Part shown: one piece after another, positions 1 to 41,686 of the stretch
How the letters are laid out: every line of letters starts with the position of its first letter
Position numbering within the stretch: the first letter of the stretch is position 1
Assembly: GCA_015272155.1 (NCBI GenBank)
Contig: JACYME010000123.1
Location: 1 to 41,686 of the forward strand
Direction: 5' to 3'
Length of the DNA: 41,686 bases
Source of the DNA: Leptolyngbyaceae cyanobacterium T60_A2020_046
GTDB lineage: Bacteria > Cyanobacteriota > Cyanobacteriia > Phormidesmidales > Phormidesmidaceae
Position numbers and translations under genes: made by a program
Notes under the pieces: model-generated
What the model saw: the letters and a program-made list of their open reading frames with translations, nothing else
The model's database searches: none
What the model was told of the DNA's origin: nothing

Positions 1-248
1 TGGTGGCTGAAATTCAGCGCGCAACGGGGCTAGAGGCGGCGATCGTCGATGTCAATGACTTGGGAGCGGTTAAGATATTGGCATCAACCCCTGGCATCAA
101 TGCCCAGCAGTTGACCCAGGCACTCATTGATAACCCGGCGGGTAATGCTGATGAGCAGACGCCGTTAGTGTTGGTGCGGCCTCAGTCTGCTAGTGCTGGG
201 GAGCCTGGTTCGGTTCCTGAGTCGGGGCAATCGCCACAGGAAGGTTGA
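1..248 (+). CDS. Coenzyme F420-0:gamma-glutamyl ligase-like protein, C-terminal fragment
   Basis: Only the last 80 or so residues are in the window; the reading frame is open to the left edge, so the true start lies outside. The fragment holds IVDVNDLGAVKILAS and later NPAGNADEQTPLVLVRP, which I recognise from the C-terminal part of CofE-like (F420-0:L-glutamate ligase domain) proteins that are common in cyanobacteria. In F420 producers CofE adds glutamate to the deazaflavin cofactor; most cyanobacteria are not known for F420, so the substrate of this version is uncertain. The final 20 residues are Ser/Pro/Gly rich and probably disordered. The gene ends 51 bases before the GNAT gene on the same strand. 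The family call rests on remembered motif similarity, not an alignment. Confidence 0.55.
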   Translation, partial: VAEIQRATGLEAAIVDVNDLGAVKILASTPGINAQQLTQALIDNPAGNADEQTPLVLVRPQSASAGEPGSVPESGQSPQEG

Positions 249-299
249 CCGTTAAGGTTGTGCCGTCATTGATGCGTCATCCACGCAAGAGCTGCTTTC

Positions 300-1565
300 A
301 TGGCCCACTCTGATTCTGATTACGCTGAACTTCACCTGCGATCGCTCTATCCGCGCGATTTGGAGTATCCCATGCAGTGGGGCGATCGCAGCTTGGTGAT
401 TACAGATCCGCTGCAAAAGGCGATCGGCGAAGAGGGGCTCACCGTGCAACAGCTCGCCGCTTGGTGGAAGCGACTGGGAAATCTGGCGCTACCCAATCAG
501 CCCAAGTGGTCGGGCTTTGTCGCTGAAATTGGCGACCAGCCCTGCGGCCTCATCGAAATTTTGCCCTTCAACCGTACCCGCAGCACGTGGCGGGTTAAGC
601 GGGTGGTTGTGAATCCTTTGGCGGTGCCTGCCAGCGGCGAAGGCCCCCTTGATCTCGTGGGGACGCAGCTTTTGCGCCATTGCTTCGAGGCGGTTTGGGA
701 AGCTCGCATGTGGCTCGTTGAGGTGGATATCCAGCACACTACAGCCCTCGCCCTCTACCGCCAAAATGGCTTTCAACCCCTCGCCCAGGTCACCTACTGG
801 GAAATCTCCGCCGAGGCGCTGACAGATTTGGCCCAGCGCGAGCCTGATTTACCGAACCTGATGGCGGTCAGCAATGCCGATGCCCAATTGCTCTACCAGC
901 TCGACACCGCCGCCATGCCGCCCCTGATGCGTCAGGTGTTTGATCAGCAAATTCAAGACTTTAAGACAGACCCGCTGCACGGTTTTGCCAGCACAACGGT
1001 GCAGTGGATGCAACGGGTGAATGTGCAGCGGGGGTATGTGTTTGAGCCCCAGCGCAAGGCCGCGATCGGGCGCTTTGAACTCACCGCCTGCCAAGATGGA
1101 CGGCGCTTCCACACCGCAGAGCTGACGGTGCATCCGGCTTACACTTGGCTCTACCCCGAAATTATGGGGCACATGGCGCGGCTGTTGCAGGCGTTTCCGG
1201 CGGCTCCTCTGCGGCTGACTTCCCACGACTACCAGCCCGAGCGAGAGGATTATCTGACTCAAATCCACGCCGAGCCCGTTGATCGCACGCTGATGATGTC
1301 GCGATCGGTGTGGCACAAGGTTCGCGAGTCCAAACCCCTTAGTCTAGAAGGGCTCCAGCTTCCTGATGTGTTGCCGGGGCTCCAGCCCGCTGGCAAGCCG
1401 ATGCCCGGTAGCCGACTCTCGTGGCAGCGGCACCCCAAGCCTGATACCAAAGAGGAGGCGCGCCCCTCAACACCCCCGGTGGAACCGCCCTGCCTGGGTT
1501 CAGAGCGGGCCAACTCGGTGGACCCTAAATCACGCCCCGATCATCTGTCTGGGGAGTCGTGGTAG
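300..1565 (+). CDS. Two-domain GNAT-family N-acetyltransferase
   Basis: A 421-residue protein. Residues about 10-170 look like a GNAT fold: a mid-domain strand followed by RVKRVVVNPLA, a long helix, then TALALYRQNGF, the usual C-terminal end of an acetyl-CoA-binding domain. Residues about 185-350 look like a second, more divergent GNAT-like half (RGYVFEPQRKAAIGRFEL, then a helix with MGHMARLLQ). The last 60 residues are Pro/Ser/Arg rich and likely disordered. Substrate is unknown. The ATG at 300 is the only good start and has no strong ribosome binding site. The gene sits between the CofE-like fragment and ruvX on the same strand, with 18 bases before ruvX, so it is probably co-transcribed with the ruvX-DUF3727-mltG run. 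Confidence 0.75.
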   Translation: MAHSDSDYAELHLRSLYPRDLEYPMQWGDRSLVITDPLQKAIGEEGLTVQQLAAWWKRLGNLALPNQPKWSGFVAEIGDQPCGLIEILPFNRTRSTWRVKRVVVNPLAVPASGEGPLDLVGTQLLRHCFEAVWEARMWLVEVDIQHTTALALYRQNGFQPLAQVTYWEISAEALTDLAQREPDLPNLMAVSNADAQLLYQLDTAAMPPLMRQVFDQQIQDFKTDPLHGFASTTVQWMQRVNVQRGYVFEPQRKAAIGRFELTACQDGRRFHTAELTVHPAYTWLYPEIMGHMARLLQAFPAAPLRLTSHDYQPEREDYLTQIHAEPVDRTLMMSRSVWHKVRESKPLSLEGLQLPDVLPGLQPAGKPMPGSRLSWQRHPKPDTKEEARPSTPPVEPPCLGSERANSVDPKSRPDHLSGESW

Positions 1566-1583
1566 GCTAACCCTCAGCGCAGC

Positions 1584-2087
1584 ATGGACGCGGGCCACGC
1601 CCCAAAGGATATGGAGCAAACCTCGGCACTGGGGTTGGATATTGGACACAAGCGCATTGGGGTGGCCGGGTGCGATCGCCTCGGGTTACTGGCAACGGGG
1701 TTGACCACGCTGAAGCACACCTCCTTTCAGGATGTGGTGGCCCAGCTCGCGGCCCTGGCGAGGGAGCGGCAGGTGCAGGTGCTGGTGGTGGGGTTACCTT
1801 ACACCATGAACGGCGAGGTGGGTAAACAGGCGCGCCGAGTGCAATCTTTTGCCCGTCGTCTCTCCGAAGCGTTGAACTTGCCTGTAGAGTATGTGGATGA
1901 GCGGCTAACCTCCTTTCAGGCGGAACAAATGCTTCTCTCTGAGGGGCGATCGCCCTCTCGTCACAAAGGACTGATTGACCGCAAAGCCGCTGCCATCATT
2001 TTGCAGCAATGGCTTGATCAGCGGGTTTCACCGCGATCGCGGCAGTCTGCCCCCCTTCCCGATACCGTTTCAGGAGACCCTGAATGA
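1584..2087 (+). CDS. ruvX: Putative pre-16S rRNA nuclease / Holliday junction resolvase RuvX (YqgF family)
   Basis: An RNase H-fold nuclease of 167 residues. The N-terminal strand motif LGLDIGHKRIGVA carries the first acidic active-site residue, VVGLPYTMNGEVGKQ follows, then YVDERLTS and IDRKAAAIILQ supply the other conserved acidic positions. Family members mature the 5' end of 16S rRNA in E. coli and have also been proposed to resolve Holliday junctions. The ATG at 1584 gives a 9-residue extension compared with a second in-frame ATG at 1611, which is an equally plausible start. Its stop overlaps the next start in an ATGA, so translation of the DUF3727 gene is probably coupled to it. The order ruvX, DUF1292-like gene, mltG is also found in Bacillus. 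Confidence 0.92.
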   Translation: MDAGHAPKDMEQTSALGLDIGHKRIGVAGCDRLGLLATGLTTLKHTSFQDVVAQLAALARERQVQVLVVGLPYTMNGEVGKQARRVQSFARRLSEALNLPVEYVDERLTSFQAEQMLLSEGRSPSRHKGLIDRKAAAIILQQWLDQRVSPRSRQSAPLPDTVSGDPE

Positions 2088-2650
2088 CTTTTTCTGAATC
2101 CACTCAGGACGGCCACACCATTGCGCTAAAGGATGAGTTTGGGCGATCGCTCCTGTGTCAAGTTGAACAAGAATTTGAGATCCAAGGCCGACACTATGCC
2201 TTGCTCTTACCCGTCGATACTCCGGTAGAAATCTTCAGTTGGTGTGAAACCGAGTCTGGCGAAGAAGAGGAACTCGTTGATGTCGATGAAGACGAAATTG
2301 ATGAACTCTTCCCCACGGCGCGCGCCGTTTTGGCAGAGCACGAGCTCAGCCTCCAGCGCACTGCTGTTACCCTGACCGTCGCGGGCGAGTTGCCTGAAGC
2401 AGAAGAAGAGAACTGCTTCACCCTTGAAATCGACGACGAAGACGGCGATGGGGACAGCAAAGACGAAGAATTTCAAATCCTGGCAACTTTTTTTCATCAA
2501 GACGTCGAATACAACGTCTGTACGCCCGTTGATCCGCTACTGATCTTCGCCCAAGTTACCCAAACAGGCGAAGCCCAGATCATTCCCCCCGAAGAGTTTG
2601 AGCGCCTGCGCCCAGAGATTGAGTCTGCGCTCTTTGATGCGGTGGAATAG
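2084..2650 (+). CDS. DUF3727 protein with DUF1292-like halves
   Basis: A 188-residue acidic protein. The first half (HTIALKDEFGRSLLCQVE... YALLLPVDTPVEIF) resembles the small DUF1292/YrzB proteins that lie next to ruvX in Firmicutes. The second half (FQILATFFHQDVEYNVCTP to LIFAQV) repeats a related pattern, so the protein may be a two-lobed version. The linker is very rich in Asp and Glu (residues about 62-75 and 105-130). No catalytic motif is visible and the function is unknown. The start codon overlaps the ruvX stop (ATGA), and mltG begins 34 bases after its stop. Position between ruvX and mltG suggests a housekeeping role linked to RNA processing or the cell envelope; this is inference from context only. 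Confidence 0.8.
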   Translation: MTFSESTQDGHTIALKDEFGRSLLCQVEQEFEIQGRHYALLLPVDTPVEIFSWCETESGEEEELVDVDEDEIDELFPTARAVLAEHELSLQRTAVTLTVAGELPEAEEENCFTLEIDDEDGDGDSKDEEFQILATFFHQDVEYNVCTPVDPLLIFAQVTQTGEAQIIPPEEFERLRPEIESALFDAVE

Positions 2651-2684
2651 GACGGTTTGCAATTGCTGAATTCAGTCTTGCTGC

Positions 2685-3767
2685 ATGGCTTCTCGGCTTT
2701 CTAAAATACTGTTTTTTGTGCTGCTGCTGCCCGTTGCGATGGGGGTGGCGGGCTGGCAAGGCTGGGCTTGGTGGAGCTGGGCCACTGCGCCTGTTCTGCC
2801 GATGAGTTCAGAGGCTGAGGGCGAGCCAATTCAGATCCAAATTCCCGCCGGAACCCCGGGCCAACAGATTGGCAACGATTTGGAAGTTGCCGGGCTGATC
2901 CGATCGCGTTTGGCCTGGAATCTGTGGAGCCGTTGGAAAGCGTTTCGAGATCCGGCGGGCAGCTATCAGGCTGGCACCTACGAAATTGCCCCAACTCAGC
3001 CCCTTGCAGATATTGCTGAAACGATTTGGCGCGGGGATGTACTGCAAACTAGCTTCACTATTCCCGAGGGGTGGAACCGGGAGCAAATGGCCGCAGCCCT
3101 GGAAGAACGAGGATTCTTTTCCGCCGATGCGTTTTTGGTGGCGACCCAGACGATTCCCCGCGATCGCTACCCTTGGTTACCGGCGGATCTACCCCACCTT
3201 GAGGGCTTTCTCTACCCCGACACCTATCAGATTCCGCCGGAGTCGCTGACGCCTGAGCAGGTCGTTGATCTGATGCTGAGCCGCTTTGAGTCGGTGGCGT
3301 TGCCCGTGTATCAGCAGGCCAGCAGTCGGTTTTCCCTGAAGGACTGGGTGACCCTTGCAAGTATTGTTGAAAAGGAATCTGTCGTGGCGGAAGAGCGATC
3401 GCAAATTGCCGCTGTCTTTAATCGCCGCCTTGAAGAGTCCATCCCCCTTGGGGCTGACCCAACTGTGGAATACGGCCTCGGCATTCGTCAAACCCGCGAG
3501 CAACCCCTCACCTTTGCTCAGGTTGAAACGCCATCCCCCTATAACACCTACCTCAACCCAGGTCTCCCGCCGACCCCTATCGCCAGCCCTGGCCTCGCCA
3601 GCCTAGAGGCCAGCCTTGACCCACCCGAAACCGAATATCTTTATTTCGTGGCTCGCTATGATGGCACCCATGTCTTCAGCCGCACCCTCGCGGAGCACGA
3701 GGCGGCCCAGGCCCAGATTCGTGACGCCATTGATGCAGAACAGCAATCCAATGGGCAGTCTGAGTAG
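2685..3767 (+). CDS. mltG: Endolytic transglycosylase MltG (YceG family)
   Basis: MltG cuts nascent glycan strands at the outer face of the inner membrane and is thought to act as a terminator of peptidoglycan polymerisation. The 360-residue product has one N-terminal membrane segment (residues about 7-30), a LysM-like region (IQIPAGTPGQQIGNDL), then the YceG domain with LEGFLYPDTY and the catalytic motif LASIVEKES (conserved Glu near residue 229), followed by DPTVEYGLG and PYNTY near the C-terminus. Length matches the family (about 340 in E. coli). It is the third gene of the ruvX-DUF3727-mltG run. Two further glycan-active enzymes, a class A PBP and a Slt, lie elsewhere in this window. Confidence 0.95.
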   Translation: MASRLSKILFFVLLLPVAMGVAGWQGWAWWSWATAPVLPMSSEAEGEPIQIQIPAGTPGQQIGNDLEVAGLIRSRLAWNLWSRWKAFRDPAGSYQAGTYEIAPTQPLADIAETIWRGDVLQTSFTIPEGWNREQMAAALEERGFFSADAFLVATQTIPRDRYPWLPADLPHLEGFLYPDTYQIPPESLTPEQVVDLMLSRFESVALPVYQQASSRFSLKDWVTLASIVEKESVVAEERSQIAAVFNRRLEESIPLGADPTVEYGLGIRQTREQPLTFAQVETPSPYNTYLNPGLPPTPIASPGLASLEASLDPPETEYLYFVARYDGTHVFSRTLAEHEAAQAQIRDAIDAEQQSNGQSE

Positions 3768-3931
3768 GCATGTTTAACCCGCTCTGTTGGGAGCGGTGAA
3801 CCCCGTGACGAAGCTGTCCCGGCGGCGCAGGGTAGGCCAGCACAGCGGGGGTGAGGCCAGCACTGGGGTGCTCTGCACCGATATGATGCTATCGATATCC
3901 AACGTTAAGTCTGTACGAGGCGAAGCAAACT
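3768..3931 (+). promoter_or_regulatory. Spacer between mltG and yqeG with a short GC-rich direct repeat
   Basis: This 164-base gap contains two copies of GGCCAGCAC followed by a G-run (starting near 3835 and 3855). Its 3' part is less GC rich and likely carries the promoter for the HAD phosphatase gene. No clear -35/-10 pair could be chosen by eye. Confidence 0.25.
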
Positions 3932-4453
3932 ATGACCTGGGGGAAATTGTTACAGCCCGATGTGGTATTGGGCGAACCCGTGTTGGGGCTCACCCCCGAT
4001 CGCATTCGTGCCTATGATCTCGATGGCTTGATTTTGGACGTGGATGAAACCCTTGTTCCCCTTCGGGAAGCCCAAACTTCTCCAGAGGTGCAGACCTGGA
4101 TCAACCAGCTCAAGCCCTGTGTGTCGCTGTGGCTCGTGAGCAACAACCTAAATGAAAACCGCATCCGCCGTATTGGTGAAAGCATCGGCGTGCCCTATAT
4201 GACGGGGGCAGGTAAACCCTCGCGACGCAAACTCCGGCGCGCGGTGGAAGCGATGCAGATGCCCGTTGAGCGGGTGGCGATGGTGGGCGATCGCCTGTTT
4301 ACCGATGTCCTGGCGGGGAATCGGCTGGGCCTGTTTACCATCTTGGTAGAGCCGATGGTCAGCCCGATGGGAACCGCGAGTAAGCCCGTCGTGCGATCGC
4401 TCGAAGTCTGGCTCTCCCAACGGCTTGGGGTCTCGCTCCAATCCTCTCCCTAG
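3932..4453 (+). CDS. YqeG-family HAD IIIA-type phosphatase
   Basis: A 173-residue HAD-superfamily protein. Motif I is LDVDETLVP (nucleophile and acid/base Asp), motif II is VSNN, motif III is the Lys in GKPSRRKLRRA and motif IV is MVGDRLFTDVLAGNRLG. The combination and the short length without a large cap domain match the YqeG / class IIIA family, whose members include mitochondrial phosphatidylglycerophosphate phosphatases (Gep4/PTPMT-like role); in cyanobacteria a role in phosphatidylglycerol synthesis is plausible but unproven here. Its TAG stop lies in a CTAG that is also the stop of the convergent downstream gene, so the two coding regions share bases 4450-4453. Confidence 0.88.
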   Translation: MTWGKLLQPDVVLGEPVLGLTPDRIRAYDLDGLILDVDETLVPLREAQTSPEVQTWINQLKPCVSLWLVSNNLNENRIRRIGESIGVPYMTGAGKPSRRKLRRAVEAMQMPVERVAMVGDRLFTDVLAGNRLGLFTILVEPMVSPMGTASKPVVRSLEVWLSQRLGVSLQSSP

Positions 4454-4974
4454 TTCATCGGTAGATAGGTTGGCGCAACATTCTCGGGCCGATACCCAGC
4501 GGAGATACAGCGGCTAAGGGACTCATTGGTGCTCAGGTTTCCGGTTTCTGCCAGGCCCACCACACAGTCTGAGTAGCGCACGGGCAGCAGGCTGCGGTGG
4601 CAGCGGGTCAAAACCGCGCGCGAATCGGGAACGGGCAAAGCGTCGTGAATATTGGCCACGCAGGTCGCCACTTCGGGGGGACGCCGATCTCGACTACAGG
4701 CCGACAAGGCATCCCTCGGTGCGATCGCGCTGACCTCAGCCACCCTAGCCACACAGCCCGATACCTCCGTAGGGCGAAAGGCCAAGGCACAAGCGGCAGC
4801 GGCGGTTTCGCCATCAATGCCCAGGCCCACCAAGTCTGCCGCGCACCGACTGTAGTCATTCGCGATCGCCCGCGACGCCGTCAGTGGAGCCACGCCACCC
4901 ACTAGCAGCCCTGCGGTGATGATCTGTAGCGCAGACCACCGGATGCTTTTGAGAGACACAAGAGAATGAATCAT
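4450..4974 (-). CDS. Exported cysteine-repeat protein, function unknown
   Basis: Not a family I can name. Residues about 1-38 form a signal peptide ending near SRAIA, so the mature chain is predicted to be periplasmic or secreted. The mature part has eight cysteines in four tandem units of about 30 residues: Cys, then 17, 18, 19 or 18 residues, then Cys, then exactly 11 residues before the next unit's first Cys. The 11-residue stretches resemble each other (ALAFRPTEVSG, SRDRRPPEVAT, HRSLLPVRYSD, ISAGYRPENVA). The regular spacing suggests a small helical repeat with two cysteines per unit, probably disulfide bonded. I prefer the ATG at 4974 over an upstream in-frame TTG at 4980. The gene converges on yqeG with a shared stop region and is divergent from dxs. 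Confidence 0.7.
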   Translation of the reverse strand: MIHSLVSLKSIRWSALQIITAGLLVGGVAPLTASRAIANDYSRCAADLVGLGIDGETAAAACALAFRPTEVSGCVARVAEVSAIAPRDALSACSRDRRPPEVATCVANIHDALPVPDSRAVLTRCHRSLLPVRYSDCVVGLAETGNLSTNESLSRCISAGYRPENVAPTYLPMN

Positions 4975-5209
4975 GGGCAAAGATTAACGGTTATATCGCT
5001 TCTTAACGGTTTAATACGAGGGAACAAGCCGTGTGAAGGCCCATTTACGATTATCCTTGAAGACTCTCTCTGTAGATCTGCTTAAGATCTTCCTACAGAT
5101 TCCGACTTTCTGATCAGACCTTTCGCGACCCGAGTCTGGATAACAAATCCTCTACAGTTAAGAGAGTAACTCAAACATCACATTGGCATGACTTCGAGGG
5201 CATTTCACC
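4975..5209. promoter_or_regulatory. Divergent promoter region between the cysteine-repeat gene and dxs
   Basis: This 235-base spacer is AT-richer than its neighbours and separates two genes transcribed away from each other, so it should hold both promoters. No known operator was recognised. The dxs start is preceded by an AT-rich stretch and a weak GAGGG-like element. Confidence 0.4.
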
Positions 5210-7126
5210 ATGCATCTGAGTGACATAACTCATCCCAACCAGCTCCACGGGCTATCGATCCATCAGTTGGAGCAAATTGCCCGCCAAATTCGGGAAAAGC
5301 ACCTAGAAACCGTGGCTGCGAGTGGAGGGCACCTGGGGCCTGGGCTGGGCGTTGTGGAGTTGACCCTGGCGCTCTATCAAACCCTCGATCTTGATCGAGA
5401 CAAAGTCGTTTGGGATGTGGGCCACCAAGCCTACCCCCACAAACTCATTACCGGACGCTATAGCCAGTTTCATACCCTGCGGCAAAAGGACGGCGTGGCA
5501 GGCTACCTGAAACGATCGGAAAGCCGCTTTGACCACTTTGGCGCAGGCCACGCCTCTACCAGCATTTCTGCCGCGCTGGGCATGGCGCTTGCCCGTGATG
5601 CTCGGGGCGAAGACTTTAAAGTTGCTGCCATCATTGGCGATGGCGCATTGACAGGCGGCATGGCCTTAGAGGCTATCAACCACGCTGGACACTTGCCCCA
5701 CACCAACCTGTTGGTGGTGCTCAACGACAACGAAATGTCGATTTCGCCCAACGTGGGTGCAATTCCGCGCTACCTCAACAAGATGCGCCTCAGCCCACCG
5801 ATGCAGTTCCTCACAGATAACCTGGAGGAGCAGTTTAAGCATCTGCCCTTTGTGGGCGAGTCGCTCTCGCCAGAACTGAGTCGCGTCAAGGAGGGCATGA
5901 AGCGCCTTGCAGTGCCCAAAGTCGGCGCAGTGTTTGAAGAACTGGGCTTTACCTACATGGGGCCGGTGGATGGTCACAATTTGAGTGAACTGCTCGCCAC
6001 CTTCAAGGAAGCCCACAAAATTCAAGGGCCGGTGTTGGTGCATGTGGCGACGGTGAAGGGCAAGGGCTATGCGATCGCAGAGAAGGATCAGGTCGGCTAT
6101 CATGCCCAGTCTCCCTTTGACTTAACAACGGGCAAAGCCAAACCCTCCAAGACACCCAAACCACCTTCCTATTCCAAGGTTTTTGGCAATACCCTGACCA
6201 AGCTGGCGGAGGATAACCCCGCTGTGCTGGGCATCACGGCGGCCATGGCAACGGGCACGGGCCTCGATATTCTCTGCAAAAAGCTGCCCCAGCAATACAT
6301 TGATGTAGGGATTGCCGAGCAGCATGCGGTCACCCTGGCGGCGGGCCTCGCAGCGGAGGGCATGCGCCCAGTCGTGGCGATTTATTCCACCTTCCTCCAA
6401 CGCGCCTTTGACCAAATCATCCACGACGTGTGCATCCAAAAGCTGCCCGTGTTTTTCTGCCTCGATCGTGCGGGTATTGTGGGCGCAGACGGCCCCACCC
6501 ACCAAGGCATGTACGACATTGCCTATCTGCGATCGATCCCCAACATGGTGCTGATGGCTCCAAAGGACGAGGCTGAACTTCAGCGGATGATGGTCACGGG
6601 TATTGAGTACACTACCGGCCCAATCGCGATGCGTTATCCCCGAGGCAGTGGCGTCGGCGCACCGCTCATGGAAGAGGGCTGGGAACCTTTGCTCATTGGC
6701 AAAGCGGAGGTGTTGCGCCACGGTGACGATGTGCTGATTTTGGGCTATGGCTCGATGGTGTATCCGGCACTGCAAACGGCGGAAATCCTCAGCGAGCATG
6801 GTCTGGAAGCTACGGTGATCAACGCCCGCTTTGCAAAGCCCATTGATGAGGATCTGATTTTGCCTTTGGCCAAGCAGATTGGCCGTGTGGTGACGATGGA
6901 AGAGGGCTGTATTATGGGCGGCTTTGGCTCTGGGGTGGCAGAAGCGCTGCTAGATGCCCAAGTATCGGCGTCGGTGCTGCGGCTTGGTATTCCCGATGTG
7001 CTGGTGGATCATGCCACGCCGGATCAGTCTAAGGTGGAGCTGGGCTTGACGCCATCGCAAATGGCGGAGACGATTCTGGCTCGCTTTCAGGTTGGGCAAC
7101 CAGCTGTGAGCTTGCAGCAGTCTTAA
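5210..7126 (+). CDS. dxs: 1-deoxy-D-xylulose-5-phosphate synthase
   Basis: Dxs joins pyruvate and glyceraldehyde 3-phosphate, using thiamine diphosphate, in the first step of the MEP isoprenoid pathway that feeds carotenoids, the phytol chain and quinones. The 638-residue length is normal. Visible motifs: [10 protein letters not shown] with His41, GAGHASTS with His114, the ThDP motif GDGALTGG (143-150) leading to LNDNEMSIS, the glutamate of [13 protein letters not shown] (Glu370) and YPRG. The start [16 protein letters not shown] is as in other cyanobacterial Dxs proteins. It is a single-gene unit: a strong intrinsic-terminator-like palindrome follows the stop by about 60 bases, and the next gene converges on it. 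Confidence 0.98.
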
Positions 7127-7189
7127 ACTCAGTTTGCTGCGATGGGCTGGGCGGCTAAGCGCTGTCGGTTCGTCGCATGGGTAAGAACC

Positions 7190-7227
7190 AAAAGCCCCTA
7201 GGGCGCGATCGCGCCCTAGGGGCTTTT
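7190..7227 (+). terminator. Perfect 38-bp palindrome, likely dxs terminator
   Basis: Bases 7190-7227 form a perfect, loop-less inverted repeat: arm AAAAGCCCCTAGGGCGCGA and its exact complement. One arm begins with AAAA and the other ends with TTTT, so it can work as an intrinsic terminator in both directions. A HIP1 core (CGCGATCGCG) lies exactly on the symmetry axis. Confidence 0.75.
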
Positions 7228-7403
7228 GCCTTGCGTGGCAATGGGGCAGATGTGCAAACGGTGTTCTGGCGATCGCTGTTGCAAAGACAGTTCTGTGACC
7301 CCGCGATCGCGTCAGGTGCCTTCACCCCAGCCTGTAGATGAGCCAAACCTGCTCCTTTTTCCCTTAATCAACAGAGAAAAAAGATGATGATTTATACACC
7401 CAC

Positions 7404-7441
7404 GCCCAGGATGATAGACCGATTCGTCTGTCATCCTGGGC
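7404..7441 (-). terminator. Strong hairpin at the end of the class II RNR gene
   Basis: GCCCAGGATGA at 7404-7414 pairs with TCATCCTGGGC at 7431-7441, with a further AGA/TCT pairing inside. It lies 13 bases beyond the reductase stop on the minus strand. A T-run on that strand comes only about 17 bases later, so this is a likely transcript 3' end or stabilising hairpin rather than a textbook terminator. The rest of the 7127-7454 spacer shows no gene. Confidence 0.5.
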
Positions 7442-7454
7442 ATGACTGTCAGCG

Positions 7455-9638
7455 CTAATCGGGCTTTTTCTCGGGGAGGAGGCACTTGTCAGAATCGCAG
7501 CCAGCGGGGCCAGCTTCGATCAGGTCGCCGCGATCGTAGCGAGACAGTGCCGAGTGGAAATTATCCGTCACCCGACGCGCTTTGACCTGCTCAACCATCG
7601 CGTCATACGTTGCTTTGTCGATGGGTTCAAAGGGCAAGCGGGGGAAGGTTTGCAGGTTGTCAAAACGAGCCAAGAGCGCGGCTGAAATATAGCCCTCGTC
7701 GTTTTGAATGGCCTCGAAAATGCGCTGGGCCAGGGGTTCGATTTCAGCTTCCCGGAGCTCGATGGTGGCGCTGGTGTTATGGGCAGTGTAGTAGCGCTGC
7801 ACCTGCATATAGAAATCGAACTGGGCGAGGGCTGAGAATTGCTCGATCTCGATTTCATCGGCTCCTGGCAAATTCGCCCAGGGCACCTCAACGGGCATTT
7901 CCACCAGCCATTCTGTACAGCGCGGATCAAAGGGATCGTTCAGCAGATTGCCATTTTCATCCTTGTCTGACTGCGAGGGCACAATGGCATAGCCATAGTC
8001 GATACAGGCCAAGGCGACGGGGTCATTTTTGCGGAAGGTGATGCGGCGAATGTAGCGCTGGGCTTTGGGTGGGTGCCAGCCGGGGGAAGCCCCGGTAAGC
8101 AGTGATTTTGTGCCCGCAGGTTGGACGGTGGTGCAGCGGTTGGGGCGCTTGATGCTGTGGCGATCGCAATAGTCCCACACCACGCGATGCACGATCTCCT
8201 TCCAGCGCGACAAATATTCCTGTTCCTTCGCTTTGAAGGCTAAGCCCTGCATGGTGTCCGGGCGACCCTCTGCCCACCACGTCAACCAATCTGGACCAAA
8301 GGCCGTGACAAAAAAGTCAAACAGCCCGGTGAAAGAAACCCCCACGATGGGGTCTTCTTCGCGAGACTGGCGATAGCGGGCTTCCACAAACTTGTGATTC
8401 AGTAGGGCTGCCACTGCCAGCGCTGCGGCGGTGAAGGCGTCTTCTTGGTCTTGCAGGTTGTGGGGATCTAGTTGGTTGAGGTGAACCTCTGCCAGGTTGC
8501 AGTGAAAGTCTTGCCCCAGGATTTCGCCACAGGGATTCAGGCCATAGCGTCCTTTGCCGCCTGCCCGCCGCTCGGCTTCGCCCGCCCACTGAATTGCCCC
8601 CTCGCCGGAATAGAACTGCTTGCGAACGGCATTCGTACAGTCCTCAAGGGTGGGTTTGTGGTGAAAGACGCGGGTATGGTTTGCCATCCGCAGGGCGTCG
8701 CGCTCGGGGTCGATGCGCCAGTTGCCCTCAGAATCTTGTTGCCAAAGGTTGTCTTTGGCAGCGGCGGCCAAGACATCTTCACTATCAAACTGACGCATCC
8801 CGGCGCTGCGGCGGATATTGCCCGCCACAACACAGGCTGCCGCTTCATCGATGAGCAAACAGCATTCAACGGAATTGAGCTGGCGTCCGATCGCTTTGTT
8901 GAGGATATTTGCACAGCGTTCGTATAGCGTGGGTAGCTTGATGGGATTGGCAACCCCGCCAAATCCTTTGAGCTTTTCGCCTGCGGGGCGCACGTCGCTG
9001 AGGTCAACGACGACATCCACGGCATTGGTAAAGCGATCGTCACTAGACAGTTCCAGGATGGTTTGGTAAGACTTCACCCAGCCCTGACGGCTGTCCCCAA
9101 CGCGGATGTAGACCTGGTTGCCGGTGATTTCAACTTCTGTCGTCTCGCGGCGATCGCTCACCGGAGTCGTCCCAATCTTGCCTTCTTGGCGCACGGTCAA
9201 CTGATTGCGAATTGTCGGCAATTGGCTGATGTACTTGGGCTCTAGCACCGCACCCGTGCCGCAGCCCATCATCGCCAGATCCATCATCAGGCCAAAGGCG
9301 CGCCAGTCTACGACGTTCGTGCTGGTGCAGTTATAGGCTCCCGAAAAGTTTTCGGGCCGCTTGCTCCAGTCTGTTCCACCCACCCAGAGCCAACGACCAG
9401 AGGGCAGCGCTTTCACGTCTTGCTGCATCCGGGCGAGGAGGCGACGCTCGTCTTCTGTGAGGTGACCGAGTTCGACTAAGCCGCCCAGGGTGCGATCGCA
9501 AACCTGTTGCCAGGTTTCTCGCTCGCCATCTACGGTCGCGTCTTTGCGGCTATAGGTGCGATAAAACACCGGATACGCGGTCGGCGCGGATTCTGGAAAG
9601 TCGCGATGCAGACGGGTGCGAGGAAGTTCTTGAACCAT
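7455..9638 (-). CDS. Adenosylcobalamin-dependent (class II) ribonucleoside-triphosphate reductase, monomeric type
   Basis: Reduces ribonucleotides to deoxyribonucleotides with a B12-derived thiyl radical and needs no oxygen. The 727-residue chain matches Lactobacillus leichmannii RTPR (about 740). The active-site triad is in GLNPCGEIL: Asn368, Cys370 and Glu372. Cys104 (NCTSTNVV) and Cys380 (FHCNLAEV) fit the reducing pair, and the C-terminal tail holds CDSDKC (Cys714 and Cys719) with the same four-residue spacing as the thioredoxin-exchanging pair of RTPR. No activity-subunit partner is needed for this type. The gene stands alone, convergent with dxs. Start ATG at 9638. The upstream spacer has a candidate NrdR box pair but no recognisable cobalamin riboswitch. 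Confidence 0.95.
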   Translation of the reverse strand: MVQELPRTRLHRDFPESAPTAYPVFYRTYSRKDATVDGERETWQQVCDRTLGGLVELGHLTEDERRLLARMQQDVKALPSGRWLWVGGTDWSKRPENFSGAYNCTSTNVVDWRAFGLMMDLAMMGCGTGAVLEPKYISQLPTIRNQLTVRQEGKIGTTPVSDRRETTEVEITGNQVYIRVGDSRQGWVKSYQTILELSSDDRFTNAVDVVVDLSDVRPAGEKLKGFGGVANPIKLPTLYERCANILNKAIGRQLNSVECCLLIDEAAACVVAGNIRRSAGMRQFDSEDVLAAAAKDNLWQQDSEGNWRIDPERDALRMANHTRVFHHKPTLEDCTNAVRKQFYSGEGAIQWAGEAERRAGGKGRYGLNPCGEILGQDFHCNLAEVHLNQLDPHNLQDQEDAFTAAALAVAALLNHKFVEARYRQSREEDPIVGVSFTGLFDFFVTAFGPDWLTWWAEGRPDTMQGLAFKAKEQEYLSRWKEIVHRVVWDYCDRHSIKRPNRCTTVQPAGTKSLLTGASPGWHPPKAQRYIRRITFRKNDPVALACIDYGYAIVPSQSDKDENGNLLNDPFDPRCTEWLVEMPVEVPWANLPGADEIEIEQFSALAQFDFYMQVQRYYTAHNTSATIELREAEIEPLAQRIFEAIQNDEGYISAALLARFDNLQTFPRLPFEPIDKATYDAMVEQVKARRVTDNFHSALSRYDRGDLIEAGPAGCDSDKCLLPEKKPD

Positions 9639-10026
9639 GATGTCGTTACTCTGTGCGCTCTACGCTAGGGAGACTCTTGATGAAACTGACGGCAAATGCA
9701 GTGATCGAAATCGATGATGCAAGCCGAACCAAGTGCACCTCAGGCTATCGCTCATGGTCGAGACGACCACCGAAAGGCCAAAGAGGTAGATTTCTCGGGT
9801 GTGCTTCTATGTGTCTTCTATATATAGTGCCAATCGTCAGGCAAATACAAGTGGAAACGCTATATAGGGGCAGATAATAACAATCCCTCGCGGTTCGTCA
9901 AGAGTACGAGAGATCTAGACGCAGATTCAGGTGGGGATGAGATGCAGACCTGAAAAGCGATGGCCGGTGCTGACGGTCAGGGTTTTAGGCGCGCTCTGCA
10001 CCGCTGACATCGAGCTCCTGATGGAA
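9639..10026. other. Spacer upstream of the class II RNR gene
   Basis: No gene is supported in these 388 bases. Besides the candidate NrdR boxes, the reductase leader contains GGTCGTCTCGACC (on the minus strand, near 9758-9770), a short stable hairpin. A B12 box was looked for and not found. Confidence 0.4.
9815..9870 (-). promoter_or_regulatory. Candidate NrdR box pair upstream of the class II RNR gene
   Basis: Two AT-rich palindromes lie in the 388-base spacer ahead of the reductase gene. Site A (9815-9830) is CTTCTATATATAGTGC and site B (9855-9870) is AAACGCTATATAGGGG. Against the NrdR consensus ACACWATATATWGTGT they score by eye about 12 and 11 of 16. Their centres are 40 bases apart, near four helical turns, as tandem NrdR boxes often are. 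NrdR represses ribonucleotide reductase genes in many bacteria. The nrdR gene itself is not in this window. Confidence 0.45.
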
Positions 10027-12183
10027 TTAGGGGGTTGAGCCGCGCCGATCGCGCCACTCTTGGAGCTTGAGCTGGGCAGAGGCATAGGCTTCTGTGCGCT
10101 GGGGGACGCGATCGGCTACGGCGATCGCACTATTAAGGTCAACGGCGGCTTCAGCCTCAGCGATGCGTAGAATGTCCCAACTCCATTGGTTGATAGCGCG
10201 CTGGGCCTCTTGCCAGTTGGAACTGCTTTGGGGAATGCCCTGGGCGATCGCGATCGCATCCACCAGGGCGCTCACGTTCCCGGCCTGGGCGCGTTGGTAG
10301 GCTTGGGTCAGGTTTTGACCACGCACCTCGCCGCGCCACTGGGCGATCGCGGTTTGGGCTTCGTCATAGTAGGCTTGGCCCGAAGGAATCTGAGTCGCCA
10401 CAGCCACTGCATCCGAAAGGTTGCCAGCGGCGGCAAGCTGCCGCGCCCGCGCCAAAATCGGCTCATTATTCATTTGCTGAATCTGCCAGCGCCAATCGGC
10501 AATTAGCTCCCGGGCCTCTTCATAAATCGCGCTGGAGCTGGGAATATTACTGGCGGTTTCAATGGCGGCGGTCAGAGCCGCGCGATCGCCTGCACTGGCC
10601 AAGGCCTGCGCCTGGTCGAGATAGGGGCCATCTTCGATCAGCGAAATTTGACGACGCCATTGGCGGATCTGGGTCTGGGCCTCATCCCACAGGGGATTTC
10701 CAGACGAGATTTTTTCCGCTTCGGTAATTGCGGCCCGTAGGTCGGGCACTGTGCCTGGGATGGCAACGCGCCGCGCCCAGTCGAGATGGGCCACGCCTTC
10801 GAGTTCGCGCTGCCAACGCTGAATGAGCAGCCGGGCGCGTCCGTGGAGGGGACGATCGCTGCTGATGATCTGGAGACGCGCGATCGCGGTTTCATAGCCC
10901 ACCACTGATCCCGTCCACGTCAGTTCATAGGCTTCCGCGAGGGTGCGGAAGTCCGCCACCTCCGCCGATAGGTTAGCCTCCGAGGGAATCTTCGCCAGAA
11001 TATCGAGGGCAGCCTGACCATCCTCGCGAGCCAGGGCCTCCTCTGCAAAATCCAATAACCGGCGGCTGATTTCCTTCATCAGCCCTTGGGCTTCGCCGTA
11101 AAGATGGCTGTTTTCGTCGATGGTGGCAATCATCTCAAGGGCTTCGAGAACCGCGTCAACGGAGCCGCGATCGGCCAAGCGTTTGGCCTCACCTAGGGTA
11201 TTCACATCCTGACGGGCAATGGTGATCAGGCCCGTCAGTTCTTCATACTTGGTGGTTTCCCAATAGGTGTTGCCCACCGATCTCAGTTTGATAGCCTCGG
11301 TAAACGCCTCAGCAAACTTGGAAGCGCGGAGGTGCTGCTCAGCGGTGGCAAAAATGTCCTCCGCCGATTGCCAAATCTGCTCCCATTCGGTAATGCGCTC
11401 GGCTACCTGCCCAGCGGCAGCAGTGTCTGCAGGGATGCGTCGGGCGATCGCGATCGCCTGGTCAAGCTCCCCCGCGTGGAAGGTATCGCTCGCAATGTCG
11501 AGAATTCGGCCTGCCCACTGCTCTACACGCTCGTTAAGCTCCGGGCGCAGGGGATGATCGTCAGGCAATTGTTCCACCAGGGCGATCGCCGCCAGCAAAC
11601 TTTCCACCGTGCCCTGATCCGCATAGGCATCGGCACATTGGAGGCGGGTGGTGGCGGAGGCCGTCGGCCAAAAAATAGCGCGACAATTGGGCAGGTTCGG
11701 AATCCGAAAGAGGCTGAGGGCGGCGACGGTGGTCACGCCGCCCAGGGTCACTAGCGCCAGGGCAGACCATGCCGGCCAGTTGCCCGCCAGCCGCTGGGAC
11801 AGTGACCGCTGAGGCGTGGGAGAGATGTCTTTGGGAACCGAGGGCGCAGGCGGGCGGCGATCGCGGGGTTTGCGCACCGTGGGCGATGGTGGCGGTACCG
11901 GCCGACGGGATGGCGCAGCGGGCTGCTGAAGCTGATGCCGCAGGTCATTGAGTTCCGCCGAGCTACCCCAGGGATCGCTGAGCGATGGGGCCGGGTTCGT
12001 TGGACGAACGCGATCGCGGGGGCGCGAGGGCTGAGGATGCAGATTTTGGGGCAATTGAACCGCAGGGCGGGGCCGCTGGTCACGACGGGGCGGCGGCACT
12101 GAGGGCTGCCCTGTCGCGCTAGGACGGGGACGGGGATAGGGATCGGAGGAAAACTGGCGGGGTGGATTTTGCGAAGTGCTCAT
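10027..12183 (-). CDS. Membrane-anchored helical-repeat protein with proline-rich N-terminus
   Basis: A 718-residue protein that I cannot name; similar cyanobacterial proteins are often labelled only as hypothetical. Residues 1-130 are very rich in Pro, Arg and Ser and should be disordered and cytoplasmic. One membrane segment spans about 136-159 (SALALVTLGGVTTVAALSLF). The rest, probably periplasmic, is helical and repetitive: conserved Trp at 457, 509, 564, 616, 667 and 710, each preceded by a pattern like YDEAQTAIAQW and by A-x-x-IP. The period is close to 52 residues in the best-kept units, and weaker earlier units are visible near Trp223 and Trp267. This resembles TPR-type solenoids that scaffold complexes. 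It is transcribed alone, with no partner gene close by. Confidence 0.75.
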   Translation of the reverse strand: MSTSQNPPRQFSSDPYPRPRPSATGQPSVPPPRRDQRPRPAVQLPQNLHPQPSRPRDRVRPTNPAPSLSDPWGSSAELNDLRHQLQQPAAPSRRPVPPPSPTVRKPRDRRPPAPSVPKDISPTPQRSLSQRLAGNWPAWSALALVTLGGVTTVAALSLFRIPNLPNCRAIFWPTASATTRLQCADAYADQGTVESLLAAIALVEQLPDDHPLRPELNERVEQWAGRILDIASDTFHAGELDQAIAIARRIPADTAAAGQVAERITEWEQIWQSAEDIFATAEQHLRASKFAEAFTEAIKLRSVGNTYWETTKYEELTGLITIARQDVNTLGEAKRLADRGSVDAVLEALEMIATIDENSHLYGEAQGLMKEISRRLLDFAEEALAREDGQAALDILAKIPSEANLSAEVADFRTLAEAYELTWTGSVVGYETAIARLQIISSDRPLHGRARLLIQRWQRELEGVAHLDWARRVAIPGTVPDLRAAITEAEKISSGNPLWDEAQTQIRQWRRQISLIEDGPYLDQAQALASAGDRAALTAAIETASNIPSSSAIYEEARELIADWRWQIQQMNNEPILARARQLAAAGNLSDAVAVATQIPSGQAYYDEAQTAIAQWRGEVRGQNLTQAYQRAQAGNVSALVDAIAIAQGIPQSSSNWQEAQRAINQWSWDILRIAEAEAAVDLNSAIAVADRVPQRTEAYASAQLKLQEWRDRRGSTP

Positions 12184-12431
12184 GGCTCCCCTGGCGAAGC
12201 AGTGGGTCTGGGGCGAAGGGGGGTCGAATCAGTCAGGAATAGCGTTAGGAACAGTTTCATCCCGGCAATCAACACCAAATCTTGGGAATCGGACGGGGCA
12301 AAACGTTTTTGCAAGTATACCGGCGACTGCCCAAAATCAACCGTCCTTTAAACTTCCTGTCCTTTTTGCGTGACAGGATGGCCCACGTTAGGGTGCCGGG
12401 CACAATCGCGCAGGTCTGTTGCTCTACTGCG

Positions 12432-13352
12432 CTACAAACACGACGGTGTCGATGAGCCTGACTGAGACGAGAATAGCGCAGCTTGAATCACCGCAGCGGT
12501 TTCAGCGGCTTTTTCTAGGTGGGGGACGTGCCCACAGCGATCGATCCAGGTGAGGGTAGCCCCTGCGATCGCCCGCTCAAAGCGCGTCGCATCCTTCACC
12601 CCCAGGATGCGATCCTGCTGTCCCCAAACGATGTGCGTGGGTACAGCGATGTCGCCAATGCGAGAGCCGAGGAAGTTGTAGCCGCCGCTTTTGGTAAAGG
12701 CAATCAGCGCCTCTGACCAATTGGGGCAAGCCAGGTGCAGCGCCGCGCAAACCTCTGCATCCGGCGTCACCCAACTGGAGTCACAGTAGGCTTGGCGGCT
12801 GATCCGTCGCCGCACGCCGGGATTTTTGAGAAAGGCGGTGGCCCAGCGATCGAGGGGCGGCACCATCAGCTTGCCCATCGCTGGCCCAGCAGCAAATCCT
12901 GCACTGTCGAGCAAAACCAGTTGGCTCACCGCCTCGGGATAGGTAAGGGTAAAGTCGATCGCAGCGGCTCCACCCATCGACGCCCCCACCAAAAGCATGG
13001 GGCGCTGAATCTGCTGTTGCCACAGGTGATAGAGGTGCAGCTTGATGGCTTCGGGGTCAAACCGGGGGCTCACCTGCCGACTGGTGAAGCCAAACCCCAG
13101 CATGTCCACGGCCCAGGTTTCGGTGTGGGATGCTAGGTGCGGCAGCAGGCGACGAAATTCAAAGACAGAACTGTCAAATCCGTGGAGAAGCATGATGGGC
13201 ACGGCTCCAGCGCCTTGGCAGACGAGGGTTGTGGGGATGGGGCGATCGCTCAAGGGTGTGGCGATCTCAACCTGTTCGATATGCTGCGCCAGCTCGATGG
13301 AGGTGGGTTCGGTGAGGTCGTTGACCTCGACGGGCAAGACGGATGGAAACAT
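12432..13352 (-). CDS. Alpha/beta-hydrolase fold protein
   Basis: A 306-residue hydrolase. LLHGFDSS (oxyanion-hole region) is followed by the nucleophile elbow GASMGG with Ser125; the charge-relay partners fit Asp247 in GQQDRIL and His275 in CGHVPHLE. VDMLGFGFTSR matches the usual strand after the first helix. Substrate unknown; esterase, haloperoxidase-like and ester-cleaving relatives share these motifs. There is no signal peptide. It is the last gene of a minus-strand run, 15 bases after ictB, so it is probably co-transcribed with ictB and the HD-domain gene. Confidence 0.85.
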   Translation of the reverse strand: MFPSVLPVEVNDLTEPTSIELAQHIEQVEIATPLSDRPIPTTLVCQGAGAVPIMLLHGFDSSVFEFRRLLPHLASHTETWAVDMLGFGFTSRQVSPRFDPEAIKLHLYHLWQQQIQRPMLLVGASMGGAAAIDFTLTYPEAVSQLVLLDSAGFAAGPAMGKLMVPPLDRWATAFLKNPGVRRRISRQAYCDSSWVTPDAEVCAALHLACPNWSEALIAFTKSGGYNFLGSRIGDIAVPTHIVWGQQDRILGVKDATRFERAIAGATLTWIDRCGHVPHLEKAAETAAVIQAALFSSQSGSSTPSCL

Positions 13353-13367
13353 TGCAGAGCGTTCGAC

Positions 13368-14762
13368 CTATGCGAGGGGTGAGTCTAAGGAGAGCGATCG
13401 CGGGCGTTCGCTATAGTAGCTGGCAATCAGCGCAACTGTTAGCCACCACAGGGTGCTCACCTGGGGTCGATACCAGATGGTATCGACTAGACCGTGGGAC
13501 ATCATGCCCACGAGGGTGGCAAGGGCTGCCATCAGCCAATAGCCCTGTACGGCTTGGGTGTCGCGCAGGCGCTGCAACTGCCGCCAGCCTTGGCTCACCG
13601 TCACCACAATCAACCAGAGAAAGGTCGTGAAGCCGATGATCCCAGCTTCAACGGCAATTTCTAGAAACACCGAGTAAGCGCTGAGGGCGGTAAAGCGCGG
13701 GCGCTGGTAGAAGGGATAGACCTGGTTAAAGGCGTCGTTGCCAGGGCCAATCCCCAAAATCGGGCGATCGCGAATCATATCGACCACCGAGGCCCATACA
13801 TTGAGGCGAAAGTTGTTGCTGCTGTCGCTGCGGCCCGCAAAAATACTGCTCACGCGATCGCGCAACGGCTCCACCGCAACCACTGCCATCACCAAAAAAG
13901 CCGCGACTCCGCCGATCAATATCGGCAGCACCCAGCGCCGCCACCGGGGCGGAAACCGCAAACTCCAGTACTGCACCAGCAGCACCAGCAGCACAAATCC
14001 GCCCGCCACAAACCCCAACCAGCCCCCTCGGCTAAAGGTCAAAATCAGGCAAGCGGTATTCACGAGCAGCGCCACCCCCGCCAGCAGCTTGGGCACCCAC
14101 CGCGACCAAGCAAAGATCGCCGCACCGCTAAGCATCACCGCCGGGACGAGGTAGCCCGCCAACAGGTTGGGATTGCCCAGGTAACTGTAGACGCGGGTGG
14201 TGCCCACCAAATTGGAGGTGGGATCGACCCAGGTGGCCAGGGCGTCGGCCCCAAAAATCCACTGCCGTAACCCCGTGACGGACACAATCAGCGTGGTCAG
14301 CAGATAAACCGAGATTAAGGTGGTGCGCACGGGCGATCGCTGCAAAATCCGTGCCATCAGTAAGAACAACAGCAGGTTGAGGGTCAGTTTGATCAATCCC
14401 GCGATCGCGGCCCCCCGCACCGGAGACAGCACCGTCGCGAGAACCATCACGCCCCAATACAGCGCCACCATGAGGTGAACGGGGGTCAACCCCTGCCCGG
14501 CTTCGTCGGAGAGCGTCAGCAACACCCACCACGCCCCACAGGCCGCCATCAACACCCCCAGCAGCGCCGTTGACACATAGGGAGCCAGGGCAAACAACGT
14601 CGCCACGAAGAGGAGCCCAATCCAATCGCCCCAGCGCAGCAGCCAGCTTCCTTGCCGCCAGGTGCGCAGAAATCCGAGAAGGCGATGAATGATGCTCACT
14701 TCGCGCCACTGGTGCAGCGCAAAGCGATTGAGGGTGAAGGCTTGCCAAATGTTGCTCAGCAT
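13368..14762 (-). CDS. ictB: IctB-family membrane protein (O-antigen ligase superfamily)
   Basis: A polytopic membrane protein of about 464 residues with ten or more hydrophobic helices. The N-terminal part (SNIWQAFTL, then WREVSIIHRLLGFLRTWR, then LAPYVSTALLG) matches what I remember of Synechococcus IctB, and the large loop GIGPGNDAFNQVYPFYQRPR is typical of the Wzy/WaaL superfamily. IctB was first proposed to help bicarbonate accumulation, but it is not itself an established transporter, and its superfamily suggests polysaccharide ligation. I start it at the ATG at 14762 (MLSNIW) rather than an upstream in-frame GTG at 14783. It sits between the HD-domain and hydrolase genes with short gaps (35 and 15 bases). 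Confidence 0.85.
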   Translation of the reverse strand: MLSNIWQAFTLNRFALHQWREVSIIHRLLGFLRTWRQGSWLLRWGDWIGLLFVATLFALAPYVSTALLGVLMAACGAWWVLLTLSDEAGQGLTPVHLMVALYWGVMVLATVLSPVRGAAIAGLIKLTLNLLLFLLMARILQRSPVRTTLISVYLLTTLIVSVTGLRQWIFGADALATWVDPTSNLVGTTRVYSYLGNPNLLAGYLVPAVMLSGAAIFAWSRWVPKLLAGVALLVNTACLILTFSRGGWLGFVAGGFVLLVLLVQYWSLRFPPRWRRWVLPILIGGVAAFLVMAVVAVEPLRDRVSSIFAGRSDSSNNFRLNVWASVVDMIRDRPILGIGPGNDAFNQVYPFYQRPRFTALSAYSVFLEIAVEAGIIGFTTFLWLIVVTVSQGWRQLQRLRDTQAVQGYWLMAALATLVGMMSHGLVDTIWYRPQVSTLWWLTVALIASYYSERPRSLSLDSPLA

Positions 14763-14797
14763 GGGACAAACACGAACATTCACCCCTCACTCTCAGA

Positions 14798-15724
14798 TTA
14801 GGTGTCGCTGCTGTCAACTCCCAGGCGATCGCGATCCTCCGCCTGCCAAGGGATCAATTGGGCAGTAGCCACGGCATCGCGCAGGGTGGCGGAGGTCGTA
14901 TCTGCCCGGCGCTGCTCCATCTCTACGAGGTAGAGGTTGGTATAGAGCCGCGCGATCGCCTTGCGCCCTGCCGCCGTAACTGACAGATAGTGCAGACTAT
15001 CGCGCACAAGGGGGTACACCACATGCCAGTAAAACTGGGGATAGCTGCTGCGCAAATCTGCCGCCGTGCGATAGCCCATCTGAGCAGCCATGCCCGTTTC
15101 CTCAAATTCTTGAAAGAGGGTGGGCAGCCTACGGAGATAGTGGGGATCACTCAACTGACCCAGCAAGTCCGCGCCACGACAAATTCCCGGCAGGTGCCAC
15201 GTGTCGTGATAGCCGGGCTCATTGGGTACGGGAAAGCGAGTCATTTCGAGATTGCGCTGGAGCCGCCGCGCAGAGAGGTGGGGATAGGTACGAAACTGCT
15301 CGGCCACAAACGCCTTGCCGCGATCGACGTGCTGTGGCCCCAGGGCGGCATCCGTCGCCGTGGCGGGGAGATCTACCCAATTGCCCTGGCCATCACTGTA
15401 GCGATCGCGGGCCACCTGATCCCCCACACAAATGCCCCGCAGGTAGCCCACATCGTGGCACAGCAGCGACACTTGGTAATGCAGCCAGTCGAGGGCAGAC
15501 AGGCTGCCCTCGACCCGCTGCTTGCCTTCCACAATGGCCTGCCCAACCTCCATTACCTGTTGGGTATGGCTGACGGTGTGATACGGCGCGTTGCCCTCTG
15601 CCAAGCGGGCCAAAATCGGCAGGGCGATCGCCGTAAGTTCTGCGCCATAGTCTGGGCCGTGGGTGCCAAATAGCGCCCGATAGCGATCGCGCAATTGGGC
15701 CAAAAAGGATTCAAACTGGGTCAT
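14798..15724 (-). CDS. HD-domain metalloprotein (Npun_R2479-like family)
   Basis: A protein of 308 residues from the preferred ATG at 15724 (MTQFESFLAQ); a longer frame begins at 15778. Histidines in APYHTVSHTQQV (His49, His53) and the pair His90-Asp91 in LLCHDVGYLRG form a metal-binding HD-type site. HD proteins are usually phosphohydrolases acting on nucleotides or cyclic nucleotides, but this cyanobacterial family has no role I know of. The gene leads a minus-strand run with ictB and the alpha/beta hydrolase. Conservation of that order elsewhere would be informative; here the tight spacing is the only evidence. Confidence 0.8.
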   Translation of the reverse strand: MTQFESFLAQLRDRYRALFGTHGPDYGAELTAIALPILARLAEGNAPYHTVSHTQQVMEVGQAIVEGKQRVEGSLSALDWLHYQVSLLCHDVGYLRGICVGDQVARDRYSDGQGNWVDLPATATDAALGPQHVDRGKAFVAEQFRTYPHLSARRLQRNLEMTRFPVPNEPGYHDTWHLPGICRGADLLGQLSDPHYLRRLPTLFQEFEETGMAAQMGYRTAADLRSSYPQFYWHVVYPLVRDSLHYLSVTAAGRKAIARLYTNLYLVEMEQRRADTTSATLRDAVATAQLIPWQAEDRDRLGVDSSDT

Positions 15725-16338
15725 TCTAATCGAGGGGGTGGGAATTGCGTGGGGCTCTAGACAGTGGGAGCAGGGCATTGTCTGTTTCGGGTGAGGGGAC
15801 TCGCGATCGGGCGACCACGGAAATCGGCTCTTTGGGCGAACTGACGCGGTTCACGTCACCCAACCCGTATCGTCTAACTCGGCATCTGCGTAAATCTGCC
15901 GAGCTGCGATCGCGTCCCCTATGCAGCCGGACGCTCTCCGTTCGATTCCGGGCTCAACGCCGCGCCGCTTGATGCTCCCGTAAATTGTCGTGTAGTCCAG
16001 TCTTAGGTAAATGGGCGACTGCACATCTTCACGGTAGACAAAAGAGCGGGCTGAAATTCGATGGAGATCATACATACCCTGTGATCCCGATCAAAAAAGC
16101 AACCGTAGAATCCACGATCTTCCTGTGCCCACCCTGGGCTGCACACTGAACCCATTGGGGGGATAAAGGCTCCGTGCCTCTGAATTTTCAGGTGATGAGG
16201 CAGACAAGGATGGTTCCGTGTGGCCAGTTTCCTTTTCCAAGAGCATGAGCCTCGGTGCTGGGTCGCCAGCAGATTTCTCGGCTCCATACTATGATGACGA
16301 TGGAAGCTAAATTTTTGTAAAGCTAGCTGTAACGCGTT
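15725..16338. other. 614-base spacer without a supported gene
   Basis: This spacer lies between the divergent HD-domain (-) and chorismate lyase (+) genes, so it should contain both promoters. A 74-codon minus-strand frame (15851-16075) is open but has no strong ribosome binding site and no family match I recognise. A short hairpin GCCTCTGAATTTTCAGG...GAGGC lies near 16170-16202. Nothing else stands out. Confidence 0.35.
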
Positions 16339-16962
16339 TTGACTTCGGCTGTCAGATACCCTAAAGATGCCGCCTGCCCCTCTGCGTGGTACGCCCTTGA
16401 TGTCCTCTGGCAAGGGGGACCAGCCGTTGTGCAGCGCGGTTTGCCCCATGATCAGCTTGCGCCAGCCTGGCAAATCTTACTGTTGGGGGATGGGTCACCC
16501 ACCCGCCATCTTCAGCTCTTGACCCGCGATCGCACGGAAGTCGATGTCATCGACATGTCTCACATTGGGCTCGACCTCGATGGCGCGCCGGATGTGATCC
16601 GGGCGGTGCCGGGGCCGCGTTTGCGTCGTCAGGTTTGGTTGCGCACGGCTTCGGGGCAGCGCCTCGCCTACGCCACCTCTTGGTGGGAGTCGAGCCATGT
16701 GGATGAGTATTTACAGAACCGATCGCTCCCCATTTGGGCAAACCTGACTCGCCTGCGCACGGAACTCTACCGCGATGTGCAGGGCATTTTTTACGGTCAT
16801 TCCAAGCCGTTGGAAGTTGCCTTTGGGCAGCGCGGCCCCTTTTGGGGACGGTATTATCTGTTTTGGCACAACGGCAGTCCGCTGACGCTGATTTACGAGG
16901 TCTTTTCGCCCTACCTCACCCGTTATCTTGGCCCAACTCGCGTCGAGCCCGCTGAGCGCTAG
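16339..16962 (+). CDS. Chorismate lyase (Ycf21/DUF98 family)
   Basis: Converts chorismate to 4-hydroxybenzoate and pyruvate; in cyanobacteria the product feeds plastoquinone synthesis. The 207-residue product has the family's conserved core: RLAYATSWW, then PIWANLTRLRTELYRDV, GRYYLFWHNGSPLTLIYEVF and SPYLTRYLGP at the C-terminus. It is unlike E. coli UbiC in sequence but known members of the Ycf21/DUF98 group, such as Synechocystis sll1797, have this activity. The start is a TTG at 16339: an in-frame TAA lies at 16330 and no ATG occurs in the N-terminal part, so a TTG or a much shortened GTG start must be used. It converges with the symporter gene. Confidence 0.88.
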   Translation: MTSAVRYPKDAACPSAWYALDVLWQGGPAVVQRGLPHDQLAPAWQILLLGDGSPTRHLQLLTRDRTEVDVIDMSHIGLDLDGAPDVIRAVPGPRLRRQVWLRTASGQRLAYATSWWESSHVDEYLQNRSLPIWANLTRLRTELYRDVQGIFYGHSKPLEVAFGQRGPFWGRYYLFWHNGSPLTLIYEVFSPYLTRYLGPTRVEPAER

Positions 16963-16990
16963 GTTCACGGAGGTACGCTTAACCTTTTTT
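16961..16990 (+). terminator. Weak intrinsic terminator after chorismate lyase
   Basis: AGGTT at 16961-16965 can pair with AACCT at 16981-16985, followed directly by a T-run (16985-16990). The stem is only five pairs, so this is a tentative call. Confidence 0.3.
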
Positions 16991-17056
16991 CCTTGAGGCA
17001 AGGGCAGAGGCTGCTTTGGGTTAGAAAGGCCTGGAGATTTGCCCTGCACCCGTCAA

Positions 17057-18535
17057 TCACCGTTGGAATAAGCCGCCAATGCCGTGGATGGGCATGGCTC
17101 CGGTTTGGAGGCGCTGCCAATAGTCGCGCAGAGCGGCGGCGACTTGGTTGGACAGCAGCATACAGCCCAGCAGGTTAGGCAGGGCGATCGCAAACAGCAT
17201 CATGTCGCTAAAAGCCAGTACGGCACTGGGCTGGGTCACGGCCCCGACAAAGGTGCCGCCCACGTAGGCCACGCGGTAGACCACCGTCCAGCGATCGCCC
17301 GTCAGGTATCGCCAACATTGCTCGCCGTAGTAGGCCCAGGACACAATGGTCGAAAAGGCAAACAAACACACCGCCACGGTCAACACCAGCGGAAAGCCCG
17401 TGACCACATTGCCAAAGGCGGTGGCGACGAGTTCGAAGCCCAGGGCAGAATCTGGGGCGTTGCGGTAGGCTCCAGTGACGATGCAGACCAGCGCCGTAAG
17501 GTTGCAAATAATCACTGTATCGATGAAGGGCTCCAGGGAAGCCACGATGCCTTCGCGGACGGGTTCTTGGGTGCGGGTGGCGGCATGGGCGATCGCGGCA
17601 GACCCCACCCCCGCCGAGTTGGAAAACAGCGCCCGCCGAATGCCCTGCACCATGACGCCCACGGCGCCACCGCCGATGGCTTCGGGCTGCCACGCCTGAC
17701 GGACAATCAGCCTCACCGCTGCCGGAATCTCGGCCCAGTGCAAGATCAGCACCCACAGCGAAGCCATGAGATATAGGCCAATCATGGTGGGGATGATTGC
17801 GCCTGCAACGGTGCTGATACGCTGGATGTCACCGAGGGTCACCAAGCCCACCACCGCAGTCAGCACCAGCCCATAGAGGACTCGGTAATCGCCCACGGTG
17901 GGAATCACATGGGCGATCGCGGCATAGGCTTGGTTGGCTTGAAACATATTGCCGCCGCCCAATGCCCCCAGGGCACAGCAGGCCGCAAAGGCGACGGCCA
18001 ACCCCTGCCCCAAGGGTTTGAGCCCCATCCCCGCTAGCCCCTGGGACAGGTAATACATCGGCCCTCCGGCGACGGTGCCATCGGCCCTGAGGGTGCGGTA
18101 CTGCTGGGCCAGCACGCATTCCACAAACTTGCTCGACATGCCCAAAAGACCTGCCAGGGTCATCCATAACACGGTGCCAGGGCCACCCAGTTGCAGGGCG
18201 ATCGCCACGCCCGCAATATTGCCCAAGCCCACCGTTGCTGAGAGCGCTGTCGCCACCGCCTGAAAGTGGCTGACTTCTCCCGGTTCGTCGGGGTTATCAT
18301 AGCGCCCCAACAACACCGCGATCGCGTGGCGAAACCCGCGCACGCCAATAAACCCCATCCGCACCGTGAAGAAGATTGCCCCAAGGAGCAACCAGCCGAT
18401 CACCAGCGGCAGCCCCCCGACACTAAAAAAGAGGCTGCGCTCAAGCTGCGTGACGCCCCAGTTCAGCACCGTGTCAAACCCGGCAATCATCGCATCGAGC
18501 GAGAACTGCGCTGCCAATATCAAATCGTTGTGCAA
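17057..18535 (-). CDS. Alanine/glycine:cation symporter (AgcS family)
   Basis: A sodium (or proton) coupled amino-acid carrier of the AgcS family. The 492-residue chain has about eleven hydrophobic helices and the family's features: VIGWLLLGAIFFTVRMGF near the N-terminus, GNIAGVAIALQLGGPGTV, KFVECVLAQQYR, GGGNMFQANQ and FSNSAGVGSAAIAHAA. Predicted substrates are alanine and glycine. The frame begins with a TTG at 18535 directly after an in-frame stop; an ATG at 18490 (MIAGFDTVLNWG) would remove 15 residues and is an alternative start. It is followed on the other strand by chorismate lyase and preceded by the terminator of the M48 protease gene, so it is a single-gene unit. Confidence 0.93.
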   Translation of the reverse strand: MHNDLILAAQFSLDAMIAGFDTVLNWGVTQLERSLFFSVGGLPLVIGWLLLGAIFFTVRMGFIGVRGFRHAIAVLLGRYDNPDEPGEVSHFQAVATALSATVGLGNIAGVAIALQLGGPGTVLWMTLAGLLGMSSKFVECVLAQQYRTLRADGTVAGGPMYYLSQGLAGMGLKPLGQGLAVAFAACCALGALGGGNMFQANQAYAAIAHVIPTVGDYRVLYGLVLTAVVGLVTLGDIQRISTVAGAIIPTMIGLYLMASLWVLILHWAEIPAAVRLIVRQAWQPEAIGGGAVGVMVQGIRRALFSNSAGVGSAAIAHAATRTQEPVREGIVASLEPFIDTVIICNLTALVCIVTGAYRNAPDSALGFELVATAFGNVVTGFPLVLTVAVCLFAFSTIVSWAYYGEQCWRYLTGDRWTVVYRVAYVGGTFVGAVTQPSAVLAFSDMMLFAIALPNLLGCMLLSNQVAAALRDYWQRLQTGAMPIHGIGGLFQR

Positions 18536-18713
18536 TGGGCTGTCCTAAAAATCTTGAGCGTTTTATTTCGCGATGGCTGAGTGCTGCAGCCAGCGGTTGG
18601 TCAGATTGCTTGAATTGCAGCCAGAAAACCGCAGCCAGAATCTGCATTCTACCCTTAGCGATCTCGCTCCTAGATCGCCAGCATGGTTTGGAGTGTTGCC
18701 GACGCTGAGCATC

Positions 18714-18751
18714 AAAAAATCCCCCAGGGGTTTGGATAACCTCCGGGGGAT
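18714..18751 (-). terminator. Intrinsic terminator of the M48 protease gene
   Basis: On the minus strand ATCCCCCGGAGG pairs with CCCCTGGGGGAT (one mismatch-rich interior position) and is followed by TTTTTTG. It lies about 30 bases beyond the protease stop codon and fits a rho-independent terminator. Confidence 0.8.
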
Positions 18752-18779
18752 AGGATAGCTTCACTTGACCAGATGGAGG

Positions 18780-20528
18780 CTACAGTGCGCTCATGGGCGG
18801 CAAGAAAATGGGGAGGGCGATCGCGACCACAATGCAGCCAATCCCCAAAATCAACGACCAGAATCGGTGATAGCTATCGATCACCTTGCCGCCGCTGGTG
18901 TAGCGCACGAGATCCATCCACGGGGCAATGCCACGACGGAACCACCCCACCGCATTGCCGCTAGTATCAATCAAAGACTTCACCTGGCGCGCCCCAAACA
19001 GGAAGTTGCCGATGGGGCCAAACCGTGAGGAATACCGGAGGAAAATCATCCCGGTTTTGTCTTGCAGCTTTAGGTCAGAGCCAAAAGTATAGCCTGCGTC
19101 ACCCCGGCCAATCAGTTTGCCGTCTAGCTTGGCGGGTTGGCCCCGCAGTGGGCTCGCGTAGGGGTCAGACATTAGGGTCAGCACATCCTTGGCAGGGGCG
19201 TTGTTAAAGTCGGGGTACATGACCGTTCGCTTCACCAAAATGCCAACGCCCAGGCCGATTAGCCCGCCCGTCAGGAAGCCCCAGGGAATCGGCGTCAGGA
19301 TTCCGACGATGACCCCAACCCCAAGCCCGATGGGTTCTGCCAGGTACAGCACAATATCGGCGGCGAAGTTGCCATAGAGGCGCTGCTTGCTGAGGCGATT
19401 GCCTTCCTGAACCACGCGCCCCATGTCAAATTCAATGTCGAGGCCGAGCTGTTCGGCATAGGTGCTGAGGGCGCGCACCCGCTTGCCCGTGAGGGGATGG
19501 GTAGAATTTAGCTCCATCCACCAGCCCCAGGGGTTAAACAAATCCCACAAAAAGACGCGCCCGATGCGATCAGGGCTGGCGGCAACTCGATAGGCGTTGC
19601 CTGTGGAAGTGGCCGATTTTGCGTCATAGATGCCCAGGGCGCGGGTGCCTTCGAGTAAACGACTGGGCTCCTTCTGCCGCTGCCCTTCTTCGACGATGCC
19701 GTAGGCAATTTTGACTAGGGCACGGGATAGTGCGTTGGGGTTGCCAGTGGTTTCTGCTGCGAAGTGATCGGCGAAGTATTCCCGGGTGCGGGACAGATAC
19801 AGCATCAAGTAGGTGCCGATTACATAGAAGACGTAGGCTGCGATCGCGAGCGTTTGGGCCGCGTCTTTTGCTTTGTTGTCACCCCCACCTCGGGACATGC
19901 GCCGTCCAAACACGTAGATCAGATACATGATCTGAATCATCGTAGCGGCGAGGGTCATGAGGGCAAAGTCCCAATGGACGATGTGCCCGAGTTCGTGGGC
20001 GTAGACTGTTGCGGCTTCATCGTCATCGAGGTAAGTGAACAGCCCGCGACTCACTACCAGCCGCGCTGTGTCAGGAAGTGACCCATAGGTAAAGGCGGTG
20101 GGGTTTTGGTCATCAATCAGACCGAGTTTGGGCTGTTTGAGTTTGCGATCGCGACAAACCTGCTCAATCACCCGAGCTGATTCTGGGCTCTGCTGACGCA
20201 CCTCTTCGAGGGAAACCCAGCGCGTTCCGTAGAGCCAGCGCTGGGTGAGATCCATCAAAAACGGAGACAAGAAAAAGACGACACCGTTAAAGATGACGGT
20301 GCCGACAATTGCGATCGCGAGGCCCAGTCCCGGATTTTCGCTGTTCATAATGAGGCCCAGCCCCATCAACAGCACAAACACCATGCCAAATAGCAACACC
20401 ATCGTGACGCTGGAAGCCAGCGCTAGCTTGCCACCCAGCCCGGCCATCAGCACTTTGACCCCTGTAGTCGCTGCGCGACCCGCCTTGGGCAGTGGTGTGT
20501 GACTCCCTTCAGGATTCACAGACGACAT
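18780..20528 (-). CDS. Large membrane M48-family zinc metalloprotease (HtpX-like)
   Basis: A membrane-bound metalloprotease likely involved in membrane protein quality control. Helices at about 26-62 and 69-92 precede the zinc motif HELGH (178-182) in VYAHELGHIVHWD; the third ligand fits Glu250 in SRTREYFADHFAA. Two more helices lie between (about 188-207 and 226-246). It is about twice the length of E. coli HtpX (582 versus about 290): an added C-terminal region has a glycine-rich membrane hairpin (GVGVIVGILTPIPWGFLTGG), an extracytoplasmic or cytosolic domain of unknown role and a final helix at the end. Start ATG at 20528 is preceded by GAGGTAG, a fair ribosome binding site. Single-gene unit ended by a clear terminator. 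Confidence 0.92.
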   Translation of the reverse strand: MSSVNPEGSHTPLPKAGRAATTGVKVLMAGLGGKLALASSVTMVLLFGMVFVLLMGLGLIMNSENPGLGLAIAIVGTVIFNGVVFFLSPFLMDLTQRWLYGTRWVSLEEVRQQSPESARVIEQVCRDRKLKQPKLGLIDDQNPTAFTYGSLPDTARLVVSRGLFTYLDDDEAATVYAHELGHIVHWDFALMTLAATMIQIMYLIYVFGRRMSRGGGDNKAKDAAQTLAIAAYVFYVIGTYLMLYLSRTREYFADHFAAETTGNPNALSRALVKIAYGIVEEGQRQKEPSRLLEGTRALGIYDAKSATSTGNAYRVAASPDRIGRVFLWDLFNPWGWWMELNSTHPLTGKRVRALSTYAEQLGLDIEFDMGRVVQEGNRLSKQRLYGNFAADIVLYLAEPIGLGVGVIVGILTPIPWGFLTGGLIGLGVGILVKRTVMYPDFNNAPAKDVLTLMSDPYASPLRGQPAKLDGKLIGRGDAGYTFGSDLKLQDKTGMIFLRYSSRFGPIGNFLFGARQVKSLIDTSGNAVGWFRRGIAPWMDLVRYTSGGKVIDSYHRFWSLILGIGCIVVAIALPIFLPPMSAL

Positions 20529-20910
20529 ATCTACCTCGTGGTTTAGCCATAAACACCTGTCGGAATTGGGGTGAGGCGCGATCGTGCAAGCGCGATCGCA
20601 GCCCGTTCAATTCCCGCTCATATCCACAACGGTACGCCAGTCGATCCCAAGCAAGCCTCGAAATTTCGATGAAACTTAACAGATGCAGGGAAATGCTGGA
20701 GGCTATCATCAATTCAATTCAGAGTCCTTATCCCGGTTCGGTTACAGCCCCTGGCACGGTTCCGAGGGCGGGCGCGGTAATCCAGTCTGGGCAAGCGTTT
20801 CACCATCAATTGATGACGCGCCCTAAGCCCTGGCGCGATCGCCCCCAGGCAACCCCCTCCGGGAACCCATCCCTCCATGACAACGCCTGAGAAGACAACG
20901 CCTGAGAACG
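20529..20910. other. 382-base spacer without a supported gene
   Basis: Lies between PBP1A (its 3' end) and the M48 protease (its 5' end), both minus strand, so it holds the protease promoter. It includes two HIP1-type sites near 20579-20600, and a perfect tandem duplication of GACAACGCCTGAGAA at 20879-20893 and 20894-20908 directly after the PBP1A stop. A short CCTGG/CCAGG hairpin around 20829-20850 has no T-run. Confidence 0.4.
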
Positions 20911-22830
20911 TTACGGCTTGGCAAAGTCAGAGGGTCTGCGGAAATTTTCCACCGGCATATCCGCCGTCGCCTGCATCATAAAGTCGCGCCAGACCGGAGC
21001 CACCACCCCGCCCCCCGTTGCCCCTGTCCCCAGGGGCGAGTAGTCATCATTGCCGACCCAAATCGCCGTCGCCAATTGCGGCACATACCCCACAAACCAC
21101 ACATCCCGCTGGGAGTCCGTTGTCCCGGTTTTGCCCGCCGCCGGGCGACCAATCTGCGCCCCCGTGCCCGTGCCTCGGGTGATAACCCCTTGCAGCACAT
21201 CCGTGAGCGAGGCCGCCGCCCACGGATCGAGAATAAGCTGCGGCTTTGGCGTATTGTCCAGCAGCACATTGCCGCTGCTGTCGGTCACCTGCACAATAAA
21301 AGTCGGGTCTGAATGCCAGCCATTGCTGGCAAAGGTGGCATAGGCTCCGGCAATCTCCATCGGCGTCAGATCTACCGCCCCAAGGGGCAGCGAAACAACG
21401 GGCTCCATTGGGCTCTCAATCCCCAACAGACGACAGATTTCGATCAGCCGATTGATCCCCACGGCCTGTCCCAGCTTGATGGCGGGGATATTGCGCGATA
21501 CCTCAAGCGCCTTGCGGATGGGGATATTGCCCATAAACCCGCCGTCGTAGTTGCGCGGGATGTAGTACTGGTAGCCGTCGGGATAGCTGACCGGCGTATC
21601 TTGAATAATGCTGTCGGGCGTGAATCGCCCCGAGGCAAAGGCCGCGTAGTAGACAAAGGGCTTGAAGGCTGAGCCGGGTTGCCGCTGGGCCTGGACGGCC
21701 CGGTTAAATTGGCTAGTGGTGTAATCAACCCCGCCGACCATCGCCTTCACAAAATGGGTGCGCGGGTCGATCGCAACGAGGGCCATCTGATCCGCCGAGA
21801 CGCCGCGCTGCCGCAGGAGGGCATGGTTGCGCTGGACGGTTTCTTCCGCCATGCGCTGCATCTCCAGATCCACTGTGGTTTGAACGCGCATTCCGCCTTT
21901 GAGGACGGCATCGTTTCCAAAGATATCCTTCAGTTCTTGAACGACGGCTTCGGTCACGTAGGGGGCGACGCTGCTGCGGAAGGACTTAATTTCTCCAAGC
22001 AAGAGCGGTTGGGCCCGGGCAGCAGCCTCTTCTTCGGCGGTGATCCAACCGAGTTGCCGCATCCGCACGAGAACGGTCGTCTGCCGTTGCTTTGCGATCG
22101 CATAATCCACAAAGGGACTGTAATCTTCTGGTGCTTGAACCAGCCCCGCCATCATGGCTGCCTCAGCCAAGGTCAACTCCGAGGCGGACTTGTTAAAGTA
22201 GCTCTGGGCAGCGGTTTCTACCCCGTAGTTGTTGTGGCCCCAGTAGACTTGGTTTAGGTACATTTCGAGGATTTCGTCTTTCTCGAAAACCTGTTCTAGC
22301 CGTAGGGACAACACCGCCTCGGCGACCTTACGGCTAATGCTTTGCTCAGGAGAGAGAAAGAGGTTTTTTACCAACTGCATGGTGATGGTCGAACCCCCCT
22401 CTACGGTCGAGCCTGCTTGGAGGTTTGCCAACACGGCTCGGCCCACACTGCTGGGGTTAATGCCCCGGTGGGAGTAGAAGTAGCTGTCTTCGATCGCCAG
22501 CACCGCTCGTTTTAAGTGGGGGGACACTTCATCCAAGTCCACCACTTCACGATTGGCTTCGTCGTGCAGGCTGTAGAGCAGAGTGCCTTTGATGTCGTAG
22601 ATATAGCTGGTTTCGCTGGGCAGATAGTTGCGCAGGACGCGCACATCGGGCAGGTTACGGAAGCTGATGGCTAGCCCCACCAACCCCCCTGCCGCAATGG
22701 AACTGCCGAGCATGGTGGCCCCTAGCAAAGTCGCCACGGTAATTTGACCCACGTCCTGAATGTACTGAATCAGGTTGGTGGGTTGGCGCGAAGAGCGCGA
22801 TCGCTGACGAGGAATGGTATTGGAAGACAC
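20911..22830 (-). CDS. Class A penicillin-binding protein, PBP1A type
   Basis: A bifunctional peptidoglycan synthase acting in the periplasm. After one membrane anchor (about 29-57), the glycosyltransferase domain has its Glu in AIEDSYFYSHRGI (Glu114), GGSTITMQLVKNLF and EMYLNQVYWGHNNYGVE. The transpeptidase domain has SAFK (Ser387, Lys390), SRN (445-447) and KTGT (567-570), so both active sites look intact. The 639-residue length is at the short end for PBP1A and there is little sequence after the transpeptidase domain. The frame starts with GTG at 22830 and no good ribosome binding site is visible. It diverges from tyrS across 207 bases. Confidence 0.95.
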   Translation of the reverse strand: MSSNTIPRQRSRSSRQPTNLIQYIQDVGQITVATLLGATMLGSSIAAGGLVGLAISFRNLPDVRVLRNYLPSETSYIYDIKGTLLYSLHDEANREVVDLDEVSPHLKRAVLAIEDSYFYSHRGINPSSVGRAVLANLQAGSTVEGGSTITMQLVKNLFLSPEQSISRKVAEAVLSLRLEQVFEKDEILEMYLNQVYWGHNNYGVETAAQSYFNKSASELTLAEAAMMAGLVQAPEDYSPFVDYAIAKQRQTTVLVRMRQLGWITAEEEAAARAQPLLLGEIKSFRSSVAPYVTEAVVQELKDIFGNDAVLKGGMRVQTTVDLEMQRMAEETVQRNHALLRQRGVSADQMALVAIDPRTHFVKAMVGGVDYTTSQFNRAVQAQRQPGSAFKPFVYYAAFASGRFTPDSIIQDTPVSYPDGYQYYIPRNYDGGFMGNIPIRKALEVSRNIPAIKLGQAVGINRLIEICRLLGIESPMEPVVSLPLGAVDLTPMEIAGAYATFASNGWHSDPTFIVQVTDSSGNVLLDNTPKPQLILDPWAAASLTDVLQGVITRGTGTGAQIGRPAAGKTGTTDSQRDVWFVGYVPQLATAIWVGNDDYSPLGTGATGGGVVAPVWRDFMMQATADMPVENFRRPSDFAKP

Positions 22831-23037
22831 CTTAAGTACTGGGTTAAATAGGGGGGTTTTAGGGAGCCTAAAGTTTTGCGATGATAGAGGGTTAGTTCCT
22901 CAATGCCTGACCTTGGCAACAGCATAGGTCAACCCTCACAGCTCTGCCAGTAATCGAGATGATTTGAGAACAGCAGGCGTTGCCGTGGTTAACTTTAGGA
23001 ACATTCGACTGTCGTTGATAGATATTTTCCGCAGCTC
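22831..23037. promoter_or_regulatory. Divergent promoter region of the PBP1A and tyrS genes
   Basis: This 207-base spacer must contain promoters for both genes. It is AT-richer than the coding DNA, with GGGGGGTTTT near 22850. No T-box-like leader or recognised operator was seen ahead of tyrS. Confidence 0.4.
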
Positions 23038-24252
23038 ATGGCGAAGATCCCAGAAGAATTTCAATGGATTTATCGAGGTATCAGCGAAGTCTTTCCTGAC
23101 CAACCGGAGACGCCGGATCCTCGCCAAAACCTGCTGGCTCGTCTGAAAACCTGCGATCGCCCCCTGCGCGTCAAGTTGGGGATTGACCCCACCGGGGCTG
23201 AGATCCATATGGGCCATAGCATTCCCTTTCGTAAGTTGCGAGCGTTTCAGGATGCGGGGCACACCGCCGTGCTGATTATCGGTGATTTCACCGCGCGCAT
23301 TGGCGACCCCACGGGCAAATCAGAGGTGCGCAAGCAACTGACTGAGGCCGAGGTAAAGGCTAACGCCCAAACCTACCTTGATCAGGTGCGTCCTATCTTA
23401 GACTTTGAGACGCCGGGACGGTTAGAAATTCGCTACAACTCGGAATGGTTGTCAAATCTTGACTTGCCTCAGATCTTAGAACTGTTTGCCACGATGACAG
23501 TGGGACAGATGTTGGCGAAGGAAGGATTCGCTGAGCGCTATGACAAGGGGAATCCGATTTTTTTGCACGAGTTTTTCTATCCGCTGATGCAAGGCTACGA
23601 TTCTGTGGCTGTCAATGCAGACATTGAGCTCGGGGGAACGGATCAAAAGTTCAACATTGCGGTCGGGCGGGATCTTCAGCGTCACTTTGGGCAAGAGCCG
23701 CAGTTTGGCATGTTGTTGCCCTTGCTGCTGGGGACGGATGGCGTCCAAAAAATGTCAAAATCCCTCGGAAATTATGTGGGGCTTCGGGAAGACCCACTGA
23801 CGATGTATTCCAAGCTGGAAAAAACGCCAGACACCTTGATTTCGTCCTACTTTGAGCTGCTGACTCGGCTACCCTTAGAGACATTGCCAGATAACCCCCG
23901 CGATCGCCAAAAACTTTTGGCAATGGAGGTGACGCGCCAGTTTCATGGCGATGCCGCCGCCCGACAGGCCCAGCAAGACGCCATCAACCTCGTGCAGGGG
24001 GGCGGCACGGCCGAGCAGGTGCCGGAATTCTCGTTGCAAGGGGTCAACTTCCCGGCGAAAGCGTTTTACCTGCTGGGGACGACACCCCTCTGTTCGGGCA
24101 GCAGTGACGCTCGCCGCCAGATTCAGGGGGGAGCCGTCAAGCTCGATGGTGAACGTCTCAGTGACCCAAATGTCATCTTTGAGCAGGCCAGTGACTTGGC
24201 AGGAAAAGTTTTGCAAATTGGCAAGAAAAAGTTTGTGCGCTTGGTAGAGTAA
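23038..24252 (+). CDS. tyrS: Tyrosine--tRNA ligase
   Basis: Class I aminoacyl-tRNA synthetase that charges tRNA-Tyr. The 404-residue product has the HIGH-like motif HMGH in [17 protein letters not shown] and the second signature [10 protein letters not shown], then a C-terminal S4-like RNA-binding domain ([18 protein letters not shown]). The KMSKS form, instead of the KFGKT of E. coli TyrS, places it in the TyrZ-like subgroup. Start ATG at 23038 gives [14 protein letters not shown], a normal N-terminus. pyrF follows 67 bases later on the same strand, so the two may be co-transcribed. Confidence 0.97.
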
Positions 24253-24319
24253 ACGGTGCAAAGATCTGCGATCGCCTCATTTTCCCGCTTTCTCATTTTC
24301 ACCCCTTTAAAAAGCTGTG

Positions 24320-25048
24320 ATGTCCCCATCTGATTCCATCATTGTTCCCCTTGATGTTTCGTCTCAGGCGGAGGCGATCGCCCTGGTTGATCGACTTCCC
24401 CAAGTCGGGTTTTGGAAGGTTGGCCTAGAGCTTTTTGTCAGCAGCGGCCCCGATATTTTGGTTCAGCTCAAACGCCGAGAAAAACGCATTTTTCTTGACC
24501 TCAAGTTTCACGATATTCCCAACACCATTGCCGGAGCTTGCCGAGCTGCGGCCCGATATGGGGTGGATTTTTTGACGATTCATGCGACTGCGGGCAAAGC
24601 CGGGCTAGAAGCCGCCGTCGAGGCGGCCCAACAAGGGGCTCAAGCAGCGGGGTGCCCGCCACCCCGGTTATTGGCGGTCACAGTCTTAACCAGCATCCAC
24701 AGCCGCGCCCTCGCGCTAGAGTTGCGGGTTCCCCTAGCGTTGTCAGACTATGCGCTGCAAATGGCGCTGCTGGTGAAGGAAAGTGGGTTTGCGGGGGTGG
24801 TGTGCTCTCCCCAAGAGGCCAAAAAACTGAGACGGTTTGGCGGCAATGCCCAAGACTTGTTGATTGTGTGCCCAGGGGTGCGGCCCAGTTGGGCGGCAGC
24901 GGATGATCAGCAGCGGGTAATGACCCCGGCCCAAGCGATCGCGGATGGCGCAAACTATTTGGTGATTGGGCGTCCCATTACTCAGGCCCCTGATCCAGTC
25001 GCCGCCTATGAGAAAATCTGCCACGAAATTTCGGCATCCGTGTTGTGA
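24320..25048 (+). CDS. pyrF: Orotidine 5'-phosphate decarboxylase
   Basis: Catalyses the last step of UMP synthesis. The protein begins [12 protein letters not shown] with the conserved early Asp, then has the catalytic Lys/Asp array [11 protein letters not shown], the [12 protein letters not shown] segment and the phosphate-binding end [17 protein letters not shown]. Length (242) fits the short OMP decarboxylase group. The frame can start at GTG 24317 or the adjacent ATG 24320; I use the ATG. It is downstream of tyrS on the same strand and converges with the rbp-rpsU unit. Confidence 0.96.
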
Positions 25049-25338
25049 GCCGAACGGGCAGATTCCTAGTATTCTGTATTGACTAAATTCTGTATTGACT
25101 CAACTCGTTTTCGCTAGGGGAGCGAAAGGGGTTGAACACTGTGATGGTTGACCAACCCCTGCACCACGCCCAGCCAAAATATCCCTTGGAACATCACAGA
25201 TGGCGGATTACAGCCCACGCCAAGCTCCCAAATCAAACCCCAATGCCTTAGGCGAACGATCTGGGACTCATCTAAAGGCTAACCGTGCCTCTCCAACGCC
25301 AGCGATCGCGAGATCCAATCCCGTTCTATCCATCAGAG
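25049..25338. repeat. Structured spacer between pyrF and rpsU with a 16-bp tandem repeat
   Basis: Bases 25071-25102 are two copies of ATTCTGTATTGACT plus MA. Next come two hairpins: TTTCGCT/AGCGAAA (25109-25127) and AGGGGTTG/CAACCCCT (about 25127-25160, loop of 18). These sit after the pyrF stop and before the convergent rpsU end and probably mark transcript 3' ends, although neither has a T-run. No gene is supported. Confidence 0.5.
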
Positions 25339-25530
25339 TTAACGTTGACGACGGAAGCGACGCTTTTGGCGACGACGGGCAACCTCTTTACGCTTACGCT
25401 TTTCGGCTGGGGTTTCAAAGTGCCGATTCTTTTTCATGTCGGCAAAAATGCCAGCACTCGATACCTTGCGCTTAAAGCGTCGCAGGGCTGACTCTAACTG
25501 CTCATTTTCGCCAAGAACCACCTGGGCCAT
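25339..25530 (-). CDS. rpsU: 30S ribosomal protein S21
   Basis: A 63-residue basic protein of the small ribosomal subunit, with the S21 pattern [14 protein letters not shown], then [16 protein letters not shown] and an Arg-rich end. S21 helps base-pairing between mRNA and the 16S 3' end. The ATG at 25530 is preceded by AGGAGG, a strong ribosome binding site. It follows the RRM protein gene on the same strand with 165 bases between; rbp-rpsU adjacency is known from Anabaena (rbpA1-rpsU), where it is linked to cold response. Confidence 0.97.
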
Positions 25531-25626
25531 TCAGTTTCCTCCTAAAAACAATTGGGCGAATACTCGGGAAGCTTGCCGTGCCCTCGACCCTCGGCCAAGC
25601 CACCAATCTACAGAGACAGAAACCCA

Positions 25627-25662
25627 GGAGGGCTAGGATACCTCCCAACCCTCCCAGGCTGT
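25627..25662 (-). terminator. Possible attenuator hairpin between rbp and rpsU
   Basis: On the minus strand CCTGGGAGGG can pair with CCCTCCTGGG (two mismatched positions inside) and is followed by TTTCTGTC. It may terminate or attenuate transcription from rbp into rpsU. The stem is imperfect and the T-run short. Confidence 0.35.
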
Positions 25663-25695
25663 TCTCAATCTGAATTGTTGAAACCCGATTTGGCT

Positions 25696-26004
25696 TTAGT
25701 AGCCGCGATCGCCACCGCCACCGCCGTTCCAGCCACCTCGACCACCGGACGGCTTCCGCTCTGTCCGAGGACGGGCCTTGTTGACTTTGAGAGTCCGCCC
25801 CATCCATTCAGCACCATCGAGATCTTCAATGGCTGCGTCTTCTTCGGCTTCGTCAGACATCTCTACAAACGCAAATCCCCGCATGCGACCTGTCTCACGG
25901 TCAACGGGGAGTTGAATACGCTTCACAGAACCGTATTCCTTGAAAACCTCGTTCAGGTCTTCTTGCGTTGCATTGTAGGAAAGGTTCCCTACATAAACCG
26001 TCAT
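25696..26004 (-). CDS. RRM-domain RNA-binding protein with glycine-rich tail (Rbp type)
   Basis: A 102-residue protein with a single RNA recognition motif: RNP2 VYVGNL (residues 3-8) and RNP1 RGFAFVEM (42-49), then a short Arg- and Gly-rich tail (SGGRGGWNGGGGG). This is the cyanobacterial Rbp type, whose members bind mRNA and are often cold-induced; the glycine-rich tail places it in the cold-inducible group rather than the tail-less group. rpsU follows, as in the Anabaena rbpA1-rpsU unit. The ATG at 26004 is preceded by GAGGTAAGC. A leader of about 100 bases precedes the start, which in related genes carries regulation. Confidence 0.95.
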   Translation of the reverse strand: MTVYVGNLSYNATQEDLNEVFKEYGSVKRIQLPVDRETGRMRGFAFVEMSDEAEEDAAIEDLDGAEWMGRTLKVNKARPRTERKPSGGRGGWNGGGGGDRGY

Positions 26005-26269
26005 AGCTTACCTCATTCAGATGATTGGTCGAATCGAGATTGGAACACGGAGGTAAGCTTACAAACCAGAGACAAAGCAAGTAGCTCAAAAACCCAGCGA
26101 AGACTCAGCCACCGATACCTAATCCGCATACTATCATAGCGCCACTCATCAAATTCCTGAGATTTTTTTTGCTGAATTGCTAAAGGTGTCGTTCTATGAA
26201 CAGCGGGTGACAGGGCCAGTGGTCGAGGCTAGATTACCGTCTACGTGGGACGGTTTTAGGACGCTTCCT

Positions 26270-26900
26270 GTGGAAATAGACCCCGAGCAGCTTGACCCTG
26301 GGGTGCGCTATAAGCTGCTGATTGGCTCAGTGGTGCCTCGCCCAATTGCATTGGTTTCTAGTTTGTCGCCTCAGGGCGTGGTCAACCTTGCCCCGTTTTC
26401 ATATTTTGTGCGGTTGGACACAAGCCTCTTGCCCTTGCTTTTAGCATCGCTAAAAAGCCCGATGGCAGCGAGAAAGATACCCTGCGAAATGTGCGCCCTA
26501 GGGCGGAGGGTGGCAAGGGGGGAATTATGTGATCAATGGGGCGATCGCGGCCTATGCCCGACAGATCGCCGAAGCCTCAGAACCGCTGCCCTATGGGGAA
26601 TCAGAGTTTGATTATATTGACCTGGCAACGGCCCCCAGTCGCGTCATCTAGGTGCCACGCATCGCCGAATTTCCTGTCGCCTTTGAGTGCCGCACGCTGC
26701 AAATTGTCCCCGTGGGGGAGTTTTCCCTGGTGATTGGGCAGGTTGTCCATCTCTTTGTGCGCGATGATCTCTATGACGATCGCTATCGAATTGATGCTGA
26801 TCGCCTTGGGGCAATTGGGCGCATGGGCAGCTATGGCTATTGCCGAACGGGCGATCGCTTCACCATTCCCAACAGGCTGTCCACCCCGCCCCCCTCATAG
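26270..26900 (+). pseudogene. Broken flavin reductase-like gene
   Basis: Three frames together encode one recognisable flavin-reductase-domain protein (FMN-binding split barrel). Frame 1 part: EQLDPGVRYKLLIGSVVPRP then NLAPFSYF. Adding one T to the run at 26404-26407 restores the next part, reading about CAVGHKPLALAFSIAKKPDG then SEKDTLRN. Adding one G to the run at 26517-26522 restores NYVINGAIAAYARQIAEA and on to DYIDL. There is then an in-frame TAG at 26649-26651, where relatives have Lys (SRVI-K-VPRIAE), before the C-terminal VPRIAEFPVAFECR, RIDADRLGAIGRMG and YCRTGDRF. Two single-base losses in homopolymers plus a nonsense change indicate a decayed gene. An open N-terminal extension begins at 26177 but is probably not part of the family. 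Confidence 0.85.
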
Positions 26901-26913
26901 GTATGGCTTTCCA

Positions 26914-27756
26914 TCACTCTTCACGGGAGGCGGCGCGAAGTTGCGCCTTCGCCGCCTGCCAGAGGGTTTCGAGTTCCGCCAAAGAATAGTCTGAGAGGGA
27001 GCGGTTTGCCGCTGCCTCAACCTGGGCAAACCGCTCGACAAACCGACGATTTGTGCCCTGGAGCGCATCTACGGGATCAAGGCCGTACCATCGCGCAAGG
27101 TTGACTAAGGTGAACAACAGATCTCCGAGTTCGGCCTGTTGGTTGGCCTTGGATTCAGCGGCGATCGCAGTGCGAAATTCCGCTAACTCTTCGTGAAACT
27201 TGTCCCACACGCCCTCAATGTCGTCCCATTCAAACCCTACCGCCGCTGCCTTTTCTGAGATTTTGAGGGCTGCCGTGAGGGGTGGCAGGGTACGGTGATA
27301 CTTGCGCAGTTTCGGTGTTACCGTGTGGGGGTTTTCCACTTCACCCCTGGCAGCCTTCTCCGCTGCTTTGATGTGCTGCCAGTTTTGGTGAACTTCCGCC
27401 ACGTCATTCACAGTCACTGCGCCAAAGACGTGGGGATGGCGGCGAATCAGTTTGTCCGCAATGCCAGTTGCGACGTCGGCAATGTCAAAGTCACCCGCTT
27501 CGCTAGCAATCTGCGACTGCAATACGACTTGCAGCAGGAGATCGCCCAATTCTTCGGTGATGTCGGCAGTGTCGCCCCGTTGCAGCGCATCTACGACTTC
27601 ATAGGCTTCTTCGAGCACGTAGGGAATCAGGCTTTGGGGAGTTTGCTGCAAATCCCACGGGCAGCCTGTTTCGGGATGGCGAAGCTGGGCAATAACCGTT
27701 AGTAGCCGCTGGAGTGCAGCAAGGTCTGGGCTGAGGGGCGAGGGCGATGGGCTCAT
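26914..27756 (-). CDS. mazG: Nucleoside triphosphate pyrophosphohydrolase MazG
   Basis: House-cleaning enzyme that hydrolyses (d)NTPs to monophosphates and pyrophosphate. Two MazG-type domains are visible: the first has GCPWDLQQTPQSLIPYVLEE then YEVVDAL and ITEELGDLLLQV, ending RRHPHVFG; the second has FHEELAEFRTAI and AELGDLLFTLVNLARW. The EExxE and ExxD acidic sets that bind magnesium are intact in both. I start it at the ATG at 27756 (MSPSPSP, 280 residues, close to E. coli MazG at 263); a longer frame to 27879 adds 41 residues not typical of the family. It converges with the flavin reductase pseudogene. Confidence 0.93.
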   Translation of the reverse strand: MSPSPSPLSPDLAALQRLLTVIAQLRHPETGCPWDLQQTPQSLIPYVLEEAYEVVDALQRGDTADITEELGDLLLQVVLQSQIASEAGDFDIADVATGIADKLIRRHPHVFGAVTVNDVAEVHQNWQHIKAAEKAARGEVENPHTVTPKLRKYHRTLPPLTAALKISEKAAAVGFEWDDIEGVWDKFHEELAEFRTAIAAESKANQQAELGDLLFTLVNLARWYGLDPVDALQGTNRRFVERFAQVEAAANRSLSDYSLAELETLWQAAKAQLRAASREE

Positions 27757-27913
27757 GGAAATGGGCAAGTCGATGGGAGCGAGGGCATCGGTAGCGTCGA
27801 TGGCGGATCTGTCTACACTGTACTGATCGTAAAGATTCAGGTTGACGCTTGTGAGTGTCTTCAGCATAAACCAGACCACCCCATTGCTCTGGGATAGGGC
27901 TGTTTTCCATCGG

Positions 27914-28492
27914 TTAGCGACGGCGCGATCGCGGAGGACGACTCCGGCGCGATCGCCGAGAGGTGCGTTTCAGCGCTGAACGGGTGTCTGTCCTCCGGCT
28001 CCGCTTCCAGGCAGATACTAGCCAGTCGCTGAGGGAATGGCTCATGGCACCACATTCAATGCCCAACAGCAGCGTGAGCCATAGTCCTCGATAGCGCCAC
28101 AGAAAGCTGGTGGTGCCCTGCCAAAGCCCCGCCCAGGTCACAGCGGTATAGCCCGCTGCATTACTCACCTCCAACCCAAGTAATAGGAGGATGGCCAGCC
28201 AAACCGTGAGATAGAGGACACGGCCCAACGTGCCTGCCAAGGGCCCGTGGGATAACCATGATCGATGGCGGAGGCGATCGCGATAGGGTCGCCAAATCCA
28301 AGCCAGCCAGCCCCAGCGCCTGCTCTGCACTGAGCGCACGTCTAAATCCGGGCCAAACATCAGCCCCCCAAACAAAAAACCGCCCATAAAAACACCCGTG
28401 AGCGGCCATTGCTGCGTTAGCCAGTAGCCCAAGAGCCCTGCCCCCGGCAGACAGATATAGGTGATGCGATCGTGGATACGGCCAGAGGGCAT
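27914..28492 (-). CDS. DUF2227 putative metal-binding membrane protein with Arg-rich tail
   Basis: A 192-residue protein. MPSGRIHDRITY at the N-terminus, FGPDLDVRS, HRSWLSHGP and the later SHSLSDWLVS are the conserved His/Asp sets of the DUF2227 family, related in layout to membrane-bound metal-dependent hydrolases of the YdjM type; they alternate with about four hydrophobic segments. Activity unknown. The last 28 residues (from KRSRRTDTRS) are almost only Arg, Ser and Pro and include two in-frame readings of HIP1-type sequence as RSRR. This looks like an extension past the normal end of the family. It precedes mazG on the same strand with a gap of 157 bases to the mazG start chosen here. Confidence 0.82.
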   Translation of the reverse strand: MPSGRIHDRITYICLPGAGLLGYWLTQQWPLTGVFMGGFLFGGLMFGPDLDVRSVQSRRWGWLAWIWRPYRDRLRHRSWLSHGPLAGTLGRVLYLTVWLAILLLLGLEVSNAAGYTAVTWAGLWQGTTSFLWRYRGLWLTLLLGIECGAMSHSLSDWLVSAWKRSRRTDTRSALKRTSRRSRRSRPPRSRRR

Positions 28493-28617
28493 GGTGAATC
28501 AACGCAATGCAGACGGGGTCGCAACGTGGGCGGGGACACAATCTTCAGGATGAGATTCCTGAAGGAATCAGCAGTTCAGGCAAGCAAACCCCTGCGCTGA
28601 TTTGGGCGTGGCTGATT

Positions 28618-28760
28618 CCCAGAACGAGTTACCCCCATCCCAAACCCTTCTCCCATTTTTGGGCGCGGGGGATTGAGGGGGTGAGGGCCAAGATGTGTGT
28701 ACACGGTAGCCCCTGGGGAGAGGGCTCGGGTGAGGGGCTCGGGAGCGGTCATCCCCAGAT
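28618..28760. repeat. Probable dispersed intergenic repeat
   Basis: GC-rich, low-complexity DNA made of runs such as CCCTTCTCCC, GGGGGTGAGGGCC and GGGGAGAGGGCTCGGG around TGTGTACACGG. Segments of this kind occur many times in cyanobacterial genomes as non-coding repeats. Only one copy is seen here, so repeat status is from memory of the style. The rest of the 28493-28924 spacer holds no supported gene. Confidence 0.5.
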
Positions 28761-28924
28761 GCAGCACACCCTGATTTACATGCCACCCCCTTGCCTCCGT
28801 GCGCAACGTCGGAGTAGCCCCCTGATACTGACCCATTGCCGTAGATCTGGACAAGTTTTTTCAAAAATCTCTGCTGAATCTCCTCTGAAGAAAGAGGTCG
28901 GCATGTTATGCTACATATTCGCGC

Positions 28925-28996
<72 letters not shown>

Positions 28997-29880
28997 TAGA
29001 CCTGAAAACCCTTGAAACTGAAGCCCTGGGGGTGATGCATCGCCTTCAGAGCTTTAGTTGTGACGGATCCCTCAATGTTCAAAGGCTCCCGATGGATTGG
29101 GTTCGTTTGGGGATCGCTCGGGAGGGTTTGACGATGATTTGACCACGGGATGCGGACAAACGCTCTATCGGTGGTCACATGTACAGCAAATCCTGTCGCT
29201 CAAACGGAACCGTAGGCATCGAATCCAGGAATTTAGACAAACTTTGATTGCTGAAGCGGTCACCGGATAAATAAAAGTCTGAGGTTAATGTAACAGTCGG
29301 CTGAACCAGTGAACGCGCGTTCACGGAATTTCAACCCGGAATCCACGGGATGATAGGTATTTCAGCCCTCAACGAATACGTATCCTTAGATCTTCGAGAA
29401 GGATGTAAATCTTGATATCCCTTGCTGAATCTTAAGATTCAGCCATCCTTATCTATGGGGTACTCCCCCTTTTTAGGACTACCGTTTTTAGGACTACCGT
29501 ACTTTGTCAATGTCCTGACAGCGGGTGCTGCTCACGTATGTTTGGGCGCGAAAAGATGCCTGCAACGGTTTGGCGAAAGCGATTCCCCATGCATTGGGAA
29601 AACGATAGACCGGGTTTAGACAAAGCGGGTTGATAGGCTTTCTCTAGACTTTGTTTACCGGTGGCCGAACCGGGCTTTCTAGCATCATGTCTGACATGAG
29701 ATTGTGTCTTCCTGTGGGGACGAGTCCTAGATGCTCTACTCCAGAGACCAAACCCCTACAGAATGAGTTCCGAGAAGGGGCCAGGGGTGGGTTTGCCGCT
29801 GGGTTTTACCCACCCTGCCCTTGCGGATACCCTTCCCCGGGAGGGGGAAATACGGGCTAATGGCTTAACCCGAACTGACG
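28997..29880. other. 884-base gene desert rich in palindromes
   Basis: No supported gene. Contents: inverted repeat TGACCAC/GTGGTCA (29140-29177); perfect 16-bp palindrome GTGAACGCGCGTTCAC (29309-29324); perfect 20-bp palindrome GCTGAATCTTAAGATTCAGC (29424-29443) flanked by AAGGATG (29399-29405) and CATCCTT (29444-29450); two tandem copies of TTTTTAGGACTACCG (29470-29499); palindrome TCATGTCTGACATGA (29685-29699); a repeat-like segment at the end. Two frames of 65-69 codons are open but lack coding character. Confidence 0.6.
29774..29862. repeat. Second probable dispersed repeat
   Basis: Contains GGGGTGGGTTTGCC, GGGTTTTACCCACCCTGCCC and CCCTTCCCCGGGAGGGGG, a pattern of mirrored G and C runs seen often between cyanobacterial genes. 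Called on style only; no second copy is in the window. Confidence 0.4.
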
Positions 29881-30333
29881 TTACTTAACCGCAGTACCGT
29901 AGGCGATGATCTCGATTGCAATGGGGCCGCTATCTGCCATTTGCCCGCCTAGTTCTGCTGTTTCAAGGCGCACGTTCACTACTTTGCGAGCTTTCCAGGC
30001 GATCGCGTCTTCCTTCATGCGCAAAATGGCCTCGCGGCGACCCCGCTCCAACAGCGTTTCATGCACGGCGATGCGTCCGCCAAATACCTGTATCCAGCTT
30101 GCAACAAAAGTTTTGAAATAGTCTGAAGCAATCACCACGCTGCCAACGACCAAAGCCGCTTCATCGGCCTCGCGAATGGGGGTTTTGGCCCCAATACTGA
30201 GGATAGGCAGCAGGCGAGTGCGGTATTCGCGATCGCGCAAGTCTTGAAAGTGCTTGCGCTCTGTGGCGCTGCCCACAAAAAAGCCTAGCCCCAGCAAAAT
30301 GATGAAAATGATAATGCCATTCAGCAAATCCAT
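29881..30333 (-). CDS. YbjQ-family protein with membrane anchor
   Basis: A 150-residue protein. One N-terminal hydrophobic helix (about 5-23, IIIFIILLGLGFFVGS) anchors a YbjQ/UPF0145-like domain, also called a heavy-metal-binding domain; the family core is visible in ALVVGSVVIASDYFKTFVAS, then GRREAILRMKEDAIAWKARKVVNVRLE and IEIIAYGTAVK at the end. YbjQ-like proteins form pentamers; their function is unproven. It is the second of two paralogous genes: its ATG at 30333 lies two bases after the stop of the upstream copy, so they are surely one operon. Confidence 0.85.
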   Translation of the reverse strand: MDLLNGIIIFIILLGLGFFVGSATERKHFQDLRDREYRTRLLPILSIGAKTPIREADEAALVVGSVVIASDYFKTFVASWIQVFGGRIAVHETLLERGRREAILRMKEDAIAWKARKVVNVRLETAELGGQMADSGPIAIEIIAYGTAVK

Positions 30334-30335
30334 CG

Positions 30336-30677
30336 CTATTCCACCTGTACCGCTGTGCCGTAGACGAAGAGCTCTGCTGCGCCTTGGGTCAAGGATGAGG
30401 TGGCAAAGCGAATGTTAATGACTGCGTTGGCCCCTTTGCGGATCGCGTCTTGGGCCATCCGCTGGGTGGCTTCGCGGCGCGCCTCTTGCAACAGTTCGGT
30501 GTAGCCCTTGAGTTCGCCGCCCACCAAGTTTTTGAGGCCCGCTGCAATATCCCGTCCTAGGTGCTTGGCCCGTACCGTGCTGCCCTGCACCAAGCCTAGA
30601 TGTTTCACAATTCTGCGTCCGGGCACGCTTTCCAACGTGGTGAGGATCAGGGCTCCAGAGGGGGAATTCGCGGTCAT
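30336..30677 (-). CDS. YbjQ-family (UPF0145-like) soluble protein
   Basis: A 113-residue cytosolic YbjQ-family protein: ILTTLESVPGRRIVKHLGLV, VRAKHLGRDIAAGLKNLVGG, ARREATQRMAQDAIRKGANA then VINIRF and the C-terminal ELFVYGTAV. This is close to E. coli YbjQ (107 residues). It is followed immediately by a membrane-anchored paralog with which it shares the AREA...A-DAI-KGA-VN-R pattern, suggesting duplication and formation of a mixed complex at the membrane; the latter is inference. Start ATG at 30677. Confidence 0.88.
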   Translation of the reverse strand: MTANSPSGALILTTLESVPGRRIVKHLGLVQGSTVRAKHLGRDIAAGLKNLVGGELKGYTELLQEARREATQRMAQDAIRKGANAVINIRFATSSLTQGAAELFVYGTAVQVE

Positions 30678-31701
30678 GGCTAGGCTCCTTGGGGGCGATC
30701 GCTGGTGGAATTATAGATACACTTTTCTGCTCGCAGCACACTCCTGGTTTTGACCCGCTGCCTGCGATGGAGGCGTGAACGGATCACCCCGCGTCCTCAT
30801 TGACTCTTTCCGAGGCGTGCAGCCCGCTCGCCCGCAATGCCACCGCCGCCCAGCCCTAATATCCCTGACAAGTTTTAGGCCAAGATTCAACCCTGCTTAA
30901 ACTCTCTTTAAACCCTGCATAAATCCGCATCAAAGCCGAGAAAAACAGTGTTTTCTATGTCAAATTCAACCAGAAGTAAATACTTTTGAGTTGTCCACAT
31001 ATCCAAAGCTGTATCATGCTGCTATATCCTTGGATGCGGTGGGAGTGAATCATCCCCAAAAATGGTGGAACTCCTAATCACTAAACGCTGATAATTACTG
31101 CTAAAAATATTTCGATAAGTATACATTAAGTATGCATATTTATTATGTATTGATTACGAAGCGCTGACGCTTCCTTCCATTGGAGGAGCTATCCTAAAAT
31201 GTAGAAGGTTGACTCCGCTTCGCTTCACAAAGGAGAACTACACCATGTCTACAACAAAATGAATTCAACTGAGTTGGCAACTTTAACAGGTGCCGGGGTC
31301 GCAACCCTTGCTCTGGCTGCACCTTTTGGAGCGCAAAGTCCCTGGTGCTAGATGCCGATAGACTGGCATATGGAAAACCTGGGCGATCGCTGATTGGCCT
31401 CAGCAAGGGTCTGAAATATTGCTTCTGCTGATTTCCCCACTAAATCCGCTTGTGTCAAGATCCAATGCGGGCGAAATCTTTAACAAAGGTTTTGCCAATT
31501 CCAGGAATTTCTATCAGGTCTAGTTTTATCGCTGGTGTGAATTTTATCCCTAATTATGCACCCTCAGTCGGCAACAAGGCTGGCGGCAAAATACCAGAAT
31601 TTCCCCAGTGCTGCCCGGGCTGAGCAGTCCGTCCTGGCGGCAGATGACCAACGGCTTCCGGGATATATCGCTCTATCAATTTGGACGGTTTTTAGATCAC
31701 G
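30678..31701. other. 1-kb spacer, AT-rich in the middle
   Basis: No full gene is supported. 30880-31160 is clearly AT-richer than the neighbourhood (for example AAGTATACATTAAGTATGCA). A perfect GAAGCG-CTGA-CGCTTC hairpin lies at 31158-31173. A strong ribosome binding site with a tiny ORF pair follows at 31228-31351 (listed separately). The end of the spacer holds no recognisable terminator for the Slt gene. Confidence 0.5.
31245..31351 (+). CDS. Possible micro-ORF pair or decayed small gene
   Basis: AAAGGAG at 31229-31235 is a strong Shine-Dalgarno sequence nine bases before an ATG at 31245 that encodes only MSTTK before TGA. That TGA overlaps another ATG (ATGA at 31259-31262) which opens a 30-codon frame, MNSTELATLTGAGVATLALA and so on, ending SPWC. 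The second peptide is hydrophobic. Either this is a translationally coupled pair of small peptides, or a single gene that lost one A in the AAAA run. No family recognised. Confidence 0.25.
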
Positions 31702-33870
31702 CTAGCGCTGAAATGCGTCGAGACGTTGGGCGATCGCGGGATTATAAAGTCGCAAATAATTCCAATAGCCCCCAAACACCGTCTCGATATAGTTTTGGGT
31801 TTCTGGGAATGGAATGCGATGCACAAACTCATCGGCATCGGCGTAGTTATTGCGGCCAATCCAATCCGCGACATTCCCCGGCCCGGCGTTGTAGCTGGCA
31901 ACTGCATAGAGCGAATTGTTGCCATATTCTCGATGGGTATAGTCGAGATACCAGGTGCCGAGGTTGAGGCTGTCTTCGGGATCTTCTAGGTTGTAGTCAC
32001 CAATGCCTGCCTGGGGCTGAATCCACGCCGCCGTGTCTGGCATCACCTGCATCAGTCCAGTGGCCCCCACCGCCGAGCGAATTTTGGGCTCAAAGCGTGA
32101 CTCTTGGCGGATCAGGGCCGTTACCAACAGGGGATTAAGCTGACGCTGGGCCGACCATCGCGCGATCGCCTCTGCAAAAGGGAAGGGATACAGCGCTTGC
32201 CAATAGGCCGGATGCTCCGTCAGCTCCGCATAGATGGCTTGGTCGGCAGGGTCATCTCGCGATGCCAAACTCGACACCATAAACATGCCGTCTAAGTTAT
32301 CGCCTACCCCTAGCCGCAGCACCCCATCGGTGAATTGTTCTTCAACGGTCGGGTCTTGGGGATTGCTGAACTCCACCTGCCACAGTGCCCAGGCGTCTTC
32401 ATCCTGGCCGAGACGATAGAGCTCTTGCAATGCCTCGGAGCCTGCGGGCAAAGGTTCTCGCTGGGGGGGCAGGCTCACCGCAGGTTGGAGCGATCGCACC
32501 GTTTCAAAATCGCCCACTTCCCAGCCCAGCGCCACCGCCGATCGCCACGCAAAATAGGATTCAGGGTAGTCGCGCAGCACCCGTTCAAAATAGGACTGGG
32601 CTTCTTGGGATTGTCCGGCTCGCTGCATCCACTTGGCGGCCCAAAATCCCGCCTCCGGCGCTTCTTCACTGTTGGGATTTTGGTCGAGCACTTGGGTGGC
32701 CCATGCGATCGCCCCCGACCAGTTGCCTGCATCCGCTGCTCTGTGGGCATCGCGCAGCCGCAGCGTTGCCGCCTCGTCGGACTCAGAATAGTCGCTGAGC
32801 ACCCGTTGCCGCGCCTGATTTGCCGTATCTGGGCTGCTCAGGCTGTCGTAGAGCTTACCCTTTTCGATCCAGGCTTCGGCGGCGCGATCGGGAAAGCGCT
32901 GCGCCACCTGATCCAGCACCGCCAGCGCCGTATCGGTATCCACCAAGTAGGACAGGCGGATGAGCCCCAGGGCCGTCTCTGGCGCATCGGGAAACTCCGC
33001 TGCGAGGGCTTGATATCCTGCGATCGCGGCGGCCCGCTGTTGACCAATCTGCATCCCTCGCGCCGCCCGGTATAGGGTTTGCGGCGTCCGGGGAGCCTTG
33101 CCGTAGGCTTCTCCTGCCGCCCGGTAAATCTGCCTTTCCCAATAGGCAAAGCCCACGGCCTGCCAATCCTCGGGCGTCAACTGACTGCCATACTCTGCCA
33201 CCAGACGATCCACAAAGGACACCACCTCAGGATGGTGCAGCCCATGCCGGGTGATCAGCAGCAGCCACTCCTTCGCCTGGGGGCTGTCTGGCGTGGCGGC
33301 GAGGCGCTGCACCGCCACCGCCACACTGCGAGGATGGGCGGGCACTTCCGCCAAAAGCCGATCCCAATATTGGGGCTGGGTTTGCCCAAGCTGATACAGC
33401 GCTTCTGCTTTGGCGGCTGGGTTTTGGGGTTCTTCCAGGACGGTCTGCCAGGTGGCGATCGCAAACTCGGGCTGACCCGCCGCCCGCTGCGCAATGCCTC
33501 GCTGCACCCGCACCTGATCTGCCATGCTGGGGTAAGCGGCCTCCAAATCTTCCAGCAGGGGCAATGCCTGACCGCCCTGCCCCTGGGCAATGCGATCCAC
33601 CGCGAGGAGGTAGCGGGCTCGGGCTTGGTCGGGGCTGTTGCGGCGATTAGCCAGCTCTTCCAGCGCCTCGGCGCGGCGCTCTGGAGACTTCAGGGCAAGG
33701 GCCAACACCGCAGAATCCGTCGCGTCTTCTGGCGCGATCGCCCCTGGTGTTTCTGGTTGGCCCGGTCGCGATCCGGGCACACCGGTAAACGCGACGATCA
33801 TGCCCAGCCCCAAGGCGCTAACGCCCGCGATCGCGAGTCCTGGTGCCCAGCGGCGCAAACGCCTTCCCAT
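31702..33870 (-). CDS. Slt-type soluble lytic murein transglycosylase
   Basis: A peptidoglycan-cleaving exo-enzyme of the periplasm. The 722-residue product starts with an N-terminal hydrophobic segment (about 13-31, LAIAGVSALGLGMIVAFTGV) acting as signal or anchor, then a long helical repeat region (ring-like superhelix, as in E. coli Slt70) up to about 560. The C-terminal SLT domain has the catalytic Glu590 in RQESRFEPKIRSAVGATGLM, then QVMPDTAAW and AVASYNAGPGNV. Longer than E. coli Slt70 (about 645) by extra repeats. Start ATG at 33870. It is transcribed alone on the minus strand. Confidence 0.93.
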   Translation of the reverse strand: MGRRLRRWAPGLAIAGVSALGLGMIVAFTGVPGSRPGQPETPGAIAPEDATDSAVLALALKSPERRAEALEELANRRNSPDQARARYLLAVDRIAQGQGGQALPLLEDLEAAYPSMADQVRVQRGIAQRAAGQPEFAIATWQTVLEEPQNPAAKAEALYQLGQTQPQYWDRLLAEVPAHPRSVAVAVQRLAATPDSPQAKEWLLLITRHGLHHPEVVSFVDRLVAEYGSQLTPEDWQAVGFAYWERQIYRAAGEAYGKAPRTPQTLYRAARGMQIGQQRAAAIAGYQALAAEFPDAPETALGLIRLSYLVDTDTALAVLDQVAQRFPDRAAEAWIEKGKLYDSLSSPDTANQARQRVLSDYSESDEAATLRLRDAHRAADAGNWSGAIAWATQVLDQNPNSEEAPEAGFWAAKWMQRAGQSQEAQSYFERVLRDYPESYFAWRSAVALGWEVGDFETVRSLQPAVSLPPQREPLPAGSEALQELYRLGQDEDAWALWQVEFSNPQDPTVEEQFTDGVLRLGVGDNLDGMFMVSSLASRDDPADQAIYAELTEHPAYWQALYPFPFAEAIARWSAQRQLNPLLVTALIRQESRFEPKIRSAVGATGLMQVMPDTAAWIQPQAGIGDYNLEDPEDSLNLGTWYLDYTHREYGNNSLYAVASYNAGPGNVADWIGRNNYADADEFVHRIPFPETQNYIETVFGGYWNYLRLYNPAIAQRLDAFQR

Positions 33871-34170
33871 AATGTCTCCCCCACTGCCGCAGAATTGTCT
33901 CTACGAAGTTCTAGCAAACCTTGGGCAAAGCTGGGGTAGGGAGCACTGGATTTCGGGCCTTGACAAATTTGGTCGGTCTGACGCACTTGCAGAGATTTCA
34001 ACGTGCTAAAGCCCCTCGGCTGTCGCTACTCCCCAAATCAAGGATTGATCCTAAGAACCCACAACCTCAGATTTTAATGGGGGTTGCGCGATCGCCCTAG
34101 CTGATCACGCGATCGCCCCAGAGGAGAGGATGCATTCCACAAACCCGCAATCTGGGCGAACCGCGCAGCG
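33871..34170. other. 300-base spacer with clustered HIP1 sites
   Basis: Lies between the start of the Slt gene and the end of the BMP-family gene. It contains two HIP1-type sites 24 bases apart around 34087-34117. It should hold the Slt promoter. No gene is supported. Confidence 0.4.
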
Positions 34171-35349
34171 CTAGCTGGCGATGACCCCTTCCACCATCCA
34201 ATCAATGGTATTCAGACGAGGATCACCAACCTGCCAGACTTCTCCAGCCGGAATGATGAGATTGCCGCGATTGTCCTTGAGTTCGCCCTGAAAGATCGCC
34301 AACTCCCCGCTGGCAAGTTGTACCTTCGCCGTTTCCGCAGCCTCCCGAGCCGCTGCCGAAACCGCTGAGCCATAGTCTGAAATGCGCGAAAACCCTTCCT
34401 TGAGTCCGCCCTGTAGGGCTTTGGGAATGCCGCCATTCATCAAGGTTTTGCCTGCTTTTGTCATCTCCGCATACTGAACGTAGATGGCTTCCCAGTTCCA
34501 CTCGACCCCGGTGAGGTAGGCATTGGGGGCCACATCGCGCTGATCGACGTGGTAGCCACAACTGTAAACCCCGCGATCGGCGGCGGCGGTGATGACAATT
34601 TTGGGGCTATCGACCCGTGTGCTGATCACGTCTGCACCTTGATCGATCAAGCTATTGGTGGCTTCGGCTTCTTTGATCGGCAGTGCCCAATCTCCCGTGG
34701 TCACGGTTTGCACCACGATGTCAGGGTTGGCGCTGCGGGCTCCTAGCACAAAGCTATTCAACTCTTGCAGCACCACTGGAATTGGCTTGGGTACGACATA
34801 GCCAAGTTTGCCAGTTGTGCTCATCAGCCCCGCGACGATACCAGACAGAAATGCCGGCTCGACGAGGGAGCTGTAGTAAGCCCCAACGTTGGCGGGGTGG
34901 CTGTCATCGAGGGGGTGGTTGGGGTGAAAGAACTGGACTTCAGGAAATTCCTGGGCGAGTTGCAAGCTGTGGGGATCGAAGTAGCCCCAGGAGGTTGGAA
35001 AGATGATTTGCGCGCCGTCAATTTCGATCATGTTGCGCATCGACTCTTGGACGGCGGTGGTCTCTGGGATGTTGGCTTCTTCTACGATTTTGATGTCGGG
35101 GAACTGGGCGAGCATTGCCGCAACGGCCTTGGCATGGGATTGGTTGTAGCCGTAGTCATCACCGGGGCCGACATAAATGAAGCCGATAACGAGGGGAGAA
35201 TCCACTGAGTTGGGGGCTACGCCAGACTCGGATTGGGGAGAACGGGCACAGCTTGTCCATAGATGGGATGTGACACCAAAGGCTCCGGCAGAAAGCAACC
35301 CTCTGAGAACGGTGCGGCGGTTCACTGACAGGCGACGATCGCGGGGCAT
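34171..35349 (-). CDS. BMP-family substrate-binding lipoprotein, Tat-type signal
   Basis: A periplasmic binding protein of the basic membrane protein (BMP/PnrA) family, whose known members bind nucleosides, purines or autoinducer-like ligands for ABC import. The 392-residue product has a twin-arginine motif NRRTVLRG (Arg11, Arg12), a hydrophobic stretch and a lipobox-like LWTSC with Cys34. The mature protein opens VIGFIYVGPGDDYGYNQSH, a hallmark of the family, and continues with QIIFPTSWGYFDPHSLQLA and GKLGYVVPKPIP. No ATPase or permease gene is in the window. The upstream MBL-fold gene ends 65 bases before it on the same strand, so the two may form an operon. Confidence 0.9.
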   Translation of the reverse strand: MPRDRRLSVNRRTVLRGLLSAGAFGVTSHLWTSCARSPQSESGVAPNSVDSPLVIGFIYVGPGDDYGYNQSHAKAVAAMLAQFPDIKIVEEANIPETTAVQESMRNMIEIDGAQIIFPTSWGYFDPHSLQLAQEFPEVQFFHPNHPLDDSHPANVGAYYSSLVEPAFLSGIVAGLMSTTGKLGYVVPKPIPVVLQELNSFVLGARSANPDIVVQTVTTGDWALPIKEAEATNSLIDQGADVISTRVDSPKIVITAAADRGVYSCGYHVDQRDVAPNAYLTGVEWNWEAIYVQYAEMTKAGKTLMNGGIPKALQGGLKEGFSRISDYGSAVSAAAREAAETAKVQLASGELAIFQGELKDNRGNLIIPAGEVWQVGDPRLNTIDWMVEGVIAS

Positions 35350-35414
35350 GGTATCTCTCCTAACGCCTCAACGGGAGGCCAACACAGTCAATGGGAAGTT
35401 GGTACAGTGGGAGG

Positions 35415-36371
35415 CTAGCATACGTCTCCAGGCTCGGCCTCAGGATTCATTGTTTCGTAACTGAAGTAGCGATCGGGCACTCCGTTATAGATGATGTAAT
35501 CGCTATAAACGTGAATACCGGGCTGACCGTCAATTTCGGCGATCGCGGCCTGGAGCGATCGCAATTGTGCAACGGTCATTTGCAAGGGCCGTTCGTAGGG
35601 CTGATAGCTGGTGCGAATGAGATAGTCTAATCGGGGATAGATTGACATTTCAATGTGACAGCCCAACAGATATTGGATGGGATGGCGATCGCAAAACTCC
35701 ACCATGCGATCAATGCTGTTTGCAAAGGCTTTCCAGTCGCGAACGTAGAGGCGACCGGGGTAGAAAATATCGCCCGTCAGCAGCAGTTGCGTGTAGGGAT
35801 CGTAGATCGAAACTTCGGCCTCCTCATGCCCAGGGGTGGCGATAACCTGCAAAACCCGCCCCCCAAGGTCAAAGGACACCTGATCCTGCGGCCACTGCTG
35901 AAAGCCATAGAAGGCGATCGTGGCGGCGAGGCTTTTGCCCACGATGACAGTGTTGGGGCGATCAAGAAATTGCGAGTCGCCCTCATAATGGTCGCGATGG
36001 AGATGGGTATGGGCGACGACGAGCCCATAGGTTGCCGGATTGCCACCATGCTGGGCCAACCAATGCTCGATACAGTTATCGACCGTTTGCCGCAGGGGAA
36101 AAAATTTCGGCGATCGCGTGGCTCCTGTGTCGAGCAGGATGGCGCGATCGTTGCCAAACAGCAGAAACATGAATGGTGCTTCGGGATGCACCGCCATGTT
36201 TTGCCGCATGATAATTGTGTGCAGATTGTAACCATGAACCTGAATATCAGGATCAGTGTTGTGCTTGGGCGACACAGAGCCGTGGATCCAGCGCACATTT
36301 AGATCCCCAGAAGCTGCTTCTGGTGATGAAAAATTGATAGCAGGCGATCGCGGCGTCGAGCGGGTTGTCAT
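35415..36371 (-). CDS. MBL-fold metallo-hydrolase
   Basis: A 318-residue metallo-beta-lactamase-fold protein. The metal motif HTHLHRDHYEG (His123, His125, Asp127, His128) is complete, followed by the later ligands in TPGHEEAEVSIYD, the bridging Asp in LLLTGDIFYPG and the final His in LLGCHIEMS. The substrate is not evident; glyoxalase II-like, lactonase and phosphodiesterase members share this core. ILLDTGATRSPKFFPLR before the motif is typical of glyoxalase-like members. No signal peptide. It precedes the BMP-family gene by 65 bases on the same strand and diverges from the histidine kinase gene. Confidence 0.88.
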   Translation of the reverse strand: MTTRSTPRSPAINFSSPEAASGDLNVRWIHGSVSPKHNTDPDIQVHGYNLHTIIMRQNMAVHPEAPFMFLLFGNDRAILLDTGATRSPKFFPLRQTVDNCIEHWLAQHGGNPATYGLVVAHTHLHRDHYEGDSQFLDRPNTVIVGKSLAATIAFYGFQQWPQDQVSFDLGGRVLQVIATPGHEEAEVSIYDPYTQLLLTGDIFYPGRLYVRDWKAFANSIDRMVEFCDRHPIQYLLGCHIEMSIYPRLDYLIRTSYQPYERPLQMTVAQLRSLQAAIAEIDGQPGIHVYSDYIIYNGVPDRYFSYETMNPEAEPGDVC

Positions 36372-36593
36372 GGTGATGATGACCCAGTTATGGGCAGAAT
36401 ACGGGCAGCTTGGTTTCTCTTGCCGTGCTAGGGTTCAGTCAATCCGTGCTAAATGGGTAGCCGAAATCTTACCGGTGAGTTAGGGAAAATTTTGGGCGGG
36501 TCGAGGCCCCTCAAAAGTTTCTTGCCGGAACACTAGGTTAGCTGTCTCATTGCCTTTCTCCAACATGGCAACCACTGACCTTTTCTTTCTACC
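36372..36593. promoter_or_regulatory. Divergent promoter region of the MBL hydrolase and histidine kinase genes
   Basis: A 222-base spacer between genes transcribed away from each other. No known operator was recognised. Confidence 0.4.
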
Positions 36594-38732
36594 ATGTCCA
36601 ATCTGTTGGCAAGCCCATCTTCCTTCGAGGCGCTCTTCACCCAAAGCCTAGACATGGTGATGGTGCTGGATGCTGAACAGATTGTGACTGCGATTAACCC
36701 CGCAGGTGCATCCCTCCTTCAGCAGCCGCTCGCAACCTTGGTAGGGAAATCCGTAGACGCACTGTGTACCGATGGGGCCTTGTCCGGCGACCATCGGATG
36801 CTGTTGCAGGCTCTGTCGGCGTCGGCCCAGTGGTGTCTCAGCCATCAACAGCCCCACCGCGATCGCCACAGACTGCACGCGCTTCCCACCCCGCAATCCT
36901 ACGACTTTACCTACACCCCGGTGGTAGGAGCGGATGGAAATACAGCGCAGGTGCTCATCATGGGCCGCACAGTGCTAGACCCGGCGATCGCCACCTCCCC
37001 CACTAGCCCCAAGCCCGCTGACACAGCATCCCCAAAAGCCATCCCCAGCCCCTTCCATCAAAAACTGTTGTTTTTAGAGAGGGTGATGGACAGCATTCCC
37101 CAGGGGGTGTTTTGGAAGGATCGCGATGCGGTATATCGCTGGTGTAACCGGAGTTGGGCCAAGCTGGTGGGCCTTGCCGACCCTGGCGACATTGTGGGAA
37201 AAACCGATCACGATTTACCCTGGCAGCACAACGAAACCGACACCTACCAGCACCACGATCTCACCATCCTGCAATCCGGCGTTGCCCAGTGCGATCGCCT
37301 CACCGTGCGTCGGTGGGCCAATGGCAAAGAAATTTGGTTCACCAGCAATAAACTTCCCTGGAAAGATGCCGAAGGCACTGTCCAAGGCTTGCTCTGTACT
37401 TTTGAACCGATTACGGAATATCGTCGCGCTGTGGAACTCAAAGAAAGCAAAGATTTGCTCCAATTGGTGTTAGATAACATTCCTCAATTACTGTTCTGGA
37501 AAGATCGGAAATGCCGATATCTTGGCTGCAACCAAAACTGGGCATTGGCGGCAGGGATTGGAGACCCCAATGCAGTCGTGGGCAAAACCGATGAAGAAAT
37601 TTGGTCATCCGAAGAAGCCCAGCTCTATCGCGAGCAAGACGAAGCCGTGATGGCGAGCGGCATCCCCGTCATGCACCTGATCGAGCAGCAGCATCAGGCC
37701 GACAAAGTGGCGTGGATCGATGTCAATAAAATCCCCATCCGAGATGCGGAGGGGAATGTCATTGGTGTTCTGGGCACCATTGAAGACATTACCGAACGCA
37801 AACAGGCTGAGATTGCTCTGATCGAATCTGAAGCAAAGCTGCGAGAACAGACTGAGGATTTAGAGCAAACTTTGAGAGAGCTTAAACAGACTCAGGTGCA
37901 GCTCATTCAGACTGAAAAAATGTCGAGTCTTGGCCAATTAGTCGCCGGGGTTGCCCATGAAATTAATAACCCGGTGAATTTTATTCACGGGAATTTAAGC
38001 CACGCTCGGCAGTATGCGGAAGATCTGATTACTATCGTTGATTTATATCGCCAACACTACCCAGATCCCCCGCCAGAAATTGCGACTGTTCTCAACAGCC
38101 TTGAGTTTGACTTTTTACGAGAGGATTTAGTCAAGCTGCTCAATTCGATGAGCACGGGCACTGATCGAATCCGCAAGATTGTGCTTTCTCTGCGCAACTT
38201 TTCACGCCTTGATGAATCCGCTATCAAAGATGCCGATATCCACGATGGTTTAGAAAGCACACTAACCATTTTGCAAGGTCAACTCAAAGGAGGAAGCAAG
38301 GGACATTCATCCCCGATTCAGATCATTCGCCAATACCATGACATTCCTAAAATCACCTGCTATGCGAGCCAGCTCAATCAGGTGTTTATGAATATTTTGG
38401 TGAATGCGATTGATGCTCTACAGGAGCGCGATGCCCAGCGATCGCCCGTTGAGTGCAGTGCCAATCCCAGCACGATTACCATCACGACGGTCTATCTCTG
38501 CGATCGCAACAGGATTCAAGTCCGTATCCATGACAATGGGCCAGGGATTCCAGCTTCTGCTCGCGATCGCATCTTTGACCCGTTTTACACCACCAAAGCC
38601 GTTGGCAAAGGAACAGGGCTCGGCCTCTCCATTAGTTATCAAATCGTGGTTGAAAAACACAACGGCACCCTCACCTGCCACTCCACGCCCGACTTTGGCA
38701 CTGAGTTTTGTATTGAATTGCCGATTCAATAA
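36594..38732 (+). CDS. PAS-PAS-PAS sensor histidine kinase
   Basis: A 712-residue cytosolic sensor kinase without membrane helices. Three PAS domains lie at about 11-125, 155-280 and 285-402. The second and third are clear relatives: both have IPQ, FWKDR, CN, W and VVGKTD or IVGKTD in the same spacing, implying a tandem duplication. A coiled coil (about 403-440) leads to the H-box GQLVAGVAHEINNPVNFIHG with the phosphoacceptor His455. The ATPase domain has MNILVNAIDALQ (N box), DNGPGIP (G1) and GKGTGLGLSIS (G2). No receiver domain and no response-regulator gene lie nearby, so it is an orphan kinase. Start ATG 36594. Confidence 0.94.
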   Translation: MSNLLASPSSFEALFTQSLDMVMVLDAEQIVTAINPAGASLLQQPLATLVGKSVDALCTDGALSGDHRMLLQALSASAQWCLSHQQPHRDRHRLHALPTPQSYDFTYTPVVGADGNTAQVLIMGRTVLDPAIATSPTSPKPADTASPKAIPSPFHQKLLFLERVMDSIPQGVFWKDRDAVYRWCNRSWAKLVGLADPGDIVGKTDHDLPWQHNETDTYQHHDLTILQSGVAQCDRLTVRRWANGKEIWFTSNKLPWKDAEGTVQGLLCTFEPITEYRRAVELKESKDLLQLVLDNIPQLLFWKDRKCRYLGCNQNWALAAGIGDPNAVVGKTDEEIWSSEEAQLYREQDEAVMASGIPVMHLIEQQHQADKVAWIDVNKIPIRDAEGNVIGVLGTIEDITERKQAEIALIESEAKLREQTEDLEQTLRELKQTQVQLIQTEKMSSLGQLVAGVAHEINNPVNFIHGNLSHARQYAEDLITIVDLYRQHYPDPPPEIATVLNSLEFDFLREDLVKLLNSMSTGTDRIRKIVLSLRNFSRLDESAIKDADIHDGLESTLTILQGQLKGGSKGHSSPIQIIRQYHDIPKITCYASQLNQVFMNILVNAIDALQERDAQRSPVECSANPSTITITTVYLCDRNRIQVRIHDNGPGIPASARDRIFDPFYTTKAVGKGTGLGLSISYQIVVEKHNGTLTCHSTPDFGTEFCIELPIQ

Positions 38733-38776
38733 CAAGCCCTAAGCACATTTCGAAATAAAAGATTAAATGAACGGAT

Positions 38777-38890
38777 ATGGTGGAGGTATCAGAACAAGAT
38801 AGAAAGGTAGTGGGTCGAGTGATAGGAACAATGGTTACAACACTAAAACCTCGTCGCTTTCGTCGTGCTACTGAACGTGCTGTCAAATGA
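38777..38890 (+). CDS. Small basic ORF of 37 codons, uncertain
   Basis: The frame reads MVEVSEQDRKVVGRVIGTMV then TTLKPRRFRRATERAVK and stops 25 bases before the MITE. Its composition (charged N-terminus, Arg/Lys-rich end) looks protein-like, but there is no good ribosome binding site and no family I recognise. It could be the remains of a longer gene. Confidence 0.2.
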   Translation: MVEVSEQDRKVVGRVIGTMVTTLKPRRFRRATERAVK

Positions 38891-38915
38891 TACAGCAGTG
38901 ATTTAACTGACCGAG

Positions 38916-39083
38916 CTTAGTGGTGCAGAAAACTTTTTAGAGTCTCATGCTAAACGGCTCAGGCGATCAAAATAGCGTCTGAAACCCATTGCCTTCGTTC
39001 GGTCTTTGGAGAAATTTCAAATCTGACGTCTCGGCGAGAATTGTTTATCCATAAGGGTTCCAGAAGTTTTCTGCACCACTAAG
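38916..39083. mobile_element. MITE-like element with perfect 20-bp terminal inverted repeats
   Basis: CTTAGTGGTGCAGAAAACTT at 38916-38935 is repeated exactly, inverted, at 39064-39083; the match weakens further in. The 168-base element has no open reading frame of note, so it cannot encode a transposase and would need one supplied by a related insertion sequence. If the outermost TA of each end is a target duplication the core element would be of the IS630/mariner type, which duplicates TA; an IS5-like origin with a short duplication is also possible. The flanks are too short to decide. Confidence 0.75.
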
Positions 39084-39259
39084 AGGCACTACGTCGAATA
39101 AAGTTGTCGCCAGCGATCGATGTGCCTGAAGCTGAACCGATTCTCATTCTTAATTAGAATCACTATAGTTATGACGCTGCACTAGCCCAATGCTGGCTTT
39201 GAAGTATAGAGTGGGTTGTTTGCGTTTGTGACTTATGAACGACTCCTATCATCTTTTGA

Positions 39260-39293
39260 GGGGTTCAGAGCTTAACCCCCTGTTCAGTTTTTT
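39260..39293 (+). terminator. Terminator-like hairpin in the spacer
   Basis: GGGGTT (39260-39265) pairs with AACCCC (39274-39279), with TTTTTT at about 39288-39293. No plus-strand gene ends just before it. It could end transcripts from the kinase gene or be a remnant. Confidence 0.35.
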
Positions 39294-39466
39294 GGTTCCA
39301 CTTTAATTTATCGCTGCCATAGCATAGGATGATCACTCATTGTCATAGTGTGAAACAGTCACTCATCAATCTGAGGCAGATTGGTAGACCTAAAATAGTG
39401 ATCGTTGGTTAAAGCAGCGCGAAGCCAGTTTGCAGATTGCCCAGTTTATACTTCCTGCTTGGAAAC

Positions 39467-39613
39467 CTATTGGCAGGAACGATAATAGCGATTTGTTAGC
39501 TCCCAGGTTTTTAGATCGTCCTTGGCTTTCTCAATCTGAGTCTTGACCTCCTTGTCTATGGTTTGCTAGGCCGTTGCAATATTCAGGTGAGCCTGCTGCT
39601 GAGAATACCTGTC
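39467..39613 (-). pseudogene. In-phase continuation of the PRC-barrel frame beyond its stop
   Basis: Directly after the PRC-barrel TGA, the same frame reads DRYSQQQAHLNIATA, a TAG (39566-39568), then QTIDKEVKTQIEKAKDDLKT and WELTNRYYRSCQ before a final TAG. The charged, helix-forming composition resembles the C-terminal half of the PRC protein. It may be the former end of that gene, cut off by nonsense mutations. The phase match alone has a one-in-three chance. Confidence 0.3.
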
Positions 39614-40375
39614 TCAAGATGAATGGGTTAAACGCTTCCAGGCTGAATCGATCGCTTTTTTCATGCGTTTTCCGGTGCGACTAAGGCTATCATAGATATC
39701 TTCCCATTTATCTTGCAAAAACTCGCCAGCTTCCTCTAAGGCATTTTTGTCATGTTGCCCCGACTGAGCGAGTTCATCCCGCACTTCTTTGATTTTGACG
39801 CGGACAACTTCGGGTTCATCTTGAGGAGAAAGCAGGGAATGCAAGCGATCGCCCATGCGTTTGACCAAATTCTTCACCTTTTGGGATTTTTCACTCAAAA
39901 AGCCTTTTAATCCCTCAGACTCACTTTTCAGACGGTTTTTGGCATCTTCTTTGATGATAATTGCTTCTGTATCGATCACATCCACATCCTCAGGAAATAA
40001 CACCGCTCGACCGCCAAAGGGTACTGCAATCTCGCCACCCAGGATATAAGCAGCAATATCGCCTGTTTCCCAATCAAAGAGAAAATCTTCCACCCAACCC
40101 AAGGGCGTTCTCAAGGACGGCGTGCGAATCGCCATCCGATGAAGACGACGCAGAGAAGACGGTGGCGTAAATACCAATTCTGAGTAGGTCAGTAAGGCAT
40201 CAGGCCCAACCATCGCCACTTGCTCAAAGGGCGTATAGCCCGCATCACTGGCAAAGTAGACGACACGCCCGCTATCATCGACCCAAACTTCTTCCACACT
40301 GCCGTAGCGGGTGGCAGTCCCTCTATCCATTGCCATTAAACCAACGATTTGACTACGACGAATGACGTTAAACAT
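39614..40375 (-). CDS. PRC-barrel domain protein
   Basis: A 253-residue protein. The first 60 residues (MFNVIRRSQIVGLMAMD, then GSVEEVWVDDSGRVVYFAS) and a second copy (about 78-145, TPLGWVEDFLFDWETGDI then AAYILGG) are PRC-barrel beta domains, first known from photosynthetic reaction centre H subunits and RimM. The remainder is charged and helical (IIKEDAKNRLKSESEGLKGF then KSQKVKNLVKRMGDRL). The function is unknown. I start at the ATG at 40375, nine bases after AAGGAG; the frame extends to an upstream TTG at 40381. It is the last gene of a tight operon after psiE-like and DUF1614 genes. After its TGA the same frame stays protein-like for 49 codons with one TAG. Confidence 0.88.
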   Translation of the reverse strand: MFNVIRRSQIVGLMAMDRGTATRYGSVEEVWVDDSGRVVYFASDAGYTPFEQVAMVGPDALLTYSELVFTPPSSLRRLHRMAIRTPSLRTPLGWVEDFLFDWETGDIAAYILGGEIAVPFGGRAVLFPEDVDVIDTEAIIIKEDAKNRLKSESEGLKGFLSEKSQKVKNLVKRMGDRLHSLLSPQDEPEVVRVKIKEVRDELAQSGQHDKNALEEAGEFLQDKWEDIYDSLSRTGKRMKKAIDSAWKRLTHSS

Positions 40376-40399
40376 ATCCAATTTCTCCTTAACTAAACA

Positions 40400-41071
40400 T
40401 TAGGTTAACAACAAGGCAAACAGTCCACAGAGGGCAATCCCATCAAATACTCCCGCCCCACCAATACTGAGCACCCCAGGAGTCATGCGTTCAATTTCTC
40501 GCAGATGGAGGAGGTCAGCTCCAATTAAAGTACCTAAGACCCCTCCAGAAAAGGCGATCGGTGCTGCGCCATACCCACCAGTCAGCAGTAGGGAGACCAT
40601 GGCTGCAGTCAGGGGAGCAACCAGAGCGTTCATCTGAATCCCAATGCCAGGAACGACTTGGGCTGAGTAGTAGCTTACGATAGTGACGATTGCAGTCACC
40701 CCCAGAATGATCAAAGGATTAGAACGGGTAAATTCGTAAACCGCAAGCAAAGCAGGAATTAGCCCTCCACCGACATTTAAGGCGACAATGGTTTTTTGCT
40801 CTATTTTTTGCAGGGGAATGCCCCAAAATCGGGCGATCCAGAGTTCTGCCAAGTCTGGCATGATGGAGATGCGAGAGACACGCTCATAGAGGGGGATATT
40901 GATGGTACTGCCCAAAATAACGGCAGCAAATAGGAGTAAGGCGAAACTGGGAGAAAAGCCCAGCTTGGCAACAGCTACTTCAACAATATCTATAGCAATT
41001 GCGAGCCAAATAAAAGGAAAGATAAGCAAGAAGAGTAAAAAGAGTAGCAGAGTAACGGGAAGATAAATCAT
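40400..41071 (-). CDS. DUF1614 multi-pass membrane protein
   Basis: A 223-residue membrane protein with about six hydrophobic helices, beginning MIYLPVTLLLFLLFLLIFPF. The segments AAVILGSTINIPLYE, VGGGLIPALLAVYEF and the end GVLSIGGAGVFDGIALCGLF match the DUF1614 family, found in archaea and bacteria without an assigned function. The glycine-rich GGAGVFDG near the C-terminus is the most conserved part. It starts 10 bases after the psiE-like stop and ends 24 bases before the chosen PRC-barrel start, so all three are one transcription unit. Start ATG at 41071. Confidence 0.85.
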   Translation of the reverse strand: MIYLPVTLLLFLLFLLIFPFIWLAIAIDIVEVAVAKLGFSPSFALLLFAAVILGSTINIPLYERVSRISIMPDLAELWIARFWGIPLQKIEQKTIVALNVGGGLIPALLAVYEFTRSNPLIILGVTAIVTIVSYYSAQVVPGIGIQMNALVAPLTAAMVSLLLTGGYGAAPIAFSGGVLGTLIGADLLHLREIERMTPGVLSIGGAGVFDGIALCGLFALLLT

Positions 41072-41081
41072 CTTGGGTTAA

Positions 41082-41612
41082 TTAAAAGGGATAGTGCTCA
41101 ATAGATGATGAACGATGATGCGATTGAGAGTGCCGAGCATCTGGTGGGTTTTGAGTTTTTGGTTTTGCGATCGCATCAAATCGTTGAAACATCCAGACTC
41201 GCAAACACAATAATCCACCCAAAACGACTAAAAAAGCACACACGCCCAACAAGCGGTCGAGAGGAATGTCAACTACTCCTTGCAAAATCACTTCCCGCAA
41301 TGCCGAAACCAAAGAGACCTCAACAGCTGTACCAATAGAAATTCGCTGCTCTTGTAGGTAAATAATCAATAGGCGAAAGATTTCTACTAAGATGAGAACA
41401 AACAAAATATCGGAAGTGACGGCTTGAAAGTTAATCGGCTGCAATAGGGAAAGAAACATTTCACCCAATCGAATCAGCATGACGCAAAACAAGCCAATAC
41501 AGAGAGATATTACGATAAAATCCTGGAAAAACTCCAGATTATGCACAATGGTGCCCTTTTCAAACCATGATTTCCAGCCTTGGTTCGGTAAGGATAGATA
41601 TTTTATAGGCAT
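41082..41612 (-). CDS. PsiE-family membrane protein
   Basis: A 176-residue protein with four hydrophobic helices, matching the phosphate-starvation-inducible PsiE family: FFQDFIVISLCIGLFCVMLI, then LFVLILVEIFRLLIIYLQE, ISIGTAVEVSLVSALREVIL and LLGVCAFLVVLGGLLCLRVW. E. coli PsiE is induced by phosphate lack; the biochemical role is not known. The last 25 residues are hydrophilic and rich in His and Ser (DARHSQSHHRSSS), a possible metal-binding tail. It is the first gene of the minus-strand operon with DUF1614 and PRC-barrel proteins. The 74 bases upstream to the window edge should contain its promoter; no Pho box can be judged from so little sequence. Confidence 0.85.
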   Translation of the reverse strand: MPIKYLSLPNQGWKSWFEKGTIVHNLEFFQDFIVISLCIGLFCVMLIRLGEMFLSLLQPINFQAVTSDILFVLILVEIFRLLIIYLQEQRISIGTAVEVSLVSALREVILQGVVDIPLDRLLGVCAFLVVLGGLLCLRVWMFQRFDAIAKPKTQNPPDARHSQSHHRSSSIEHYPF

Positions 41613-41686
41613 GGGAGAGTTTTGAAAACTAATAACTGGTAATGAAACTTCCTAATCAGAGTAAAGCACTTAAGCAAAGGCTCAAG

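Follow-up and report, generated by a model that had tools for sequence, protein, structure and literature searches.

A conserved, putatively exported eight-cysteine repeat protein of Cyanobacteriia

The eight-cysteine gene, its neighbors and its distribution

We analyzed a 41,686-nucleotide stretch of DNA from Leptolyngbyaceae cyanobacterium T60_A2020_046 (contig JACYME010000123.1; hereafter, the window), in which a minus-strand open reading frame encodes a small protein with eight regularly placed cysteines (Table 1). Its ATG is aligned with the start of close homologs (MIHF/MVHF). The gene lies head-to-head with dxs, with which it has a 235-base upstream region in common, and a scan of this intergenic region for sigma70 promoters returned nothing. 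On the other side, a HAD-superfamily phosphatase gene converges on it, and the stop codons of the two genes overlap in the palindrome CTAG (4450-4453). No homolog of this phosphatase was found beside the eight-cysteine gene in the other loci read.

Table 1. Coordinates of the eight-cysteine gene, its predicted protein segments and its two neighbors in the window
Feature	Position	Strand	Description
CDS, exported (predicted) eight-cysteine protein	4450..4974	-	174 aa; ATG at 4974, stop 4450-4452
Putative Sec-type signal peptide, residues 1-38	4861..4974	-	Probable cleavage RAIA|NDY, site inferred; low pLDDT
Predicted hairpin 1, residues 39-64 (C44, C62)	4783..4860	-	Model helices 31-50, 55-64; register offset 1
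Connector 1-2, residues 65-67, before invariant P68	4774..4782	-	C62-x11-C74 invariant (157/157)
Predicted hairpin 2, residues 68-95 (C74, C93)	4690..4773	-	Model helices 68-82, 86-95; register offset 1
Connector 2-3, residues 96-98 (R97 R98 before P99)	4681..4689	-	C93-x11-C105 invariant
Predicted hairpin 3, residues 99-127 (C105, C125)	4594..4680	-	Model helices 99-112, 118-127; tip bears insertions in other species
Connector 3-4, residues 128-130 (SLL)	4585..4593	-	Inside conserved RSLLPxR(F/Y); C125-x11-C137 invariant
Predicted hairpin 4, residues 131-158 (C137, C156)	4501..4584	-	Model helices 131-143, 149-158; register offset 1
C-terminal tail, residues 159-174	4453..4500	-	Conserved P168 and aromatic 170; unstructured in model
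dxs (DXP synthase)	5210..7126	+	Divergent neighbor; Pfam PF13292, 2.8e-109
HAD-superfamily phosphatase gene	3932..4453	+	Convergent neighbor; Pfam PF13242, PF09419

When the surroundings of the gene were compared across cyanobacteria (121 loci, cited here by L numbers), the head-to-head partner changed by clade, and no conserved co-directional partner emerged in the loci read. The head-to-head neighbor is dxs in 22 of the 61 loci first read and in about 25 of the 121 overall, rpsD in 41/121, and petC-petA (Rieske protein and cytochrome f) in three (L096:270-1925, L106, and L107), the last being the sole photosynthetic partner seen among the divergent neighbors. On the opposite side, hetR—identified by the Pfam domains Peptidase_S48 and HetR_C—is convergent with the gene in 18 of the 121 loci. 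Most hetR-convergent loci have rpsD opposite, a stable rpsD / eight-cysteine gene / hetR arrangement. Family members convergent with hetR occur at L145:4842-5744 and at 28 further loci, some of them redundant, in HetR-carrying cyanobacteria (L111 is a Trichormus MAG). The Anabaena gene adjoining hetR is presumably all2340, of which we found no mention in the open literature searched; sll0446, guessed from the location of rpsD in Synechocystis, encodes an unrelated FtsA-domain protein and was rejected. Given that the neighbors vary between clades (dxs, rpsD, petC-petA), genomic context indicates no pathway, and the combination of a changing partner with a constant head-to-head geometry suggests clade-stable positions rather than a pathway operon.

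A protein search found relatives in 48 of 59 related genomes. Using a profile of 36 sequences, we detected relatives in 104 of 386 genomes sampled across the phylum—all in one class—and in 207 of 390 genomes sampled within the class, nearly always as a single copy. Several cyanobacterial families, one with very small genomes (about 1.6-3.0 Mb), lack the gene, and nothing convincing came up when 12 of the genomes lacking a match were searched under lenient settings. Its absence from several families argues against a part in a universal process. Plasmid and phage collections contained no relatives, and no other protein with a convincing unit was found when 39 genomes were searched with a profile of the repeat unit described below. 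At L124:9862-10143 (+), some 5 kb away from the complete gene in the same genome, we observed a partial second copy that comprises the last cysteines only and looks like a degraded duplicate. The homolog at L120:5836-6512 lies in two overlapping frames, split between the third and fourth cysteines, which probably reflects a frameshift or a sequencing error in a low-coverage MAG.

Cysteine pattern, repeat unit and export signal

The cysteines of the window protein stand at residues 44, 62, 74, 93, 105, 125, 137, and 156, giving spacings of 17-11-18-11-19-11-18. In a set of 157 distinct complete homologs, all eight are kept without exception, with exactly eight per mature region, and the three gaps of 11 residues (x11) are unvarying at each place (157/157). 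The other four spacings vary: that between the first and second cysteine is 17 in 154 of the 157 sequences, and that between the fifth and sixth ranges from 18 to 84. It is near certain that this pattern is real and exceeds chance. An earlier note on the same DNA had described a strict order of eight cysteines with 11-residue spacings four times over and a last unit lacking its closing cysteine. The order stands; the x11 spacing, however, is present three times, and the unit is C-x(17-19)-C, of which there are four complete copies separated by three x11 connectors.

From the cysteine spacing, the repeat period amounts to 30-32 residues. Profiles of units 2, 3, and 4 match one another with scores of 43.5, 37.3, and 26.8, versus maxima of 14.6, 21.5, and 13.0 in shuffled-column controls with the cysteines fixed. 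Unit 1 has diverged and clearly matches unit 2 only. Since the unit profiles outscore the cysteine-fixed shuffles, the fourfold repeat that had been proposed is a genuine tandem repeat whose first unit has diverged, and the homology of units 2-4 extends beyond the cysteines.

Along the protein, conservation measured as information content peaks in the connectors, namely at R97-R98-P99, at R127-S128-L129-L130-P131 together with R133 and aromatic residue 134, and at P68. Connector 2-3 is the most conserved element of all (R97 100%, R98 94%, P99 97%), and the C-terminal tail is conserved as well (Table 1). The lowest values fall on the tips of hairpins 2, 3, and 4. In the homolog alignment, we saw no motif that looks catalytic or binds metal.

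The N-terminus carries a hydrophobic stretch and an A-x-A site ahead of the NDY with which the mature part would begin, near N39. Both features recur across the homologs: an A-x-A-like site lies at most 28 residues from the first cysteine in 155/157, and a strongly hydrophobic 15-residue segment is present in 151/157. These counts bear out the signal peptide read by the earlier note and predict Sec export. That note had called the protein periplasmic; export agrees with our data, and the compartment is better given as periplasmic or thylakoid-lumenal, two locations inseparable by sequence. The same genome encodes a VKOR-domain protein (308-residue ORF), and the exported protein is therefore expected to be oxidized.

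Predicted fold, disulfide pairing and alternative readings

An AlphaFold2 model built with 40 sequences contains eight helices arranged as four hairpins (Table 1), the first helix extending back into the signal peptide. Most of the mature domain has ten-residue pLDDT means of 92-98; in the last hairpin helix, the mean is 85. The same four hairpins were predicted for a homolog with an 84-residue gap between the fifth and sixth cysteines (L121, from the filamentous cyanobacterium ESFC-1), where the added residues lengthen the helices of hairpin 3 and form a loop of low confidence at its tip. Large insertions are almost confined to this tip (L121:5962-6675; L122; L123). On the strength of these models, we have high confidence in a predicted fold of four repeated helical hairpins.

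To relate the cysteines to one another, we counted residues from each turn using the helix boundaries of the model, from which S-S proximity was deduced. By this helix register, the paired cysteines of each hairpin sit at matching heights, 6-8 residues from the turn and with an offset of 0 or 1 in all four pairs; the chance of such a register in all four is ~0.002. The x11 pairs are offset by 4 residues in 3/3 cases. The earlier note would have been refuted by a predicted structure that keeps the cysteines apart, and the register within the hairpins gives no sign of this. One disulfide per hairpin is favored by these offsets and by the invariance of C44 and C156, which pairing across the x11 gaps would strand; accepting the model, we consider intra-hairpin pairing quite likely. 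Cysteine-loss variants that could prove the pairing number 0 among the 157 homologs.

Searches of Pfam and NCBIfam returned no family at cut-off, PHROGs gave nothing significant, and the PDB sequence search gave chance matches only (ATPTB12, E 0.79; 7ydo, E 0.12). The earlier note could place the protein in no named family and would have yielded to a match with a described domain; these four resources contain neither such a match nor a sequence relative of solved structure. Hits to BcsB, FKBP_N_2, Gp37, DUF6184, YmcE, and Toxin_32 were all far under their curated cut-offs and inconsistent, and were dismissed. Foldseek with the model produced 0 matches at E <= 0.001. Structural comparison gave middling matches, with VIA Z scores of 9.3 and 8.9 to designed repeats (the highest to designed fibers) and of about 6-7.6 to TALE/mTERF, the latter with rmsd 3.2-6.8 Å; by the tool's own description, Z values in this range are usual for helical repeats.

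The absolute invariance of the x11 spacing could also be taken to mean a solenoid with disulfides across the connectors (C62-C74, C93-C105, C125-C137) and with C44 and C156 free or bonded to a partner. COA7 has been modeled with disulfides between cysteines 9 or 11 residues apart (PMC6505684), and in Hcp proteins the end of a repeat is disulfide-bonded to the beginning of the one that follows it (PMC3851747). In our model, however, the offset of all three x11 pairs corresponds to about 6 Å, the register favoring intra-hairpin bonds over an Hcp-type end-to-start connection, and two invariant cysteines, one at each end of the rod, would be left partnerless in 157/157 homologs; we regard this arrangement as unlikely. 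That all eight cysteines are invariant, in a compartment that is redox-active, would also suit a lumenal or periplasmic role as metal or cofactor ligands, redox relay or thiol reservoir. Such roles seem very improbable to us: the cysteines are evenly spread, each helix having one, CxxC, CxxCH and clustered motifs are lacking, and the even number of cysteines and their intra-hairpin register fit structural disulfides.

The protein might, moreover, be a highly diverged, Hcp-like member of the Sel1/TPR-like superfamily and no separate repeat type, being predicted to be exported and disulfide-rich, of a size near that of HcpB, and composed in the AlphaFold2 models of four alpha/alpha hairpins like those of Sel1-like repeats. 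Against this, no Sel1 match appeared in the window protein or in sets of 36 and 40 homologs at E-values up to 10, 1, and 0.1, nor any TPR Pfam match in the same two homolog sets at permissive E-values. The period of 30-32 residues also differs from the 36-38 that are usual for Sel1-like repeats (SLR; PF08238) (PMC3851747). Designed repeats and TALE/mTERF head the structural shortlist and solved SLR proteins are absent among the listed matches, observations that weigh against the superfamily and do not exclude it. On balance, we judge such membership quite improbable.

Proposed role and comparison with known systems

The reading we prefer, and hold to be somewhat probable, is that of a secreted, non-enzymatic, disulfide-stapled helical-repeat scaffold that binds an exported or membrane protein. 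Sec would export the protein, and the 136 residues left after removal of the signal peptide would form a short solenoid, a stack of four successive helix-turn-helix hairpins. One disulfide would pin the two helices of each hairpin (C44-C62, C74-C93, C105-C125, C137-C156), probably inserted by an oxidation system of the VKOR type. On the rigid rod so formed, the connectors of fixed length (RRP; RSLLPxR[FY]) and the tail at the C-terminus would make up a conserved edge. This edge would most likely bind another exported or membrane protein, which the rod would help to assemble or stabilize, be it in the periplasm or in the thylakoid lumen. A conserved Arg/Pro/hydrophobic edge on a rigid rod fits a protein-binding scaffold, a function for which we see the balance as about even.

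This is a conserved, usually single-copy protein of many cyanobacteria, putatively exported and without a family entry in the libraries searched; nor did the open literature searched yield a study of it. With its absolutely conserved cysteines, it could serve as a clean reporter of, or substrate for, disulfide formation in the thylakoid lumen and periplasm, a pathway that is poorly charted. Stable scaffolds might be modeled on its compact stapled repeat. Its gene adjoins well-studied loci (hetR, dxs, rpsD) in different clades.

Several known systems resemble the protein in part. TALE, mTERF, and designed helical repeats likewise consist of stacked two-helix repeats, but identity is 4-14% and there is no common cysteine pattern. 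In some homologs, the first 50-60 residues of the mature part give a weak match to DUF6184 (PF19682); the profile of this family also matches weakly in unrelated control genomes, and membership was rejected with a best score, among those scanned individually, of 16.6 against a cut-off of 25 bits and none above cut-off in 39 genomes. CHCH or twin Cx9C proteins are cysteine-stapled helical hairpins, as predicted here. They have two disulfides per hairpin, whereas we predict one, C-x17-19-C, four times over, and paired C-x9-C is not seen in our family, in which connectors are 11 residues long in 157/157 and all other spacings are at least 17.

Closer in design are HcpB and HcpC of Helicobacter (Sel1-like; PDB 1KLX, 1OUV), each an exported short alpha/alpha solenoid with one disulfide per repeat step. 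Their repeats are 36-38 residues long, compared with ~30 here, they carry the Sel1 signature that is missing here, and they come from a different phylum; moreover, their disulfides lie between repeats, unlike those predicted here within each hairpin, across a variable-length loop. COA7, a Sel1-repeat protein of the mitochondrial intermembrane space with five disulfides, is an assembly factor for respiratory complexes (PMC6505684). It combines, as is predicted here, disulfide-stapled helical repeats with the oxidizing compartment of an energy-converting membrane system. It differs in bonding cysteines 9 or 11 residues apart and has no sequence match with our protein. As a tentative extension, which we consider rather unlikely, the family could be a new class of ~30-residue stapled alpha/alpha solenoid repeat (C-x17-19-C hairpins, invariant x11 connectors) that is widespread in Cyanobacteriia and helps to assemble a photosynthetic or envelope complex in the lumen or periplasm, a counterpart of COA7 in principle. 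By sequence, the family is no member of the Sel1 repeats, yet it appears to have the Hcp/COA7 principle in common with them, realized—on the evidence of the model—through a different disulfide topology.
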